Shown: one piece after another, positions 1 to 64,000 of the stretch
How the letters are laid out: every line of letters starts with the position of its first letter
Numbering within the stretch: position 1 is the stretch's first letter
The notes under the pieces: generated by a model
What the model was told of the DNA's origin: nothing
Databases searched by the model: none
Seen by the model: only the letters and a program-made list of their open reading frames with translations
DNA from: Luteolibacter sp. Y139
Lineage (GTDB): Bacteria; Verrucomicrobiota; Verrucomicrobiia; Verrucomicrobiales; Akkermansiaceae
Assembly: GCF_038066715.1 (NCBI RefSeq)
Contig: NZ_JBBUKT010000001.1
Location: 1 to 64,000 of the forward strand
Reading direction: 5' to 3'
DNA: 64,000 nt
Position numbers and translations under genes: made by a program

Positions 1-81
1 GGGGGGAACGGCGTCGCTTACGTGGGAGATCATGTCCGATTTTCCCCCGTTCTCTATTACGTCATGACGTGGGAATGCGAA

Positions 82-114
82 AAAAGGACCGCGCCCCCCG
101 GCAGCGGTCCTTTT
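82..114 (-). terminator. Intrinsic terminator of the first membrane-protein gene
   Basis: An 11-bp GC-rich inverted repeat (AAAAGGACCGC/GCGGTCCTTTT) with a C/G-rich loop lies just downstream of the minus-strand gene ending at 139. Read on the minus strand the hairpin runs into a T tract, as expected for Rho-independent termination. The 80 bases further left show no gene. Confidence 0.75.
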
Positions 115-138
115 CGTCGAAGAAATCCCCCTGATCTC

Positions 139-645
139 TCAGTCTTCCCCACGCTCCAGCGAGTAGGCGGTCATCAGACCGGCCACGATCGCCAGGCCAC
201 AGAAAGCCGGAGCCCCCAGCAGGAATGTGCCGGCCACCGCCCCCGCGGAAGCCAACGCACAGACCGAACCAGCGAAATAAACCAGCAGCGGCATCCCGAT
301 GCCCCAGAAAATCGGATTGCGGCCGCAAAGCAGCGAACCGGCGAGGCAAACGATGGCCGACATGAACATCGTGCCGCCCGCAATGGTCAGCGAGCGCATG
401 AACCAGTCTTCCTGACCGAACCAAACCCCGGCCGCACCGCCGAACACCAGGGCGGCGACGATCGCGATCACCGTGTTGATCACCCCTTCGCGGCTGCCCG
501 TCCACAGGCCGGCCTTCTGGCCGCTCTCGTTGCGCTGGCGGCAGCGCTCGAGCTTGGCGGATTGGGCCAGCTCGTCATCGGAGAGCCGGACCTGATCGGC
601 ACCTTGGGGAAAGGGAGGAAGGGGGAGGTTCGTGGTCATACTCAT
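139..645 (-). CDS. Hypothetical four-helix membrane protein (paralogue of the next gene)
   Basis: 168 residues. A hydrophilic N-terminal 50 residues, including the charged stretch LSDDELAQSAKLERCRQRNE, are followed by about four hydrophobic segments (near residues 55-73, 85-104, 112-132 and 137-160). It aligns by eye with the neighbour at 789-1238: both contain a GGAAG-W-F segment and an AGSLL-GRNPI-WG-G-P motif followed by a V-Y-AG segment. No known family recognised. Function unknown; an inner-membrane location is inferred from the hydrophobicity pattern. The gene is followed by a good terminator, and a 143-bp gap separates it from its paralogue, so each may have its own promoter. Confidence 0.75.
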   Translation of the reverse strand: MSMTTNLPLPPFPQGADQVRLSDDELAQSAKLERCRQRNESGQKAGLWTGSREGVINTVIAIVAALVFGGAAGVWFGQEDWFMRSLTIAGGTMFMSAIVCLAGSLLCGRNPIFWGIGMPLLVYFAGSVCALASAGAVAGTFLLGAPAFCGLAIVAGLMTAYSLERGED

Positions 646-788
646 CCAATCGCAATCGCGACTCCACGATTTTCAAAAAATCCAAATTATCCCGATTCAC
701 GAAAACTCCGGAATCACCGAAGCTCGCAAATGAATGACATTCACCGGCCGAACCGGCAACCTTGAGGCGGTCGCATCCCGCCAGCTCC

Positions 789-1238
789 TCAGGCCCGCTC
801 TGGCCGACCGAAGATCCCGTCGATCAGGAAGGCCGTGACCATCCCGGCCGCGATCGTCACACCGAGGAAAAGCGGTGCCCCGTAGAGCAAGCCGACGCTT
901 CCATCGCGCCCGCTGATCAGCGCCACCAGCATCCCGGCAAGATAGACCATGACCGGCACGCCCAGACCCCAGCGGATCGGATTCCGGCCAAACAAAAGGG
1001 ATCCGGCGATCGAAACCACAACTCCCATCGCCATCGAACCGGTCGCAAGCTGAAGACCTTGCAGCCACAGGGAACTCCCCTCCGCCACCGCGAACCACGA
1101 CCCGGCAGCGCCTCCGAAGAGCATCGCCGCACACAGGACGAACATGGTCCCGGACCAGCCGCATCCGCCGCTCAGTCCAGCCGTCCGGCCCAGCGTCGCT
1201 GCGGATTCTTCTTTGGTAAGTGGAGATCCCCCGATCAC
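789..1238 (-). CDS. Hypothetical four-helix membrane protein (paralogue of the preceding gene)
   Basis: 149 residues with a short polar N-terminus and four hydrophobic segments (about residues 29-47, 60-82, 92-110 and 118-140). It shares with the protein at 139-645 the central motif AGSLLFGRNPIRWGLG and the flanking helices, so the two arose by tandem duplication and then diverged, especially in the N-terminal cytoplasmic part. No enzyme motif is visible. The first in-frame ATG (MIGGSPLTKEE) is used; the two upstream ATGs in other frames give no plausible protein. Confidence 0.72.
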   Translation of the reverse strand: MIGGSPLTKEESAATLGRTAGLSGGCGWSGTMFVLCAAMLFGGAAGSWFAVAEGSSLWLQGLQLATGSMAMGVVVSIAGSLLFGRNPIRWGLGVPVMVYLAGMLVALISGRDGSVGLLYGAPLFLGVTIAAGMVTAFLIDGIFGRPERA

Positions 1239-1327
1239 GCCTATTAGAAAGCCGGAAGTTTTCTAACGGAGCAAGCTTCAATTTTCCGAAATTTTTAGAA
1301 AACCTTCCGATATGCCCTGATTTTGCA

Positions 1328-1362
1328 AAATCGGGCGTTCCACGGCCATGGAACGCCCGATT
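1328..1362 (-). terminator. Intrinsic terminator downstream of the repeat-protein gene
   Basis: A perfect 13-bp inverted repeat (AATCGGGCGTTCC/GGAACGCCCGATT) with an 8-base loop sits 40 bp beyond the stop codon of the large secreted protein. On the minus strand the stem is followed by TTTTGC. The strong stem makes it a credible terminator for that gene. Confidence 0.8.
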
Positions 1363-1401
1363 CTATCGGATAGGTTTCTGCTAGGCCGCCGTTAGATTCC
1401 C

Positions 1402-4038
1402 TCAAGGAACGGCAGTGATACCTACCCGCAGGAACCCCTTCGGTCCGCGCGGCGTCGCCCCTCCCACGTTTCCGTTGAGGCGGAAGGTCCGGTAGCTCCA
1501 GCCCACACTCGGATCAGGCATCGCCGGAGTTCCCGTCAGGGCAGGCACCACCTCGGTCACGTTCTGGCCGAACACCGAGAGATCATTGGTCCCCGCGATT
1601 TCATAGGTCACCCCGTCCACAGTCGCGGAAACCGGCGCCGCACCCGTGAACGTCGCACCGCTGCGGACTGGCAGCATGACGAGCAGAGCCTGCGCCCCGC
1701 CCACCGTCTCGACCCGGCTCCGCACCTTGCCGCTCGGCACCCCGCTCGCCGGATTCCCGTCGATCGCAAACTCCTCCAGATTCGTGAGCCCGTCGTGGTC
1801 CGGGTCAGCGGATTTCGCCGCATTCCCCCCGCTCAAGCTGGGGAACTGCGCGATCCAGCTCGGGAACGGATCCGCCGGCACCTCCAGCAAGCCGAAGCCG
1901 GTGATCCGCGCCGTCTCATGCTGGGCCCCCGAGCCAATCGCCCCATAGGTCCCCGCCGCTTGGCTCACTCCACCGATCACCAGGCTGCCGATCGTGTCGG
2001 TAGTGGCGTGATCGAGTTCAAGGAAGGCGCCGTTCGCAATCTCCACCTTCGCCCCATCGGCGAGGCTCGCGAAGTTCAGGCTCAGCGTCCCTCCCGACAC
2101 GCGGGTCGTGCCCGTGTAGTTATTGGCCGCCTGGAGCACCATCGTGCCCGGACCCGTCTTCGTCAGGCCTCCGACCGCACTGTTGAAGTCTCCCGACTGG
2201 TTGGTCAGCGCATTGGAAACGATCAGGTCCTCAAGCTCGTCGCCGGTGACATTCGCCACGTTGAAGACGGTGTCCGAGGACAGGTGATTCGCTTTTCCCG
2301 TGGTGCTCTGGATGATCGAGGCCGCACTGCCAACGACCGTGAAGTCGCCCTTGAACTGATAGCCCTGATACGTGCCCGCATCCGAAGAAGCCTGGGTAAG
2401 CACTCCCCCATTGAGCTTCACCGGGCCGATCAAGTTGTAGCGGCTGGCGTTCAAGGTGCCGCCGTTGAGGACCAAGGTCGGCAGCAACGAAACATCCGCC
2501 GACTGGTTGCTGAAGATGTTGTTGGTATTGAGCAGCACCACCGCCTCGCTCTCCACGGTGATCGTCCGCCCGGCGATCTGCGCATTGCCGAAGTTGGTGG
2601 AAGTCGGAGCGCCGCCTGCGAATGAACTCGCGGTCACCTGCCCTTCCTGGATCACGGCGTTGCCCGTGTAGCTACCGGTCCCTGTTAGAACCAGTGTCCC
2701 GCTGCCGGACTTCACGAACGAAAGCGGCTCGCCGAAGGGGCTCGCGTTGATCGCCCCGCCGAAGGTGCTGCCGTTGTCGTCATCGAGCGTCAGCGTCGCC
2801 GCTTGTGCGCCGGTATTCGTGATCACGCCGCCTAGGCTGCCAGCCATTCCGCCGACAGTCGGGCTGAAGCCATTCAGGTCGATCGTGCCGCCGGTCGCCG
2901 TGACCATCGTCGTCGCCGGTCCGAGCGCCTGCGCATTTCCTAGCACCAGCGTTCCCTGCTGCACCGCGGTGCCGCCGGTATGAATATTGGCCCCGTTGAG
3001 CAGGATCGTGCCGCTCCCGCCGGTCGTCAGCTTGCCGGTGCCCGAAATCTTCGAGTCCACGGTGAAGTAACTGCCCGATTGGTTCGCCCACAGCTGGTCC
3101 GCACTGAGAATCACCTGTCCGGTCGTATTGATGACACCCGGCCCGCTGCCAGCCTCACCGAGGATGCCGTTCGCACCGATCGTCAGGTTGTGCGTGCCAC
3201 CGATCTCGACCAATCCCGAGCCTGCGGTGAAAACCACCGCCTTCATGTTCTGGTTCGCACCCAGCACGGTGCTGAAGTTGTCAGCCTCGGCCGCCGTGAA
3301 TGCCACCGTCTTGGAACCATTCGAAACGATCGCCCCTGCCGCCACGGTTCCCGCTGCATCGGTCGTCCAGTTCGTACCCGCCCAACTCGCACTCGTCCCA
3401 CCTTTCCAAAAGTAATCGGCGACCGGCGGCACCACGACCACCACGGTCGAGCGCAGGTTATCGATATTGAACACCGCATTCGGCGAAGTGCTACCACCAT
3501 TGCCATAGGTGAACTTCAGGATCAGCTGCGCCCATCCACCGTTCGCCAGTGACTGCGCATTGCCCACCGTCAGCGGCCACGTGTAGGTCTGCGGCGCACC
3601 GCCCACCGGCACATCGAACTCGCCGAGCGGCGACCAACCCACGCCATCACCTTGGATGATCAGCTCCACCTTCGCATTCCCATACCACGAGTTGTAGCCC
3701 GGGTTCGGATACGAGACATCGAGCTTGATATCGGTCGCCCCCGTGAAGAGCGCCTGACGGGTTGGCTGGTCGAGATTGATCTGCGTCGGAGTGGAATACC
3801 ACATCCCTTGCCAGCCACCATCCACACCCATCGGCGTGGTGACGGCCAGCGCATGGGTTCCTTCGGTCGCGCCCGTGGTGGTGGTCGCTACGGTGGTCTC
3901 ATCGCCGGTCACGGCCGGGTTTCCTGCGGAGGACTCCCATCCTTGGGTCCCGGTTTCCCAGGAAAAGACCAGCCCGGCATGGCAGACCGGCGTGAGGAGG
4001 AGAGCGGAAAAAAAGCTGAGATGGATCGGGGATTTCAT
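1402..4038 (-). CDS. Secreted autotransporter-associated beta-strand repeat protein
   Basis: 878 residues from the chosen ATG, which begins a textbook signal peptide (MKSPIHLSFFSALLLTPVCHA); an in-frame ATG seven codons upstream (4059) is an alternative. After a beta-sandwich-like N-terminal region (about 25-205) come repeats with the signature of PATR-type beta-strand repeats, for example GTGKLTTGGSGTILLNGAN, SGSGTLVLTGTGSYTGN and TGPGTMVLQAANNYTGTT, which predict a right-handed parallel beta helix. Near residue 755 lies a calcium-binding dockerin/TSP3-like loop (DPDHDGLTNLEEFAIDGNP), typical of verrucomicrobial exoproteins. No autotransporter barrel is seen at the C-terminus, so export to the surface or medium must use another route. 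Substrate or role unknown; adhesion or matrix function is only a guess. Confidence 0.8.
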   Translation of the reverse strand: MKSPIHLSFFSALLLTPVCHAGLVFSWETGTQGWESSAGNPAVTGDETTVATTTTGATEGTHALAVTTPMGVDGGWQGMWYSTPTQINLDQPTRQALFTGATDIKLDVSYPNPGYNSWYGNAKVELIIQGDGVGWSPLGEFDVPVGGAPQTYTWPLTVGNAQSLANGGWAQLILKFTYGNGGSTSPNAVFNIDNLRSTVVVVVPPVADYFWKGGTSASWAGTNWTTDAAGTVAAGAIVSNGSKTVAFTAAEADNFSTVLGANQNMKAVVFTAGSGLVEIGGTHNLTIGANGILGEAGSGPGVINTTGQVILSADQLWANQSGSYFTVDSKISGTGKLTTGGSGTILLNGANIHTGGTAVQQGTLVLGNAQALGPATTMVTATGGTIDLNGFSPTVGGMAGSLGGVITNTGAQAATLTLDDDNGSTFGGAINASPFGEPLSFVKSGSGTLVLTGTGSYTGNAVIQEGQVTASSFAGGAPTSTNFGNAQIAGRTITVESEAVVLLNTNNIFSNQSADVSLLPTLVLNGGTLNASRYNLIGPVKLNGGVLTQASSDAGTYQGYQFKGDFTVVGSAASIIQSTTGKANHLSSDTVFNVANVTGDELEDLIVSNALTNQSGDFNSAVGGLTKTGPGTMVLQAANNYTGTTRVSGGTLSLNFASLADGAKVEIANGAFLELDHATTDTIGSLVIGGVSQAAGTYGAIGSGAQHETARITGFGLLEVPADPFPSWIAQFPSLSGGNAAKSADPDHDGLTNLEEFAIDGNPASGVPSGKVRSRVETVGGAQALLVMLPVRSGATFTGAAPVSATVDGVTYEIAGTNDLSVFGQNVTEVVPALTGTPAMPDPSVGWSYRTFRLNGNVGGATPRGPKGFLRVGITAVP

Positions 4039-4110
4039 GGGCTTGGGTTGTCCCGTCATACCGGACTACTTGGGTCTCCGGAGATAGACGATGGTCCATC
4101 AAATCACCCG

Positions 4111-4142
4111 CCCCTCCTTTGCGCCACGACGGCAAGGAGGGG
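4111..4142. terminator. Strong hairpin between the repeat-protein gene and the response regulator
   Basis: CCCCTCCTTTGC and GCAAGGAGGGG form a stem around a 9-base loop. On the plus strand it is followed by TTTT, whereas on the minus strand, where the adjacent response-regulator gene ends, the T tract is poor. It is therefore either a weak minus-strand terminator or a block to antisense transcription. Confidence 0.5.
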
Positions 4143-4178
4143 TTTTCATCTCCCCCGAATGGGGGGAAGCCACGCAGC

Positions 4179-4796
4179 TCAAAGCCGGATCAAGCCGCGC
4201 TGCAGCGACACCGACACCGCCTCGGCCCGGTCATGCACGCCCAGCTTCTGGAACAGCGACTTCATGTGCGACTTCACCGTCTCCTCCGAGATGAACATCG
4301 CCGAGGCCATCTCCTTGTTCGTCCGCCCGCGCGAAACCAGCCGCAGCACGTCGAGTTCGCGGGGTGTTAGGTTCGGCCGGATCAAACGGTCGGCAAGCCG
4401 CGACGCGATATTCTGTGGCAAGTAGCGCTCGCCCTGGTTCACCTGCCGCACCGCTGCCACCAGCTCTTCCTTCGTCGTGTCCTTCAGCAAATACCCGCGC
4501 GCACCTGCCTCCAGTGCTTGAAAAATGTCCTCCTCGTTGTCGTAGGTCGTCAGCACCAGCACCTTCGCCGCCGCATCGCGGGCCACTAGTGCCTTGATCG
4601 TCTGCACGCCATCACCATCCGGCATCCGCAGGTCCATGATGTAAACGTCCGCGACCTCCTTCGAGCCCATGACCTCGTTGCCACTGCCCGCTTCGGCCAC
4701 CACTTTCAGGTCCTGTTGGCTGTCGAGAATCGCCGCGAGACCGGCTCGCAACGAGGGATGATCATCGGCGAGGAAAATCCGGATGGGCTTTTTCAT
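4179..4796 (-). CDS. NarL/FixJ-family response regulator
   Basis: 205 residues. The N-terminal receiver domain (about 1-122) has the acidic pair D11/D12, the phospho-acceptor D55 in IMDLRMPDGDG, T83/T84 and the conserved K105 in GYLLKD. The C-terminal LuxR-type helix-turn-helix (about 141-203) carries LTPRELDVLRLVSRGRTNKE and the recognition-helix region SEETVKSHMKSLFQKLGV. It is the output partner of the histidine kinase upstream, with which it overlaps by four bases (ATGA), so the two are translationally coupled. Targets cannot be told from the sequence; the nearby large secreted protein is one candidate. Confidence 0.93.
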   Translation of the reverse strand: MKKPIRIFLADDHPSLRAGLAAILDSQQDLKVVAEAGSGNEVMGSKEVADVYIMDLRMPDGDGVQTIKALVARDAAAKVLVLTTYDNEEDIFQALEAGARGYLLKDTTKEELVAAVRQVNQGERYLPQNIASRLADRLIRPNLTPRELDVLRLVSRGRTNKEMASAMFISEETVKSHMKSLFQKLGVHDRAEAVSVSLQRGLIRL

Positions 4797-6793
4797 GTCG
4801 GAAGGGTTGCGGATACTTCAGTGCCTTCCCCGGGCCTGCTGTCAATCGAAAGACTCCCGCCCAATGCAGCCACCCGTTCGTGCATCCCGGTCAGGCCATA
4901 GCCCTTCCCGACACGCTCCGCGACATCGAAACCGCCCCCGTTATCCAGCACCGTGAGCGTCACCCAATCGCTGCCAAATCGCAACCGCACCACGATTCTG
5001 TTAGACCCGGAATGCCGCGCCGCATTGGTCAATGCCTCCTGTCCGATGCGTAGCAAGGCGCTCTCCTGATCCGCCGAAAGCGGCCTCGGGGTGCCCTCGA
5101 TTTCCTGCTGCGCGATGACCTTTCCATCCCGCGTCAAATCGGCCGCAAAGCGTTGCAACGCCGTCGCCAGATCCGCCTCGCCAAGCGCCAGCGGCCGTAA
5201 ATTCCACACCGTCCGCCGCGCCTCCCGCATGCTGTCGCGGACCAGTCCGCGCGCCGTCTCCAGGTGAAGCCGCGCCTTCTCCGGCTCCTCGCTGATCTCA
5301 TCGCGCACGCACTCGAGTTGCAGCGAAATCGAAGTCAGCCCCTGCGCCAGTGAGTCATGGATCTCCCGCGCAAATCGCCCTCGCTCGGAAAGCACCGCCT
5401 CAAACTCACGGCGCTGCGTTTCCTGCTCGCGATGCCGCTTGGTACGGTTCCTCGCGTAGATCGCCAGCATCACCGCAATGATCGCCGCCGCGGCCATGAT
5501 CACCCGCTGCGTGGTCCACCACGGCGGCAGCGAAAGCACTTCCACATCCGCTGGCGAACGCAGCCGCACCAGCAGCTTGTCTTCTTCCTGCAAGGGCTCG
5601 AACGCCCCCGCCGAAGTAATCTGCGCGATCCCGTTCACGATCACCCGCGAACCGGGCACCAGCTCCGGCAAGGTGCCATCCAGCTCGCCTAACAGCCCCC
5701 GGAATACCGTCGCATGGTCGCGCAGTTCCAGTGTCGTTCCATCCTCGCCGCGGAAGACGTCCAGCAGCTCCGCCTCCAGCGAAACGAACTCCGCCTGATG
5801 CCTCGCATGAAGCACCTCACGCGCCTCGAACTTCAGCGGCTGCGGCTTCTCACCCGTCCCCACCACCCGCGCCCCGCGCGCCCGCAGGATCGGCTTCATC
5901 GGCCCCACTCGCGGCCACCCATCCGCCTCAACGATGCTACCCGGCACCGCCGCCACCGGCTGGGCCGTCTGCACCCACAGGCCGCCGCCATCCGTGCGGA
6001 GAAACATCCCGCGCCCGGGCATCGCCAGCGTCGCGATCCCACGGACTCGCACCAGTTCATCCGGACCCTCCCCGGTGAATCGGAAAAGCTCATCCGCGCG
6101 CACCAGCCGCGGCTCCGCTTTGCGATCCCGCCGCTCCAGCGACACCACGTCATCCAGCGAGTTCACTCGCAGGAATCGCCGCGTCATCTGCCGCCCCGCA
6201 TTGAAAATCGTCGCCGCCACACCCCGGATCCGCACCGGACTTTCGGCCAAATCCCACGGCACCGACTCCGGCGGCAAGGGCCCTTCTAACAGCGCATGAA
6301 ACTCACAGGGCCCCGCCTGGCATTCCAGCACGATGTCTCCCTCATTCATCAGCACCTCGCGAACCAGCGCCTCCACCTCGATCCACTCGCAATCGAGATC
6401 CGGGCGGTCCAGCTCTTCACCGCTCACATGCTTTGGCTCGGGCAATGCCTCGTGCCCCAGCACTTCGATCTGCGGCGCTTTCCCATCCACGCCCCGGATC
6501 ACCGGCGCGAAATAACCGCGCCCCGTGACGCCCGTTACCTCGATCCGGTCACCCGTCACCGGCCATTTTCCGCCCCCTTCCAGCGGCTGCTCCACGAAAA
6601 TCCCCGCCGTCCCGTCATGCAGGAATAGCGCAATCCCCGGCTCGTGGACAAACGGCGCGAAGCCCCGGATCTTCACCGGCCTCCCCTCCGCCGCTGCCTC
6701 CGGTGAAAGCGCCCTAACCTCCGCCGCCGACGTGATCACGCCCTGCCCAAGCGCCACCCGCGACGCCATCAGCATCACCACGACCGCCATCAT
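4793..6793 (-). CDS. Sensor histidine kinase (HisKA_3 type) with a large extracytoplasmic region
   Basis: 666 residues from the chosen ATG, which gives a short signal/anchor (MMAVVVMLMASRVALGQ); a TTG at 6850 would add 19 residues. Residues about 20-400 are extracytoplasmic and seem to hold three or four beta-rich modules of roughly 100 residues, each with a phrase like RVRGIATL, KIRGFAPF or IVNGIAQI, suggesting repeated OB-fold-like domains. A transmembrane helix near 425-445 leads to a dimerisation domain with the phospho-acceptor histidine in REIHDSLAQGLTSISLQ, then an HATPase domain with the N box (GQEALTNAARHS), G1 box (DNGGGF) and G2 box (GYGLTGMHER). This is the NarX/LiaS kinase class. 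It phosphorylates the co-transcribed NarL-type regulator. Ligand unknown. Confidence 0.9.
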   Translation of the reverse strand: MMAVVVMLMASRVALGQGVITSAAEVRALSPEAAAEGRPVKIRGFAPFVHEPGIALFLHDGTAGIFVEQPLEGGGKWPVTGDRIEVTGVTGRGYFAPVIRGVDGKAPQIEVLGHEALPEPKHVSGEELDRPDLDCEWIEVEALVREVLMNEGDIVLECQAGPCEFHALLEGPLPPESVPWDLAESPVRIRGVAATIFNAGRQMTRRFLRVNSLDDVVSLERRDRKAEPRLVRADELFRFTGEGPDELVRVRGIATLAMPGRGMFLRTDGGGLWVQTAQPVAAVPGSIVEADGWPRVGPMKPILRARGARVVGTGEKPQPLKFEAREVLHARHQAEFVSLEAELLDVFRGEDGTTLELRDHATVFRGLLGELDGTLPELVPGSRVIVNGIAQITSAGAFEPLQEEDKLLVRLRSPADVEVLSLPPWWTTQRVIMAAAAIIAVMLAIYARNRTKRHREQETQRREFEAVLSERGRFAREIHDSLAQGLTSISLQLECVRDEISEEPEKARLHLETARGLVRDSMREARRTVWNLRPLALGEADLATALQRFAADLTRDGKVIAQQEIEGTPRPLSADQESALLRIGQEALTNAARHSGSNRIVVRLRFGSDWVTLTVLDNGGGFDVAERVGKGYGLTGMHERVAALGGSLSIDSRPGEGTEVSATLPT

Positions 6794-6914
6794 CACGCGG
6801 AGGAAAACCTGCACGATCCCACACACAGACCATCCCACGTCATCGTGCAAGGCTACGCTGAGACACCCGCTGTAACCTTTCTCTCCTCCCCGGCGTACTC
6901 CCGGTCAGACTGCC

Positions 6915-7811
6915 ATGAAAACGACCGCTCTTTTCCTCCTCGCCTTCGCCGCCCCGCTTTTCGCCGGCGAAATGGTGCCCTCCCAAATCCCCGCCTCCGC
7001 CAAATGGCTGCTCCACGCCGACCTCGATGCCATGCGCGGCAGCGAGACCGGGAAGAAGATCTTCGCCCGCATCGAGGACGAGCACGGCGCCAAGCTCCGC
7101 GCCTTCAAGCGCATGTTCTCCATCCATCCGCTCACCGACCTCCACGGCGTCACCCTCTACGGCGATGGCAAGCCCGAGCACGCCGTCGCGCTCATCGATG
7201 GCACCTTCAATCGCGAGCACATGGAAGACCTCGTGAAGGCCGCCGATGACTACAAGGAAACCTCCCACGCCGGATTCACCGTCCATAACTGGAACGACAA
7301 GGGCAAGGACCAGCACGCCGCCTTCGCCAGCGATCACCTGCTCGTCTTCAGCCATCAGGAAGACTTGCTGAACACCGCACTCGACGTGCTCAAGGCAAAC
7401 GTCCCCGCCTCCGCCGATCCCTTCTTCACTGCCGAAGGCGGCAAGCCCCTCCTCGCCGCCAGCGCCAAGATCTCCGAAATCGATATCCCCGCCGACGCCG
7501 CCCGTCTCCTCCACATGGCCAAGACCCTGCGTCTCGCCGCCAATGAAAACGCCGGCCGCTTCTTCCTCCGTGCAAATGCCGACACCGCCGATGCCCGGGA
7601 CGCCGAGCGCCTCCGCCGTATGCTCGATGGCGTCGTCGCCTTCGCCCAAGCCGGCGATGCCAAGCTCGATGGCCTCGACCTCCGTGCCGACTTCTCCTCC
7701 GCCGCCACCCCGCCCTCCCTCTCCGCCGCCCTCAGCCTCCCCGTCGCCGAATGGATCACCCTCATGGACAAGGCCGCTGCCGAAGACGCGAAGAAAAAGA
7801 AGAAGGACTAA
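6915..7811 (+). CDS. Secreted protein of unknown function upstream of an ECF sigma gene
   Basis: 298 residues with a clear signal peptide (MKTTALFLLAFAAPLFAGE). The mature part begins with PSQIPASAKWLLHADLDAMRGSE, a beta-strand/alpha pattern I recognise from uncharacterised secreted proteins of Verrucomicrobia and Planctomycetes, and ends in a lysine-rich tail (AAAEDAKKKKKD). No catalytic motif seen. It lies 46 bp upstream of an ECF sigma-factor gene and its probable anti-sigma partner in the same orientation, so it may be part of that regulatory unit, for example as its target or envelope sensor. It is divergent from the histidine kinase. Confidence 0.75.
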   Translation: MKTTALFLLAFAAPLFAGEMVPSQIPASAKWLLHADLDAMRGSETGKKIFARIEDEHGAKLRAFKRMFSIHPLTDLHGVTLYGDGKPEHAVALIDGTFNREHMEDLVKAADDYKETSHAGFTVHNWNDKGKDQHAAFASDHLLVFSHQEDLLNTALDVLKANVPASADPFFTAEGGKPLLAASAKISEIDIPADAARLLHMAKTLRLAANENAGRFFLRANADTADARDAERLRRMLDGVVAFAQAGDAKLDGLDLRADFSSAATPPSLSAALSLPVAEWITLMDKAAAEDAKKKKKD

Positions 7812-7857
7812 CCTCGGTCCTTTCCGGATCTCCTCCGCTAATCCACACTGATACATC

Positions 7858-8424
7858 GTGAACTCTTTCCCCTCCTCCGATGACTCCCTGCTCGCGCGCC
7901 AGGCGCGGGAGGGATCATCGGCGGCATTCGGCACCTTGGTTCACCGCTATCACGCCCGCGTCTTCGCCTTCCTCCTCACCCTGACCCGCCATCGCCAGGA
8001 CGCCGAGGACCTCACCCAGGACACCTTTGTTAGAGCGTGGAACAAGATCCATCGCTACGATCCCTCCCTGCCTCTCCTTCCCTGGCTCTTCACCCTCGCC
8101 CGTCGCCAATCCATCGCCGCCCTGAGGAAATCGCGCCCCCTTCCACCCGACCTGCCCTTCCCCACCGAGCCCGAACCGGAAAGCCCGGCTCTCCAACTCT
8201 GGGCCATCGCCAAACGCCAGCTCGCCCCCGAAGCCTACAGCGCTCTCTGGCTTCACTACCGCGAGGAACTCCCGCTCAAGGAAGTCGCCAACATCCTCGG
8301 CAAGCGCGAAGGTGCCGTGAAAGTCCTCCTCCACCGCGCCCGCAAGTCCCTCGCCGAAACCCTCCGCGCCAAAACTCCCCCACCCCTTCCGCCGCCGCTT
8401 CCCGAACTTCAACGCACCCCATGA
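7858..8424 (+). CDS. ECF-type RNA polymerase sigma factor
   Basis: 188 residues from a GTG start. Sigma region 2 (about 10-80) contains FGTLVHRYHARVFAFLLTLT and the core-binding/-10 motif DAEDLTQDTFVRAWNKIHRYD followed by PWLFTLARRQSIAALR. A short linker leads to region 4 (about 115-170) with YREELPLKEVANILGKREGAVKVLLHRARKSL, the -35 recognition helix-turn-helix. The C-terminus is proline-rich (PPPLPPPLPE). It overlaps the next gene by four bases, whose single-span membrane product is the likely anti-sigma factor. Target promoters are unknown. Confidence 0.92.
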   Translation: MNSFPSSDDSLLARQAREGSSAAFGTLVHRYHARVFAFLLTLTRHRQDAEDLTQDTFVRAWNKIHRYDPSLPLLPWLFTLARRQSIAALRKSRPLPPDLPFPTEPEPESPALQLWAIAKRQLAPEAYSALWLHYREELPLKEVANILGKREGAVKVLLHRARKSLAETLRAKTPPPLPPPLPELQRTP

Positions 8425-8810
8425 ACCCGCGCGATCCCCATCACGAAATCGGCGACCTGCTCCGCTCGCAGAAGCCCGATCCGCAGCCATCGCCCGGTAT
8501 GGAGATGCGCATCCTCCGCGCCCTCCCCTCCCGCGAAAAAAACGCCCGCCGCATCTGGCCCTGGTTCCTGCTCCCTCCCGCCGTCGCAATGGTGATCGTC
8601 GTGATCTTCTCACCAAAGCCCGCTTCACAAGCCGTCGTCTCCCAGCATCCCAAACCCATAGCGGAGCAACCCATCCAACCCACCCCCGTGGAAGAACTCA
8701 CGCTTACGAACAATCCGCTCGAACAAGAAAAGCTCGCCCTTCAACGCGACGCCAGCCGAGCCGGGCGCTTCCTCATCGACTGCCTTCCATCACTCGGCGG
8801 CAACGAGTGA
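8421..8810 (+). CDS. Putative single-pass anti-sigma protein
   Basis: 129 residues; the ATG overlaps the sigma-factor stop codon (ATGA), which fixes the start, although the frame stays open for more than 380 bases upstream. Residues 1-42 are cytoplasmic in character, 45-63 (RIWPWFLLPPAVAMVIVVIF) form one transmembrane helix, and the rest is probably periplasmic, ending in RDASRAGRFLIDCLPSLG. No canonical zinc anti-sigma motif (HxxxCxxC) is present. The assignment rests on position and topology rather than on sequence. Confidence 0.7.
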   Translation: MNPRDPHHEIGDLLRSQKPDPQPSPGMEMRILRALPSREKNARRIWPWFLLPPAVAMVIVVIFSPKPASQAVVSQHPKPIAEQPIQPTPVEELTLTNNPLEQEKLALQRDASRAGRFLIDCLPSLGGNE

Positions 8811-8815
8811 ACCTC

Positions 8816-8900
8816 ACTGGGAGCGCGGAAGTGGAGCGCAGCGGAAGTGGTCCGGGTCATTTCCATCCCTCCGGACAATTCATTCCGCCCGAGCGGTCCC
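8816..8900 (+). repeat. Dispersed intergenic palindromic repeat, split copy
   Basis: The left part (ACTGGGAGCGCGGAA) and right part (TTCATTCCGCCCGAGCGGTCCC) match, nearly base for base, the contiguous element at 22174-22210, but here they are separated by 48 bp. The core GCGGAAT/ATTCCGC halves are complementary. Both copies lie just after a stop codon on the coding strand. Confidence 0.6.
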
Positions 8901-8999
8901 AAAAGACCGACTAAAATCTCTGCGCTCTCAAAACCTCCCCGGCGCATCCCAATCCACCCCCAAAGCCCTCTCCAGCACCAACGGTGCGAAACCCCTCAG

Positions 9000-9022
9000 C
9001 CCCGCCCATCGGGCGGGGTTTT
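9000..9022 (+). terminator. Intrinsic terminator of the sigma/anti-sigma operon
   Basis: An 8-bp perfect stem (CCCCGCCC/GGGCGGGG) with a three-base loop is followed by TTTT on the plus strand. It lies about 190 bp after the anti-sigma gene and before the next plus-strand gene, and probably closes the 6915-8810 operon. Confidence 0.75.
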
Positions 9023-9148
9023 CCGTGCACAGGCAAAGGCGGCCTGAAGGGTCGCGATACGTGCAACGCCTCCACCACCATCGAGCCCGCACCCAACCGG
9101 GCACAATGGATCTCGACACGTCGTCCGTCAGCCAATCAAAGTAACCCC

Positions 9149-10018
9149 ATGAACGCCGCCCCAACCTATCGTTGGGGCATTGGCTTCATCGCAATGCGCT
9201 GGCGGCACGTATTTTGGCTGCTGCCGCTGTTAGGCGCATTGCTAGGCTTGGGACAGCAGTATTGGAAACTCTACGGCCCGACCGCTACCGGGTTAGTCCA
9301 AGTATCGTCCTTCGGAATTTCTCCCATGAGGACCAGTCCTGCCGAAACCGCGAGGTTGCTCCAGTCCGACGAAGTTCTTTCCAAGACGGAGACTTCATTG
9401 GATCTCTCCGGACGTTGGTCAACTGATCCCAGCTCTGGTGTGGCGAGACTGCGAAGGATGATCCGCTGCGAAGTTATAGCCGGAACGTCGTTGATTGAAT
9501 TACGTGTTTCGGACACTACCCGGAGCGAAGCCATCGAGATTTGGAGCACGCTCGCAAGCTTGGCAAATCAGGACATCATCGATGCCCGGCAGGCGGCAGC
9601 AGACGCCAAGCGCGCGGCAGATGAAGCGGCGCTCGAAGCGCTGGAGCTCGACCTGGAAGAGAAGCGGCAAAAACTCGCATCAGCTCTCACGCAGAAAACT
9701 CCGGCCACCGACCGTCCTGGTGAAACGCCAACAGAATTAGAGCACCTCAGGGCCGATTTCGAAGCTGCGAAAAAGACCTACTACAAGGAATTAATCCGTC
9801 TTTTCCCTTCAGTCGCCGTGTGTGGAATTCCAGTCGATCCAATCACCATCCAAGAAGCCCCTCCGATCTTCTCCCTAAATCGTCGGAACAGTATTCGTCC
9901 TCTAGCCCATCATGCAGGCCTTGGCCTCAGCATCGGAGTAATCCTCACGCCCCTCCTCGCCTACCTCTTGGAACTGATCTTCCCCCGCCGTCAGCCAGAA
10001 GCTCACGCCGAAACCTGA
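9149..10018 (+). CDS. Wzz/GumC-like polysaccharide chain-length protein (putative)
   Basis: 289 residues from the chosen ATG (MNAAPTYRWGIGF); the longer frame upstream has no credible composition. Topology is that of polysaccharide co-polymerases: a helix near residues 20-42 (HVFWLLPLLGALLGLGQQYW), a periplasmic region that includes an alanine/glutamate-rich coiled coil (about 150-190), and a C-terminal helix near 258-282 followed by FPRRQPEAHAET. There is no Walker motif, so it is not a BY-kinase. The usual Pro-rich signature before the last helix is weak, and no other exopolysaccharide gene is nearby, so the family call is tentative. Codon use is less GC-biased than in neighbouring genes. 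Confidence 0.55.
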   Translation: MNAAPTYRWGIGFIAMRWRHVFWLLPLLGALLGLGQQYWKLYGPTATGLVQVSSFGISPMRTSPAETARLLQSDEVLSKTETSLDLSGRWSTDPSSGVARLRRMIRCEVIAGTSLIELRVSDTTRSEAIEIWSTLASLANQDIIDARQAAADAKRAADEAALEALELDLEEKRQKLASALTQKTPATDRPGETPTELEHLRADFEAAKKTYYKELIRLFPSVAVCGIPVDPITIQEAPPIFSLNRRNSIRPLAHHAGLGLSIGVILTPLLAYLLELIFPRRQPEAHAET

Positions 10019-10028
10019 CCACCGGCCA

Positions 10029-10616
10029 TCACTTCATCTTCGCCAGCGCGTTCAAATCCAACTTCCGCGCCAACGCCACCAGATCCTTCTCCTCCGCCAC
10101 CTCATTCGCGGTCAGCTCCACCAGGATCCGCTTGTCCACCACCAGCTGGAGCTTCTTCTCTCCCTCCATCACCGCGGTCTCACCCGAGATGCTATAGGTC
10201 TTCCGGTTCGCCAGCTTCATCAGTTCCTCATTCCCGATCAGCGGGATCAGCTGCTTCACCACCGGCGAATCCTTGATCACCTTCACCGTGATCTCCTTCT
10301 TGCCCGAGGCGTACATGCGCGTCATCGAAACCCCGCCGCCGAACGCCGACAGATCCTCCTGCTTCAGCGTCTCGCCTTTCCACGCGTCGATCGCGTCCGG
10401 CAATAGGTCCCCCACCTTCTTCGCCCCCTTCTCCTCCATCATCTTGAGCAGCACCCGGAGCTTCTCGATCACCGCCTCGTCATCGCCCTTGCGATAGTCA
10501 TCCATCACCTGCCGCAGGCCGTTCTCGAACAGGTCCGGCTTTTTCGGCTCTTCCTTGGCGGAAGCAACGGGCACGGACATCGCGGCAACGGCGAGAAGCG
10601 GAAGGAGGGTTTTCAT
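10029..10616 (-). CDS. Secreted protein of unknown function
   Basis: 195 residues from the ATG that begins a signal peptide (MKTLLPLLAVAAMSVPVASA). The mature protein is mixed alpha/beta: a helical N-terminal half (GLRQVMDDYRKGDDEAVIEK and following) and a beta-rich C-terminal half with the phrases ASGKKEITVKVIKDSPVV and KKLQLVVDKRILVELTANEV, ending DLNALAKMK. The pattern resembles small periplasmic proteins found in several phyla, but I cannot name a family. It converges with the Wzz-like gene (10-bp gap) and is divergent from the FG-GAP gene. Confidence 0.7.
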   Translation of the reverse strand: MKTLLPLLAVAAMSVPVASAKEEPKKPDLFENGLRQVMDDYRKGDDEAVIEKLRVLLKMMEEKGAKKVGDLLPDAIDAWKGETLKQEDLSAFGGGVSMTRMYASGKKEITVKVIKDSPVVKQLIPLIGNEELMKLANRKTYSISGETAVMEGEKKLQLVVDKRILVELTANEVAEEKDLVALARKLDLNALAKMK

Positions 10617-10696
10617 GGCATGGAGGAGTACGGAACAATCCCACCCGAGGTTACACGAAACGATCAAAAATCCCTCCCTCGCCCGTATCCCGTCAA

Positions 10697-11857
10697 ATGC
10701 CCCGGTCCCACGCTCTTCTGCTCCTGTCCTCCTGCGTCTCCCTCCACGCCCTGCCCGAGGCCCCACCCGCCGCCTTCCGTGCCCAGACGCTGGATGCCAA
10801 GCTCGGCATCGGCTACGGCCTTTCCATCGCCGACATCGATGGCGACGGCAAACAGGACATCGTCCTCGTGGATGCCAAGGAAACCGTCTGGTACCAGAAC
10901 CCCGACTGGACCAAGCACCAGATGACCGGCTCGCTGACCAAGCTCGACCACGTCTGCGTCGCCGCCTGCGACATTGACCACGACAAGAAAGCCGAAGTCG
11001 CCATCGGCGCGGAGTGGAATCCCGGCGATACCAAGAACAGCGGCGCCGTCTTCACCCTCACCGCCCCGGATGACCGCACCAAGGCATGGACCGCACACGA
11101 GCAACACCGCGAGCCAACCGTCCACCGCATGCACTGGGTCAAGGAATCACCCGACCACCACTTCCTCGCCGTCCTCCCTCTCCACGGCTGCAACAACGTG
11201 AACACCGAGGGCGATGGCATCCGCTTCCTCGGCTACCGGCCAAGCGCTGACAAGGAGTGGCCCACCTTCCTCATCAACGACCAATTCCATCTCGCCCACA
11301 ATTTCGATCCCGTCACTTGGCCGGGCGACACCGGCGACGCGCTGCTCGTCGCCTGCAAGGAAGGCGTGCACCTGTTAGAAAAATCTGACAACGCATGGAA
11401 GCCCACCCGCCTGACCGAAAAAGGCGCCGGTGAAGTCCGCCTCGGCAAGCTGCCAAGCGGCCAACGCATGATCGCCACCATCGAGCCGTTCCACGGCAAT
11501 ACCCTCGCCATCAACCCCGAGAACAAGGACGGCCTCTGGTCCGCGAAGCGCGTCGTCCTCGACGAATCCCTCGCCGAAGGCCACGCCCTCGCCGCCGCCG
11601 ATTTCCTCGGCCTCGGCTACGACCAGGTCATCGCCGGCTGGCGCAAGGCGAACGCCGAAAACAAGGTCGGCATCCGCCTCTACATCCCCACCTCCGATGA
11701 CGGCAGCACCTGGAAACAGCACGCCGTCATCGACGACAACACCATGGCCTGCGAAGACTTCAAGATCGCCGACCTGAATGCCGACGGAAAGCCGGACATC
11801 ATCGCAGCGGGCCGCGCGACCAAGAACCTCATCGTCTATTGGAATGAACGGAAGTAG
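10697..11857 (+). CDS. Secreted FG-GAP/VCBS repeat beta-propeller protein
   Basis: 386 residues with an N-terminal signal peptide (MPRSHALLLLSSCVSLHA). Calcium-binding FG-GAP/VCBS-type repeats are visible at about residues 43-55 (IADIDGDGKQDIVLVD), 91-104 (CDIDHDKKAEVAIGAE) and near the end (IADLNADGKPDIIAAG), consistent with a beta-propeller. Such proteins in Verrucomicrobia and Planctomycetes are periplasmic or extracellular and often bind carbohydrates or act as scaffolds; no catalytic residues are recognisable. The gene ends 15 bp from the convergent DUF3472 gene. Confidence 0.82.
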   Translation: MPRSHALLLLSSCVSLHALPEAPPAAFRAQTLDAKLGIGYGLSIADIDGDGKQDIVLVDAKETVWYQNPDWTKHQMTGSLTKLDHVCVAACDIDHDKKAEVAIGAEWNPGDTKNSGAVFTLTAPDDRTKAWTAHEQHREPTVHRMHWVKESPDHHFLAVLPLHGCNNVNTEGDGIRFLGYRPSADKEWPTFLINDQFHLAHNFDPVTWPGDTGDALLVACKEGVHLLEKSDNAWKPTRLTEKGAGEVRLGKLPSGQRMIATIEPFHGNTLAINPENKDGLWSAKRVVLDESLAEGHALAAADFLGLGYDQVIAGWRKANAENKVGIRLYIPTSDDGSTWKQHAVIDDNTMACEDFKIADLNADGKPDIIAAGRATKNLIVYWNERK

Positions 11858-11872
11858 CCCTCCGGCTTCCCT

Positions 11873-13162
11873 TCACTTCATCGGCATCTTCTCCAGCTCC
11901 GCATCCACCGGATGCTTCCCTTCGGGAGCTGAAATCTTCATCGCGTCGTAAGCCTTCGTCACCGCGGTCTCGTTCGTGTCCTCCACGAAACCGCCATTCG
12001 CCAGATAGAAGCGCTTCCCGATCGTGCCCGCACTGCGGTCAAGTCGCTCGGACTTGCCGTGCCCATCATGGGTAAACTTGGCCTCCGTCAGCGGCATCCA
12101 CTTACCCGACTTGGTGCGGATCCATCCGTTGCCAAATTCACAGACCCGGCGCTCGTCCCCATTGTCGCCACCGAAGTTCTCATTGAAGGAATAGAGCCCG
12201 TGCAAAAACTTGCCGTCCCTCGGCGCGCGGAATGAAGCGACCAGATGCCATTGCTTCTCCTTCGAGTCGCGATACCACCCGCTGTAGATCGTCTTGTCGC
12301 CTTCCGCCTGCGCACGCATCAGGAAGTGCACGGTATCGCCGAGCTTCCACGGATAGACCAGATGGCTGTGACCACCCGTGCCCTCGTTGCCGAAGTCACC
12401 CGCGTCCACGCCACCGCCCTTGGCCAGCAGCTTCACGCGATTGTCGTCATCGACCTTCTTGCGATCCACCGCTTCGCCACCCGAATCCCACACCGAGAAA
12501 ATGATCCGCCGCTCGGTCGGGCTATTCACCTGCATGCCGAAATAGCCACGGTGCCAACCGGTCGCCATGTAGTAGCTCCACAGCGGCTCCGTCTTCGGAG
12601 TCACCTCCAGATAGAACCACTCCACGTCATCCTTCGCCTCCTCCGGCACCGTGTAGCCGAGATGAATCGAGGCCGCATTGCGCCGCTCCACCATCGAGAA
12701 ATGCGCGCCTTCTGATGCAGCGCCATCCACCACCAGCGCCTTCAATCCCGGCAACTTGTTCCCCCTGCCCTCAAGCTCGAAGCGGTAGTAGCCCGGCGCA
12801 GGAACATCGAACTTCCCGAACGCCACCTGCTCGCCGTTCTCCTTGCCATCGAGCGGCCGCCCCTTCGCCGAACCCTCCTGCGGGGTAACGGTCAGCTTCA
12901 GCCGCGCCCCCGCCGGCAAACCACCGGCGAGCTTGAGCGAAAGGTCCAGCTCACCCTTGGCCGCGATGTGCCCATACCAGTGAAGCTTGGTCTTCTCCTC
13001 CCAGCTCGTGATGTCGCCATCCTTGCTGCGCTGGGCTCCCTTGTTCGGCTCCGGAGCCGTGTAAGCGGTGAATGCCGGCACCTCCACTACCGCCAGCGCC
13101 GGAACAGCCAACGCCGGAACAGCCAACGCCGCCAAAATCGAGCACGAAAGCCACTTTTTCAT
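11873..13162 (-). CDS. Secreted DUF5077/DUF3472 domain protein
   Basis: 429 residues. A signal peptide with an internal duplication (LAVPALAVPALAV) is followed by a DUF5077-like beta domain (about 30-150) and a DUF3472-like domain (about 160-370) recognisable from WSYYMATGWHRGYFGMQVN and RIIFSVWDSGG. DUF3472 proteins are extracytoplasmic and usually sit with carbohydrate-active or sulfatase genes. Here the only companion is the convergent FG-GAP protein. A role in polysaccharide handling is possible but not shown. A 15-bp direct duplication in the signal-peptide codons is described separately. Confidence 0.8.
   Translation of the reverse strand: MKKWLSCSILAALAVPALAVPALAVVEVPAFTAYTAPEPNKGAQRSKDGDITSWEEKTKLHWYGHIAAKGELDLSLKLAGGLPAGARLKLTVTPQEGSAKGRPLDGKENGEQVAFGKFDVPAPGYYRFELEGRGNKLPGLKALVVDGAASEGAHFSMVERRNAASIHLGYTVPEEAKDDVEWFYLEVTPKTEPLWSYYMATGWHRGYFGMQVNSPTERRIIFSVWDSGGEAVDRKKVDDDNRVKLLAKGGGVDAGDFGNEGTGGHSHLVYPWKLGDTVHFLMRAQAEGDKTIYSGWYRDSKEKQWHLVASFRAPRDGKFLHGLYSFNENFGGDNGDERRVCEFGNGWIRTKSGKWMPLTEAKFTHDGHGKSERLDRSAGTIGKRFYLANGGFVEDTNETAVTKAYDAMKISAPEGKHPVDAELEKMPMK
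13098..13127 (-). repeat. 15-bp tandem duplication inside a signal-peptide coding region
   Basis: Two exact copies of a 15-bp unit (GCCGGAACAGCCAAC on the plus strand) lie side by side in the signal-sequence codons of the DUF3472 protein. They lengthen the hydrophobic core by five residues (VPALA) without a frame change. Confidence 0.8.
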
Positions 13163-13220
13163 GCCGGAGATTTGCTTTCATGACGTTTTCGTCAATCAGA
13201 AAGCAGCCCGGCGTATCTCC

Positions 13221-13577
13221 TCAACCCTTCTTCAGCTGCTCCGTCAAATACGGCCCGCAGTCAGTCTCCTTCCCGTCCTCCAGCCGGATCCGGTAGGCCT
13301 TGCCGCTGGTGGAAGACTTCGTCGCCACCTTCTCGATGAACTCGGCGGCCGTCTTGATCTCCTTGTCGTTTGCCTCCCACTTCCCCTTCAGGAACTTCGC
13401 AGCCGAGGCGGCATCGTATTCCTTCCCATTGCGGATGAAGACCGCCTTCTTCAAGGAGGCGATGTGGGCGATCAGTGCCTCGATCTTCTTCGCTTCTTCC
13501 GCCGGTGCCGTCGCAGCGTTCACCGAGGGAACCAGGGCCAGGCACAGACAGGCAATAAAACGGCTTCTCGTCATCAT
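13221..13577 (-). CDS. DUF5329-like small periplasmic protein
   Basis: 118 residues from the first of two adjacent ATG codons, which gives a signal peptide (MMTRSRFIACLCLALVPSVNA). The mature part, with IEALIAHIASLKKAVFIRNG, YDAASAAKFLKGKW, AAEFIEKVATKSSTSGKAY and RLEDGKE, matches my memory of the DUF5329 family, whose function is unknown. The longer open frame that starts at 13781 runs antiparallel through the neighbouring membrane-protein gene and is not used. Confidence 0.75.
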   Translation of the reverse strand: MMTRSRFIACLCLALVPSVNAATAPAEEAKKIEALIAHIASLKKAVFIRNGKEYDAASAAKFLKGKWEANDKEIKTAAEFIEKVATKSSTSGKAYRIRLEDGKETDCGPYLTEQLKKG

Positions 13578-13621
13578 GACAGCCACCCTAGCTCGCCCTG
13601 CCAAGTCGCACAACCAAACGC

Positions 13622-13972
13622 TTATTCGATGACTTGGATCAACGAGCTTCCCGCTCTCGCCATCGCAGTAAACAGGAACCACCCGAGCCAAGCCGCCAGT
13701 AGCACACCGGTTCCCACCGTCCAGCGCTTGGAAAACCAATCCGGCTGGCGTCGCTCCAGCCAGATGGTGGCGAGCGCCCACACCAGCGGCAACAGGATGA
13801 GCAGGAATCCCCAGTTCCGGACGAACGACAACTTGAGCGGGAGCACGCTGAATGTCTCAGGATAGCCGCGCGCCTTGAGAATCGTCGCCGTCAACAAACT
13901 GCCGGCAATCACGATGCCCGACTGCAGTGCAGCCAGAACGGCCTGAACCCTGAATTCTCCCGCGAAGTTCAC
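13622..13972 (-). CDS. Small three-helix membrane protein, unknown function
   Basis: 116 residues from a GTG start. Hydrophobic segments lie near residues 10-32 (VLAALQSGIVIAGSLLTATIL), 52-72 (NWGFLLILLPLVWALATIWL) and 86-106 (TVGTGVLLAAWLGWFLFTAM), separated by short charged loops. No family recognised. It is upstream of, and could be co-transcribed with, the DUF5329-like gene (44-bp gap). Confidence 0.6.
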   Translation of the reverse strand: MNFAGEFRVQAVLAALQSGIVIAGSLLTATILKARGYPETFSVLPLKLSFVRNWGFLLILLPLVWALATIWLERRQPDWFSKRWTVGTGVLLAAWLGWFLFTAMARAGSSLIQVIE

Positions 13973-14097
13973 GAGTCATATTCTATATCGGGATGTGCCA
14001 CGGCATTCCACCCGAAAGGTTCGGCCTCCCGCTGGCGCTCCACACAGCGGCCATTTTTCAAATCGCAGTGCGACGCGTTTTCTCCCAGCATGCCATC

Positions 14098-15057
14098 GTG
14101 AAACCTCTCCCCGCCTTCGGCCTCGTGGCCGCAGCCATCGCCGCCACGGTCGCCATCGAAGAATCCCGGATGTCCGACCTCCGCCATCGCTTGGACGAGT
14201 TGTCCCAGGCCACGGCCACCCAAACCGGTTCCTCCCACAAGGAAGCTCCGGCCGCCCCTGTCGCCTCAGCCACCACTCCCACGGCACCGACGAAGGCGAG
14301 TGATCGCCCGGCAAAACCTGAACACCCTACCGGGGAGAAACCCGATGTGGACGAGGAAGCCCTTGGCAAGACCGTCCGCAAGATGTGGGAGAATCCCGCC
14401 GGCAAGGCGATGATGAACCAAGGCGTGAAAATGGCCGTCGCGATGATGTACGAAGACTTCATCGAGGGCCTCAATCTCAGCAAGGAAGAGAAGGACTACT
14501 TCAAGAACCTTCTCGGCAAGAGCATGGCCGACCAACAGGAGATCGGCATGAAGATGATGAACGCCTCGCCGGAAGAGCGCACCGCCCTCGCCAAGGAACT
14601 CGAGGAACGCAAGAAGGCCAACGATGAGGCCATCAAGGCCTTCCTCAACAACGAGGACGATGCCAAGCGCTTCGCCGACTATCAGAGCCGTCTGCCGGAA
14701 CACCAGCAACTCGAAGGCGTCCGCGCCACCTTCGCCGCGAAGAACGCCACCATGGATGCTGAAACGGAGGCCAAGTTGGTCGACGCCATGTATCAGGTCC
14801 GCACCAATTCAAAGGGCGCCGACTTCACCGGCCCCGACGCCTGGAGCAAGATGGCCGACGGCGGCTTGGTGAAAAACTTCGAGCAGAGCTGGGACACTCA
14901 GAACGAGGCCCTCATGAAGGAAGCCGACACCATCCTCGACGACACCCAGCTCGCCGCCTTCAAGGAATACCGTCAGCAGCTCAAGGACATGCAGCTCATG
15001 AGCATGAAGATGGCCGAGAAAATGATGTCCGGCCAAGGCGACAAGAAGGACGAGTAA
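14098..15057 (+). CDS. Membrane-anchored coiled-coil/helical protein of unknown function
   Basis: 319 residues from a GTG start that produces an N-terminal anchor (MKPLPAFGLVAAAIAATVAIEES); an ATG at 13993 in the same frame would place 35 unusual residues in front. Then come a short coiled-coil heptad stretch (MSDLRHRLDELSQA), an Ala/Pro/Thr-rich linker (about 50-90) and a helical, charged domain (95-319) containing GLNLSKEEKDYFKNLLGK and repeated methionine-rich helices, ending MKMAEKMMSGQGDKKDE. The layout suggests a periplasmic helical domain tethered to the inner membrane. No family recognised. Confidence 0.65.
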   Translation: MKPLPAFGLVAAAIAATVAIEESRMSDLRHRLDELSQATATQTGSSHKEAPAAPVASATTPTAPTKASDRPAKPEHPTGEKPDVDEEALGKTVRKMWENPAGKAMMNQGVKMAVAMMYEDFIEGLNLSKEEKDYFKNLLGKSMADQQEIGMKMMNASPEERTALAKELEERKKANDEAIKAFLNNEDDAKRFADYQSRLPEHQQLEGVRATFAAKNATMDAETEAKLVDAMYQVRTNSKGADFTGPDAWSKMADGGLVKNFEQSWDTQNEALMKEADTILDDTQLAAFKEYRQQLKDMQLMSMKMAEKMMSGQGDKKDE

Positions 15058-15356
15058 GGAAGCGGAACGCCTCTCCGCCTTCGTAGCGGAACGACTGCGT
15101 CGGTCCGGCTGAGGGCGGACCGCACCTGCAATCCCAGCTGCGATCCATATTGCCGCCCCCCTCCAACAGAAGGGCGCAGCCTTTCAACTACGCCCCGCCG
15201 ATCCCTAAAACGAAATGAGGCGACCGGGAGGATCCGCAGTCTTGGCCCCGGAGGCAGCGGCTCAACCCTCCCAGAAAGAGCCGTCGCACTGCACGGAGCC
15301 ACCGACTGCGGATCGTCGCGACCGCCTCGGGTTCGTGTTAGATTGAATTGTTGGAT
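15058..15356. other. 299-bp intergenic region with a hairpin
   Basis: Between two convergent genes. It contains one perfect inverted repeat, CGGTCCG at 15101-15107 with CGGACCG at 15116-15122, but no adjoining T tract. The rest shows no protein-like frame and no RNA gene I can recognise. Confidence 0.5.
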
Positions 15357-16730
15357 TTACCAGCCGCCGCCGAGAGCCTTGTAGAGGCCCACCGCGTTCA
15401 CCACGCGGGCCAGGCGGAGCTGGATGAGAGCACGTTGCGAGTCGAAGAGATCTTGCTGCGCTGTCAGAACTTCGAAGTAACTGTCGACGCCTTGTTTGTA
15501 ACGGGCATCGGCGAGGTCGAACCGCTTCTGTTGGGCGCTGACCAGACCCTCGAAGGCCTCGATCTGGCCATTCAGACCGGTGCGGGCGGCGAGACCGTCG
15601 GCCACTTCGCGGAAGGCATTCTGAATCGACTTCTCGTAGGTGGCCACCTGGATCTGCTTGCGCACCTCTGCAACGTCGAGCGTGGACTTGTTATAGCCCC
15701 CGTCGAAAATCGGCACGCTGAGTTGTGGCGCGAACGACCAGGCCGAACTGCCGTGTTGGAACAGGTCCCCCAGGCTCTCGCTCGCCGTGCCACGACTGCC
15801 CGTCAGGGTGATCCGCGGGAAGAAAGCGGCGCGGGCTGCACCGATGTTCGCATTCGCGGCGCGGAGCTGGTGCTCGGCCTCCCGAATGTCCGGCCGGCGG
15901 ATCAGCAGTTGGGACGAAACTCCGGCGCGAACGTCGGCAACCAGTCCGCCCTCCAGACCTCGGCCCTTGGGCAGATTCGAGGGAACCCCCGTGCCGATGA
16001 GAAACGCGATCGCATTGTTCGCCTCGGCCCGGCGCTGTTGGAAAGCCGCCAGATTCGCCTTCGCGGTCTGCACCTGCACGTCCACCGAGCGCAGGTCGAG
16101 CTCGGACACATCGCCCGCGTCGAACCGCATCTTGGTCAGATTGTAGGTTTCACTCACCGCGTCCAAGGTGCGCTGGGACAGCTCCATCTGCTCGACCGCC
16201 GAAAGCTCCGTGAAGTAGGCGCTGGCAATCTGTGACACGAGCGCGATCTGGGCGCCGACCCGCGCGGCATCGCTCGCGAAATAATTCTGCAGCGCCGCAT
16301 GGTTCAGGCTGCGCACCCGGCCGAACAGGTCGAGCTCGTAGGCCGTGACACCCACCGAGACCTCATAGGACTCGGAATTGACCGCCGAGCCGCTCTGGGA
16401 AAGCGTCCTCGGAGTGCGGCTCCGGGAGCCACCCGCCGCGACGTCCACCGTCGGGAAGAGCTGGCTCCGCGAGATCCCGTACTGGGCGCGGGCCTGCTCC
16501 ACATTCAGCGTGGCCACCCGCAGGTCGCGGTTGTTCTCCAGGCCGATCGAAATCAGGCGCTTGAGCCGCGCATCGGTGAAGAACTTTTGCCACGCGATGT
16601 CAGCGGACACACCTCCCCCGCTGTTGCCAGGGTAGTTTTCCGAAACGGGCGAGTTAATGGTTTCCAGCGCCGGCTCCATGTTGCACGAGGCGAGGAAAAC
16701 GGGCAGGGCGAGAAGTAGCGGCTTACGCAT
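15357..16730 (-). CDS. Outer-membrane efflux lipoprotein (OprM/NodT type, TolC fold)
   Basis: 457 residues. A lipoprotein signal (MRKPLLLALPVFLASC) gives a lipidated Cys16. Two homologous outer-membrane efflux repeats follow, the first with NRDLRVATLNVEQARAQYGI and a YELDLFGRVRSL motif, the second with DIREAEHQLRAANANIGAAR and IFDGGYNKSTLDVAEVRKQI, typical of the NodT subfamily. It forms the outer-membrane channel of the tripartite RND pump encoded immediately upstream, whose permease gene it overlaps by eight bases. Confidence 0.94.
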   Translation of the reverse strand: MRKPLLLALPVFLASCNMEPALETINSPVSENYPGNSGGGVSADIAWQKFFTDARLKRLISIGLENNRDLRVATLNVEQARAQYGISRSQLFPTVDVAAGGSRSRTPRTLSQSGSAVNSESYEVSVGVTAYELDLFGRVRSLNHAALQNYFASDAARVGAQIALVSQIASAYFTELSAVEQMELSQRTLDAVSETYNLTKMRFDAGDVSELDLRSVDVQVQTAKANLAAFQQRRAEANNAIAFLIGTGVPSNLPKGRGLEGGLVADVRAGVSSQLLIRRPDIREAEHQLRAANANIGAARAAFFPRITLTGSRGTASESLGDLFQHGSSAWSFAPQLSVPIFDGGYNKSTLDVAEVRKQIQVATYEKSIQNAFREVADGLAARTGLNGQIEAFEGLVSAQQKRFDLADARYKQGVDSYFEVLTAQQDLFDSQRALIQLRLARVVNAVGLYKALGGGW

Positions 16731-19700
16731 GGGAGAGTTCTCCGGGTTGAGATTCAGATGACGAATTGGATTCCGGATTTGTCGCGGGGGCCTTCTTTTT
16801 TGTTAGACGGCGAATGACCATATAAAAGACAGGAACGAGGAAGACCGCAAGGATTGTGCCCGAGATCATGCCCCCCGCCACGCCGGTGCCAATCGCATTT
16901 TGGCTGGCGGAGCCGGCTCCGGTGCTGATCACCAGCGGCACGACGCCCAGAACGAAGGCCATCGATGTCATCAAAATCGGACGCAGGCGGAGTTTCACCG
17001 CCTCCAGGATCGACTCCCTCAGCCCCCTGCCCTCCTTTTCGAGATCGAGCGCGAATTCGATGATCAGGATCGCGTTCTTGGTCGAGAGACCCACCGTCGT
17101 GAGCAGGCCCACCTTGAAATACACGTCATTCGGCAGGTCGCGGAAGAACACCGCCGCGAGCGCCCCGAGGATGCCGAGCGGCACCACCATGATAACTGCC
17201 ACCGGGATCGACCAGCTCTCGTAGAGCGCCGCCAGACAGAGGAAAACGATCGCCAGCGACACCGCGTAGAGCGCCGGCGCCTGGTTGCCGGAAATCTTTT
17301 CCTCCAGCGACTGGCCGCTCCACGCGTAGCCGATGCCGGGCGGCAGCTGCTTCGCCAGCTTCTCCATCTCATCCATCGCCTGCCCCGAGCTCATGCCCGG
17401 CTTGGCCGCCCCCACGATGTTCACCGCGGGCAGCCCGTCATAGCGCTGGAGCTGCGGCGAGCCGAAGGCCCACCGGGTCGAGGTGAAGGCGGACATCGGC
17501 ACCATCTTGCCCTGGTTGTTCCGCACATGGACGTTTCCGAGATCATCAGGCGTCATGCGGAACTTCGCATCGAGCTGGGTGATCACGCGCTGCACGCGGG
17601 TGCCATTGACGAAATTGTTCACATACGCCGACCCGAAGGCCGTCTGCATGATCGTATTGATATCGGCCAGCGAGATGCCGAGCGCACTCGCCTTGTCCTG
17701 GTCGATGTCGATCTTCATCTGCGCGGTGTCGTTCAGACCCTGAGGACGCACACCGGCTAGCACCGGACTCTGCGCCGCCATCCCGAGCATCTGGTTGCGC
17801 GCCGCCATCAGCGCGTCGTGACCCACGCCACCGACATCTTGCAGCCAGAAGTCGAATCCGGATGAGGTGCCGAGCTCAGGAATCGCCGGCGGATTCAGCG
17901 GGAAGACCATCGCGTCCTTGATCCCGCCGAGCGCCATGATGCCCCGCTTGATCACCGCTTGGACGTTGTGCTCCTTGCCCTCACGCTCCTCCCACGGCTT
18001 GAGCCGGAGGAAGGCCAGGCCGGAGTTCTGCGCCTTACCCGTGAAGCTGAAGCCGGAGACGGTGAAGTAGTGTTCGATCTCAGGCTGCTTGGAGAAGAAA
18101 TCCTCTGCCTTCAGCAGAGCCTCGCTCGTCCGTGTATCGGTCGCGCCGTCAGGCAGTGCGATCAGGGCCAGGAAGTAGCCTTGGTCTTCTTCCGGAAGGA
18201 AGGACGATGGCATCTTCTTGTAGAGGAAACCCACCAGCACCACCACCGCGGCGAGCGCGATCAGCCCGGTCCAAGCCTGCTTCAAGAAACCACCAATGAT
18301 CTTCTGGTAACGATTCGTCGTCGCATCGAAGGCCCGGTTGAACCAGCCGAAGAAACCGCGCTTCGCATGGTGATGACCGGCATCCACCTGCTTCAGCAGC
18401 GTGCCGCACAGCGCTGGCGTCAGCGACATCGCGAGGAAGACGGAGAACAGCATGCACGACACCATCGACATCGTGAACTGGCGATAAATCGTGCCCACCG
18501 ATCCACCGAAGAAAGCCATCGGAATGAACACCGCGGTGAGCACCACCGTGATCCCGATCAGCGCGCCGGTGATCTGGTCCATCGCCTTGCGGGTGGCCTC
18601 CTTCGCGGGAAGCCCCTCCTCGCTCATGATGCGCTCCACGTTCTCCACCACCACGATCGCATCGTCCACCAGGATGCCGATCGCCAACACCATGCCGAAC
18701 ATCGTCAGCACGTTGATCGAGAACCCGAAGGCGGCCATCAGCGCACACGTTCCCATCAATGCCACCGGCACCACCAGCGTCGGGATCAGCGTGGCCCGGA
18801 AGTTCTGCAGGAACAGATACATCACCAGGAACACCAGCGCGATCGCCTCCACCAGCGTCTTGATCACCTCCTCCACGGAGATCTTCACGAAGGTGGACGT
18901 GTCGAGCGGGAAGGTCACCTTCACCCCCGGCGGGAAGAACTGTTGCAAGCGCTCCACCTCGGCACGCACCGCATTCGCGGTATCGAGCGCGTTGCCAGTC
19001 GGCGCGAGCTTCACCGCCGCGGCCGATGCCGCACTACCGTCAATGCGCGCCTTGATCGAGTAGTCCTGGCCGCCCATCTCCACGCGGGCCACATCGCGCA
19101 GGTAGACACGCGAGCCATCGGTGTTCACGCGCAGCACGATGTTCTCGAACTGCTCCGCCTCGCGCAGGCTCGCGCGTCCTTGGAGAATGATATTGAGCTG
19201 CTGGCCTTCCACTGCAGGCAAGGCACCCAGCTGACCAACCGGCACCTGCGCATTCTGCGCCCGGATGGCTTCGTTCACGTCCGCGGGAGTCAGGTTGTAG
19301 CTGACCATCTTGTCCGGATCGAGCCACACGCGCATCGCGTACTGCGTGCCGAATTGGATCACCTCACCCACCCCATCCACGCGGCGCAGCGGGTCGAGCA
19401 CATTGGTCGAAAGATAGTTCCCCAGCGCCACCGCATCCATGCTGCCGTCCTCGGAGGACAGACAGATGAACATCATGAAGTTCCGCGTCGCCTTCGCCAC
19501 CACCACACCCTGCTGCTGCACGGTCTGTGGCAGGCTCGGCGTCGCCAGCTGCACCTTGTTCTGCACCTGCACCTGCGCCACGTCCGCATTGGTGCCTGGC
19601 TCGAAGTAGAGCGTGATCGTCGCCGTCCCGTTCGCGTCGCTCGCGGACGACATGTAGAGCAGGTTGTCGATACCGTTCAGCTGCTGCTCGATGACCGAGG

Positions 19701-19884
19701 TCACCGTGTCGGTCAGCGTTTCAGCAGAAGCACCCGCATAGTTCGCGGTGATCGAGATCGATGGCGGCGCCACCTGCGGATACTGCGCCACCGGCAGCTT
19801 CGTGATCGAGATTGCCCCGATCAGCACGATGAGAATGGACACGACCCACGCGAAAACGGGGCGGTCAATGAAGAAGCGGGCCAT
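16723..19884 (-). CDS. RND multidrug efflux permease, HAE1 (AcrB/MexB) family
   Basis: 1053 residues, full length for the family. It starts MARFFIDRPVFAWVVSILIVLIGAISI as in AcrB, has the periplasmic porter and docking regions and twelve transmembrane helices, and carries the proton-relay aspartates in the helix-4 motif GILVDDAIVVVENVERIM. The C-terminus is polar and serine-rich (NPESNSSSESQPGELSHA). It pumps amphiphilic compounds by proton antiport as a trimer, with the adaptor and channel encoded on either side. Order adaptor-permease-channel and tight spacing indicate one operon. Confidence 0.96.
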   Translation of the reverse strand: MARFFIDRPVFAWVVSILIVLIGAISITKLPVAQYPQVAPPSISITANYAGASAETLTDTVTSVIEQQLNGIDNLLYMSSASDANGTATITLYFEPGTNADVAQVQVQNKVQLATPSLPQTVQQQGVVVAKATRNFMMFICLSSEDGSMDAVALGNYLSTNVLDPLRRVDGVGEVIQFGTQYAMRVWLDPDKMVSYNLTPADVNEAIRAQNAQVPVGQLGALPAVEGQQLNIILQGRASLREAEQFENIVLRVNTDGSRVYLRDVARVEMGGQDYSIKARIDGSAASAAAVKLAPTGNALDTANAVRAEVERLQQFFPPGVKVTFPLDTSTFVKISVEEVIKTLVEAIALVFLVMYLFLQNFRATLIPTLVVPVALMGTCALMAAFGFSINVLTMFGMVLAIGILVDDAIVVVENVERIMSEEGLPAKEATRKAMDQITGALIGITVVLTAVFIPMAFFGGSVGTIYRQFTMSMVSCMLFSVFLAMSLTPALCGTLLKQVDAGHHHAKRGFFGWFNRAFDATTNRYQKIIGGFLKQAWTGLIALAAVVVLVGFLYKKMPSSFLPEEDQGYFLALIALPDGATDTRTSEALLKAEDFFSKQPEIEHYFTVSGFSFTGKAQNSGLAFLRLKPWEEREGKEHNVQAVIKRGIMALGGIKDAMVFPLNPPAIPELGTSSGFDFWLQDVGGVGHDALMAARNQMLGMAAQSPVLAGVRPQGLNDTAQMKIDIDQDKASALGISLADINTIMQTAFGSAYVNNFVNGTRVQRVITQLDAKFRMTPDDLGNVHVRNNQGKMVPMSAFTSTRWAFGSPQLQRYDGLPAVNIVGAAKPGMSSGQAMDEMEKLAKQLPPGIGYAWSGQSLEEKISGNQAPALYAVSLAIVFLCLAALYESWSIPVAVIMVVPLGILGALAAVFFRDLPNDVYFKVGLLTTVGLSTKNAILIIEFALDLEKEGRGLRESILEAVKLRLRPILMTSMAFVLGVVPLVISTGAGSASQNAIGTGVAGGMISGTILAVFLVPVFYMVIRRLTKKKAPATNPESNSSSESQPGELSHA

Positions 19885-19953
19885 GAGAGGAAAGTGTGAG
19901 GGATCCGTCGAATCCTTCGGATACGACCAATCGGTCTAATGTGGGAGGAAAGC

Positions 19954-21135
19954 TCAGCCTTCCTTCTTGTTAGGAGCCTTTGCCGTGGACTGGCTGGCCT
20001 CCGCCTTGGGGGCGAAGGGCTCCGGGACCACCGGCGCACCGGGACGAGCCTTGAGAAGACCTTCGATGATGACTTTCTCCCCGGCCTTTAGGCCCGAAGT
20101 CACCACCCACTTGTCACCGACGGCATTGTCGGTCTGGATCAGTCGTGCCTGGGCGACGTTGTTGTCGTCCACCACCATCACGCTGCCCATGCCACCTTGC
20201 TGGCGGGTCACGGCGCGCTGCGGCACGGTCACCACGTTCTCACGAATCGCCTGCACCACCCGGCCACGAGCGAACATCCCGGGCAACAGCAGCTTGTCAG
20301 GATTCGGGAACTCGGCGCGCAAGCTCACCATACCGGTCGACTCATCCACCGCGGCTTCCGAGAAGAGGATCTTGCCCGGCAGCGGATACTCACTGCCATC
20401 TTCCAGGATCAGAGTCGCCTTCGCCTTCTCGGGATTCACCTTGGAAATCTCGCCGCTGCTCATCGCGCGGCGCAGTGCGATCAAGTCGGCACTGGATTGC
20501 GTGAAGTCGAAGTAGATCGGATCGAGCTGTTGGATCACCGCCAGGCGCGTCGCCTCATCCTTGCCGACCAGTGCCCCCTCGGTCACCTGCGCCTTCCCCA
20601 CCCGCCCGGAAATCGGCGCGGTCACGGTGGCGTAGCCAAGATCGAGCTCGGCGGTTTTCAGCGCGGCAGTCGCAGCCTTCCCTTCCGCGGTCGCCACCTT
20701 CACGGCGGACTCCGCATCGTCGAACTGCTGCTTGCTCACCGCGTTCGAATTCACCAGCGACTTGTAGCGGGCGAGTTGGCTTTCGGCCTGTGAGAGATTT
20801 GCTTCCGAACGCGCAAGCGCTGCCGCGGCATTCTCCTTCGCCGCCACCAGCGGCGCCGGGTCGATCTTGAAGAGCACGTCGCCCGCCTTCACATCCACGC
20901 CTTCCTCGAAGGTCTTCTCCAGCAGGATGCCGGGAACCCGCGCACGCACCTCCGCCACGCGCACCGCATCGATGCGGCCCGGCAGCTCACGCGTGATACT
21001 CACGGTCTCGGTCGCCGCGGGCAGGAAAGTCACCGCCGCCGGCGGCATCTGGGCAGGGCCCGCTGCCGCCTGCTTCTTCTCGCACGAGGGCAGAAACAGC
21101 AGCGAAGTCAGCGGAAGGAAAAGGACAGGGCGCAT
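19954..21135 (-). CDS. RND periplasmic adaptor lipoprotein (MexA/AcrA family)
   Basis: 393 residues from the ATG that begins a lipoprotein signal (MRPVLFLPLTSLLFLPSC), Cys18 being the lipidation site; the longer frame back to 21270 runs into the divergent regulator. Domains: a beta-barrel/lipoyl region beginning TRELPGRIDAVRVAEVRARV and VDVKAGDVLFKIDP, an alpha-helical hairpin (about 90-165, ENAAAALARSEANLSQAESQ), the second lipoyl half (DLGYATVTAPISGRVGKAQV), and a membrane-proximal domain. It links permease and channel. First gene of the pump operon. Confidence 0.95.
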   Translation of the reverse strand: MRPVLFLPLTSLLFLPSCEKKQAAAGPAQMPPAAVTFLPAATETVSITRELPGRIDAVRVAEVRARVPGILLEKTFEEGVDVKAGDVLFKIDPAPLVAAKENAAAALARSEANLSQAESQLARYKSLVNSNAVSKQQFDDAESAVKVATAEGKAATAALKTAELDLGYATVTAPISGRVGKAQVTEGALVGKDEATRLAVIQQLDPIYFDFTQSSADLIALRRAMSSGEISKVNPEKAKATLILEDGSEYPLPGKILFSEAAVDESTGMVSLRAEFPNPDKLLLPGMFARGRVVQAIRENVVTVPQRAVTRQQGGMGSVMVVDDNNVAQARLIQTDNAVGDKWVVTSGLKAGEKVIIEGLLKARPGAPVVPEPFAPKAEASQSTAKAPNKKEG

Positions 21136-21225
21136 GGGACGGAAGGGTTGCTGAAACGTCCGTTTGAGACGTGCGCTTACTAAACACGGGATTTCCCGCC
21201 GCGGAATGACTTTGAAGTTTCCAAG

Positions 21226-21246
21226 CTGGTAACTCAAGGTTACCAG
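21226..21246. promoter_or_regulatory. Probable LysR-regulator operator between pump operon and regulator gene
   Basis: A 21-bp interrupted palindrome, CTGGTAA-N7-TTACCAG, lies in the 120-bp divergent spacer and ends only ten bases before the regulator's ATG. LysR-type proteins usually bind T-N11-A palindromes in exactly this setting, so it is likely the autoregulatory recognition site and may also control the efflux operon. Confidence 0.7.
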
Positions 21247-21255
21247 TCCGCCGGG

Positions 21256-22173
21256 ATGGAGCTGCGACACCTCAGATATTTCGTGGCGGTGGCGGACGCC
21301 TTGAACTTCCGCCGGGCCGCCGAACGCCTGAATGTCACGCGCCCGGCCCTCAGTAAGCAGGTCAAGGATCTCGAAGAAGAAACCGGCCTGCGCCTTCTGG
21401 AACGCGACACCGTCAGCGTCTCACTCACCGATGCCGGCTCCGTCTTCCTCGCCGAAGCCCGCGCGATTCTTGCCGATGTCGAACGCGCCGTCGACCTCGC
21501 CCGCGAGGCCCAGGACGGCCGCCGCGGCGAACTCCGCATCGGCAGCGTGGGCCAAATGGCCTCAAGTTTCCTCCCCGGAGCCCTCAAGGCCTTCGGAGCC
21601 GAGTTCCCCCGCGTCGACGTGTCATTCGTGGAAATGACCCCCATCGAGCAACTCTCCGCTCTGGAAACCGGGGAGATCCACCTCGGCTTCGCCTATGGCC
21701 GCGATGCCGAGCAAGTCCCCGGCCTCTCCAGCCTGCCTCTCGTCCGCTCGAACTTCGGCGTCTCCGTCTCCCAGCTCCACCCCTTCGCAGAACGGAAGCG
21801 CATCTCACTCGATGAGCTCGGCAAGCAAACCCTGCTCTGCGTCGGCGCCGAAGCCGCCTCGAATCACCGCCGCGACATCCTCCGCATCTTCGATGAAGAA
21901 GGCATCTCTGCCGGCTCCATGCGACAGATCTCCGGCTTCGATGCCCTGCTCAACATGATCGCCGCCGACCAAGGCGTATCCCTGCTCCCCGAAGTCCTCG
22001 ACCTGCGGAACAGCCACGCCATCGTCACCCTGCCGCTCACCGTCGAGCACGCCAACCTCGACTTCACCCTCTGGGCCGTCTGGCGCACCGAACGCACCTC
22101 CCTCCTCGTGCGAAACTTCGTCCGTCTGTTAGAACAGAATCGCCCCATGGTCGCCAAGAAGCGCGCTTCTTAA
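21256..22173 (+). CDS. LysR-type transcriptional regulator, divergent from the efflux operon
   Basis: 305 residues. The N-terminal winged helix-turn-helix (1-65) reads MELRHLRYFVAVADALNFRR and RLNVTRPALSKQVKDLEEE, close to the LysR consensus. The effector-binding domain (about 90-295) includes GELRIGSVG and the type-2 periplasmic-binding fold pattern through GVSLLPEVL. Its divergent position and the palindrome in the spacer indicate that it controls the RND operon and itself. The inducer is unknown; toxic compounds or plant-type aromatics are common for this arrangement. Confidence 0.94.
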   Translation: MELRHLRYFVAVADALNFRRAAERLNVTRPALSKQVKDLEEETGLRLLERDTVSVSLTDAGSVFLAEARAILADVERAVDLAREAQDGRRGELRIGSVGQMASSFLPGALKAFGAEFPRVDVSFVEMTPIEQLSALETGEIHLGFAYGRDAEQVPGLSSLPLVRSNFGVSVSQLHPFAERKRISLDELGKQTLLCVGAEAASNHRRDILRIFDEEGISAGSMRQISGFDALLNMIAADQGVSLLPEVLDLRNSHAIVTLPLTVEHANLDFTLWAVWRTERTSLLVRNFVRLLEQNRPMVAKKRAS

Positions 22174-22210
22174 ACTGGGAGCGCGGAATTCATTCCGCCC
22201 GAGTGGTCCC
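22174..22210 (+). repeat. Dispersed intergenic palindromic repeat, contiguous copy
   Basis: ACTGGGAGCGCGGAATTCAT followed by TCCGCCCGAGTGGTCCC: the centre GCGGAAT-TC-ATTCCGC can form a hairpin. It begins one base after the LysR stop codon, and the same sequence occurs split at 8816-8900. Lacks a T tract, so it is not a standard terminator. Confidence 0.65.
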
Positions 22211-22246
22211 TACCCGCACGCCACATCCTGCGCGCTCAATCGACCC

Positions 22247-23947
22247 TCACAAATCCAGCTCAATCGACTTCAGCGCGATGTACAGCGAGTTCGCCCGCTC
22301 CATCCGCGGCTGCAGCGCCGTCTTCTCCGCCGCAAGCTGCCGCCGGACCTCGATCAAGCTCAGCGAGTGATCCCGGAACAAGAACCGGATCGCCTCGCCA
22401 TGATCTGCCTTGAGCCCTTCGGCAAACGTCGCGGCCCCCGCCAGCAAGCGCTCGCGATACCCCGCCGCAACCCGCATCCGAGTGATCCAGGCCATCACCA
22501 CCGCGAACCCGAAAGTTCCCACCGCAGCAACTAACAGGATCAGCGCCAGATGCTGCTGTCCCAGCGTGCCACAGACACCCGCCGCAAGCGACACACACAG
22601 CCCGATCCCAACCAAACCCTTCAGCAGCGAATTCCTCCGCCGCAGCTGCGGGTCCAAGACCCCGCGCAAACGCAGCCCCGTCAGCGCCCGCGGCACCGCC
22701 TTCTCCAAGCGCGCCACAAACTTCGCGATCACACCCTCCCTCGCCTCTCCCGCCACCGCACACGCACCGGGTTCGAAACCCATCCGCTCCACCACCCGCG
22801 GCCGTACCGTTTCCCAATGCGCGGAACAAGCGTCCACCAATCTCCCCGCATCGTCCCTCCCGAAACCAATCGCCGTCTCCTGCATCCGCGCCGCAAACGA
22901 AGACTCGATCTCCGCCGCCGAAGCATCACCGGTAAACAAGCGCGAAAGCGTCCGCCACCAGCTCAGCCGCTTCTTCAAGAGCCGCACCACCGCATCCACC
23001 TCGGCACGATACCGCTCCATCACCTCGGCCAAGGCATTCGGAGCTTCCTCCAGCGCCGCATCCCGCTGCTCATCCATCTCGCGCTCGATGCCGGACAGGA
23101 ACCACGAATCGTCGTCCATCCCGCGCCGCTGCGTGTCGAGCTTGTGATCCATTCGCCGGATCGTCCGCGCCGCGTGGTGCCACGCATCATGCAGCACCTG
23201 CCTGCGATCATACGACTCGCAGATCCGCTCGGAAATGAAGTGCTCCAGATCGGAAAGCCGGCTCGCCGCCCACTGCTTCGGATCAGGCGACTCCGACTGC
23301 TTCACTTCCAATCCCACGCGCGCCGCCACCGGGAAGATCGGCAACACCACTCCCGCACGCTTCATCGAGAGGTCACGCATGTGCCCCAGGATGATCGGGA
23401 TGTCCTGGTTCTGCTTCAGGTCAATCCGTTGCACCACCAGCGCCGTGCGCGACAGCGCCTCGGGCGAAAGCTTCGACACCGCATCCCAGGTCGCCGCCGT
23501 CCACGGATTCTCCGCCGTGAAAACAACCAGGACCAGATCCGCATGCTCCAGGAAGGGCTCCGCGATCTCACGATGACCCTCGTACTTCGCATTGGTGCCC
23601 GGCGTGTCGAGCAGGTCGAAGTTCCTCAGGTAGTCGAGCGAACGCCGGCACTCGTAAAGCAGTGGCTGCACCTCATGATCCGCATCCTCACCATGACGAT
23701 AGAGCCGCACCTCCGAAGTGAGGGGCAATGAACTGGCAGGACAAAGCTCCTCACCGACCAGCGCATTCAGCAGCGATGACTTGCCCGCATTGATCTCACC
23801 GATCGCCGCGATCAGGACCGGCTGCGTGAGCACCGGCTGCGGGTGATCAGGCTCGGCTTCGAGCGCGACTTCATTCGTAAGGTCGCCCACCCAGCCTAAC
23901 AGCTCCGATAGGCGGTCCCGAACCGCAAAGTAGCGCTCGCCCGGCAT
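22247..23947 (-). CDS. Dynamin-like GTPase with C-terminal membrane paddle
   Basis: 566 residues. The G domain has the P-loop G50-x4-G55-K56-S57 (AAIGEINAGKSSLLNALVG), switch-I threonine near 77, G3 motif D114-T-P-G and a degenerate G4 (QRID instead of N/TKxD). Helical regions with coiled-coil character follow (about 230-430), then two adjacent hydrophobic segments (about 448-492) that resemble the membrane paddle of bacterial dynamin-like proteins, and a helical tail. Such proteins remodel or protect the inner membrane. Most bacterial dynamins occur as side-by-side pairs; this one stands alone here. Confidence 0.82.
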   Translation of the reverse strand: MPGERYFAVRDRLSELLGWVGDLTNEVALEAEPDHPQPVLTQPVLIAAIGEINAGKSSLLNALVGEELCPASSLPLTSEVRLYRHGEDADHEVQPLLYECRRSLDYLRNFDLLDTPGTNAKYEGHREIAEPFLEHADLVLVVFTAENPWTAATWDAVSKLSPEALSRTALVVQRIDLKQNQDIPIILGHMRDLSMKRAGVVLPIFPVAARVGLEVKQSESPDPKQWAASRLSDLEHFISERICESYDRRQVLHDAWHHAARTIRRMDHKLDTQRRGMDDDSWFLSGIEREMDEQRDAALEEAPNALAEVMERYRAEVDAVVRLLKKRLSWWRTLSRLFTGDASAAEIESSFAARMQETAIGFGRDDAGRLVDACSAHWETVRPRVVERMGFEPGACAVAGEAREGVIAKFVARLEKAVPRALTGLRLRGVLDPQLRRRNSLLKGLVGIGLCVSLAAGVCGTLGQQHLALILLVAAVGTFGFAVVMAWITRMRVAAGYRERLLAGAATFAEGLKADHGEAIRFLFRDHSLSLIEVRRQLAAEKTALQPRMERANSLYIALKSIELDL

Positions 23948-23962
23948 CGTTGGAGCCCGCGT

Positions 23963-24895
23963 TTACTGGCCAGCCACTTGGCCCGGAGCCGTAGCCATGG
24001 CAAGCAACTGCGAGACAGTCACGAACTTGAATCCCTTGCTCAGCAGGCCATCGAGCGTCGCAGGCATCGCATCCACCGTGCCGCCGTGAAGGTCATGGGA
24101 AAGCACGATCGCTCCCGGCGTGGTGCCGGCGAGGATTCGCGAGGTCACCACCGACGGTCCGGGGCGCTTCCAGTCAAGCGGGTCCACCGACCACAGGATG
24201 GTCGGGTAGTTCAGCTCGGCATGGATCCACTCGCGCTGGCGCTGCAGCAGCGCACCATACGGCGGGCGCATCGTGCGTGGCTGGATGCCGGCGGCACGGG
24301 CCACCGCATCGCGGCACTTGGTCAGTTCCTCGCGCACCGCGGAATCGCTCATCTTGCTGAGAATCGGGTGGGTGAAGCTGTGATTGCCGATCTCATGGCC
24401 TTCCGAAACGGTGCGGCGCAGCACGTTCGGATACAGGTCCACGTTGCGGCCGATCACGTAGAAGGTCGCCTTGATGTTCCGCTCGCGCAGCATGTCCAGC
24501 AGCCGCGGCGTGTTGTTCGGGTGCGGGCCATCGTCGAAGGTCATCGCGATGTACGGCTGCGTGACCGCCACGCGCGAAAAAGTGATGCCGGAGCTCGCCC
24601 CGGTCGCTGGCAAGTTGTTGTCCGGATTCCGAGGCACCGGGCCACGCGTGCTCGGGGTGCGGAAGTTCTTGTTCGGCTCCGTGCGGGTCGGGGCCGCGGC
24701 CGGATCCACTCCGGCGGTCGCCGCCTGGGGCTCATCCTGCTTGGCCGAGGAAATCATCGAGCAGCTGCTTCCCAGCGCCGTGCCCAGAACCATGAACCCG
24801 CGGCGGGAAAGTCTCGGCAGCCCTTCTTCCGACGCAGCGGCTTGGGAGGAAGCGGTGAGGATCTTGTAGCCGAGCGATTCGATGGGATTTCTCAT
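23963..24895 (-). CDS. Exported polysaccharide deacetylase (NodB domain)
   Basis: 310 residues. Residues 30-50 (LSRRGFMVLGTALGSSCSM) contain a twin-arginine motif followed by a lipobox-like GSSC, so the protein is probably a Tat-exported lipoprotein. After a disordered linker rich in Pro/Thr, the NodB domain (about 115-300) shows motif 1 TFDDGPH, motif 2 HEIGNHSFTHP, motif 3 RPPYG and motif 5 IVLSHD: all metal-binding and catalytic positions (D, D, H, H) are present. It removes acyl groups from a cell-wall or exopolysaccharide substrate, unidentified. Only 15 bp separate it from the dynamin gene downstream. Confidence 0.9.
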   Translation of the reverse strand: MRNPIESLGYKILTASSQAAASEEGLPRLSRRGFMVLGTALGSSCSMISSAKQDEPQAATAGVDPAAAPTRTEPNKNFRTPSTRGPVPRNPDNNLPATGASSGITFSRVAVTQPYIAMTFDDGPHPNNTPRLLDMLRERNIKATFYVIGRNVDLYPNVLRRTVSEGHEIGNHSFTHPILSKMSDSAVREELTKCRDAVARAAGIQPRTMRPPYGALLQRQREWIHAELNYPTILWSVDPLDWKRPGPSVVTSRILAGTTPGAIVLSHDLHGGTVDAMPATLDGLLSKGFKFVTVSQLLAMATAPGQVAGQ

Positions 24896-24978
24896 GGATG
24901 GCGACGGGAAACGAGGGAGGTTCGGCCCAGAATATCGCCGCGAAATCCGATGTCACGCCTGCATTTCCAACAACTTGA

Positions 24979-25839
24979 TCACAAGAACCGCTGAAGCATC
25001 GGGCGTAATGCCTCCATCTTCGCCACCGGCCACAATTGCCTCGGCGTCATGATCGCGCCGTCCAGCGAACGGTGCTCAGGCCACTCCGCCTCCGCCGGGA
25101 TTTCCGGGATCGCGCGGGCAATGATTCGCTTCGCCGCGGACACGTTCGCGTGCAGGTGACCCATCACCGCCTCGGCCGTCACCGGCTCCTCCTCCACCTT
25201 CCAGCAATCGTAGTCCGTGATCATCGCCAGCGTCGCCAGCGCGATCTCCGCCTCCCGCGCCAGCTTGGCCTCCGGGAGATTCGTCATCCCGATCACATCG
25301 AACCCGAGCTTCCGGTTCGTCTCGCTCTCCGCCCGCGTCGAAAACGCCGGCCCATCCATGTTCACATAGGTCCCGCCGTCGTGGACCGTCGCCCCGATTG
25401 CGGTCGCCGCCTTTCTCAAGATCCCACGCAGCCCGCCACTGATCGGATCCGCAAACGAAACATGCCCCACAATCCCACCACCGAAAAACGTATGCAGCTC
25501 CCGCCGGCTCGTCCGGTCGAAATACTGGTCCGGCAACACGATGTCCCGCGGATGGTATTCGTCCTTCAAGCTCCCCACCGCCGTCACACAGATCAAATGC
25601 CGCACCCCCACCGACCGCAGCGCCCACAGGTTCGCCCGGTGATTGATCTCCGTCGGCAACAAGCGGTGCCCTCGCCCATGCCGCGGCAAGAACCAAACCT
25701 CACGCCCGGCTAGCATCCCACCCACCAGCGCATCCGACGGCTCACCGAACGGCGTCGCGATCACCCGCTCCTCCGCCTTCTCGAACCCGTCGATTTCATA
25801 AAGCCCGCTACCCCCGATGATCCCGATCGCCGTTGCCAT
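24979..25839 (-). CDS. mtnP: S-methyl-5'-thioadenosine phosphorylase
   Basis: 286 residues, the usual length of MTA phosphorylase. It begins with the phosphate-binding IGIIGGSGLYEIDGFE and contains the family motifs PRHGRGHRLLPTEINHRANL, TAVGSLKDEYHPRDIVLPDQ and, near residue 195-205, GMTNLPEAKLAREAEI. The enzyme splits methylthioadenosine, the by-product of polyamine and autoinducer synthesis, into adenine and methylthioribose-1-phosphate for methionine salvage. No other salvage genes are nearby. A purine nucleoside phosphorylase of the same fold is the main alternative; the GMTNLPEAKLAREAE segment favours MTAP. Confidence 0.9.
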   Translation of the reverse strand: MATAIGIIGGSGLYEIDGFEKAEERVIATPFGEPSDALVGGMLAGREVWFLPRHGRGHRLLPTEINHRANLWALRSVGVRHLICVTAVGSLKDEYHPRDIVLPDQYFDRTSRRELHTFFGGGIVGHVSFADPISGGLRGILRKAATAIGATVHDGGTYVNMDGPAFSTRAESETNRKLGFDVIGMTNLPEAKLAREAEIALATLAMITDYDCWKVEEEPVTAEAVMGHLHANVSAAKRIIARAIPEIPAEAEWPEHRSLDGAIMTPRQLWPVAKMEALRPMLQRFL

Positions 25840-25884
25840 GGCGCGGGTCTAACGATTGGGGCAGCGGACGTCGAGACGGATGAG

Positions 25885-27399
25885 TCAAGCCTTCGCCCAT
25901 TTGCGGATCGCCGCAGTGAGCCCGGGAATATCACTCGGCTTCGCCTCGAACGCCGGCTCGATGCCATGCTTCTTCAGCGCCTCCGTCGTCACCGGACCGA
26001 TGCTCCCGGCCGCACAACCCTCCGGCCACGCCAGCCCCAGCTTGAAGAAATTGTCGACCGTCGACGCCGAAGTGAACGTGATCAGATCAGCACCATCTTC
26101 CTTCAGCCGCGCCGCAGCGCCCGTCGGATCTTCCGTCTCAGGCACGGTCTTGTAGGCCACGCATTCATCCACGATCGCACCGAGCGCGGTGAGTCCCTCG
26201 AACACCACATCGCGGGCATCAGAACCACGGACCCACAACAGCGTCAGATTCTCGACCGAGTCGCCATTCACGAAAGCCTCGACCAAACCCTCGGCAACGA
26301 AATCTTTCTCCGGCATCAAATCGACGGCCAAGCGATACTCGCGAACCTTCTGCGCCGTTCCCGGCCCGATCACCGCAATCCGCGGATTGCCCAAACTACG
26401 AGCATCCTCGTACGTCGCGTAGAAGGCGTCGAAGAATCGCTCCACCCCATTCGGACTGGTGAAGATCAGCCAGTCGTATTCATGCGCATGGGTCACCATC
26501 TCGGCGAACTCGCGCTTATCATCCGGCGGCTCGATCCGAATGGTCGGCAACTCGATTACATCGGCACCAAGCGCACCCAGTTCACGGCTCAAGCCACCCG
26601 CCTGCTCCCGCGTGCGGGTCACCACGATGCGCTTGCCAAACAGCGGGCGCCTCTCGAACCAATTGATCTTCTCGCGCTCCTTCACCACCCCACCGATGAC
26701 CGCCACCGCCGGCGAACCGAAGTTCTCCTTCTCCGCCGTATCCGCGATATCGGCCAGCGTGCCGGTGATCGTCTTCTGAGCACCCGTGGTCGCCCAGCGG
26801 GTCAGCGCAATCGGCGTCGAGGCATCAGCCCCCCCAGCGACAAACGCGCTGGCAATCTCACGCAAGCGCGACACACCCATCACGAACACCTTCGTGCCCG
26901 GCGTCTTCGCAAGGTGGGCATAGTCAATCGAACTCTCGCCCTTGGTCGGATCCTCGTGACCCGTGAAAATCGTCAGCTGCGAGCAGTGATCGCGGTGCGT
27001 CACCGGAATCCCCGCATAAGTCGGCCCACCAATCGTCGAGCTGATGCCCGGCACGATCTCAAAACTCACCCCGGCAGCAGCCAACTCCGCAGCCTCTTCA
27101 CCACCACGACCGAAGATCATCGGATCGCCGCCCTTGAGGCGCACCACCTTCTTGCCCTCCTTCGTCTTCTCGACAATGAGAGCATTGATCTCCTCCTGCG
27201 AAAGCGTGTGATCCTTCGCGCGCTTGCCCACATGGATCTTCTCGCAGTCCTTCTTCGCCCAGCGCAGGATCTCCGGACTACTAAGGGCATCGTAGACGAG
27301 CACATCCGCCATCTCCACGCACTCCTTCGCACGAAGGGTGACGAGGCCTAGGTCGCCGGGACCGGCGCCAACGAGGTAACAAATGCCGGAAGTGCTCAT
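25885..27399 (-). CDS. cobA-hemD: Uroporphyrinogen-III C-methyltransferase / uroporphyrinogen-III synthase fusion
   Basis: 504 residues. The N-terminal half (1-245) is an SAM-dependent uroporphyrinogen-III methyltransferase: YLVGAGPGDLGLVTLRA, VVRLKGGDPMIFGRGGEEA and GIPVTHRD are diagnostic. The C-terminal half (250-504) is uroporphyrinogen-III synthase (HemD), starting with RRPLFGKRIVVTRTREQAGG and including FTSPNGVERFFDA and ITFTSASTVDNFF. It cyclises hydroxymethylbilane to uroporphyrinogen III and can divert it to precorrin-2 for sirohaem or cobalamin. It overlaps hemC by four bases (ATGA) and is the last gene of the haem operon. Confidence 0.95.
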   Translation of the reverse strand: MSTSGICYLVGAGPGDLGLVTLRAKECVEMADVLVYDALSSPEILRWAKKDCEKIHVGKRAKDHTLSQEEINALIVEKTKEGKKVVRLKGGDPMIFGRGGEEAAELAAAGVSFEIVPGISSTIGGPTYAGIPVTHRDHCSQLTIFTGHEDPTKGESSIDYAHLAKTPGTKVFVMGVSRLREIASAFVAGGADASTPIALTRWATTGAQKTITGTLADIADTAEKENFGSPAVAVIGGVVKEREKINWFERRPLFGKRIVVTRTREQAGGLSRELGALGADVIELPTIRIEPPDDKREFAEMVTHAHEYDWLIFTSPNGVERFFDAFYATYEDARSLGNPRIAVIGPGTAQKVREYRLAVDLMPEKDFVAEGLVEAFVNGDSVENLTLLWVRGSDARDVVFEGLTALGAIVDECVAYKTVPETEDPTGAAARLKEDGADLITFTSASTVDNFFKLGLAWPEGCAAGSIGPVTTEALKKHGIEPAFEAKPSDIPGLTAAIRKWAKA

Positions 27400-28331
27400 G
27401 CTAGGGAGTCGTAAAGTTCGCGGGCGACCTTCAGCGGATCGCCACCGGAAGCCTTGGCGACACGAGGCGTGCCGCCTTCATCAGGAAAAACGCGCGCGTC
27501 CATCGTCAGGACGTCATATTCAAGCGAGGTGAAAACGCCGACCGGCGTGCTGCAGCCACCTTCCAGAAGCCGGAGGAATTCGCGCTCGGCGCGGACCCGC
27601 GTGAAGGTCACTACATCCACGATCCCGGCTACCAGTGCCGCCGCGGCCTTGTCGCCCTTGCGGATCTCGAAGCCGATCGCCCCCTGCCCTGCCGCCGGAT
27701 AGAACACATCCTCCGCCAATGGCGCGAAGTGAACCTCGGTGCCGAAAACCACCGATGGCCGCGACATGCGATGACCCAGCCGGACCAAGCCAGCCTCGGC
27801 CAAAAGGATCGCATCATAAGCACCCTCGGCCACCTTGCGCAGCCGTGTCGGCACGTTGCCACGCAGATCGATGACCTTCAGATCCGGCCGCAGCCACTGG
27901 AGTTGTCGCGCACGCCGCACCGCACTCGTGCCCACCACCGCGCCCGCAGGCAAAATGTCGAGCCCACCCGGCTGACGCGAAACCAGCACATCCCGGATCG
28001 GCGCGCGCGAAAGCACGCCCGCGATTTCAAATTCATCGCTCACCACCGTCGGCACATCCTTCAACGAATGCACCGCGATATCGATCTCACCGGCACGCAA
28101 GGCCTCCTCAAGCTCCTTCGTGAAGATCCCTTTGTCGGTCCCCTCCACCTTCGCGACCTGGGCCAGCGCCACATCCGTGCGACGATCTCCAGTGGTGCGA
28201 ATGACTTGCCGCGTGATCCGCAGATCAGGAAATGCCAGCGATAGCGCACGCTCGGTCGCAGCGGCCTGCACCAGCGCGAGATCGCTCCCGCGGGTGCCAA
28301 TGACAGTCTTCTGGAATACTTCTTCGCTCAC
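27396..28331 (-). CDS. hemC: Hydroxymethylbilane synthase (porphobilinogen deaminase)
   Basis: 311 residues from a GTG start that overlaps the hemA stop codon (GTGA); an ATG 17 codons upstream would lie inside hemA and precede the conserved N-terminus (VIGTRGSDLALVQA). Conserved elements: the substrate-binding RTTGDR, AVHSLKDVPT, RRARQLQWLRPDL-RGNVPTRL, and the dipyrromethane-cofactor cysteine in LEGGCSTPVG. Joins four porphobilinogen molecules. Translationally coupled to both neighbours. Confidence 0.96.
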   Translation of the reverse strand: MSEEVFQKTVIGTRGSDLALVQAAATERALSLAFPDLRITRQVIRTTGDRRTDVALAQVAKVEGTDKGIFTKELEEALRAGEIDIAVHSLKDVPTVVSDEFEIAGVLSRAPIRDVLVSRQPGGLDILPAGAVVGTSAVRRARQLQWLRPDLKVIDLRGNVPTRLRKVAEGAYDAILLAEAGLVRLGHRMSRPSVVFGTEVHFAPLAEDVFYPAAGQGAIGFEIRKGDKAAAALVAGIVDVVTFTRVRAEREFLRLLEGGCSTPVGVFTSLEYDVLTMDARVFPDEGGTPRVAKASGGDPLKVARELYDSLA

Positions 28332-29332
28332 GTGCCAGGCAGGTTCAGCTTTCTGAGTTCTTCGTCGATGATCCGGTCGCATTCGGCGATCTGCTTCTCA
28401 CGCCGGACGCGGGCCTCATCGGCCAATTGTTCAAGCGTGTCGATGTCGTAGAGATAGACCTCCTCGATGTCGCCGCAGGCCGGATCAATGTCGCGGGGCA
28501 CCGCGATGTCGATCAGGAACAGCGGCCGGAATTTCCTCACGCGCCGCACCGACTCGATGTGATGCGGCAGCACCACCGGATGCGGCGCGCTGGTCGAGGA
28601 AATCACCACGTCCACCCCTGCCAGCACCGCCTGCCATTCATCAAACTTCACCGCCCGCCCGCCCATCTCGGCGGCGAGCTGCTCCGCCTTGTCGAAGGAC
28701 CGGTTGGTTACAAAAACGCTACTCGCCCCACGTGACACCAGCGCCTGCGCCGTCTGGCGGCTCATGTCGCCCGCGCCGATTACGATGACGCGGCAGCCGG
28801 CCAGCTTGCCAAAAATCTTCTCCGCCAGTTCCACCGCAGCTCCCGCCACGGAAGTCGCCCCCTCTTGGATCCGCGTATCCGTTCGGACCTTTTTTCCGAC
28901 CGAGAAGGCGCGCTGGAAGAGCTTGTTCAGCGTCCCCGAGGTCGCGCCCGATTCGAGCGCCTGACGATACGCCTCCTTCGCCTGACCGAAGATCTCCGTT
29001 TCGCCCAACACCATCGAATCAAGCCCGCTCACCACCCGGCACAGATGCCGCGCCGCGGAAATACGATGATGCTCGTACCAATGCGGGTCCGAATCCGCAC
29101 CATGCGATTGCGCCAGCTTCCGGCGCAGCTCCGCCGCAGCCTGCTCCGCCTTCTCTCCGGCCAGATAAAACTCAGTCCGGTTGCACGTCGAAAGCACCAC
29201 GCTTTCCGCAAGACCCTGGAGGCCTAACAGATCCTTCGCCGAGTCCCCCAGCTTGCTCGCGGACACTGCGAAGCGCTCGCGAACCTCGACGGGCGCGGTG
29301 CGGTGATTCAGACCGACGCAGACGAGTTCCAT
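28328..29332 (-). CDS. hemA: Glutamyl-tRNA reductase
   Basis: 334 residues, starting at the ATG of MELVCVGLNHRTAPVEVRER. The catalytic cysteine is C50 in LSTCNRTEFY, the same position as in E. coli. The NADPH-binding domain has IVIGAGDMSRQTAQAL, and the dimerisation helices follow (IDEELRKLNL at the end). It is somewhat shorter than the usual 410-430 residues because the C-terminal dimerisation region is brief, a form seen in several phyla. First committed step of tetrapyrrole synthesis by the C5 route. Start overlaps the upstream stop codon (TGATG). Confidence 0.94.
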   Translation of the reverse strand: MELVCVGLNHRTAPVEVRERFAVSASKLGDSAKDLLGLQGLAESVVLSTCNRTEFYLAGEKAEQAAAELRRKLAQSHGADSDPHWYEHHRISAARHLCRVVSGLDSMVLGETEIFGQAKEAYRQALESGATSGTLNKLFQRAFSVGKKVRTDTRIQEGATSVAGAAVELAEKIFGKLAGCRVIVIGAGDMSRQTAQALVSRGASSVFVTNRSFDKAEQLAAEMGGRAVKFDEWQAVLAGVDVVISSTSAPHPVVLPHHIESVRRVRKFRPLFLIDIAVPRDIDPACGDIEEVYLYDIDTLEQLADEARVRREKQIAECDRIIDEELRKLNLPGT

Positions 29333-30117
29333 CAGACGAGCGCAAATACTGATAGGGACACAACGAAGAGCGCCACCGCGACCGTGGCCGTCCGGCGACC
29401 GGTCAATCCCCTCACCTGCCGGATCGCAAGCAAGACCGCATAGCCAATCCACACCGCCGTGGCGGTCAGCAGGTGGGCCGTGCCGCCACTCCGCGGCATC
29501 ATGAACCCGGCCACGACGCCAATGCTCAGCAGCACCACGCCGATCCACAGCAGCCGGATCATGCACTTCAACAACTCCCGCACCGGCGGCAGGTTCCGGA
29601 ACAGGCCCGACTGCAGGTGCTGATCCTTGAGCTGCTTGTCCAGCACCAGAAACATCACCCCCGCCACCGCAGCCAGCGCCAGCGCTCCATAGGAAAGCAC
29701 CGACATCGCCGCATGCGTCTCGCGCCAGGCATCCGCCCGCGGCATCCGCTCCGCATGAGCGGCCAGCACCCCGGGCAATAAAGCCACCGCCTGAAACACC
29801 ACCACCACCGGCGCGGTGAACACCCCGAGCAGCGAAAGCCGGTAGGTCGGCCCCACCGCCAGATAAAAAAGAGTCAGCGACCACGCGAGGAACGTCAGGA
29901 TCTCCCCGATCCCCACCAGCGGGCACGCCCCCCGCGCCTCACCCCGGATCGACAGGAATCCCAACTGCGCCAAGAACGCCAGGCACATCCACAAGACCGT
30001 CCACCGGCTGCGGGTCCCCTTGTGAACCGTCCACATGCCCGTCACCCCGCCCACGGCTGCGAGGGCGGTCGCGGCGATCAGAAACCAGCGGTCCACCCCC
30101 CTCCCTTGCCGCCCCAT
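29332..30117 (-). CDS. CcsA/HemX-type cytochrome assembly membrane protein
   Basis: 261 residues from the ATG MGRQGRG. Eight or so hydrophobic segments cover most of the protein. A short tryptophan-containing motif (GEILTFLAWSLTLFYL) and the histidine in WRETHAAMSVLSYGALALA match the CcmC/CcsA/HemX family, which handles haem during cytochrome c maturation or, as HemX, is coupled to glutamyl-tRNA reductase level. Position directly before hemA, with overlapping stop/start, is the classic HemX position. Start: further upstream codons would enter the allophanate hydrolase region. Confidence 0.82.
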   Translation of the reverse strand: MGRQGRGVDRWFLIAATALAAVGGVTGMWTVHKGTRSRWTVLWMCLAFLAQLGFLSIRGEARGACPLVGIGEILTFLAWSLTLFYLAVGPTYRLSLLGVFTAPVVVVFQAVALLPGVLAAHAERMPRADAWRETHAAMSVLSYGALALAAVAGVMFLVLDKQLKDQHLQSGLFRNLPPVRELLKCMIRLLWIGVVLLSIGVVAGFMMPRSGGTAHLLTATAVWIGYAVLLAIRQVRGLTGRRTATVAVALFVVSLSVFALV

Positions 30118-30169
30118 CGCCCCGCGCGCAAGGCCGGATTGCGGCCCTACCGCATCGCGGGGACCGCTT

Positions 30170-31906
30170 TCAGGGGGACTTGCTCGCCAGCCACGCCTTC
30201 CAGCCGCCGAAGCCGGTGATCTCCTCCGCCCCGTCCGCCGCCCGCGGTTCGGCAATGAACCCCGGCAGATCCTCGCCGTTTTCCATCAGGACCTTACCGA
30301 TCCCCAGCGGCCCGGGGATCTTCGAGACGAAATCTCCAAACGCCGCGGGCGAAAGATCCCAGACCTCCACCTCGATCGCCGCCCCTCCCTCCTCGACCCG
30401 GATCAAGGCCGGACGCGGCGGAATGGTGCCCACCGCCGGCATCGCATACATCCGGTAGACCGGGGCCGTCTTCGTCCGGGACCGCAGCGTGGCCCCGCGC
30501 TCGGCGAGCTGCCAATGCAGCGGCAGGCCTTCCAGGTGAGCACCACAGACCACGACCGGAATCACGTGACGCTGTACTTTCGGAAAGTCGGAGAATGTCT
30601 CGCCGCCAAACCGGGCAGCCAGCTTCAAAAGCTCGCCGTCCCATCCCGCCGGAGCGGCAAAGGTCACACCCCATCTCGCCCGCCCTTCCCTCGCCTTCCC
30701 GGCGGGCACCGCGATCGCGCTCAGGTCGAGCAGGTTCATGAAGTTCGTATATTTCCCGAGCGTCGCATTGGTCTGGAACGGCTCGTCCAGCACCTCGGCC
30801 ACCGTATAAATCCTCGGCGTCGTCGGCAGCAGCAGCACCTCGATGTCCTTCCACACGTTCCCCGCGATCCGCGCCAACTCCGCCAGACGATACTGGGCCC
30901 GGAAAGTCGCCGCAGCATCCCAGTCTTTGGACGCATCCAGAATCTTGCGCGTCACCGGGAAAACCTCACCCGGATTCTCTTCCACGAAGCCACCCACGGC
31001 GGCCCACCGCTCGGCCACCCACGGTCCCTCGTAGAGCAGCTTCGCCGCATCCACGAAAGGCTTGAGGTCGATCCCCACCGGCTCACCGCCGATCGCCTTC
31101 ATTCGCTCGATCGCCGCGGCAAACAAGCCCGGCGTGTCGGCATCTCCCGCGAAGTCCGTCTCCAGCGGCACCCCGAAACGAAAGGTCCTGCCGACCGCTC
31201 CCGTCGCTTTGATCTCACGCGAAAACGGATCGCCTTCATCAAAGCCCGAAACCACCCCAGCCACGAGGGATACATCCTCCACGGTGTTCGTGAAAACGGA
31301 GACACAATCGAGTGACCGGCACGCCGGAACCACCCCGCGGGTGCTCAGCAGCCCCTTCGTCGGCTTCCATCCGATCAACTCTTGGAAAGCCGCCGGCACG
31401 CGCCCTGAGCCCGCGGTGTCCGTGCCTAACGAAAAACAACACAACCCCGCCGCCACGGAAGACGCGCTCCCCGAACTCGATCCACCCGGAAGAAACTCCG
31501 CATCGATCGCATTCCGCGGAGCGCCATAAGGCGAACGCGTTCCAACAAGCCCCGTCGCAAACTGGTCGAGGTTGGCCTTCCCAATCGGAATCGCCCCGGC
31601 AGCCCGCAAGCGGTTCACCACCTCTGCATCCGCAGCCGGCACATAGGAGAAAGCCGGACACGCCGCCGTCGTCGGCATCCCCTCGACATCGATATTGTCC
31701 TTCACCACAAACGGAACACCCCATAACGGCAGATCACCAGGCATCGCCTCCACCTGCCCCGCGATCTCCAGCAGCTCCTCTTTCTCCGGCAAGTGAATGA
31801 ACAGCGCCGGGTCATCCCAAGCCGCGATCTTCTCCCACAGCTCTTCAATCAGCTCCGTCGGCTTCAGCCCCTCCGCATAGCGCTTCTTCAGCTCGGTGAT
31901 CTTCAT
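30170..31906 (-). CDS. atzF: Allophanate hydrolase (amidase-signature family)
   Basis: 578 residues. The amidase-signature domain (about 45-440) shows the Ser-Ser-Lys triad K69 (VVKDN), S143 in GGSSSG and nucleophile S167 in DTAGSGR, all intact. A separate C-terminal domain (about 455-575), with VPVVVCGAHLEGLPLHWQL and SRTKTAPVYRMYAMP, is typical of allophanate hydrolases and absent from other amidases. It cleaves allophanate to two ammonia and two CO2 equivalents. It lies 12 bp after the carboxylase gene and is the last step of the guanidine/urea route. The next gene downstream is the haem operon. Confidence 0.95.
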   Translation of the reverse strand: MKITELKKRYAEGLKPTELIEELWEKIAAWDDPALFIHLPEKEELLEIAGQVEAMPGDLPLWGVPFVVKDNIDVEGMPTTAACPAFSYVPAADAEVVNRLRAAGAIPIGKANLDQFATGLVGTRSPYGAPRNAIDAEFLPGGSSSGSASSVAAGLCCFSLGTDTAGSGRVPAAFQELIGWKPTKGLLSTRGVVPACRSLDCVSVFTNTVEDVSLVAGVVSGFDEGDPFSREIKATGAVGRTFRFGVPLETDFAGDADTPGLFAAAIERMKAIGGEPVGIDLKPFVDAAKLLYEGPWVAERWAAVGGFVEENPGEVFPVTRKILDASKDWDAAATFRAQYRLAELARIAGNVWKDIEVLLLPTTPRIYTVAEVLDEPFQTNATLGKYTNFMNLLDLSAIAVPAGKAREGRARWGVTFAAPAGWDGELLKLAARFGGETFSDFPKVQRHVIPVVVCGAHLEGLPLHWQLAERGATLRSRTKTAPVYRMYAMPAVGTIPPRPALIRVEEGGAAIEVEVWDLSPAAFGDFVSKIPGPLGIGKVLMENGEDLPGFIAEPRAADGAEEITGFGGWKAWLASKSP

Positions 31907-31918
31907 GGGAATGTCCTG

Positions 31919-34900
31919 TTAGCCTTTCGCCCGCACCACCACCAGCGATTGCCCCGCCCGGACGCTCGCCCCCTCCGCCACCAGCACTTCCACCACCTCC
32001 AGATGCTCGTCGGCATCCAGCGGGACCTCCATTTTCATCGCTTCCAGAATCATGGCCGTAGCGGAGACATCTAGCAGATCCCCTGCCTGAACGTGAATCT
32101 TCCACACGCTTCCTGTCACCGGGCTATCCAGCGTGGAGCAGCCATCGGGAATCGTGACCTCGCTCACCTCCACGGTTTCCTCCGCCGGGCTGTCCATCGA
32201 AAGCCCCGCCTCCTCCCACCGCCGCCGCTCCGCTTCGAAGGAAGCCCGCTGCGTCGTGCGGAAATCTTCGATCTCATCAGCATTGGCTTCAAGGAATGCC
32301 TCGTAGTCGGCAAAGCGAAACACAGTCTCCTCAATCTCCAGCTTGTGCCGGCCCCGCGGAACTTCCTCACGCAAGCGCAGAAGCTCCTCCGCACTCACCG
32401 GATAAAAACGCAGTTGATCGAAGAAACGCAGCAGCCACGGATCCTGGAAATCCTCCGTCTTCCGCCACCGGTTCCACACCGGGATCGTGCGACCGGTGAA
32501 CTGATAACCGCCCGGCCCTTCCATCCCATAGATGCACAAGTAAGCACCACCGATCCCCACCGCATTCTCCGGTGTCCACGTCCGCGCCGGATTGTATTTC
32601 GTGGTCACCAGTCGGTGCCGTGGATCCAGCGGCGTCGCCACCGGCGCGCCCAGATACACATCACCGAGCCCCATCACGAGATACGAGGCATCGAAGAAAA
32701 TCCGGTAAACATCATCGATCGACTCCAGCCCATTGATCCGGCGGATGAATTCCAGGTTGCTCGGGCACCACGGAGCATCCGGTCGCACGCTCTGCATGTA
32801 GCGCTGGATCGCCTCGCGCGTGCTCGGATCATCCCAGCTGATTGGCAAATGAACCACGCGCGCAGGAACCTCAATCTGCTCCAAAGGCGGCAGGGAAACG
32901 ATCCCTTCGCGAATCCTCGCCCACAACGCATCACGGGAAATCACACTCGCGTCGAAATGCACCTGCAACGAACGAATGCCCGGCGTAAGATCAATGATAC
33001 CACCGATCCCCTGCTCCTTCAGCCACTCATAGACCACGTGCACCTTGAAGCGCAGCTTGAGGTCCAGATGATGCGGCCCAAACTCGATGAGAATGTAGCG
33101 ATCCCCCGCGCGCCTCGCCACAACCGCATCATCCCCTTCACCAAAGCTCTCCAAAATCGGAGACGGCAGATGCTCCAAGGCCGATGGTGTCGGCAGTTCC
33201 GAAGCATCCCCCGAAAGAAACGCCTCCACCATCTCCGACTGCTCCGCCGCCCATGGCTCATCCACCGGGATAAACCGAACCTTATCGCCGGGCCTCAGCT
33301 GACCGAGCTTCCACAGCTCCGCATCAATCACCACCACCGGACAAACAAAGCCACCGAGACTCGGCCCATCGGGCCCCAGAATCACCGGCATGTCCCCCGT
33401 GAAATCGACTGCGCCAATGGCATACGCATTGTCGTGCAGATTCGAAGGATGAAGACCCGCTTCCCCACCATCCTTCCGCGCCCACTTCGGCTTCGGCCCG
33501 ATCAAGCGAACCCCCGTGCGAGCCGAATTGTAGTGAACCTCCCAAGCCGTCGCGAAGAACGTCTCGATATCCTCATCCAGGAAAAAGTCCGGCGCCCCAT
33601 GCGGTCCATAAAGCACCGCGATCGTCCAATCATGCGTTAAGGAAGGAGGACACTCCTGTCCTCCTCTAACAACGCCAGCCGCGTTCCCAATCCCCAACAC
33701 ATCCCCCGGCAACAACGCCCGCCCGAACGGCCCACCAAATTTCCCCAGCGTGAACGTCGAAGCACTCCCAAGATAGTCCGGCGACTCAATCCCGCCACCC
33801 ACGGCAAGGTAGGAGCGCATCCCCGGCCCCTCGATCCGACCAATCTTGATCGTATCCCCCGCCACCACCTCCACCGCCGCATGCATCGGCACCGGCTCAC
33901 CGTTCTTTAAAACCAGCACCACCGCACCAGCGAGCGCAAGGGTCGCAGCCGCATTGAATCGCAATGTCGGCCCCGCCATCGTGATCTCCAATCCCGGCGC
34001 ACCATCCGGATTCCCCACAAGCCGGTTCGCCAACCGGAACGACAGCGAATCAAACGGCCCGCAAGGCGGCACACCCACCTCCCACAATCCCGTGCGTCCC
34101 GGCCAATCTTGTACGGTGGTCATCGTACCCGCCGACACCACATCGAACGTTTTCGGCCGATAGTCAAAGCGCGCCATGTCCCGCATCGCTACCCCACCCG
34201 CCAGGAATGGCTCCCATCGCGAGACCTGACGCAGGTAACGCAGATTCGTCTCAAAGCCCGAGATCCGCGTCTCATCAAGCGCCTTGGAAAGCAGCGCCGC
34301 CGCATCCGCACGATCCTTGCCGTGGACCATCACCTTGCTCAGCAGTGGATCATAAAACGGACTCACCTCGGTCCCCGCCTGGATCCAACCATCGCAACGC
34401 GCCCACTCGGGAAACGTCGCCTCGGTCAGCAAACCCGAACTCGGACGAAAGTTGTGATTCGGATCTTCCGCATACACCCGCGCCTGGATGGCGTGACCCT
34501 GCGGCGCCGGAGCACTCGCTGGCATCGTCCACTCCGGATCAAGCGCCAGGCGGATCATCCATTCCACAAGGTCGATCCCGGTCACGAGTTCCGTCACCCC
34601 GTGCTCCACCTGCAGGCGCGTATTCACCTCCAGGAAAAAGAAGTCCCCGCGATCCGCATCATAGATAAACTCGACCGTGCCAGCAGAGCGATAGCTCACG
34701 CTCTCCCCCAGCTTTACCGCCGCAGCATGAAGCTCCTCGCGAACCTTGTCCGAGAGATCCGGCGCTGGCGTTTCCTCGAAGACCTTCTGGTTCCGCCGCT
34801 GCACCGAGCAATCCCGCTCACCCAGCGCCAGCACTCTCCCCAGCCCGTCACCAAAGATCTGCACCTCCACGTGCCGCCCACGTTCGATGAAGCGCTCAAT

Positions 34901-35485
34901 GAACACCCCACCCGAACCAAAGCTGCGCTCGCTCAAACGCACCACACTCTCGAACTCCTTGGCCAACTCCTCCGCATCGCGACAGACCTTCATCCCGATG
35001 CCACCACCACCCGCCGTGCTCTTCAGCATCACCGGATAGCCAATCTCCCCAGCCGCCGCGACAGCCGCCTCTGCAGAAGCCAGCAGATCCGTCCCCGGCA
35101 CCAATGGCACCCCTGCCTCACCCGCCAGCCGGCGAGCCTCATGCTTCAAACCAAACGCAATGATCTGCTTCGGCGTCGGCCCTAGCCACTTCACTCCGGC
35201 CTCTTCGCACATCCGCGCGAAGTCCGTGTTCTCACTCAACAACCCATAGCCAGGAAAAACCGCCGCGGCCCCGCTTTGCTTCGCAACCGCAATCAGCGAG
35301 TCCTTCAGCAAATAGCTCTCCGACACCGGTCCCGGCCCAAGCCGATGCGCCTCATCCGCAAGATCCACATGCGGCGCACCCGCATCCGGATCCGAATAAA
35401 CAGCGATCGCCCGATGACCGAGCCTGTGAATCGTACGGATCGCACGTGCAGCGATCTCGCCACGGTTAGCGATGAGAATGTTCAT
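31919..35485 (-). CDS. Biotin-dependent guanidine/urea carboxylase
   Basis: 1188 residues, complete. Order: biotin carboxylase with ATP-grasp (1-445, beginning [34 protein letters not shown]), then the two carboxyltransferase halves of the KipA (about 455-770, [20 protein letters not shown]) and KipI (about 800-1020) type, with the phrases [20 protein letters not shown] and [20 protein letters not shown] near 1000, and the biotinyl domain (about 1115-1188) with the biotin-lysine motif EAMKME. Proteins annotated urea carboxylase that are encoded next to two DUF1989 proteins have been shown to prefer guanidine, so guanidine is the likely substrate here; sequence alone does not settle it. Confidence 0.93.
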
Positions 35486-35519
35486 GGAAAAACTGGAAGC
35501 CTTGAGGTGGTTCTCTCGA

Positions 35520-36149
35520 TCAGAAGATGAGTACTTCGACCGGCGTGGGATTCCACCCGTTGCAAGGATTGTTGAGCTGCGGACAATTCGAGATCAAGCA
35601 CACGACATCCATCGCCGCCTTCATCTCCACATAACGACCCGGCGCGGAGATCCCGTCCGCAAACGTCAGCCCGCCCTCCGGCGAAACCGGCACGTTCATG
35701 AAGAAGTTGATGTTGCACGCGATGTCCCGCTTCGTGAGCTCCACCTTCCACTCCTGCGCCCCCCGGATGAAAGAGTCGCGGCACGCATGCATGCACTCCT
35801 TGTCGTGCGCATAGCGCATCGTGTTGCTCTCGCGGGAACACGCACCGCCAAGCGTATCGTGCCGACCACAGGTATCGGCCGTGATCTCCAGCAAGACATT
35901 CCCCTCCGTGCTCATCAGCTTGGTACCGGTGGTCAGGTAGAGCGCCTGCTGGGCCTGGATGGTGCCATCCGCCGAGTAGCGATCGGTCGGATCAGCCGCG
36001 CTGTAGAAGAGCGTGTCCGCAGCCTGGTTGCCTTCCAGATCGAGGATCCGCAGCGTCTCGCCGCGCTTGATTTCATGGACCCACCAATCACCCGCAGGGA
36101 TGACGTGGCGATAGCTGGCATTCGCCGGATCGAGGGTGCTTTCGGTCAT
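35520..36149 (-). CDS. Carboxyguanidine deiminase subunit (urea-carboxylase-associated protein 1, DUF1989)
   Basis: 209 residues from the [15 protein letters not shown]. The DUF1989 fold is recognisable from [55 protein letters not shown] and the C-terminal [20 protein letters not shown]. The cysteine/histidine-rich [13 protein letters not shown] segment is the presumed metal site. Members encoded with urea carboxylase pair with a second DUF1989 protein to deiminate carboxyguanidine to allophanate plus ammonia. The longer partner follows directly upstream (five bases between genes). The assignment as subunit 1 is from length and order only. Confidence 0.85.
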
Positions 36150-36154
36150 GGCGG

Positions 36155-36871
36155 TTAGAAGCGAAGTGCGTGATAGGTTTCGTTGTTCTCCCAAGCCCGG
36201 AGATTCTCCGGCCGAATGGTGAGCGAAGGATCGTCCAAGGCAGGCGCATCCCCCTCCAGAATCTCCAGCTTCACCGGATGCGACCGATACTCCGGATCGG
36301 GATCAAAGGGATGCTGGCAGGTATTGAGCACCACCAGCGTGTCGATCTCGAAGCGCAGTTCCACCACCGCACCCGCCTTCGAATGCCCCGGGACAAACGA
36401 CAGCTTGCCGGCTTCGTCAGCAACCACCTTGCTGAACCAATTCAGATTCGGCACCAGGTCCTTCTTCCCGAGCCCCCACTTCGCGAGCTCGATGAGAAAG
36501 CAATCCCGCGCGTTGCGATACCACTCGTTCCGCGCGTGTTGGTAGTCGTGATCGCCATACTTCGCGAGCACACCCGCGGCATTCGAGTGACCGCACACCG
36601 TATCGTGCCAGCCGACCGTGTCCTCCGTGATCGACGCCAGCAGCCGCCCCATGTCGGAGTGCAGGCAATACGGCGCGCGCAGGTAAAAGATGTGCTGCCC
36701 CTTCAGCGTGTCCGGCATGTTGTAGCGCTCATGCCGCTCCAGCGCATTGTAGAGCAGCATGCCCACGTTCGCGCCGCCTTCAATGTCCGTGAGACGCAGG
36801 CGCTTGCCGCGGGAAACGACGCCGGACCACATGCCCGCGCCAGTCAGAGTTCTTTCTAACAAGAGGCTCAT
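36155..36871 (-). CDS. Carboxyguanidine deiminase subunit (urea-carboxylase-associated protein 2, DUF1989)
   Basis: 238 residues from the [20 protein letters not shown]. It is homologous to the downstream gene: [60 protein letters not shown] and [20 protein letters not shown]. The GWHDTVCG segment carries the likely metal ligands. Forms a heteromer with the 209-residue subunit. It follows the NikR-like regulator gene by 13 bp, so regulator and catabolic genes are in one transcript. Confidence 0.85.
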
Positions 36872-36884
36872 GGGAACGTGAAAT

Positions 36885-37340
36885 TCAGCGGACCCTGCGC
36901 GCATGAAGCGGCGGCAGCAGGTGAGGAGTGAGGGTGAGATGAGCGCTCTTCACGCCCTTGCAGGTGACCAGTTCGTTCGCGATGCCGCGCAAGGTCTTCG
37001 CCGGCCCCTGCATCAGCAGCACCTCCAGCACGTGGTCGTCCTCCAGCAGCACGTGCTGCGAGGAAATCACCTCGCTGAGATGGCTGCGACACACGCGCGA
37101 GAGATCCCGCAGCAGCGAGCTCTTCGATTCGTCGTAAATCAGCGTCAGCGTGCCCGCCATGATCTCGGTGCCGATCTTCCCGAGATGCTCGGCAGATTGC
37201 TGGTGGATCATTTCGGAAATCGCCTGCGAACGGCTGTCGAAACCCCGCTCGTTCACCAGTCGGTCGAGCGCTTGGAAAGTATCCTCCCCCATCGACACGG
37301 TCACCCGCCGCAAGCCATCGCTGCTGTCGTCCTTCGGCAT
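36885..37340 (-). CDS. NikR-like ribbon-helix-helix regulator with altered metal site
   Basis: 151 residues. Residues 11-50 ([20 protein letters not shown], then [10 protein letters not shown]) form a ribbon-helix-helix; 60-140 form an ACT-like NikR domain ([39 protein letters not shown]). Against E. coli NikR (H76, H87, H89, C95), aligned by eye, only H96 (for H87) remains; H89 corresponds to L98, C95 to V104, and H76 to R85 with H87 two residues away. Nickel response is therefore doubtful. Two NikR-type operators lie nearby, one directly before this gene. It probably represses the guanidine cluster and itself; ligand unknown. Confidence 0.85.
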
Positions 37341-37369
37341 GCCATCGGAAGATGCAGACGTCGCGCCAC

Positions 37370-37397
37370 GTGTGAAGTTTTTTCGAAAATTTCATAC
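37370..37397. promoter_or_regulatory. NikR-type operator before the regulator gene
   Basis: GTGTGA-N16-TCATAC, 28 bp, with the half-sites extending to GTGTGAA/TTCATAC. This equals the E. coli NikR operator architecture (GTATGA-N16-TCATAC) with one base changed. It lies about 30 bp before the regulator's start codon, in the 74-bp gap after the ATPase gene, and suggests autoregulation. Confidence 0.75.
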
Positions 37398-37414
37398 TTT
37401 AGAAAACCACACGG

Positions 37415-38293
37415 TCACACCACATCAGGATCAGGCGCGCTGAATTTCAGCACCGGGAAGTTCTCCTTCGCTTCAGTCCCCGGCGGATGGATCAGGTGCT
37501 CGATGTGCTTGCGCGTCGCAAGGAAGGCAGGATCAGCGATCTGATCGAACGACCGCGGACGCGGCACCGGCACCTCGGTCACCTCACGGACGCGCCCGGG
37601 ATTCGCATCCAGCACCAGGATCCGGTCCGACAGGAACACCGCCTCGTCCAGATCGTGCGTGATGAAGACAATCGTGATGTCCACGTTCTTCCAGATCTCT
37701 AACAAATACGACTGCATGTTGCAGCGCGTCTGCGCATCGAGCGCCCCGAACGGCTCATCCATGAACAGCACCCGCGGCTGATTGGCCAGCGCCCTGGCGA
37801 TGGCCACACGCTGCTTCATCCCGCCGGAAAGCTGGTGCGGATACGCGTTCTCGAACTTCGTCAGCCCAACGAGCTCGATCCACTCCCGCGCCTCGCTCTC
37901 CGCCGCAAACGCCGAGCGCCCCGCCATCATCGGGCCGAACATCACATTCCGCTTCACCGTCAACCACGGGAACAGCGTGTAGCCCTGGAAGACCATCCCG
38001 CGATCCGAGCAAGGCCCGGACACCGGCACACCCTCGACAATGATTTCCCCTTCACTCGCCGTCTCCAGCCCCGCGAGAATCCTAACCAGCGTCGACTTCC
38101 CGCAGCCGGATGGCCCGATCACGCTCATGAACTCGCGCTTGTGAACGTCGAACGACACATCACGCAACGCGGTCACGATTCCCCGAGGCGACTCGAAGTG
38201 CTTCGTGAGCCCGCGCACACTCAGCGCGACCGGACGTTGTTTCAGCCGGTCAAAGCGAGCGGCAACGGGAGCAGCGGGTGCTGGCAGACTCAT
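37415..38293 (-). CDS. ABC transporter ATPase (nitrate/sulfonate/taurine type, guanidine cluster)
   Basis: 292 residues; the ATG overlaps the permease stop (ATGA), and the frame further upstream is not used. Walker A is GPSGCGKST, the signature LSGGMKQR, Walker B VLFMDEPFGALD, and the switch histidine ITHDLDEAV. N-terminal 30 residues precede the conserved VRGLTKHFESPRGIVTALRD. Family: TauB/SsuB. It energises the transporter with the permease and binding protein upstream. C-terminus (AKENFPVLKFSAPDPDVV) is slightly longer than usual. Confidence 0.95.
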   Translation of the reverse strand: MSLPAPAAPVAARFDRLKQRPVALSVRGLTKHFESPRGIVTALRDVSFDVHKREFMSVIGPSGCGKSTLVRILAGLETASEGEIIVEGVPVSGPCSDRGMVFQGYTLFPWLTVKRNVMFGPMMAGRSAFAAESEAREWIELVGLTKFENAYPHQLSGGMKQRVAIARALANQPRVLFMDEPFGALDAQTRCNMQSYLLEIWKNVDITIVFITHDLDEAVFLSDRILVLDANPGRVREVTEVPVPRPRSFDQIADPAFLATRKHIEHLIHPPGTEAKENFPVLKFSAPDPDVV

Positions 38294-39663
38294 GCGGAAG
38301 GAAGGGTTTTCGAAGCAGTCCGGAGGCGAGCACCGGCAACGATGGTGCGCACCGGCCAAGTCACGGCACTCGCCACTGCGCGGGAAACAGGACCGGACCG
38401 GCCAGACCACGGGAAGAATACGCCATGGAAGAATGCGAGGATCTGATCGCTCACGAAGCCTGTAACCCCGATCAGAATGATGATCGGGAACACGCGGTCA
38501 AAGTTGCGGAAGGTTCCCTGCGTATCGAGGAAACCGGTCAGGCCGCTCTTCACCCCGATCAACTCGGCAATGACCAGCCACGTCCACGCCCACCCGAGCA
38601 GGATCCGCATGTCGTTATAGAGATTCGGCAGGATGCCGGGCAGCACCACCTTCATCACCAGTTGCCGCGGCTTCGCACCCAACGTCTGCGCAGCCTCAAG
38701 CAGCGCGGGATCTAACAGCCGCGTCGTTTTCGAAACCACGAGCACCATCTGGAAGACCGTGCCAATAAAAACCAGCGCCACCTTCGGCGCATCGTGCGCC
38801 GACAGCACCGCCACCAGCAGCGTGCTGAAAGTCGGCGCGGGCATGTAGCGGAAGAAGTCAACGAAAGGCTCGAAGAGCTTCGAGAACACATCGAACACAC
38901 CACACAGGATCCCAAGCGGCACCCCGATCACACAGGACCAGAAGAAGCCGAACAGGATGATGCGCAGCGAATGCCCATAGCGATCCAGCATCGGCGGCGC
39001 ATCCCCTTCCGGCCTGGCCGTGAAGTCCGTGGCCGCAGCCTTCCACACCTCATGCGGCGGAGGCAAGTAGACCGGGTTCGATGGAATGCCTTGGGGAACC
39101 AGCTTCTGCAGCGGCACCTGCGGAAGCTTCTTCGAATCGAAATCCGCCGACAGCGCCGAGAGCGCGGCCCAGTTCGCCTTGATGACGCCGATGTTCTCCT
39201 CACTGAGCACAGGATCAGTCGAGGTCTTCACCCCGGTCGCAAGATCACGCCAGAGCTGATAGATCGCAGCATCATCCTGCTCCGATCCCGCAGCGAGCCA
39301 GCCATTCCTCACTCCCACCTGCGCTAGCTGCCGCAGCAGGACCCGGTTCGCCCGCTGGGCACCGGGGACCACCTCCCCCGTCTGCGCCACCTTCAGCGCC
39401 TCCGCATTGTCCTGGTGGATGGCATCCACATAGGTCGGGAAGAATTCCTGGCTGAGCCGGTTGCCCGCCGTGAAGACCGCACTGATGCGCTCGGTGGTCG
39501 AGGCCACCTCCAGCTTCACATCCGGATGCCAGATCCACGGGACGTAGGAAACGGCGCACCACAGCGCGAGCGGCAGCACGAACGACAGCGCGGCGAGAAG
39601 AGTCCGCCGCCCCCGCGAGAGATCGCGGCGCACGACGAACCAGCCTTTGAGAAAAGACGCCAT
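38290..39663 (-). CDS. ABC transporter permease with an extra periplasmic domain (guanidine cluster)
   Basis: 457 residues, much longer than a TauC-type permease (about 260). The first helix (about 20-42, RTLLAALSFVLPLALWCAVS) is followed by about 165 residues predicted outside the membrane, then by a normal binding-protein-dependent permease core from about residue 225, with the coupling motif EAAQTLGAKPRQLVMKVVLPGILPN. Such long permeases are characteristic of transporters encoded beside urea/guanidine carboxylases. The inserted region may help capture the ligand or dock the binding protein. Confidence 0.9.
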   Translation of the reverse strand: MASFLKGWFVVRRDLSRGRRTLLAALSFVLPLALWCAVSYVPWIWHPDVKLEVASTTERISAVFTAGNRLSQEFFPTYVDAIHQDNAEALKVAQTGEVVPGAQRANRVLLRQLAQVGVRNGWLAAGSEQDDAAIYQLWRDLATGVKTSTDPVLSEENIGVIKANWAALSALSADFDSKKLPQVPLQKLVPQGIPSNPVYLPPPHEVWKAAATDFTARPEGDAPPMLDRYGHSLRIILFGFFWSCVIGVPLGILCGVFDVFSKLFEPFVDFFRYMPAPTFSTLLVAVLSAHDAPKVALVFIGTVFQMVLVVSKTTRLLDPALLEAAQTLGAKPRQLVMKVVLPGILPNLYNDMRILLGWAWTWLVIAELIGVKSGLTGFLDTQGTFRNFDRVFPIIILIGVTGFVSDQILAFFHGVFFPWSGRSGPVSRAVASAVTWPVRTIVAGARLRTASKTLPSA

Positions 39664-39678
39664 GAGCAGGAAAGTCGC

Positions 39679-39702
39679 CGGCCGGAAGACCCCAGCCGGC
39701 CG
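39679..39702 (-). other. Intercistronic hairpin after the binding-protein gene
   Basis: CGGCCGG/CCGGCCG form a 7-bp all-GC stem with a ten-base loop inside the 51-bp gap between binding-protein and permease genes. There is no T tract. Hairpins at this point often protect the abundant binding-protein mRNA from 3' decay; that role is inferred. Confidence 0.45.
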
Positions 39703-39714
39703 TGGATCACGACG

Positions 39715-40692
39715 TCACTTCTTGAGCGCCTTGGTGAGGGCCGGGCTCAGATACTTCTCCGGATCCTGGCTGTCCTTGTAGACCTTGTACTTCAGGTTGA
39801 AGGCATTCACGTTCTTCGTGGAGCCATAGACCGATCCCAGCCCATCGGCCTTCTCCCAACGCTTCAGCGCCTCATCGAGCGTGAGGATGTACGTCCCCTT
39901 GAAGAAGGGCTCATACTCTTCCGGCTTCAGATTGACGCGCGCGGAGAGGATCTTGAGCGCATCGTCCAGATTGTCCTCATCGCGGATGTAGGCAGCGATC
40001 TTGTACCACACCTTCACCACCTTGGCCCAGTCTTCCTTGTTCTTCTCCAGGCTCTCGGCGGAAACGTAGAGCAGATCGTAGATGATGCCCGGAGCATCGG
40101 CAGAGGTGAAGACAGGCTTCGATCCCGGCAGCGCCTTCAGCGCCTGACCCGAGTTCGGCTGCCACGCACCGATCGCATCCACCGCCTTGGAGGCGAGCAC
40201 CTGCGGCGTCTCATTGGTCGGCGTGTTGACGATGGTCACATCCTCCGGCTTGAGCCCGTTTTTCTCCAAGCCGGTCAGCAGCAGGAGATGCTCCACAAAG
40301 CCCTCTTCAATCCCGACCTTCTTGCCCTTGAGATCCTTCATCGTTTTGACCCCCGGCGCCGCCACGATCATGTCGTTGCCGTTCGAGAAGTCATTGATGA
40401 GGATGCCCACCGATGGCTTGCCGGTCGCACCCGTCACGAGCGCATCGCCATTGGTCATGCACACGGCATCCACCTTGCCTGCGACGTAGGCGTCCATCGA
40501 GGGCACGTAGTCGAACCACTCGAACTTCACGTCCACGCCCTCCTCCTTGAACCAGCCCTTCTGGATCCCGATCTCCCAGGCGATCCAACCCGGCCAGTCG
40601 GAGTAGGCGATCTTCAGCGTTTCGGCATGCGCGAGGCCGGACAGGGCAAGCACGCCGGCGAGAAGCGATCGGAAGCGGGGCATCATGGTCAT
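39715..40692 (-). CDS. ABC transporter periplasmic binding protein (urea-carboxylase-region type)
   Basis: 325 residues from the ATG at 40692; GTG at 40695 and ATGs at 40686 and 40683 are close alternatives. A signal peptide ([20 protein letters not shown]) leads to the mature protein beginning [20 protein letters not shown]. It has the NMT1/SsuA-like type-2 periplasmic fold: [57 protein letters not shown]. Tryptophan and acidic residues in the N-terminal strand suit a cationic ligand such as guanidinium, though this is inference. First gene of the ten-kilobase cluster, behind an operator and a sigma-54-like promoter. Confidence 0.9.
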
Positions 40693-40726
40693 CACGGTGT
40701 CGGTCAGGGGTTGCTGGCATCCCGCG

Positions 40727-40754
40727 GTATGAAGTTACCGCGTTTTGTTCATAC
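40727..40754. promoter_or_regulatory. NikR-type operator before the guanidine transporter operon
   Basis: GTATGA-N16-TCATAC, 28 bp and a perfect match to the E. coli NikR operator consensus, with extension to GTATGAA/TTCATAC. It ends 35 bp before the binding-protein gene. An overlapping inverted repeat (CGCGGTA/TACCGCG at 40723-40742) could also form a hairpin in the leader mRNA. Confidence 0.8.
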
Positions 40755-40761
40755 CGAAAAA

Positions 40762-40777
40762 AGCACACCCCATACCA
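40762..40777 (-). promoter_or_regulatory. Sigma-54-like promoter for the guanidine transporter operon
   Basis: Minus strand reads TGGTATGGGGTGTGCT followed by TTTTT: the invariant GG (-24) and GC (-12) are exactly ten bases apart, as sigma-54 requires, while three of the other consensus positions deviate. The predicted start, about 12 bases on, falls inside the adjacent NikR-type operator, where a bound repressor would block it. Confidence 0.45.
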
Positions 40778-40795
40778 AGACCATCACCGTGAAAA

Positions 40796-40827
40796 CAAAA
40801 AGGGCGGCTGCGTTTCCGCAGCCGCCC
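40796..40827 (-). terminator. Intrinsic terminator of the porin gene
   Basis: A perfect 11-bp GC-rich stem (GGGCGGCTGCG/CGCAGCCGCCC) with a short TTTC loop lies 31 bp beyond the porin stop codon; on the minus strand it runs into TTTTTGTTTT. It insulates the porin gene from the operon that starts just downstream. Confidence 0.88.
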
Positions 40828-40858
40828 GAAGTGCTTTAGGGTAGAAACCCGGATCAGC

Positions 40859-41638
40859 TTAGAAGCTGACGGCAAGCTTCACACCGGTGATGATGTGCTC
40901 TTGGCCACCTTCGATGGAGTTGATGTCGCCAGCGAGGTCGTTGTCGGCATCGGTGTACTTCACGTAAGGAGCCAGGGTCACGTTGTCGCGGAACTTCCAA
41001 GGAAGCTCAGCCTTGAGGAAGTAACCCTGATAGCCGTCGTGCGAGCCCACGGAGAGCGGGTTGGCCGGGACCTGATAGTTCAGGCCATCGGCGATGCCGA
41101 GACCAGCGGACAGGTTGAGGGAAACGCAATCGTTGAACTGGAACGACTTGCGGATCTCAGGCTGGAGGTACCAACCGTTGTTCGAGTCGAAGTCGTAGAA
41201 GTAGGTGGCACCGGCGGTGATACCCCAAGCGACGTCGGTGAACGCCGAGAGGTAGACTTCCTGGGTATCCGACGAACCATTGGTGTCCGGATAGGTGTAG
41301 AAGATGTAACCGAATTCGAGATCCACGGGGCCGAGCGAGGTCGCGGCGGCGGCGTAGAGGTCGAGCTCGTTGAAGTTACCGGCGATGGTCTGGGAGTCAT
41401 TCACGCTGCCGTACCAGGCACCGGCCTTGAGGGACCAGTCAGCGTTCAGAGCATAGGCCACGTCGACGCCGGCTTCGACCAGGTCGCTGCCCAGGTCCAC
41501 GAAACGGAAGTCGTAGTTGCTGTGGTAGCCGACGTGGACTTCACCGGTGAAGCCTTCGAGGTCTCCCGCCGAAGCGTAGCCAGCCACGAGGGTGGAGGCA
41601 GCGGCCAGGGCGCCGATAGTTTTGGTGTATTTGCGCAT
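40859..41638 (-). CDS. Outer-membrane beta-barrel porin-like protein (Gcw_chp/TorF type)
   Basis: 259 residues with a signal peptide (MRKYTKTIGALAAASTLVAGYASA). The mature part is a chain of alternating amphipathic strands rich in aromatic residues (GEVHVGYHSNYDFRFVDLG, GYIFYTYPDTNGSSDTQEVY, WGITAGATYFYDFDSNNGWY), ending in an outer-membrane-type C-terminus (KLAVSF, terminal Phe). The pattern matches TorF/Gcw_chp-family putative porins. It lies between the guanidine cluster and amtB, so it may admit small nitrogen compounds, which is inferred from position only. Confidence 0.78.
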   Translation of the reverse strand: MRKYTKTIGALAAASTLVAGYASAGDLEGFTGEVHVGYHSNYDFRFVDLGSDLVEAGVDVAYALNADWSLKAGAWYGSVNDSQTIAGNFNELDLYAAAATSLGPVDLEFGYIFYTYPDTNGSSDTQEVYLSAFTDVAWGITAGATYFYDFDSNNGWYLQPEIRKSFQFNDCVSLNLSAGLGIADGLNYQVPANPLSVGSHDGYQGYFLKAELPWKFRDNVTLAPYVKYTDADNDLAGDINSIEGGQEHIITGVKLAVSF

Positions 41639-42079
41639 CTTGGTATTCGGTTGTTCGGTTGCTGCAAGCCGCGGCCGGAATGAGACCGGAGTCTCGGTTC
41701 CGTCAGGACTTAGGGCATTGAGCAGCCCGCACGCTTATGCGACCGGACGCCTGCCTATTCGGGGTTTATTTAAGAAACCCGAAAGATCATGTCCAGTGAA
41801 AAGAATGCGAACGGCGCTCCGCCCGGGGCTAACTAGAGTCACCCGGAGCCTCTGGCAAGGTGGAAAAGTGACCGTCGTGTCCGTTAGGCGGGGCTCTTTT
41901 AGAATGAACCTTCTGCCATTGTTAGGAAGATGCCACCTCGGCACGACCCGCAAAAGAACCTCCCGGTCGTGTCACCCTAACCGTCTTGACAATCGCTGGC
42001 ACGGCATCTGCTCCCGCCACTTTCACCGTCGGAATCGGTCAAGATTCCGCCGGACCAATCCATCCGAAACCGAGTCGAC
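41639..42079. other. 441-bp divergent intergenic region between the porin gene and amtB
   Basis: No protein-like frame. It must hold the porin promoter (left) and the amtB promoter (right, listed separately). Several TTAG/CTAA-containing short repeats occur (around 41883, 41919 and 41978). The length and the presence of a sigma-54-like site suggest that activator sites for an NtrC-type protein lie here, but I could not identify them with confidence. Confidence 0.5.
41997..42012 (+). promoter_or_regulatory. Sigma-54-like promoter of amtB
   Basis: TGGCACGGCATCTGCT matches the -24/-12 consensus TGGCAC-N5-TTGC at all but one position, with GG and GC ten bases apart. It lies 68 bp before the amtB start codon. 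Ammonium-transporter genes are classic sigma-54/NtrC targets under nitrogen limitation. Confidence 0.65.
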
Positions 42080-43567
42080 ATGAGCCTGAAAACACGAATG
42101 GCAAGCGGCGTCTGTACGCTAGCTGCCCTTGCAATGATGGTCTTGCCGCTGGCCACCCCGGCCCACGCGCAAGAATCCACCCCGCCACCTGCAGCCGAGG
42201 CCGCCGCGCCGGCCGCAGCAGCCGCCGCCACGCCGACGGTGGAAGAGCGACTGGCCGATATCGAGGCCTACATGAACAACGTCAAGCGCCCGGACAAGAC
42301 CAGCGGCGCCGCTTCGCTCGTCGCCGGTCCCGGTCCTGGCCACAATGCCTGGCAGATGGTCAGCACTGCCCTCGTGCTGTTCATGACCTTGCCCGGCTTG
42401 GCTCTCTTCTACGGCGGCTTGGTTCGCCGGAAGAACGTGCTCTCCGTCCTCGCCCAGTGCCTCGGATGCGCCTGCATGATCACCCCGCTCTGGTGGCTGT
42501 GCGGCTACTCCCTTTCCTTCGGCGTGGATGCCAAGAGCGCCTTCATCGGCGACATGAGCAATGCCATGTTCAAGGGCCTGTCCCCTTATAACGTTGGAGC
42601 CGGCTACCACTGGATCTCGGACGGCATGTGGGCCATGTTCCAGCTCACCTTCGCCATCATCACTCCGGGCCTCATCGTGGGTGCCATCGCGGAGCGCATG
42701 AAGTTCGTCTCCATCATGGTCTTCATCCTCCTCTGGATGTTCGCCGTCTACTTCCCCTTCGCCCACATGGTGTGGTCCACGGTTGGCTTCATGTGCGGCC
42801 CGCTTAACCCCGGCGCCACCATCAAGGCCATCGACTTCGCCGGCGGCACCGTCGTTCACATGACCTCCGGTTGGAGCGCTCTCGTTCTCTGCCTTATCCT
42901 TGGCAAGCGCATCGGCTTCGGCAAGGAGCCGATGGCCCCGCACAGCATGGTTCTCTGCATGGTCGGCACCGGCATGCTCTGGGTCGGCTGGTATGGTTTC
43001 AATGCCGGCTCCGCTCTTGGTGCTGATGGCATCGCTTCGAATGCCTTCGTGACCACCACCCTCGCCGCCGGCACCGCCGGTCTTGCCTGGGCCCTGATCG
43101 AATGGATCCTCAAGGGCAAGCCAAGCGTGCTCGGCTTCTGCTCGGGCATCGTTGCCGGCCTCGTGGTCATCACCCCGGCTGCTGGCTTCGTCACCGCCAC
43201 CTCGTCCGTCATCATGGGCGTGCTCGCCGGTGTGGTTCCCTTCATCGCCGTCGCTTACCTCAAGAAGATGCTCGGTTACGACGACGCCCTCGACACCTTC
43301 GGCGTCCACGGAATCGGCGGCACCATGGGTGCCATCCTGACCGGCGTCTTCGCCTCCAAGGAAGCCAACCCTGGCATCGAAGGCCTCCTCAATGGCCTGC
43401 TCGTCGAGCAGCTCAAGGCTGTCGGCCTGACCATCGTCTGGAGCGTGGTCGCCACCGCGATCATCGCCTTCATCGTCAAGGCAGTGTTTGGCCTCCGTCC
43501 GGAACCGGAAGTCGAAACCGCTGGCCTCGACCTCGCCGACCACGGCGAAGCGGGCTACGAGCACTAA
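42080..43567 (+). CDS. amtB: Ammonium transporter
   Basis: 495 residues. A cleavable signal (MASGVCTLAALAMMVLPLATPAHAQ) and an Ala/Pro-rich linker of about 60 residues come first, then eleven transmembrane helices. Both pore histidines are present (GGTVVHMTSGWSAL and FGVHGIGGTMGA), as are the Phe-gate and ammonium-recruitment tryptophan regions (AHMVWSTVGF). It is a trimeric channel for ammonium uptake. No glnK follows, which is unusual: amtB is normally linked to a PII gene. A sigma-54-like promoter precedes it and a strong terminator follows. Confidence 0.96.
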   Translation: MSLKTRMASGVCTLAALAMMVLPLATPAHAQESTPPPAAEAAAPAAAAAATPTVEERLADIEAYMNNVKRPDKTSGAASLVAGPGPGHNAWQMVSTALVLFMTLPGLALFYGGLVRRKNVLSVLAQCLGCACMITPLWWLCGYSLSFGVDAKSAFIGDMSNAMFKGLSPYNVGAGYHWISDGMWAMFQLTFAIITPGLIVGAIAERMKFVSIMVFILLWMFAVYFPFAHMVWSTVGFMCGPLNPGATIKAIDFAGGTVVHMTSGWSALVLCLILGKRIGFGKEPMAPHSMVLCMVGTGMLWVGWYGFNAGSALGADGIASNAFVTTTLAAGTAGLAWALIEWILKGKPSVLGFCSGIVAGLVVITPAAGFVTATSSVIMGVLAGVVPFIAVAYLKKMLGYDDALDTFGVHGIGGTMGAILTGVFASKEANPGIEGLLNGLLVEQLKAVGLTIVWSVVATAIIAFIVKAVFGLRPEPEVETAGLDLADHGEAGYEH

Positions 43568-43594
43568 TCGGATTCCCGAACAACCTGTCACCCC

Positions 43595-43628
43595 GCGGGC
43601 GGACCTTCACTGGTCCGCCCGCTTTTTT
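43595..43628 (+). terminator. Intrinsic terminator of amtB
   Basis: GCGGGCGGACC/GGTCCGCCCGC make a perfect 11-bp stem around a six-base loop, followed by six T residues, 27 bp after the amtB stop codon. A textbook Rho-independent terminator, so amtB is transcribed alone. Confidence 0.95.
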
Positions 43629-43680
43629 GTTGTGCGTTTGCGTTTGCGGGTTTCGCCCGAGCCTCTATCAACCACCCCCG

Positions 43681-44112
43681 TTGAATCGTCGCACCAAGCT
43701 CCTGGCCGTCTGCCTCGTCATCTCGCTGGTCTTTGCCGGCTGGACGTGGACGCGTCCCTACGAGTGGAGCCATGATGCCAAGGCCCGCTATCACATCGCT
43801 TATGCCTCCTTGGACAAGGACCGCTCCTACTACTGGGTCGGCGTCCACCTGGAGCGCGATGGCCGTGAGGAACACGACTTCCACAAGCCAGTGGCGCTCG
43901 TTCTCGCCGACGGCCGGGAACTCGAACCCGCCGAATTCTCGAACACCGAAGAAGATTTCCAGAGCATCGACTACCGCTTCTGGGTCGAGGAAAAGGACAT
44001 GACCGGCCCGCTGCGGATGAAGCTCAACGACGGCACCCTCACCATTCGTAAGAAATCAGGCCCTCCCCCGGTCATCGATTCGATCCGCTATTTCAACACC
44101 GCGAACTGGTAA
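43681..44112 (+). CDS. Small membrane-anchored hypothetical protein
   Basis: 143 residues from a TTG start, chosen because the codons after it form a signal anchor (MNRRTKLLAVCLVISLVFAGW) and the frame upstream runs through amtB and its terminator. The soluble part is beta-rich (RYHIAYASLDKDRSYYWVGV, HKPVALVLADGRELEPAEFS, DYRFWVEEKDMTGPLRMKLN). No family recognised. It lies four bases before coaX and is probably co-transcribed with it. Confidence 0.65.
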   Translation: MNRRTKLLAVCLVISLVFAGWTWTRPYEWSHDAKARYHIAYASLDKDRSYYWVGVHLERDGREEHDFHKPVALVLADGRELEPAEFSNTEEDFQSIDYRFWVEEKDMTGPLRMKLNDGTLTIRKKSGPPPVIDSIRYFNTANW

Positions 44113-44116
44113 GCCG

Positions 44117-44854
44117 ATGCCCTGGCTCCTCGTCGACAACTCGAACACCCGCACCAAATTCGCCCTCGCCGATGCCACCGGTATCCTGGAGAGCCGCGCT
44201 TGGTTGCCGACGCCGGACATCTCTCCGGAAAGTCTCGCCACCGCGTTGAAGGGATTCGAGTTCGAGGGCACCCTTCTCTGCTCCGTCGTTCCTGAAAAGG
44301 CCCGCATCCTCCGCGACTTCCTTTCCGCTCACGGTCCCGTCCATCCGCTCAGCTATCAGAGCGATACCGGCCTGCTCATCGACTACCCCCACCCCGCCCA
44401 GATCGGAGCCGACCGCCTCGCCAATGCCATCGGCGTCGCCGCCCGCTACGGTGTGCCCGCCATCGTCATCGACTTCGGTACTGCGGTCACCTTCGACGTC
44501 GTTTCCACCGGCCCCGCCTACAGCGGCGGCGTCATCGCCCCCGGTCTCGGCGCGATGCAGGACTATCTCGGCAAGCGCACCGCCCTCCTGCCACGCATCG
44601 AAATCGACGAGCCCCGCGCCGCAATCGGCAAGTCCACCATCGAAGCCATGCAGGCCGGAGCCGTCTACGGCTACCGTGGGCTCGTCCGCGAAATTCTTTT
44701 TCGACTCCGCGCAGAGATGTCGGGCGAACCCGTGATCGTCGCCACCGGCGGCGATGCAGCCTTGATCGCACAAGGCTTGCCGGAAATCCAATACGTCGAT
44801 CCCGACCTCACCTTGGAGGGGATCCGGTTAGCAGCTCTTAAGAATATCCATTAA
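44117..44854 (+). CDS. coaX: Type III pantothenate kinase
   Basis: 245 residues, the normal length. The ASKHA-fold motifs are clear: the N-terminal phosphate-binding loop LLVDNSNTRTKFAL, the pantothenate/Asp region IGADRLANAIGVAARYG with catalytic Asp, VIDFGTAVTFDVVS, and GGVIAPGLGAMQDYL. The C-terminal part has VIVATGGDAALIAQGLPEI. Makes 4'-phosphopantothenate, the first step of coenzyme A synthesis; the type III enzyme needs a monovalent cation and is insensitive to CoA feedback. Confidence 0.95.
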   Translation: MPWLLVDNSNTRTKFALADATGILESRAWLPTPDISPESLATALKGFEFEGTLLCSVVPEKARILRDFLSAHGPVHPLSYQSDTGLLIDYPHPAQIGADRLANAIGVAARYGVPAIVIDFGTAVTFDVVSTGPAYSGGVIAPGLGAMQDYLGKRTALLPRIEIDEPRAAIGKSTIEAMQAGAVYGYRGLVREILFRLRAEMSGEPVIVATGGDAALIAQGLPEIQYVDPDLTLEGIRLAALKNIH

Positions 44855-44903
44855 AAGTACGTGCCAAGAACGCTCTGAGTGGATACAACGTAGTCACCGC
44901 ACC

Positions 44904-45857
44904 ATGGCTGAAACCCCTCTCTCGATTGGTGTCGATTTTGGCGGAACCTCCGTCAAATTCGGCGTGCTGTATCGCTCCAATATCATCGACCAAGCCCCGG
45001 CGATCTCCACGCCGGACTTTGACGGACCGGACGCCCTCATCGAGGCAATGCTCCGGGTGATCGGCGACCTCCGCGACCGCCATCCGCGCGTCGAGGCCAT
45101 CGGCGTCGGCGTCCCCGGGTTCGTCCATTTCGAGAAAGGCATCGTCCACAACCTGACCAATGTGCCCGGTTGGACCGCGATCCCGCTGAAGAAGAAACTT
45201 TCCGACGCCACCAATCTGCCGGTGATCGTTGAGAACGACGCCAACTGCATGGCCTACGCCGAATGGAAGCGTGGTGCCGGCCGCGGCCTCAATCACCTGA
45301 TCGCCCTCACCCTCGGCACCGGTGTCGGCGGCGGCGTGGTGGCCAATGGCAAAATGGTCCGCGGTGCCCAATTCGGCGCCGGCGAGATCGGCCAGATGTC
45401 CATCGACTGGCAAGGCCGCCGCGGAGCCTACGGCAACCTCGGTGCTCTGGAAGACTACGTCGGCAACAACGAGATCGCCGCCGATGCTCGCCAGACTTAC
45501 GGCGAGGGAGGCCTCGAGCGCCACCTTCCCGACTGCACCCCGGCCTCATTGGCCAAGGCCGCGCTCAATGGTGACGAAACCGCTCTCGCGATCTGGGACG
45601 GCATCGCCGCCAAGCTCGCCACCGCGATCATGAACTGCTGCTGGCTGCTCAATCCCCAGGCCGTCATCATCGGCGGCGGCGTGGCAAAAGCTGGCGACAT
45701 CCTGTTCAATCCGCTCACCGCGCACCTCTACGCCCAGCTTTCCGCTCCTTTCAAAGAGCACCTCATGATCCTCCCCGCCCGCTTCGGCAACGAAGCCGGC
45801 ATGGTCGGCGCCGCCGCCCTCGCCTTGGAAGAGTCCGGCGTGGTGCTACAGCCGTAA
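44904..45857 (+). CDS. ROK-family sugar kinase (glucokinase-like)
   Basis: 317 residues. The phosphate-1 motif is GVDFGGTSVKFGVL, the ROK signature region reads GIVHNLTNVPGW and VIVENDANCMAYAEWKRGAG, then LTLGTGVGGGVVANG. The zinc-binding ROK motif (CxCGxxGC) is not intact; the corresponding segment is GQMSIDWQGRRGAYGNLGAL, so it belongs to the group lacking structural zinc. Likely phosphorylates glucose or another hexose. Same orientation as coaX, 49 bp downstream, possibly co-transcribed. Confidence 0.9.
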   Translation: MAETPLSIGVDFGGTSVKFGVLYRSNIIDQAPAISTPDFDGPDALIEAMLRVIGDLRDRHPRVEAIGVGVPGFVHFEKGIVHNLTNVPGWTAIPLKKKLSDATNLPVIVENDANCMAYAEWKRGAGRGLNHLIALTLGTGVGGGVVANGKMVRGAQFGAGEIGQMSIDWQGRRGAYGNLGALEDYVGNNEIAADARQTYGEGGLERHLPDCTPASLAKAALNGDETALAIWDGIAAKLATAIMNCCWLLNPQAVIIGGGVAKAGDILFNPLTAHLYAQLSAPFKEHLMILPARFGNEAGMVGAAALALEESGVVLQP

Positions 45858-45896
45858 GCTGAAGGAAAACTCCCTTCGCCTCCTCGGATGTAAGTA

Positions 45897-45928
45897 GTCC
45901 CGCCTTTAGGCGGACTTGAGCGGTCCCT
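45897..45928 (+). repeat. Small intergenic hairpin repeat
   Basis: A short stem (CGCC-TTTA-GGCG) within GTCCCGCCTTTAGGCGGAC is followed by TTGAGCGGTCCCT. The tail GAGCGGTCCC is identical to the end of the dispersed repeat at 8816-8900 and near identical to that at 22174-22210, so it appears to be a related intergenic element. Confidence 0.45.
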
Positions 45929-45943
45929 CCAAGCCCGCGTCAC

Positions 45944-45998
45944 GATCGAACGATTGGCTCCGGCGAGGGGAGGGTTTCTCGCCGGAACCAGTTCGATC
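45944..45998. other. Long stepped inverted repeat between the ROK kinase and lexA
   Basis: GATCGAAC pairs with GTTCGATC at the outside, TGG with CCA, then CCGGCGA with TCGCCGG, leaving a loop near ten bases. The stem is about 18 bp with small internal loops over 55 bp and no T tract on either side. It could be a small structured RNA, a bidirectional transcript end, or a protein-binding palindrome. Confidence 0.5.
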
Positions 45999-46057
45999 TA
46001 GGGGGAAATCAAAAATGCAAAAGCACGCCGAAGCCTCAGACTCCAGTCGAGCCAGCC

Positions 46058-46672
46058 TCACGCCGCCTTCCGCAGTAGCGCCACCAGCACGCCCTGAATG
46101 ATCAACTCGCGCGCCGGAATCAGATCCGGAAACGACTCGTTCTCCGCGTGGAGATACGGCTTGCCCTTGTTCATCACATAGCGCTTCAGCGTGGTCTCGC
46201 CATCGATCAGCGCCGCCACCACGTCGCGATCCCGCGGCTCCCGGAATTCCAGGATCACCGTGTCGCCGTGGCAGATGTGAGCATCGATCATCGAATCACC
46301 GCGCACCTTTAGCGCAAATGTCCGGGCACTCCGCGGAATCCCGAGCGTCGCAATGTCGATCGAAATACAGCCTTCCTTCTCCTGATCCACCTCGCCCGCC
46401 ATACCGGCCGCGATCTGGCCATAGACCGGAATGTCCACGATCTCCTCGCGATCGAGTTCCTCCGGAAAAACCACCGCCCGTGCCTTGCCCGGAAGTCGCT
46501 GGATCACGCCCTTCCGTTCGAGGGCTCGCAAGTGGCTCATCGCCGCCGTCTGGCTGGCGAATTTGAAATAGTGTTGGATCTCCCGGGTCGACGGCATCAC
46601 GCCGGTCTTCCGTTGGGCAGACTTGAGATACTCGAGGATCTCCGCTTGGCGTTGGGTCATCGGTTCACTCAT
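46058..46672 (-). CDS. lexA: LexA repressor
   Basis: 204 residues. Winged helix-turn-helix at 1-68 (TQRQAEILEYLKSAQRKTGV, STREIQHYF). The S24 autoprotease part is intact: cleavage site A89-G90 in GQIAAGMAG, catalytic S127 in RGDSMIDAHI and K163 in TTLKRYV. It represses the DNA-damage (SOS) regulon and cleaves itself when RecA is activated. The recognition helix and operator are of the verrucomicrobial type. Gene is preceded by a palindromic LexA box 13 bp from the start codon. Confidence 0.95.
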   Translation of the reverse strand: MSEPMTQRQAEILEYLKSAQRKTGVMPSTREIQHYFKFASQTAAMSHLRALERKGVIQRLPGKARAVVFPEELDREEIVDIPVYGQIAAGMAGEVDQEKEGCISIDIATLGIPRSARTFALKVRGDSMIDAHICHGDTVILEFREPRDRDVVAALIDGETTLKRYVMNKGKPYLHAENESFPDLIPARELIIQGVLVALLRKAA

Positions 46673-46685
46673 GTTTTTTGAACAG

Positions 46686-46699
46686 TGTTCTTAGGAACA
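46686..46699. promoter_or_regulatory. LexA operator (TGTTC-N4-GAACA)
   Basis: The perfect palindrome TGTTCTTAGGAACA lies 13 bp upstream of lexA and matches the motif reported for Verrucomicrobia rather than that of Gram-positive or proteobacterial LexA. Two further half-sites (TGAACA at 46678-46683 and TGAACA at 46708-46713) flank it, so cooperative or extended binding is possible. The dacF-like gene diverges 87 bp away. Confidence 0.85.
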
Positions 46700-46785
46700 A
46701 AACACTTTGAACACCCCCCGGCAAGCGGAATATTCGCAGATTCCCGCCTTGAGGCACCGGGCAGTCCAAGGAATGATCCGCCCCG

Positions 46786-47676
46786 ATGTTTCGCCGAGCT
46801 CGCCTTTTCGGACTTCTTGCCCTTTCCATCCTTCTGCCCGCCTGCGGCGAAGATTCCCGCCCGGTAAAACCGGTGTCCCAAGGGGAACCGATGAAAGCGG
46901 AAGCAGTCCGCCCCACCGCCATTCCCACCACGCCCCCGCCGCCCGTCGCGGCCGAAAGCGTCATCGTGATCGACCCCGTGTCAGGTCGTGTCCTCTACGC
47001 GAAGAACGCCGACCAGCGGCGCCCCGTCGCCTCCACCCAGAAGCTCGTTACGGCACTGGTCGCGATGGACAGCAATCTCGATCAATCGGTGACGATCTCC
47101 GCCGATGACGAGCGCTGCGAACCCACCAAGCTCGAAATGAAACCCGGCGAAGTCCACACCCGCCGCGAGCTGCTCCGGGTGCTGATGGTGAAAAGCGCCA
47201 ACGACGTCGGTCGCGCCCTCGCCCGCGACATCGGCGGCAGCCAGGAAGGCTTCGCCGCGCTGATGAACCAAAAGGCCGCCCAGCTCGGCATGCGGAATTC
47301 CCACTTCATCAACCCGCACGGCCTGCCGCAGGAAGGTCAGTTTTCCACCGCGCGCGACATGGCCATCGCCGCCCGCTCGGCATGGCGTAGCCAGACCATC
47401 CGTTCCTTCACCTCGCTGCAAAGCACCACCTTCCAACACAGTGATGGCCGCGTGAAGACGCTCCAGAACACCAACAAGCTGCTCAAGCGCGTGCCCTACT
47501 GCGATGGCCTCAAGACCGGCACCACCGATGCCGCCGGCCGTTGCCTCATTTCCTCCGGCACCCTCGGCGGTCGCTCCGCCATCGTCGTCGTGCTCAAGAG
47601 CACCACGCCTAACATCTGGAACGACTCCGAAAAACTCCTGCGCTGGTCGCTCGAACGTCCGGCGTCGGAAGGATGA
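46786..47676 (+). CDS. D-alanyl-D-alanine carboxypeptidase (PBP5/6 family lipoprotein)
   Basis: 296 residues. A lipoprotein signal (MFRRARLFGLLALSILLPAC) gives Cys20, then a Pro-rich linker (about 28-55). The S11 peptidase domain has the active site S83-T-Q-K86, S137-A-N139 and the K-T-G triad in GLKTGTTDAAGRC. It trims the terminal D-Ala of peptidoglycan stem peptides in the periplasm. The usual C-terminal PBP5 beta domain and amphipathic anchor are missing, the lipid replacing the anchor. Divergent from lexA. Confidence 0.93.
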   Translation: MFRRARLFGLLALSILLPACGEDSRPVKPVSQGEPMKAEAVRPTAIPTTPPPPVAAESVIVIDPVSGRVLYAKNADQRRPVASTQKLVTALVAMDSNLDQSVTISADDERCEPTKLEMKPGEVHTRRELLRVLMVKSANDVGRALARDIGGSQEGFAALMNQKAAQLGMRNSHFINPHGLPQEGQFSTARDMAIAARSAWRSQTIRSFTSLQSTTFQHSDGRVKTLQNTNKLLKRVPYCDGLKTGTTDAAGRCLISSGTLGGRSAIVVVLKSTTPNIWNDSEKLLRWSLERPASEG

Positions 47677-47715
47677 GGTTCCGGCCGGACCTTGCCTCGA
47701 TTTCAAGGTCCTGAC

Positions 47716-48186
47716 ATGACATTCGCTCCCAGCTCCCTTGGCCACTTTGTTGGCAATATCCTGGTCAGGTGCCCTCGCTGTAGCAGGCGGGCTCACCTAT
47801 TGGAGTTGGTGAACCAGCAAGACATCCATCAAGGTCACAGGCTTGTCTGCCCAGCGTGTAGCTTGAGCCGAGAATGGAGGCTGGAACCCGGTCATGGCGT
47901 TCCTTTTCCGGGAGAAGGCCCTGTGCTCGTTGGCTTTGGCGTGTCTCTTTGGTTGCAGACTCCATGTCATGGCGAAATTCTCTGGGCGTACAATTCCCGC
48001 CACGTCCAATTCTTGGAAAGCTACATCGGAGCTTCATTGCGAGGCCGTCGGCGAGATCCCAAATGGGGTTGGTCAAATAGCGCGATGCAGAGCCGCTTGC
48101 CACGTTGGATGACCGATGGCCTTCATCGGGACGAAGTGATCGCTTGCCTTTCAAAGCTTCACACCCTCGCACTTCAGCGGTCATGA
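47716..48186 (+). CDS. TFIIB-type zinc-ribbon protein of unknown function
   Basis: 156 residues from the ATG MTFAPSSLGHFVG. A zinc ribbon is formed by CPRC (about 19-22) and CPAC (about 45-48). Downstream, the phrases SLWLQTPCHGEILWAYNSRH, LESYIGASLRGRR and SRLPRWMTDG recall a family of zinc-ribbon proteins widespread in bacteria with unknown role. The stop overlaps bioF (ATGA), so it is probably co-transcribed, but no link to biotin is known. GC content is lower than in neighbours. Confidence 0.75.
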   Translation: MTFAPSSLGHFVGNILVRCPRCSRRAHLLELVNQQDIHQGHRLVCPACSLSREWRLEPGHGVPFPGEGPVLVGFGVSLWLQTPCHGEILWAYNSRHVQFLESYIGASLRGRRRDPKWGWSNSAMQSRLPRWMTDGLHRDEVIACLSKLHTLALQRS

Positions 48187-49331
48187 GCAGCATCGGCCTA
48201 GGCAAGGGACCACAGGGGGAGCTCGCGGATCTATCCGCCGCAGGACTACTGCGGACCCTGAAGCCTCTCGACTCTCCCACCGGCCCGCGAGTCATTCGCG
48301 ATGGCCGTGAACTCTGGAATTTCGCTTCCAATGATTACCTCGGTCTGGCTTCGGACCCAGAGCTGGCCGAAGCCTTCATCGAAGGTGTTAGAAAATACGG
48401 AGCAGGCTCCGCAGCCTCCCGCCTGGTCTGCGGCACACTGCCACCGCATCGTCTGTTAGAAGATGCCTTGGCCGCCGCCAAAGGCACTGAAGCCGCACTC
48501 GTCTTCTCCTCCGGCTTCGCCACCGCCGTCGGCAGTCTCCCAGCCTTGGCAGGAAAGGACGACGTCCTCGTTCTCGACAAGCTCTGCCACGCCTCGCTCA
48601 TCGATGGCGCCCGCCTCTCCGGTGCCACCATCCGCGTCTTCCCGCACAATGACACGGCGAAGCTCGCCCGCCTGTTAGAGACCATCCGCGCCAAGCAACC
48701 CGCGGCACGGGTCATCGTGGTCACCGAGTCGGTATTCTCCATGGACGGCGACCTCTGCCCCCTAGCAGAAATCATCGAATTGAAGGACCGCCACGGCGCA
48801 CTCCTCTTCCTCGATGAAGCCCACGCCTTCGGCGTCCTCGGCCCGCACGGCATGGGACTAGCGGCGCAACTCGGCCTCCAGCACCGCGTCGATTTCCAAA
48901 TGGGCACCTTCAGCAAGGCCGCCGGACTCTCCGGCGGCTACCTCGCCACCTCCACCGCATGGCGTGATCTGTTAGTGAACCGCGCCCGCTCCTTCGTCTA
49001 CTCGACCGCACCTCCTCCCGCGCTTGCCCACGCGACCATCGCCTCGCTGGAACGCATCCGCTCCACCGATGGAGACCATCGCCGCAAGCAACTCCGCGAG
49101 AACATTTCCATCCTTTCCGCCAAGCACCCATCCCCCATCGTGCCCGTGCTCTTCGGCACCAATGACGCCGCACTGGCCGCATCCACCCGCTTGGAAGAGC
49201 ACGGCTTCCTCGTCCCCGCGATCCGCTACCCCACCGTCCCACGCGGCACCGCCCGGCTGCGCATTTCTCTATCCGCCGCTCATTCCCCAGAGACCATCGC
49301 GGCACTGGCTTCAGAAATAGGTCATAGGTGA
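48183..49331 (+). CDS. bioF: 8-amino-7-oxononanoate synthase
   Basis: 382 residues; the start overlaps the preceding stop (ATGA). PLP-dependent alpha-oxoamine synthase: NFASNDYLGLASDPELAEAF, the cofactor-binding ESVFSMDGDLCPL, LFLDEAHAFGVLG and the Schiff-base lysine in MGTFSKAAGLSGG. It condenses pimeloyl-ACP with alanine in biotin synthesis. Other family members (KBL, ALA synthase) have different signatures; BioF fits best. Biotin is the cofactor of the carboxylase encoded at 31919. The remaining bio genes are not in this window. Confidence 0.88.
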   Translation: MSSIGLGKGPQGELADLSAAGLLRTLKPLDSPTGPRVIRDGRELWNFASNDYLGLASDPELAEAFIEGVRKYGAGSAASRLVCGTLPPHRLLEDALAAAKGTEAALVFSSGFATAVGSLPALAGKDDVLVLDKLCHASLIDGARLSGATIRVFPHNDTAKLARLLETIRAKQPAARVIVVTESVFSMDGDLCPLAEIIELKDRHGALLFLDEAHAFGVLGPHGMGLAAQLGLQHRVDFQMGTFSKAAGLSGGYLATSTAWRDLLVNRARSFVYSTAPPPALAHATIASLERIRSTDGDHRRKQLRENISILSAKHPSPIVPVLFGTNDAALAASTRLEEHGFLVPAIRYPTVPRGTARLRISLSAAHSPETIAALASEIGHR

Positions 49332-49332
49332 C

Positions 49333-50049
49333 CTATTCTCCACTTTCCACCGCGAGCTCTTCCAAAGCCTCCCCCACCTCCCCGCCAACCTGCCGGTCAC
49401 AAGCCGCCTTCCAAAACGGCCCCAGCCCCTTCTCCGGATCACCCATCACGAGCGCTCGACGTCCACTCGTCACCGCCTCTCCGGAAAAAGCCTGCTCCCA
49501 CCCGCAGAGCTCCACACCCGCCGCCTTCAGCGAGCGCAGCAGCAGCCCGCCATCCGCAATCCGGATCGGCAGCTGAAAAGTCGCACCACCCGCCGCGCGG
49601 ACCGCCTCCACATGGAACGGCGACACCCCTTCCGCGCCTAACAATACCCCGGCCGCATCATGCTCCGCCGCCAGCCGGATCACCTCACCCGCCACCCTCG
49701 GATCATCCAGCCGCGGACACACCACCACCAGCGCCTCCGCATCCAGCGAGCGCAGGAAAGCCGCCACCTCCCCGGTCTCCGAGGGCTTCTTCGCCAACCC
49801 CAGCACCCCACCGTGAATCGAAGCATCAGCCAGGGAGGCCATCTCCGCCGGAGCCACGCGAGCCACCTCCATCCCGCTCCACACCGGTACCTCCCACGAG
49901 TGATCTTCGGAAATCACAACACCCGCCACTTCCCACCACCCCGCAAGCGCAGCCTCCACCATCCCCTGACCCTCCAGCACCACCCACGAGGGGTCCCTGC
50001 CGTCGGTCAGTTGCTCGCGGAGCGTCGTTTGCCAATCAGTCACGCGCAC
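49333..50049 (-). CDS. Degenerate TrmH/SpoU-like RNA methyltransferase-family protein
   Basis: 238 residues. The overall plan resembles the SPOUT RNA methyltransferases: an N-terminal substrate-binding part (1-80), then a fold with VVVCPRLDDPRVAGEVIRLA, GVLLGAEGVSPFHVEAVRAA and ALVMGDPEKGLGPFWKAACD. However, motif 1 (normally N-x-R-D-x-x-N-x-G) lacks both asparagines, motif 2 (normally GsEg-GL) reads GDPEKGLG, and the motif 3 segment lacks the usual Asn-Val-Ser. Methyl transfer is therefore doubtful. It converges tail-to-tail with bioF (one base between stops). Confidence 0.65.
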   Translation of the reverse strand: MRVTDWQTTLREQLTDGRDPSWVVLEGQGMVEAALAGWWEVAGVVISEDHSWEVPVWSGMEVARVAPAEMASLADASIHGGVLGLAKKPSETGEVAAFLRSLDAEALVVVCPRLDDPRVAGEVIRLAAEHDAAGVLLGAEGVSPFHVEAVRAAGGATFQLPIRIADGGLLLRSLKAAGVELCGWEQAFSGEAVTSGRRALVMGDPEKGLGPFWKAACDRQVGGEVGEALEELAVESGE

Positions 50050-50142
50050 CGGTTACGGTAGCCGGAGGAGAATGTCGAATTTCCGCCTGCGAAATGGCGC
50101 CGGACGCGGCAAACTTCCCCGGACCGTCGACGTTCTCCTGCC

Positions 50143-51069
50143 ATGCGCCTGCTCTTCTTCGCCCTCGCCTCCCTCGCGGCTGCCGATCCCCTGCCGCAGA
50201 ATGTCGTCCCGGCACCCGCCGTGGTCGAAGCCCAGCCGGACGAAGGCGACCGCAAGGCTTGGAACACACGATACTTCCACATCGATAGCGACCTCGTCAT
50301 GCCGCCGAACGACTTGGCCCGCCTTTCCCAAGTCGCCGACACCACCGCGCTCGCCGTCAAAGGCTATCCCCTGCCGCTGTTCGCGCCGCCGGATGAAAAG
50401 CGCCCGCGCATTGCCATTTACTCTACCGACCAGACCTACCAGCAGGCCGGCGGTGTCCCGGGCTCCTCGGGCCACTACAATATGCACCCGGGCCTCATCC
50501 TCATCCATGGCGGCCACCTCACGCGCCCTCCCGATGCCGGTCGCTCGAAGCTCGGCCCGCGGAATGACGAGGACCTCGTCGTCCACGAGCTCGTCCACCT
50601 CTGCATGCACCGGCTGAATCACGGCCTGCCCCAGTGGCTGGTCGAGGGCATCGCCGAGTATTTCGCCGCCGCCCATACCGGTGGAGGACGCTTCTCCTTC
50701 GCCAATATGGACGCCGCCATCCGCGATCACCTGCGGGTCCGCCTCAGCCCGAATGACCCAGGCATCCCCTTGATCCCCGTCTCGGATCTGGTCGGGCTCG
50801 ATGGCCGTGGCTGGCACGAGTACCTCGCCAAGCTGCCGGCAGACGAGCGCTACCGGACCTACGCCACCGCCCTCCTCCTCGCCCACTACCAGATCCACGG
50901 CGGGCCCAAGCGCGCAGAAGCCCTGAAAGCCGCCCTCGTCGCCGCCCCCACGAACCGCCGCCCCGTGGAGATCCTCACCGCCGAAACTGCGGATGCCACC
51001 CAGGAAGCCTTGGTCCGCTACTGGAAACCGAAGGGCCTGACGCTGGAATTTCCCGCAAAAAGTCGCTGA
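50143..51069 (+). CDS. Secreted zincin-like metallopeptidase (HExxH)
   Basis: 308 residues with a signal peptide (MRLLFFALASLAAADP). The zinc-binding motif H148-E149-x-x-H152 (VVHELVHLCMH) is followed by WLVEGIAEYFAA, giving a third acidic ligand (E168 or E172), the gluzincin pattern also seen in DUF1570-type and other 'EGIAEY' peptidases of Verrucomicrobia and Planctomycetes. Substrate unknown; it acts in the periplasm or outside. Divergent from the TrmH-like gene. Confidence 0.85.
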   Translation: MRLLFFALASLAAADPLPQNVVPAPAVVEAQPDEGDRKAWNTRYFHIDSDLVMPPNDLARLSQVADTTALAVKGYPLPLFAPPDEKRPRIAIYSTDQTYQQAGGVPGSSGHYNMHPGLILIHGGHLTRPPDAGRSKLGPRNDEDLVVHELVHLCMHRLNHGLPQWLVEGIAEYFAAAHTGGGRFSFANMDAAIRDHLRVRLSPNDPGIPLIPVSDLVGLDGRGWHEYLAKLPADERYRTYATALLLAHYQIHGGPKRAEALKAALVAAPTNRRPVEILTAETADATQEALVRYWKPKGLTLEFPAKSR

Positions 51070-51407
51070 TTTCCAACACTCCGTCCGATTTTGGGAACAA
51101 TTTGTGAATTTTCATTTAAATTAATCCTTTCCAAACCCGGAATATTTGGCAATTTTGTTTACAGGTAACAGCGCTTCGGTGCTGCAACCCGGCCAGCAGG
51201 TCCATCCGGCAAGGCATCAAGCATCGGTTCTGAATCCGGGGGGATTTCGACCGAGGCCGCCCGCCAAGGATCCGCTGGTTCAGAAAGGGTGCGAATTGTG
51301 ATTCCGGGGGGACTTGCGATTCGCGCCCTTCTTTTTGTACTCGTTCGGCACCTTTTGTACCGATTTGGGATTTCCTCCCCCGCCCTCCCCGCGTTGAGTC
51401 GCCCCAC
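51070..51407. other. 338-bp intergenic region, AT-rich at the left
   Basis: The first about 100 bases (TTTTGGGAACAATTTGTGAA and ATTTTCATTTAAATTAATCC) are distinctly AT-rich for this genome; the remainder is ordinary. No protein-like frame, RNA gene or terminator hairpin is evident. It should contain the promoter of nadE. Confidence 0.55.
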
Positions 51408-53048
51408 ATGAAGGTTGGGATCGCGCAGATCAATGGAGTCATCGGGGACTTCCCCGGCAATGCCAAGCGGCTGCTCCAAGCCTACCGCGAATGCTTGGAA
51501 CAAGGCGCGGACTTGGTCATCACGCCCGAGCTCTCCCTCGCCGGCTACCCGCCCCGCGATCTGGTCTTCAAGTCGCAGTTCGTCCCGAAGTGCCTCCAGG
51601 CCCTGGACTACCTCGCCGGGGAGATCAAGGAGGTCCCGCTGCTCGTCGGCTACGTGGATCACAACGACTCCGGCCAACCGGGCAAATCCTTCCGCAATGC
51701 CGCCGCCTTCCTCCACCGGGGCGAGATCGTCGCCAAGGTCTGGAAGACCCTGCTGCCGACCTACGATGTCTTCGACGAGCGCCGCTACTTCGAGCCCGGC
51801 GAGAAGTGCGAGCCCATCGTCTGGAACGGCCTCCGCCTCGGCATCACCATCTGCGAGGACATCTGGACCGAGGAATACCTCCACCGCCCGCTCTACGACC
51901 GCGACCCCGTCCAGGAACTCACCGCACAGGGCATCGATGTCCTCCTGAATCTCTCCGCCTCCCCCTTCCATCTTGGCAAGCCGGAGATCCGCCGAGAAAT
52001 GATGGCACAGGTCGCGAAGGAGGCCGCCGTCCCAATCATCTACGCCAATGCCGTCGGCGGCCAGGACCAGCTCCTCTTCGACGGCCACTCGCTCGTCGCC
52101 ACCCCGGACGGCCGCATCGCCGTCCAGATGCCCGGCTTCACCGAGCAATCCCTCACCGTCGATCTCGACTCTCTCCCATCCGGCGATGCCCCACTGCCCC
52201 AGCCCGTCGCCGCCGGCCAACTTCACGACGCCCTCGTCCTCGGCCTTCGCGACTACGTGAAGAAGTGCGGCTTCCGCAGCGTCTGCCTCGGCCTCAGCGG
52301 CGGTATCGATTCCGCCCTCACCGCCGTCCTCGCCGCCGAAGCCTTGGGACCTGAAAACGTCCACGGGCTCACCATGCCCAGCCCCTTCTCCTCGGGCGGC
52401 AGCGTCGATGACTCCATCTCGCTCGCGGAGACCATCGGCATCCGCTGCACCACTGTCCCCATCGCCGACACCTTCGCCTCCGTCAAAGCCGCCATGGCCC
52501 CCTTGTTCGCGGGCACCAAGGAAGACGTCACCGAGGAAAACATGCAGGCCCGCATCCGCGGCCTCTACCTCATGTCGCTCTCTAACAAGTTCGGCCACCT
52601 CCTCCTCACCACCGGCAACAAGAGCGAGCTCGCCGTCGGCTACTGCACCATCTACGGCGACATGTGCGGCGGCCTCGCCGTCATCTCCGACCTCCCGAAG
52701 ATCCGCGTCTACGAACTCTCCCGCTGGATCAATCGCGACCGCGAGATCATCCCCTGGAACACCATCGACAAGCCCCCCAGCGCCGAGCTCCGTCCCGATC
52801 AAAAGGACCAGGACACCCTCCCGCCCTACGACATCCTCGATGGCATCCTCGAACTCTACGTCGAGCGCCACCTCTCCGCCGACGAGATCGTCGCCCACGG
52901 CTACGAGGAAAACCTCGTCCGCTGGGTCCAGCGCCGCGTCGACCTCAACGAATGGAAGCGCCAGCAAGCCGCCCCCGGCATCCGCGTCACCTCCAAGGCC
53001 TTCGGCATGGGCCGCCGCATGCCCATCGTCCAAGGCTTCACCGGATAA
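51408..53048 (+). CDS. nadE: Glutamine-dependent NAD+ synthetase
   Basis: 546 residues. The N-terminal nitrilase-type glutaminase (1-270) has the catalytic Glu in TPELSLAGYPPRD, Lys in KTLLPTYDVFDERRYFEPG and Cys in GITICEDIWTE. The C-terminal N-type ATP pyrophosphatase domain (275-546) carries the PP-loop CLGLSGGIDSALTA, then TTGNKSELAVGYCTIYGDMC. It amidates nicotinic acid adenine dinucleotide using glutamine. The start is the first ATG, immediately followed by KVGIAQINGVIGDFPGN, the conserved N-terminus. Confidence 0.97.
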   Translation: MKVGIAQINGVIGDFPGNAKRLLQAYRECLEQGADLVITPELSLAGYPPRDLVFKSQFVPKCLQALDYLAGEIKEVPLLVGYVDHNDSGQPGKSFRNAAAFLHRGEIVAKVWKTLLPTYDVFDERRYFEPGEKCEPIVWNGLRLGITICEDIWTEEYLHRPLYDRDPVQELTAQGIDVLLNLSASPFHLGKPEIRREMMAQVAKEAAVPIIYANAVGGQDQLLFDGHSLVATPDGRIAVQMPGFTEQSLTVDLDSLPSGDAPLPQPVAAGQLHDALVLGLRDYVKKCGFRSVCLGLSGGIDSALTAVLAAEALGPENVHGLTMPSPFSSGGSVDDSISLAETIGIRCTTVPIADTFASVKAAMAPLFAGTKEDVTEENMQARIRGLYLMSLSNKFGHLLLTTGNKSELAVGYCTIYGDMCGGLAVISDLPKIRVYELSRWINRDREIIPWNTIDKPPSAELRPDQKDQDTLPPYDILDGILELYVERHLSADEIVAHGYEENLVRWVQRRVDLNEWKRQQAAPGIRVTSKAFGMGRRMPIVQGFTG

Positions 53049-53147
53049 GGAGTGTCGACGTTCCGTCGACGCGGCGAGGACTCCCCGTCCACCCTCTTTA
53101 CTGCCCTGACCATTGTCCTTTGGCGTAGCAACGATCGGCCACGCACG

Positions 53148-53660
53148 TCAGACGTTCCCGAAGAACACGACCTCACCTTGCGACTGGAGTAGGCCCCTCA
53201 CCAATTTCGGCAACTCCCACACCGGCTTCTCGCTAATGTAAGCCAGATCCTCGTCGTCCGGCATCGAATCGTCATACAGACAATCTTTCGACACGCACAG
53301 GAGCCGAAACTCTCCATCAGCAGCATCGACGGTCAATCCAACCGTGTAGCTCTCGGAATCGACCATCAGAGGAAAAAACGGCCAACCAAAGAATGGATCG
53401 TCTTTGGGCCACTGATCCATGGCCTCCGCGCCATAGATCACAATAAACTCCTCCGGAGTTCCCCTCTCGACAGCAACGCTCGGCCCTCTCGGCAGAAACA
53501 ACCGGGCACCCCTGAGGAACGAGTCTCTGGGAGGAGAATCCTCTCCCTCGTCGAGATCGCCGCCTTCAAATCCCGGGAAGGCTTCCGAGACGAAGCCTTC
53601 CCTAATTAGGAATTCCCACAATCCCGTGAGTTCTTCCCGGTATTTGATGACAGGCTCCAT
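53148..53660 (-). CDS. Hypothetical protein, acidic, no recognised family
   Basis: 170 residues, strongly acidic (GFEGGDLDEGEDSPPRD, KDCLYDDSMPDDEDLAY) with several tryptophans and phenylalanines and an alternating beta pattern in the second half (FRLLCVSKDCLYD, EVVFFGNV). No signal peptide, no helix-turn-helix, no catalytic motif. Codon use and GC content are less biased than in the flanking genes, which hints at recent acquisition. It ends a two-gene run (six bases after the aminopeptidase start side) and shares its orientation. Some SMI1/KNR4-type immunity proteins look like this, but the resemblance is too weak for a call. Confidence 0.6.
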   Translation of the reverse strand: MEPVIKYREELTGLWEFLIREGFVSEAFPGFEGGDLDEGEDSPPRDSFLRGARLFLPRGPSVAVERGTPEEFIVIYGAEAMDQWPKDDPFFGWPFFPLMVDSESYTVGLTVDAADGEFRLLCVSKDCLYDDSMPDDEDLAYISEKPVWELPKLVRGLLQSQGEVVFFGNV

Positions 53661-53666
53661 TCGGAA

Positions 53667-54959
53667 TCACTTCCGATTCATCAACTCCTCAATCTCCTCC
53701 ACCTCAATCGGAATATCCCCCATCAGATCGAAGTTCCCCTTCTTCCCGATCACCACATCATTCTCGATCCGGACCCCCAGTCCCTCCTCACGAATGTAAA
53801 TCCCCGGCTCGATGGTAAACACCATCCCCTCCGCAAACGGCTCATGCGGCGGCGCCACATCGTGCACGTCCAGGCCCATGTGATGCGAAGTACCATGCAT
53901 GAAGTACTTCTTCACCAACGCCTTGTCCGGCCCCTGCTCCTTCGCCTCCTTCGCACCGATCAGACCGAGCTTCACCAGCTCCGCCTCCATCAGCTCGATC
54001 ACCTGTTTCTGATACTCCATCGGCGTATTCCCCGGCCGCAGGATCTCGTTCGCCCCGCGGAACACCCGCAGCACCGAGTTGTAAACATCCCGCTGCCGCG
54101 CCGTGAACCGGCCATTCACCGGAATCGTCCGCGTCAAATCCGAGGCCCAGCCCGCATACTCAGCCGCTACGTCCAGCAACAGCATGTCCCCATCCTGGCA
54201 GACCTTGTCGTTCTCGATGTAGTGCAGCACACACGCATTCGCCCCGCTGCCAATGATCGGCGTATAGGCAAACCCGCGCGAGCCACGCCGCACAAACTCA
54301 TGCAACAGCTCCGCCTCCACTTCCCACTCGCCCACCCCCGGCTTCACAAAGCCTAACAAACGACGGAAACCCGCCTCCGTGATCTTGCAGGCCTTCTGGA
54401 TGATATCCACCTCCACCGGATCCTTCGTGATCCGCAGCCGGTGCATCAGCGGCGCCAGCCGCTCATAGCGATGCAGCGGATAGCGGCTCTGGCACTTCTT
54501 GATGAACCGGTCATTCGCCGTCTCCACCACCGTCACGGCACGCAGGTGCTCATTCGTCGCGAGGTAGATGTGATCCACCTGCGGGATCAACCGGTGCAAC
54601 CACGACTCAAAACTGTGGCTCCACTCAATCCGCTCGATCCCCGTCGCCACCTTCGCCTGCTCCTTCGAAAGCTTCTCCCCGTCCCAGATCGCGATCAGCT
54701 CGCTCGTCTCCTTCACGAACAGCATCTCCCGCTCCTTGGGATCCTTCGCGTCCGGCATCAGCACCAGCATCGTGTCCTCCTGATCCACGCCCGTGAGGTA
54801 GAAGAGATCCGCGTTCTGCTTGAAGGCCATCGAGCCATCCGCATTCGTCGGATACACGTCGTTCGCCAGCACGATCACGATGCTGTTCGGCTTCAGCAGG
54901 GCACGCAGCTTGTCGCGGTTGCGGACGAAGAGCTGGGGATCGATGGGTTCGTAGCGCAT
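53667..54959 (-). CDS. pepP: Xaa-Pro aminopeptidase
   Basis: 430 residues from the ATG MRYEPIDPQLFVRNRDKL. N-terminal creatinase-like domain (1-160), then the pita-bread metallopeptidase domain: metal ligands lie in LLLDVAAEYAGWASDLTRTI, GTSHHMGLDVHDV and FTIEPGIYIREEGLGVRIEN followed by the terminal glutamate region IEVEEIEELM. Removes N-terminal residues preceding proline, with two Mn/Zn ions. The extra 19 codons to 55016 are rejected because they precede the conserved start. Confidence 0.93.
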   Translation of the reverse strand: MRYEPIDPQLFVRNRDKLRALLKPNSIVIVLANDVYPTNADGSMAFKQNADLFYLTGVDQEDTMLVLMPDAKDPKEREMLFVKETSELIAIWDGEKLSKEQAKVATGIERIEWSHSFESWLHRLIPQVDHIYLATNEHLRAVTVVETANDRFIKKCQSRYPLHRYERLAPLMHRLRITKDPVEVDIIQKACKITEAGFRRLLGFVKPGVGEWEVEAELLHEFVRRGSRGFAYTPIIGSGANACVLHYIENDKVCQDGDMLLLDVAAEYAGWASDLTRTIPVNGRFTARQRDVYNSVLRVFRGANEILRPGNTPMEYQKQVIELMEAELVKLGLIGAKEAKEQGPDKALVKKYFMHGTSHHMGLDVHDVAPPHEPFAEGMVFTIEPGIYIREEGLGVRIENDVVIGKKGNFDLMGDIPIEVEEIEELMNRK

Positions 54960-55055
54960 GGAGCCACTCCAGCCGATGCCCCCGTCCCCCGCAACGCCAT
55001 TCCCACACCCCGCCAAAATCTTGGCGAAAGCTGCAGAATCAGCGCCCGGAATGGT

Positions 55056-55709
55056 CTAGTGACCCCTCCACGACTTCAACGTCCTCACCAGCCTCCCATA
55101 CGCCCCGATCGCCCGCCGCGGATGATTCTCCCGCGCCGTCACCAGAATCGCCCGGCAGCCACTGTGCGAAACCGCCTTGTGATGCCGCGTCCCCGGCGAA
55201 GCCCGTAGGTAATCGCCAGCCCGCATCACCCGCCCCTCGGTCTCCAGGTCCCCGCTGATCAAATAAACCTCCTCCATCCCATGGTGCGCATGCGGGAAAA
55301 ACACCCCACCCGGATCCGCCTCTAACAAAACCAACGTGTGCGCCGCGTCGGGCAAGTCCGACAGCACCTTCACCCGCACCTTGCCACCCGGCAGCGGCGT
55401 CCACTCCCCATCACCCTCGCCCATGAAAAAGTAGCCGCCCTTCGGCACCTCCTCCGCCTTCTCCGCGGCGATGCGCGCGAGGATGGCCTCCTTCGCGGAA
55501 TCGGGAGCGGGCACGGGCGGATGACTGGCGGCGGTCATGGCAGCGACGGTTTCATCGAAGCCCAGCATCGCCATCGCGGCGCGGCCAAAGGGACAATCGT
55601 GGCAATGCTCCATCGCCGCCGCATCGGCGCCATCGAGCGCGCCGAGGCTGGTGAGCGCGGCGAACTCCGATGCGAGGTCGCGGGGTGTCATGTCGGGTGA
55701 ATCGGGCAT
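55056..55709 (-). CDS. ChrR-like cupin anti-sigma factor
   Basis: 217 residues. The N-terminal anti-sigma part carries a zinc-binding HC-x-x-C (H35-C36-H-D-C39 in MEHCHDCPFGRA). The C-terminal cupin domain (about 95-195) has the two cupin motifs, FPHAHHGMEEVYLISGDLE (H140, H142/H143, E147) and AGDYLRASPGTRHH (H176). This architecture is that of ChrR, which holds an ECF sigma factor inactive until singlet oxygen or peroxides arrive. It is encoded six bases after the sigma gene and is its partner. The start could also be the ATG six codons in. Confidence 0.85.
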   Translation of the reverse strand: MPDSPDMTPRDLASEFAALTSLGALDGADAAAMEHCHDCPFGRAAMAMLGFDETVAAMTAASHPPVPAPDSAKEAILARIAAEKAEEVPKGGYFFMGEGDGEWTPLPGGKVRVKVLSDLPDAAHTLVLLEADPGGVFFPHAHHGMEEVYLISGDLETEGRVMRAGDYLRASPGTRHHKAVSHSGCRAILVTARENHPRRAIGAYGRLVRTLKSWRGH

Positions 55710-55715
55710 GGGTGG

Positions 55716-56288
55716 TCAGTCGGTGACAGGGTTCTCCCCCAATAACGTTCGCACACGCTCCAGGGCGCGGCGAATGCGGCTCTTGATCGTCCCCAGCGGC
55801 TCGCACAGTCGTTCCGCGATTTCCGTCTGGGTGCAACCCTCGAAAAAAGCCAGGTCCAGCGCCATCCGCTGGTCGCCAGGCAGGATGCTCAGCGCCTTCC
55901 GCACCCTCCGTGCGGTCTCCGCCGCGATCAGCGGGCTCTCCGGCGGCTCGGCATCCTCGTCCGTCACCGCCTTCTCCTCGGAAAAACGCCGCTGCAGATC
56001 GTCGCTCCGCTGCCGCTTGCGCAGCCGGTCGATCGCCAGATTGCGGGTAAGGTGGATCATCCAGCCGGTGGCAGAACCAAGCGAAGGGTCGTAACGACCC
56101 GCATTCTTCCAGATCGAAACGAAGGCGTCTTGCAAGATCTCCTGCGCTTCCGCGTGATTCTTCGTGATCCCCAGCGCGATGCCGAAAAGCGCGTCCGCAC
56201 AGGTATCGTAGAGCCGCGAAAACGAGTCCGAGCAGCCCGAACCTGCGCGTAGCAACAGCTGGTCCGGAGAATCGGTGTCTTGGTTCAT
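55716..56288 (-). CDS. ECF-type RNA polymerase sigma factor (partner of a ChrR-like protein)
   Basis: 190 residues from the ATG MNQDTDSPDQL; an ATG six codons earlier is possible. Region 2 has FSRLYDTCADALFGIALGIT and AEAQEILQDAFVSIWKNAGR, then GWMIHLTRNLAIDRLRKRQR; region 4 has LSILPGDQRMALDLAFFEGC and TQTEIAERLCEPLGTIKSRI, ending in ALERVRTLLG. It belongs to the RpoE/ECF11-like group that pairs with ChrR. It probably controls the neighbouring DUF4331, TPR and FadL-type genes, which share this locus. Confidence 0.93.
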   Translation of the reverse strand: MNQDTDSPDQLLLRAGSGCSDSFSRLYDTCADALFGIALGITKNHAEAQEILQDAFVSIWKNAGRYDPSLGSATGWMIHLTRNLAIDRLRKRQRSDDLQRRFSEEKAVTDEDAEPPESPLIAAETARRVRKALSILPGDQRMALDLAFFEGCTQTEIAERLCEPLGTIKSRIRRALERVRTLLGENPVTD

Positions 56289-56327
56289 CCGGGCTGCGGG
56301 AATCATGGAGTCGTTCGACGCGGTTTG

Positions 56328-57659
56328 TCATGGGCTTTCGGCGGCAGCTGCCGCCGGCAGTTGCGCGACCGGTTCTGGCACGGTCACCAGCGAGGCCAGT
56401 TTTTCCACCGCCTCCGGTGCGTGCCGCGGGTGAAAGCGCGGGTTGAGTTGCAGCGCCCGCGAGAGATCACTCCGGGCACCTCGCGTGTCACCCAGCGCGG
56501 CCTCGATCATCCCCATGTGGAAATACAGCAGCGGATCCGGCGTGTGCCATGCCATCGCCTTGCGCATCGCCTCACGGGCTGCCTCATGGTTGCCCTTCTT
56601 GAATTGGCACCACGCCAGCGCGTCGAAGGACCCGATGTTCGGGAACGCCTTGCACGCCGCCTCCCCTTCCACCAGCGCGAGATCGATCGCGCGGTCATGG
56701 TCCGCTAGAAACAGCGCGAGCTGCGCATTTCCCGGACCATGCACATGCGCGGTCCCATCATGCATGTGGGCATGATCCGCGTGAAACGCGATCACCCGGT
56801 CGACCGCTGATTTCGCCGCCTCGATATCGCCGGTCACGAAATACAAATCCGCCAGTGCTGCCAGCGCGTCGTGCGTCGGCGTCACTTCCACCGACTGCCG
56901 GTAGGCCGCGATCGCACCACTCCAGTCTGACTTCGCCGCTAGGATCCGCCCTTGCGCAGCCAGCACCCGCGGGTTGCGAGGCGCTTCCTTCAGCGCGATC
57001 TCGATCTGCTTTTCCGCGGCAAGCGTCGCGCCATCCTGCAAATGCATCGTCGCCAGCTCGGCGCGGCACCACGCCGTGTTTTCAGGAAACGGACCGCCCG
57101 CATCGATCGCCCGCTGCATCATCAGGCGGGCGCGACCGCTTTGTCCGGTCAGCCACATCAAATGCGCAGCCCTGCTGTAACTGGCCAGATCCGCACTCAG
57201 ATCGAGCGCTTTCTGGAAATACTTCAGCGCGCCCTCGTAGTCGCCCAGTTCCATCGCGCCATCGCCCATCAGGCTGTAGGCGTCCTGCAATTTCGGGTCG
57301 ATCTCGAGCGCCTTCTCCGCCCACTCCTTGCCAGCCGCGAAGTCGTGTTCCGAGTTCTTCACCCATGCCATGCCCAATCGCGCACGGCCATCGTTCGGAT
57401 CAAGTGCCAGCGCCTTCGTATAGGCATTCGATGCCGCGGTAAAATCGTGCTGCACCGTATTGCGGGCCCTCTGCATCTGCAGATCGCCGAGCCGCACCCA
57501 CGCGTCGGCACTCACCGGACTAGCCGGAGCAGTGACCGCTGGATTCGCCGCCGGAGCAGGCGCTTCCGGCGTGCCCTCCTGGGCGAAACCGACGCCAACC
57601 CACAGGAAGAGTCCGGTGCCGGCGATACGAACGATGGGACAGAACATGGAACGATACAT
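56328..57659 (-). CDS. Periplasmic TPR-repeat protein with a histidine-rich segment
   Basis: 443 residues from the ATG MYRSMFCPIVRIAG, which begins a signal peptide ending near FAQEG; a Pro/Ala linker follows. About nine tetratricopeptide repeats fill the rest (AFLALDPNDGRARLGMAW-type, EKALEIDPKLQDAYSLMGDG, FQKALDLSADLASYSRAAHL, AALADLYFVTGDIEAAK). Between the later repeats lies a His-rich loop, HADHAHMHDGTAHVHG, with seven histidines in sixteen residues, suggesting binding of copper, zinc or nickel. The gene sits between the DUF4331 and sigma genes in one operon, so the protein probably assembles or protects an envelope oxidative-stress component. Function unproven. Confidence 0.82.
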   Translation of the reverse strand: MYRSMFCPIVRIAGTGLFLWVGVGFAQEGTPEAPAPAANPAVTAPASPVSADAWVRLGDLQMQRARNTVQHDFTAASNAYTKALALDPNDGRARLGMAWVKNSEHDFAAGKEWAEKALEIDPKLQDAYSLMGDGAMELGDYEGALKYFQKALDLSADLASYSRAAHLMWLTGQSGRARLMMQRAIDAGGPFPENTAWCRAELATMHLQDGATLAAEKQIEIALKEAPRNPRVLAAQGRILAAKSDWSGAIAAYRQSVEVTPTHDALAALADLYFVTGDIEAAKSAVDRVIAFHADHAHMHDGTAHVHGPGNAQLALFLADHDRAIDLALVEGEAACKAFPNIGSFDALAWCQFKKGNHEAAREAMRKAMAWHTPDPLLYFHMGMIEAALGDTRGARSDLSRALQLNPRFHPRHAPEAVEKLASLVTVPEPVAQLPAAAAAESP

Positions 57660-57755
57660 GGCTGGAGAAGCTTGAGGTTGAATCCGGAACCGGTGGCCGT
57701 TTCCACCGGGGTAGGGATGAGGGAGCGCCCCACCGGTTCCGGAAAGCACGCGGGT

Positions 57756-59249
57756 TTAGGGTTTTGTTCTTTGGTTCACGGCAGAACCCGCGTGCGGTGT
57801 GCCGAGATAGGGAAACACCTGGTTGTAGAGCTGGTCATTGGCCGCGACATTGTCTCCCACCACAGTGATCGTGGTGTAAGCCGGACCGCTGGCCACCGCC
57901 GTGAGCGCGATGTCCACCACGTCATCGCCGGGCCGCCGTCCGTTCGGCCAGCCACCGGCGTCGCCGCCAATGAAGCTCAGGCGGTTGAACCCGGCTTGCC
58001 CCGGCAGAAGCACCGGTCCCGTGGTGGTGTCCACACGGACCACATCCGGCAGGAAGACCGAGGCGAGATCGGTGCGACCCGTGATCGCCAGCGGGCCATC
58101 GCCCTCTGGATCGGCGAAGAGCACTGCGTTGATCAGGAATGCGACCTCGGGATTCTCGGCATACTTGCGATACTGCTCGTCGTCCTTCGGATCGGTGGCG
58201 TTGTAGCGATCCTTGTCCTTCAGTGCGACGAGCACCTCATTGAACAGCGGGTTGCCCAAGCGGTTAACCTGGACCCAGCCGCCCCGGCTGTTCGGTGGCG
58301 CGCCGGTGCGGCGGGTCGTGGTCGCATGCCGGGAGACGGAGGCATACACCCCCACTCCCTGCTGCACTCCGGGGATAAATGGATTGTCGAATGCTGCCGG
58401 CTTCAGCAGCGCGACCGGGATCTGCACGCCGAAGGACAGGACGTTGAAGCCCTTGAAGCCGTCCTGGCCGCCGCCGTCCTGGCCGAGCCCGTCGGCAGAG
58501 TTGCCGTTGTTGTTGATGATTCGCGGGTCGAGGAAATCGAAGATCCCCGGCGTGTCGGCATAGAAGCCGTCCTCGCGCGGACCGGCCCAGGCGACGATGC
58601 CATCGCTCACCGGGCTGATCGCCTGCTTGGTCAGCGAGTCAAGGTTCGCAATCGTGGTTGCGCCGGACACGGCCTTTCCATTCGCGTCATTGTAGGCGGG
58701 CGTGGTGCGCTTGCCCACATTCGGCGGCGAGACTGGCAGCGCCTTTGCCACGAAGTTCTCGCGCAGCTTGCCGGACTTCCCGGGCGGGCGCACTTCGCTG
58801 ACCGTGAGATCGTAGGTCTGCGTGAAGTTCTGGTTCGCATCACCGATCGTGGTGATCGGCCCGACACCCGTGCCACGACCGTAGGAAAGGATCGTGTTCT
58901 CATTCTTCACATCGGTGATCGGTGAGAACTCGAAGTCGAAGCTGTAGGTGACTTTCCCGGTGGTCGGGTCGGTCAGGTTGATGGTGTAGAGCGCGTCGTC
59001 GGCGAAGCGTTCGTAGATCACGCCGTCGCCCGGATCGGAAAAGGGACGCACCGACACGATGACATTGAGCACCTGCGCCGCGGGATTGTCGTAGCGCGTG
59101 CCCATGAAGGCATACACGTCGGTGAGGTTGGCCTGAGGGTCCTGCTTGATCAGCGGGGCATCGCTGTGGCTCGATCCGGAGGCCGGACCGGCGACCGATA
59201 GCGCGCAAAATGCAGCCAGCGGCGTGAGGATTTTATGGGAACTTTTCAT
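57756..59249 (-). CDS. DUF4331 family secreted protein
   Basis: 497 residues from the ATG MKSSHKILTPLAAFCALS, with a signal peptide cleaved before SSHSDAPLI. The start SSHSDAPLIKQDPQANLTDV is characteristic of DUF4331, and LFADPEGDGPLAITGRTDLA and RPGDDVVDIALTAV are conserved further on. The family is periplasmic or extracellular, of unknown function, and commonly linked to ECF-sigma/ChrR genes as here. First gene of the four-gene operon DUF4331-TPR-sigma-anti-sigma. Confidence 0.9.
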   Translation of the reverse strand: MKSSHKILTPLAAFCALSVAGPASGSSHSDAPLIKQDPQANLTDVYAFMGTRYDNPAAQVLNVIVSVRPFSDPGDGVIYERFADDALYTINLTDPTTGKVTYSFDFEFSPITDVKNENTILSYGRGTGVGPITTIGDANQNFTQTYDLTVSEVRPPGKSGKLRENFVAKALPVSPPNVGKRTTPAYNDANGKAVSGATTIANLDSLTKQAISPVSDGIVAWAGPREDGFYADTPGIFDFLDPRIINNNGNSADGLGQDGGGQDGFKGFNVLSFGVQIPVALLKPAAFDNPFIPGVQQGVGVYASVSRHATTTRRTGAPPNSRGGWVQVNRLGNPLFNEVLVALKDKDRYNATDPKDDEQYRKYAENPEVAFLINAVLFADPEGDGPLAITGRTDLASVFLPDVVRVDTTTGPVLLPGQAGFNRLSFIGGDAGGWPNGRRPGDDVVDIALTAVASGPAYTTITVVGDNVAANDQLYNQVFPYLGTPHAGSAVNQRTKP

Positions 59250-59392
59250 GGTGGGAATCGTTGTCCAGGTCCGCTTCACGAGGACCCTTCTGATAGGCAA
59301 CGCGCGCCGGTTCATTTCGGATGCATGAAATCACACGGATCTCCCGCTGCGGCTCGACACACGGCACGCAGCCTGCCATTCACCACCTGCCG

Positions 59393-60694
59393 ATGCCCCT
59401 CCCGCCTCGCCGTGCCGCAGTCGTTTTCGCCCTCGCGCCGCTCGGGTTCGCCATGGGGAACGGCGTGCTGCGCCACGGTTTCGGCGCCGCCGATGCCGGC
59501 ACTGCCGGAGCATTCGCGGAGACCCGCGCCGACGCTTTGACCGCCATGCAGGTCAATCCCGCCTCCCTCGCGGCACTTGGGGAAAACGAATGGACGTTCT
59601 CCCTGCGCGGTGTGACGGGCGATGGCGAGTTCACCCGGTCAGGCCGGAGGTACGACATGGATCGTAGCGGCGTGATCCCCGAACTCGCCCTGGCTTGGCG
59701 CGATGGCGATAGCCCGTGGACCTTTGGCGTTTCCGTGGCGGCATTGTCCGCACTCGAAGCCGACTGGCTGTATCCCGATGCCCCCGGTGGCATCGGAGGC
59801 ATCTCCTACGGACTCGTCGGCCACGATAGCGGCTTCAAGGCAGTGCGCGGAAATGCCGGCGTCTCCTTCGCGCTGAACGAAAACCTCTCCTTCGGTGCCA
59901 CCATCGGCGCGCTCTACAGCGAGGTCGATTTCGACGCGCCCTTCATTTTCCAAAGCAATCCCGCGCTGGCCGGCGCGAAGGTCGACCTCGACCTCAACAC
60001 CTCCGGCTGGGACGCCATCTCCGAGTTCGGCATGCTATGGCGACCCGACAAGCGCTGGAGCGTCGGAATCCACGCCCGCCCGAAGGTGACGCTCGAACAC
60101 GAGGGCTCGGCGGTCGCCGACTTCTCGGCGCAGCTCCCCGGCGTCACGCCCACCTACAATCACTACGAAGCCGTCACTCGCAATGCCCTGCCCCTCGTCG
60201 CGGGCCTCGGCATTTCCTGGCAAGCCGCCGACCGCCTGCGCCTCGGCATGTCCGCCGACTGGATCCAATGGAGCGCCGCCTTCGACCAACTCGAAGTCGG
60301 CCTCTCCCAAGGGACCAACCCCGTCATCAATGGCGCCATCGGACCGAACGTCGCCGATCGCGTGCCCGTCGGTTGGAAAGACCGCTGGGTCATCGCCCTC
60401 GGCGCGGAGTTCGATCTTTCCGACTCATGGGTCCTCCGCGGGGGCTGGCGCTATGGCGAGTCACCGCAGCCCGCAGCCCTGGTGACTCCGCTCAACGCCG
60501 CCTTGCCGGAGCACACCCTGGCGCTCGGCCTCGGCTGGAAATCGGGACCATGGTCCCTCGACGCCAGCTATGAGGTGCAGTTCGGCGACGCGCGTAAGGT
60601 CGCCACCAGCGGCTACCGCGCCGGCGAATACTCTAACAGCTCGCTCGACTTCACGGTGCAGGCCTTGACCTTCGGGGTCACGCGAAGATTCTGA
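59393..60694 (+). CDS. FadL/OmpP1/TodX-family outer-membrane transporter
   Basis: 433 residues from the ATG MPLPPRRAAVVFALAPLGFA, which begins a signal peptide. The mature N-terminus (NGVLRHGFGAADAGTAGAFA, then TALTAMQVNPASLAALGENE) has the FadL hallmarks: glycine-rich start and an NPA motif in the plug. The barrel is fourteen-stranded by family, ending in FTVQALTFGVTRRF. It carries hydrophobic compounds across the outer membrane. It is divergent from the DUF4331 operon (143-bp spacer), so shared regulation is plausible. It converges with the NAD kinase gene. Confidence 0.88.
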   Translation: MPLPPRRAAVVFALAPLGFAMGNGVLRHGFGAADAGTAGAFAETRADALTAMQVNPASLAALGENEWTFSLRGVTGDGEFTRSGRRYDMDRSGVIPELALAWRDGDSPWTFGVSVAALSALEADWLYPDAPGGIGGISYGLVGHDSGFKAVRGNAGVSFALNENLSFGATIGALYSEVDFDAPFIFQSNPALAGAKVDLDLNTSGWDAISEFGMLWRPDKRWSVGIHARPKVTLEHEGSAVADFSAQLPGVTPTYNHYEAVTRNALPLVAGLGISWQAADRLRLGMSADWIQWSAAFDQLEVGLSQGTNPVINGAIGPNVADRVPVGWKDRWVIALGAEFDLSDSWVLRGGWRYGESPQPAALVTPLNAALPEHTLALGLGWKSGPWSLDASYEVQFGDARKVATSGYRAGEYSNSSLDFTVQALTFGVTRRF

Positions 60695-60695
60695 A

Positions 60696-61550
60696 TCAGC
60701 CTCCCCGCCAATTCAGCTTCTGCCGCACCGTCTCGTAAAACGAGTGCCCCGGCAGTCGCAGCAGGTTGAGCGACTGCTCCGCCTTCTTCACCTCGATCCG
60801 GTCACCTGCGTGAATGGTGACGCAGTCACGACCATCCACCGTGAACAGCATCGGTGCCTCATCCGCATTCTCCGGCGCCAGCTCTACCGTCATGTGATCG
60901 CCAATGATCAGCGAGCGCTGGCTCAGCGTGTGCGGACAAATCGGCGTGATCACGAAAGCCGCCGCAGCCGGGCTGATCAGCGGTCCACCCGCGGATAGCG
61001 AGTAAGCCGTCGACCCGGTCGGCGTCGCCACGATCAAGCCGTCCGCCCGATAGTGATTCAGCAGGTCGCCATCAACATAAGCCGAAAGCGACACCAGCCG
61101 CCCGGTCTGGCCTCGGGCCAGCACGATCTCATTCAGCGCACGGAACTCCTTCTCGCTGCCATCCACACTGCGCACCGTGGCGCACAGCAGCGTCCGGCGG
61201 CTGGTGGAAAATTCTCCGGACAGCAAGGCATCCGCGAATTGCCCCACTTCTTCGTCGGTGCAGCTCGTCAGGAACCCTAGCGTCCCGATATTGATCCCCG
61301 CCACCGGCTTCTCGGTGGGACCCAGCTTGGCCATGGCATTCAGCATCGTGCCATCGCCACCCAGCACCGCGATCACATCGGAACAGGCCGCCAGCTCCGG
61401 GCCATCCAGGCCTCCCTGCACGCCGAGCAGCCCCGCGGTCTCCCTCTCCAGGGCCGTGGAAATCCCCCGCACGGCAAGTACACCCATGAGGCGGTCGAGG
61501 GTGCTCCGGGCTCCCTTTTTCTGGGTGTTGGCGACGATGCCGACGGTCAT
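60696..61550 (-). CDS. nadK: NAD kinase
   Basis: 284 residues from the ATG MTVGIVANTQKKGA; the frame upstream has no conserved part. Diagnostic motifs: GGDGTMLNAMAKLG, INIGTLGFLTS, ALNEIVLARGQTG and GLIVATPTGSTAYSLSAGGP. ATP-dependent phosphorylation of NAD to NADP in the cytoplasm. Only one base separates it from the convergent FadL-type gene; on the other side it is divergent from a phospholipid gene. Confidence 0.96.
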   Translation of the reverse strand: MTVGIVANTQKKGARSTLDRLMGVLAVRGISTALERETAGLLGVQGGLDGPELAACSDVIAVLGGDGTMLNAMAKLGPTEKPVAGINIGTLGFLTSCTDEEVGQFADALLSGEFSTSRRTLLCATVRSVDGSEKEFRALNEIVLARGQTGRLVSLSAYVDGDLLNHYRADGLIVATPTGSTAYSLSAGGPLISPAAAAFVITPICPHTLSQRSLIIGDHMTVELAPENADEAPMLFTVDGRDCVTIHAGDRIEVKKAEQSLNLLRLPGHSFYETVRQKLNWRGG

Positions 61551-61638
61551 CCCGGGTCTTCTAACGGCTGATACCCCCCTCCGCAAGGAGTCGATTCCTT
61601 AACTTGCCCGGCCCCGCCGCCCTTGGCACAGTCGCATC

Positions 61639-62283
61639 GTGGAAGACGACAGCTCGCGGCGCCCCCTCAAAACCCGCTCGACCGAATGGGCCCGATCCCT
61701 GGCAAGGGCCCTCACCTCCGCCGGGATTTCGCCAAATGCCATCTCCGCCTTCAGCGTCGTGGCCGCGTTGATCGGCGGAGCCGCCTTCATCGGAGCGTCC
61801 CGCGGATGGGTCCCCTGGCCAGTCGGCTGGGTCGCAGGTGCGGCCATGATCCAGCTCCGCCTCCTCTGCAACCTCATGGACGGCATGGTCGCCATCGAAG
61901 GCGGCAAGAAAAGCGCTACCGGCGACCTCTGGAATGAAATCCCTGACCGGCTCGCGGATACGATTTTTCTAGTAAGTGCAGGCTGGGCCGTCGGCTGGCC
62001 ATGGGTCGGAGCTCTCGCCGCATGGGCAGCCGTGATGACCGCCTACGTCCGCGCCATGGGCGCCGCCCTCACCGGAGCCCACGATTTCTGCGGCCCCTGC
62101 GCCAAGCCACACCGGATGGCCATCCTCACGGTCGGCGCGTTGAGCACCGCTACCGAGGCACTATGGAGGGAATCTGGCGCGGTCATGAAGGTGGCCATCG
62201 TCGTCATCGCTGTCGGCACTTGCCTCACCATCTTGCGCCGCATCGCGCGTCTCGCAGCAAAGCTGAAGGAGGCCCGCCCATGA
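61639..62283 (+). CDS. CDP-alcohol phosphotransferase, variant motif
   Basis: 214 residues from a GTG start. The CDP-alcohol phosphotransferase core motif spans residues 78-103 (NLMDGMVAIEGGKKSATGDL then WNEIPDR). Of the four canonical aspartates, the second (D81) and fourth (D103) remain; the first is N78 and the third N99, and the motif arginine is isoleucine. Five or six helices follow. The family joins a CDP-activated lipid or alcohol to an acceptor; this subfamily is uncharacterised to my knowledge. Overlaps the acyltransferase gene (ATGA), which supports a role in lipid synthesis. Confidence 0.82.
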   Translation: MEDDSSRRPLKTRSTEWARSLARALTSAGISPNAISAFSVVAALIGGAAFIGASRGWVPWPVGWVAGAAMIQLRLLCNLMDGMVAIEGGKKSATGDLWNEIPDRLADTIFLVSAGWAVGWPWVGALAAWAAVMTAYVRAMGAALTGAHDFCGPCAKPHRMAILTVGALSTATEALWRESGAVMKVAIVVIAVGTCLTILRRIARLAAKLKEARP

Positions 62284-62918
62284 CCGGCATCGCGCTAGCC
62301 TTCCTCGTCCGCCTCGCCACCGGCGTCCGCCTGCTCGGCGACATCCCCGAAGACGGCAAGCGCCGCATCTACTTCGCGAACCATTCCTCGCACCTCGACT
62401 TCGTCGTCATCTGGGCCGCCCTTCCCGGACGCCAACGCGCCTGGACCCGCCCCGTCGCCGCTGCCGAATATTGGGAAAAGACCCCGCTCCGCCGCTGGCT
62501 CTCCACCCACATCTTCAAGGCCGTCCTCATCCCCCGCGACCTCGCGCGGATGCGCTCCGAAGACCCGCTCGGAAAAATGTTAGAAGCCATTGATGCCAGA
62601 GCCGACCTCATCGTCTTCCCCGAAGGCACGCGCAGTGACACTGGCGAAGTCGGCCCCTTCAAGCCCGGCCTCCACCACCTCGCCACCAAGCGCCCCGAGA
62701 CCCTGCTCATCCCCGTCTTCCTCGAAAACCTCAGCCGCATCCTGCCAAAGGGTGAAGCACTGCCTCTCCCTCTCATGGGCCAGGCCATGTTCGGAGATCC
62801 CCTGCCCGGCCCCGTCGAAGGCGAAAGCAAACACGACTTCCTCGAACGCGCCCGTGACGCAGTGATGCACCTCTCCCACGGCCACCTCATCCCCTCTCCT
62901 CCCGATGAAGGATCCTGA
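62280..62918 (+). CDS. 1-acyl-glycerol-3-phosphate acyltransferase-like (PlsC family)
   Basis: 212 residues; the ATG overlaps the preceding stop. The acyltransferase motifs are block I NHSSHLD (H-x4-D) at about residues 35-41, block II region around HIFKAVLIPRD, block III FPEGTRS at about 114-120 and block IV near LLIPVFLENL. It would acylate a lysophosphatidate-type lipid at the inner membrane. The N-terminal hydrophobic stretch is short, so the protein is smaller than E. coli PlsC (245). Confidence 0.9.
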   Translation: MTGIALAFLVRLATGVRLLGDIPEDGKRRIYFANHSSHLDFVVIWAALPGRQRAWTRPVAAAEYWEKTPLRRWLSTHIFKAVLIPRDLARMRSEDPLGKMLEAIDARADLIVFPEGTRSDTGEVGPFKPGLHHLATKRPETLLIPVFLENLSRILPKGEALPLPLMGQAMFGDPLPGPVEGESKHDFLERARDAVMHLSHGHLIPSPPDEGS

Positions 62919-63903
62919 ACTCCTCTACCTCGTTGGAGGCGTCGTGGGCATCCTGCTCATCGCCACCCTCGTCACCAAGATCCTCATCGGCAAATCCGGC
63001 GAGACTCCCACACTCGTGAACCTCCGCCAGCGCGTCAACGCGTGGTGGTGGATGATGCTCGTCTTCTGCTCCTCCCTCGCCCTCGGCCGCACCGGAGTCT
63101 TCGGCTTCTACGCGCTGCTGTCCTTCTTAGCGCTGCGCGAATTCATCACCCTCTCCCCCACCCCGCGCGGCGACCATCGCACGCTGACCTGGGTCTTCTT
63201 CCTCATCCTTCCCCTGCACTTCCTCTTCGCCGCAGCTCCTTGGTACGGGATGTTCCTGATCTGGATACCTGTTTATTCCTTCGCCTTCATCCCGATCCGC
63301 AGCGCGCTGGCAGGCGACACCGAGCGCTTCTTGGAACGCTCCGCTCGCATCCAGTGGGGTGTCATGACCTGCATCTACTTCCTCAGCTACCTGCCGATGC
63401 TGCTCTACTTGCCCATCCCGGGCTACGAGGGCCAGAATGCCAAGCTGCTGTTCTTCGTCGTGCTCGTCACCCAGATCAGCGATGTGATGCAGTACGTCTT
63501 CGGCAAGCTCTTCGGCAAAACCAAGGTCGCCCCGAAAGTCAGCCCCTCGAAAACCCGCGAAGGCCTCCTCTACGGCGGTGCCGCAGCCACCCTCATTGGC
63601 ACCTCACTCTGGTGGGCCACTCCCTTCACCCCCGCAGTCGCAGCAGGCATGTCCGCCATGCTCGTCGCCGCCGGCTTCTTCGGCGGGCTGGTCATGTCAG
63701 CCGTGAAGCGCTCCCTCGGCGCAAAGGACTGGGGCCGCGGCATCCCCGGCCACGGCGGCGTCCTCGATCGCCTAGACTCCCTCCTCTTCGCCGGCCCCCT
63801 CTTCTTCCACGTGATCGCCTACTACTTCGGGACAAACATGTACGACGCCTACAAGCAGCCCCAGTGGATGTACGACGCCATGCGCCTGTGGATTGGCCAC
63901 TGA
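62905..63903 (+). CDS. Phosphatidate cytidylyltransferase (CdsA family)
   Basis: 332 residues, multi-spanning (about eight to nine helices). It fits the CdsA signature: SAVKRSLGAKDWGRGIPGHG followed by GVLDRLDSLLFAGP, and has the upstream SPSKTREGLLYGG motif. Makes CDP-diacylglycerol. It overlaps the acyltransferase gene by 14 bp, completing a three-gene operon (CDP-alcohol phosphotransferase, acyltransferase, cytidylyltransferase) that together could make and use CDP-diacylglycerol, as in the E. coli ynb-type gene trio. Confidence 0.93.
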   Translation: MKDPELLYLVGGVVGILLIATLVTKILIGKSGETPTLVNLRQRVNAWWWMMLVFCSSLALGRTGVFGFYALLSFLALREFITLSPTPRGDHRTLTWVFFLILPLHFLFAAAPWYGMFLIWIPVYSFAFIPIRSALAGDTERFLERSARIQWGVMTCIYFLSYLPMLLYLPIPGYEGQNAKLLFFVVLVTQISDVMQYVFGKLFGKTKVAPKVSPSKTREGLLYGGAAATLIGTSLWWATPFTPAVAAGMSAMLVAAGFFGGLVMSAVKRSLGAKDWGRGIPGHGGVLDRLDSLLFAGPLFFHVIAYYFGTNMYDAYKQPQWMYDAMRLWIGH

Positions 63904-63951
63904 CCTTGATAATCCTAGTCAGCGACCCACCTCCGGCTTACCCATACCCTC

Positions 63952-64000
63952 GTGCGACACGTCGCGGTCATCGTTGAAACCTCCACCCAGTACGGGCGAA
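63952..64000 (+). CDS. Probable XylR-type (AraC/periplasmic-binding) regulator, truncated by the window edge
   Basis: Sixteen codons from a GTG start, ending at the last base of the window. They read MRHVAVIVETSTQYGR, which resembles the N-terminus of XylR-like regulators (VALLVETS-YGRE), whose first domain is a LacI/periplasmic-binding fold with a C-terminal AraC helix-turn-helix. The call rests on this short match alone. Confidence 0.5.
   Translation, partial: MRHVAVIVETSTQYGR

Follow-up and report, generated by a model that had tools for sequence, protein, structure and literature searches.

A NikR-like regulator that lacks the nickel site is encoded among guanidine-degradation genes in the window, the whole stretch of 64,000 nucleotides analysed here, and is probably a transcription factor dedicated to guanidine catabolism, acting at two operators and released by guanidine or a close derivative. 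The control of guanidine uptake and digestion genes has, to our knowledge, been credited so far to RNA switches, and no description of a NikR-type regulator of guanidine catabolism was found in the literature searched. There is a reasonable likelihood that the clade of this regulator represents the first guanidine-sensing protein transcription factor, a nickel sensor re-wired to an organic cation, and that in several bacterial lineages it took over one and the same operon slot from guanidine riboswitches or lost it to them.

The genes of the cluster lie on the minus strand. The regulator gene (36885..37340) would lead the pathway operon, which includes UAAP1 (36155..36868; TIGR03425, 320.6 bits) and UAAP2 (35520..36161; TIGR03424, 325.3 bits), the subunits of carboxyguanidine deiminase, a urea-carboxylase-family enzyme (31919..35485; TIGR02712, 1782 bits), and allophanate hydrolase (30170..31906; TIGR02713, 709.6 bits); the start codon of UAAP1 was chosen, and its open reading frame could begin at 36904. 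The urea-carboxylase-family enzyme is read as a guanidine carboxylase owing to the presence of UAAP1 and UAAP2; with all four proteins above the model cut-offs, the guanidine carboxylase pathway set appears complete in the window. On the other side of the regulator are the genes of an ABC transporter, namely the ATP-binding protein (37415..38293), a permease of 457 aa with a long N-terminal part (38290..39663), and a substrate-binding protein of the TIGR03427/NMT1 type (39715..40686), a relative of TIGR03427 that scores 165.2 bits against a cut-off of 333.9. The regulator gene is not linked to genes for nickel uptake or for nickel enzymes, its neighbours in the window being the guanidine pathway genes.

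Two GTRTGA-N16-TCATAC sites, neither assigned to a strand, are present where the sequence-only reading had placed them, before the transporter genes and before the regulator gene. Operator 1, GTATGA-N16-TCATAC (GTATGAAGTTACCGCGTTTTGTTCATAC, 40727..40754), precedes the ABC-transporter operon, with a gap of 40 bp to the ATG at 40686 that starts the substrate-binding protein, and a strong terminator-like hairpin upstream of it (40802..40827, minus strand) would close the preceding transcript; operator 2, GTGTGA-N16-TCATAC (GTGTGAAGTTTTTTCGAAAATTTCATAC, 37370..37397), is separated by 29 bp from the ATG of the regulator (37340). By sequence, both have the build of the 28-bp E. coli NikR operator, given as GTATGA-N16-TCATAC in PMC7055735. 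The pattern did not occur in 100 shuffles of the window, and operators 1 and 2 are the sole two sites in the 7.1-Mb genome even when TCAYAC is allowed; the reversed control pattern had no match in this genome, and no third exact operator site that would indicate further regulon members was found in it.

The palindromes, rare in the genome, are conserved in close relatives: operator 2 has a counterpart with at most two mismatches in 15/15 of the closest ones (L004-L018), and a site before the substrate-binding protein gene is also found in eight of the 29 relatives' loci L086-L114 (L092-L096, L098, L100, and L102). More broadly, in 52 of 78 upstream regions at least nine of the ten fixed positions match when the spacing is 16; other spacings give 0-4 such regions, and shuffles 0.13. 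Conservation of this 28-bp architecture in relatives lies far above the shuffled level. Some sites are direct or everted half-sites, and of the 13 genomes with UAAP1 in the window's family, three (G139, G151, and G180) have no GTRTGA-type site near the pathway genes. When the operator pattern was searched across the order, 55 of the 189 genomes had matches; since many also matched the reversed control, sites distant from pathway genes are taken as chance.

Members of the clade adjoin UAAP1/UAAP2, carboxylase, and allophanate hydrolase genes in Verrucomicrobiota, Alpha- and Gammaproteobacteria, and one myxococcal MAG. UAAP or carboxylase genes are present at the loci of 77 of 78 relatives, 67 of which have the regulator immediately before UAAP; the one remaining relative sits at a contig end. 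Of the 189 genomes covered from the window's order, 54 have UAAP1, 54 have NikR_C, and 53 have both; the two domains are within 400 bp of each other in 51 of these 53. The annotated clade members seen carry only the labels CopG family regulator or transcriptional regulator, which conceal the function of the clade.

Guanidine-I and guanidine-II riboswitches also use the slot that the regulator has before UAAP1; they are found with the same operon type and differ from the regulator in being RNA. In particular, a guanidine riboswitch occupies this slot in 9 of the 19 proteobacterial UAAP1 loci that have no regulator. In alphaproteobacterial UAAP1 loci, guanidine-II is located between the ATPase and UAAP1 genes in 6/8, and the regulator is there in L116; in gammaproteobacteria, the slot holds guanidine-I in three loci (L175, L178, and L182) and the regulator in five (L176, L177, L179, L184, and L188). 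No guanidine-I riboswitch was found in the 189 genomes of the window's order, and no guanidine riboswitch matched the window at Rfam gathering scores. Regulator and riboswitch are never found together in the slot (0/55 loci), and 5 of the 55 loci have neither within the 1.5-kb flanks. The exclusion is not strict: four regulator clusters have a riboswitch elsewhere in the cluster, as in L184 and L188, where guanidine-II precedes the carboxylase gene, and in L035 (genome G032), where guanidine-I lies 2.9 kb before the regulator, ahead of a TonB-receptor-like gene that is just upstream of it; in G023, guanidine-I precedes UAAP1 and the regulator is 10 kb distant. Within 25 proteobacterial loci, the exclusion gives p = 0.059, and 0.14 after dropping two centre genomes that had been picked for bearing the regulator, one of them contributing L116, the only alphaproteobacterial regulator locus of the draw.

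The assignment of guanidine comes from this context, and the effector could instead be methylguanidine, carboxyguanidine, allophanate, or nitrogen status. A rather unlikely reading, which partly overlaps the preferred one since the latter admits a close derivative, is that a later intermediate or the nitrogen status (carboxyguanidine, allophanate, urea, methylguanidine, or a protein partner) is sensed rather than guanidine itself. The ligand is in fact indicated by gene context alone, and methylguanidine would suit the 2-OG/Fe(II) oxygenase genes found beside the sites L254 and L255 and in cluster L260. The regulon content counts at the same time for the preferred role in guanidine catabolism. 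The L254 site (G031:C28), on a different contig from the pathway site of the same genome, is flanked by a TIGR03427 protein on one side and a divergent oxygenase of this type on the other, as is the L255 site in G033; an Acinetobacter plasmid member clusters with UAAP1/2, carboxylase, an SMR transporter, and a 2-OG oxygenase with 50% identity to that of L254. A methylguanidine hydroxylase of the 2-OG/Fe(II) oxygenase superfamily is riboswitch-controlled elsewhere, according to PMC12508155. Against the sensing of a signal other than guanidine, the slot is common to guanidine-I and guanidine-II riboswitches, and the guanidine-I of V. boliviensis has been demonstrated to bind guanidine but not methylguanidine (PMC12508155).

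The protein itself is a full-length NikR homologue that shares the RHH + NikR_C architecture and the fold of the nickel-responsive RHH repressors of E. coli, Pyrococcus, and Helicobacter: PF01402 (RHH_1) and PF08753 (NikR_C) are both above the Pfam cut-offs, sequence comparison with the PDB also indicates the NikR type, and for the AlphaFold model (pLDDT 83) all 50 of the 50 Foldseek matches listed are NikR. It differs from NikR in falling below the cut-off in each of the five NCBIfam NikR models matched, the best score being 94.2 bits against 105 (PRK04460), with 67.9 against 175.45 for TIGR02793. Careful alignment to E. coli NikR agrees with the reading by eye that only the H87 equivalent is kept: H76, H87, H89, and C95 correspond to R85, H96, L98, and V104, leaving one of the four nickel ligands. 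The cation-site residues E30 and D34 are Q and E, respectively, and this site is altered in nearly all clade members, with E30 replaced by Q (77/78 pattern-fetched and 33/35 UAAP1-anchored members) and D34 mostly by E; the clade also has Q at the K102 position, an added C-terminal PP-x-H tail, and linkage to guanidine rather than nickel genes. The window regulator carries the clade signature Q39, E43, E90, Q111-G-P113, and the tail LLPPLH. Conservation of EVISSQHV in the 78-member set is biased, this peptide being one of its search patterns, and the UAAP1-anchored set was therefore used; the latter has at least four loci in common with the former (L116, L152, L153, and L157) and includes three regulator-bearing centre genomes (G000, G023, and G024). 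In the UAAP1-anchored set, the new residues are conserved as Q111 35/35, P113 34/35, E90 34/35, P143 35/35, and H146 33/35.

These replacements bear on a nickel-linked switch, which the sequence-only reading had also entertained and in which the regulator would sense nickel weakly or via other residues and activate the nickel-free biotin route once urease or guanidinase runs short of the metal. The fold and the kind of operator remain those of NikR, the genome encodes a urease, H87 is kept in 23 of the 35 UAAP1-anchored and in all 78 pattern-fetched members, a set obtained partly by a pattern containing this His, and the gammaproteobacterial members L176 and L177 keep three of the four ligands; members may therefore bind metal weakly. 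However, C95 is kept in 0/35 and 0/78 members, and the UAAP1-anchored members retain no ligand in 8 cases, one in 21, two in 4, and three in 2, while in NikRs that are not near UAAP1 the full set of four is present in 22/22. Together with the altered E30/D34 site, the location of the urease gene on contig C3 and of both operators, the only exact sites of the genome, on C1, and an occurrence that tracks UAAP1, this makes the nickel switch quite improbable, and ligand alignment, genome-wide site scan, and urease search leave it unsupported. A ligand-free autorepressor whose pocket has simply decayed to give a constant basal level could account for the high variability of residue 76 across the clade, but is very improbable, since strongly conserved new C-domain and tail residues and a domain kept across phyla are unexpected under decay. 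The proposal that a NikR scaffold and its DNA site were re-used for a different signal, within carboxyguanidine metabolism, is instead strongly supported by the comparison, which points to a family trait and not a local oddity.

The guanidine-responsive regulator would be, by homology, a NikR-type tetramer that recognises a 28-bp operator of NikR type ahead of the transporter operon and another ahead of its own gene; its former nickel pocket would no longer bind nickel, and guanidine or a close derivative would be the likeliest effector. It is taken as a repressor freed by the effector because the operators start about 57 to 68 bp upstream of the start codons and probably overlap the promoters; a scan of both operators for sigma-70-type promoters gave no match at the threshold of the tool. 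Release of the repressor would turn on uptake and degradation together, and protein and DNA would do here the job that guanidine riboswitches do by RNA elsewhere. NikR binds DNA in the loaded state, and an inducer model therefore requires reversed allostery. If true, this would show clearly how a metal sensor can hand its site over to an organic ligand with the DNA architecture unchanged, and how a protein and an RNA regulator can use a single slot of the same operon. With its defined operators, the clade offers a concrete and widespread candidate, which makes the question directly testable.

MumR of Acinetobacter baumannii, a regulator of a urea-carboxylase-linked operon that is likewise beside urea-catabolism genes, was rejected as a known equivalent, as it belongs to the LysR family and is manganese-linked (PMC5050338).

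Within the clade, base 5 of the operator half-site tracks residue 5 of the DNA-binding strand in 22/22 and 62/62 unambiguous cases, a count that left out loci without the strand motif, with less than 150 bases upstream, or with repeated upstream sequence; the strand is missing from five alphaproteobacterial proteins even after revision of the start. The independent-pair test of residue 5 against half-site type gives one pair (concordant) on well-supported branches and two on all branches, numbers at which no significance is possible, and the co-variation amounts to one or two independent changes. Directly before the regulator L049, in the genome that bears the alphaproteobacterial site L240, no site was found; the L240 site faces a metallo-beta-lactamase-family gene.

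The regulator is characterized by two domains, RHH and NikR_C, each scoring above its Pfam cut-off; its AlphaFold model, built on a 19-row alignment, has a mean pLDDT of 83.2, NikR structures are all 50 of the matches listed by Foldseek, and five NCBIfam NikR models match the protein, all below their cut-offs. In the alignment to E. coli NikR the nickel ligands H76, H87, H89 and C95 correspond to R85, H96, L98 and V104, which bears out the sequence-only reading that only the H87 equivalent is kept. Further changes are E30 to Q39, D34 to E43 and K102 to Q111. Unlike E. coli NikR, the protein has the C-terminal tail LLPPLH. The regulator is the only protein of its kind found in its own genome.

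The regulator gene (36885-37340, minus strand) is followed by those of UAAP1, UAAP2, a urea-carboxylase-family enzyme and allophanate hydrolase, all four exceeding NCBIfam cut-offs. Going by the title under which PMC12508155 cites Schneider et al. 2020, UAAP1/UAAP2 presumably form carboxyguanidine deiminase, and because of this adjoining pair the carboxylase is taken as a guanidine carboxylase. Both palindromes proposed as NikR operators are present. One (40727-40754) is flanked by a strong terminator-like hairpin (40802-40827) on one side and by the leading gene of the ABC-transporter operon (40686 to 37415) on the other; the second (37370-37397) separates the ATPase gene from that of the regulator. 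A pattern scan of the whole 7.1-Mb genome with GTRTGA-N16-TCAYAC finds only these two sites, and the reversed control pattern has no match there; GTATGA-N16-TCATAC is, in the accessible text of PMC7055735, the site bound by E. coli NikR. An Amt-type ammonium transporter gene (42080-43567), encoded on the opposite strand some 1.4 kb upstream of the guanidine transporter operon, has no exact operator in front. The permease (38290-39663) carries about 245 residues N-terminal to its BPD_transp_1 domain, a length that is, to our knowledge, unusual in this transporter type.

A one-genome-per-species scan gave 247 relatives, the best 80 of which were retained as 78 loci (L004-L081; by title, 22 Verrucomicrobiota and 56 others, mostly alphaproteobacteria). 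A UAAP gene starts at most 400 bp downstream of the regulator in 67 of the 78, pathway genes lie elsewhere in the locus in 10, and one meets a contig end. Since the peptide EVISSQHV was among the search patterns and biases this set, a second one was drawn on UAAP1, comprising 55 loci: the best 30 from 54 positive genomes of the window's order, 8 alphaproteobacterial loci above cut-off (a ninth, L123, also exceeds it, matching only the window's UAAP2) and all 17 positive gammaproteobacterial loci (E <= 1e-60), with group names inferred from the named records that stand behind relatives of G000, behind G023 and behind G024. The regulator lies inside the fetched flanks of 29, 1 and 5 of these loci, respectively; the sole alphaproteobacterial case is G024, the centre of the draw, picked for bearing the regulator, and the other 7 have no regulator in their fetched flanks.

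Of the nickel ligands, eight of these 35 proteins keep none, 21 one, four two and two three; the cysteine is kept in 0/35, and glutamine at position 102 and the tail are found in all 35. The NikR_C proteins encoded away from UAAP1 in gammaproteobacterial genomes have all four ligands in 22/22 cases and the tail in 0/22. A maximum-likelihood tree of 83 selected rows splits 60 pathway-linked from 23 NikR rows with support 100/99, E. coli NikR, L166/L167 and others being flagged by the tree tool as long branches. The residues conserved in the 35 proteins include E90 (34/35), E100 (30/35), Q111 (35/35), P113 (34/35), P143 (35/35) and H146 (33/35); as a guess, the acidic E43, E90 and E100 together with Q111 are candidate holders of the guanidinium ion. 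Annotations, where close relatives on plasmids have them, read CopG family ribbon-helix-helix protein, CopG family transcriptional regulator or simply transcriptional regulator.

Two gene arrangements in the 78 loci deserve mention. Two regulator copies, one before the transporter genes and the other before UAAP1, occur in 15/78, all sphingomonads by title (L037, L042, L043, L045, L047, L048, L050, L051, L056, L064, L065, L073, L074, L077 and L079). At L018 (2751-8552) the regulator is followed directly by carboxylase and allophanate hydrolase, and the 12-kb locus has no UAAP1/UAAP2 match; the enzyme may be a true urea carboxylase, or the pathway may be incomplete.

In the window's order, UAAP1 and NikR_C are each present in 54 of 189 genomes, and 53 genomes have the two; the exceptions are G213, with UAAP1 and no NikR_C, whose flank (L173) has no guanidine riboswitch either, and G229, a 77% complete genome with NikR_C and no UAAP1. 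The two domains lie at most 400 bp apart in 51 of the 53, the looser pairs being 3.5 kb apart (G051) or on different contigs (G193). By this sharing and proximity, NikR_C is nearly entirely a part of the guanidine pathway in this order. Six of the nine genomes of the window's genus have exact operators, the same six that carry UAAP1 and NikR_C; in its family such a site lies near pathway, regulator or transporter genes in 10/13 UAAP1 genomes, G139, G151 and G180 having none near those genes.

The operators are conserved in relatives well beyond shuffled sequence: when half-site base 5 is left out of the score, a site of 9/10 or better at spacing 16 is present in 52 of the 78 upstream regions, against 0-4 at other spacings and a mean of 0.13 (maximum 1) in shuffles. 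In the 22 Verrucomicrobiota loci mismatch-free GTATGA/TCATAC pairs number 15, all of them at spacing 16 in a scan of spacings 10-22. The site starts 56-59 bp before the start codon in 14/15 loci of the window's clade (91 in L013), and mostly 44-48 bp before it in alphaproteobacteria. Distant Verrucomicrobiota and alphaproteobacteria have GTATTA/TAATAC half-sites in an unchanged 28-bp build. This base 5 tracks residue 5 of the protein (E. coli numbering), which lies on the DNA-contacting strand. In 107 loci with usable upstream sequence there are 0 contrary cases: T5 goes with G-type half-sites in 22 (no site in 3), and S5 with T-type half-sites in 62 (tie in 2, no site in 18); the reversed-sequence control gives 8 pairs in total. 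E. coli NikR, with T5 and GTATGA, agrees with this pairing, which changed one or two times on the tree, below what a statistical test needs. A second T5 group (L170 and L192-L198) has upstream TCATAC-N15-TCATAC, with the look of a direct repeat, and several S5 members (L145, L148, L150, L162, L163) have everted half-sites, GTAATAC-N14-GTATTAC, upstream of the regulator; opposite half-site orientation is reported for NikR-type sites of D. psychrophila in the accessible part of PMC545781.

Rfam gave zero matches in the window, the guanidine families none in 24 scanned loci of the 78, and guanidine-I, under strict filters, none in the 189 order genomes; in 48 regulator-bearing genomes guanidine-I is above cut-off in two (G023, G032) and weak in one. 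The G023 copy sits before UAAP1, with the regulator 10 kb off. The G032 copy, in the stretch 6045-8860 of L035, precedes a gene, named by eye as TonB-receptor-like, directly upstream of the regulator, so that RNA and protein control stand within one cluster; the gene is a hint of outer-membrane guanidine uptake. In flanks of about 1.5 kb, the 55 UAAP1-anchored loci have the regulator only in 33, a riboswitch only in 15, both in 2 and neither in 5 (L115, L173, L181, L183, L185), L181 having a guanidine-II match under the gathering score. This exclusion (Fisher p = 1.4e-7; 6e-7 minus three centre genomes) is mostly phylum-wide and below significance within Proteobacteria, as p is 0.059 in their 25 loci and 0.14 minus their two centres.

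Position is more informative than these statistics. Guanidine-II lies between the ATPase gene and UAAP1 in six alphaproteobacteria, and the regulator holds that position, with equal gene order, in L116 and many sphingomonads of the 78 loci; three gammaproteobacteria have guanidine-I before UAAP1. In the two loci with both kinds (L184, L188) UAAP1 is preceded by the regulator and the carboxylase gene by guanidine-II, and in V. boliviensis, according to the accessible text of PMC12508155, guanidine-I heads the operon, with guanidine-II in front of the carboxylase gene. By these comparisons the regulator occupies the slot of the leading riboswitch, and 0/55 loci have both there.

The regulator, with DNA binding predicted from its sequence, would most likely be a repressor, because the operators stand close before start codons and its own operon is under control. 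Nickel promotes DNA binding by NikR, so induction by guanidine would need the reverse of this allostery; the protein may instead activate when loaded with guanidine. A promoter scan at the two operators, with a tool ill suited to Verrucomicrobial promoters, gave no consensus match. In the titles and abstract openings searched, a body of literature outside which most subscription journals lie, no NikR-type factor is linked to the guanidine pathway; the accessible text of PMC2667541 names NikR and urea carboxylase separately.

Sites also occur beyond the pathway operon. GTATTAC-N14-GTAATA is exact in 12/17 alphaproteobacterial genomes, at one or two places each, and its reversed control matches in 2/17. 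In G031 (L254) and G033 (L255) a site separates the gene of a TIGR03427 substrate-binding protein (544.5 and 521.5 bits) from a divergently oriented 2-OG/Fe(II) oxygenase gene, on contig C28 in G031, apart from the pathway site on C15, and in G033 on the same contig as the regulator's site, 10 kb from it; G047 (L250) has a site before a TIGR03427 gene. G043 has, near its pathway genes, a T-type operator (L240, 1501-1527) that faces a metallo-beta-lactamase-family gene and stands 2.6 kb ahead of the regulator.

An Acinetobacter plasmid member of the clade (L260; S5, Q30, Q76, H87, Q89, V95, Q102) is preceded by a T-type site at a distance of some 140 bp, and its neighbours encode UAAP1/2, carboxylase, allophanate hydrolase, an SMR transporter, a hypothetical protein and a 2-OG oxygenase that shares 50% identity with the L254 enzyme. 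The oxygenase and hypothetical pair resembles, in superfamily and order only, the methylguanidine genes mgdH/mgdL described in the accessible part of PMC12508155, and SMR-type guanidine exporters elsewhere are riboswitch-controlled according to that of PMC12186494. Between the carboxylase and regulator genes of this plasmid locus (L260, 4446-8614) stand a toxin-antitoxin pair and a gene of 3.6 kb for an ATP-binding protein.
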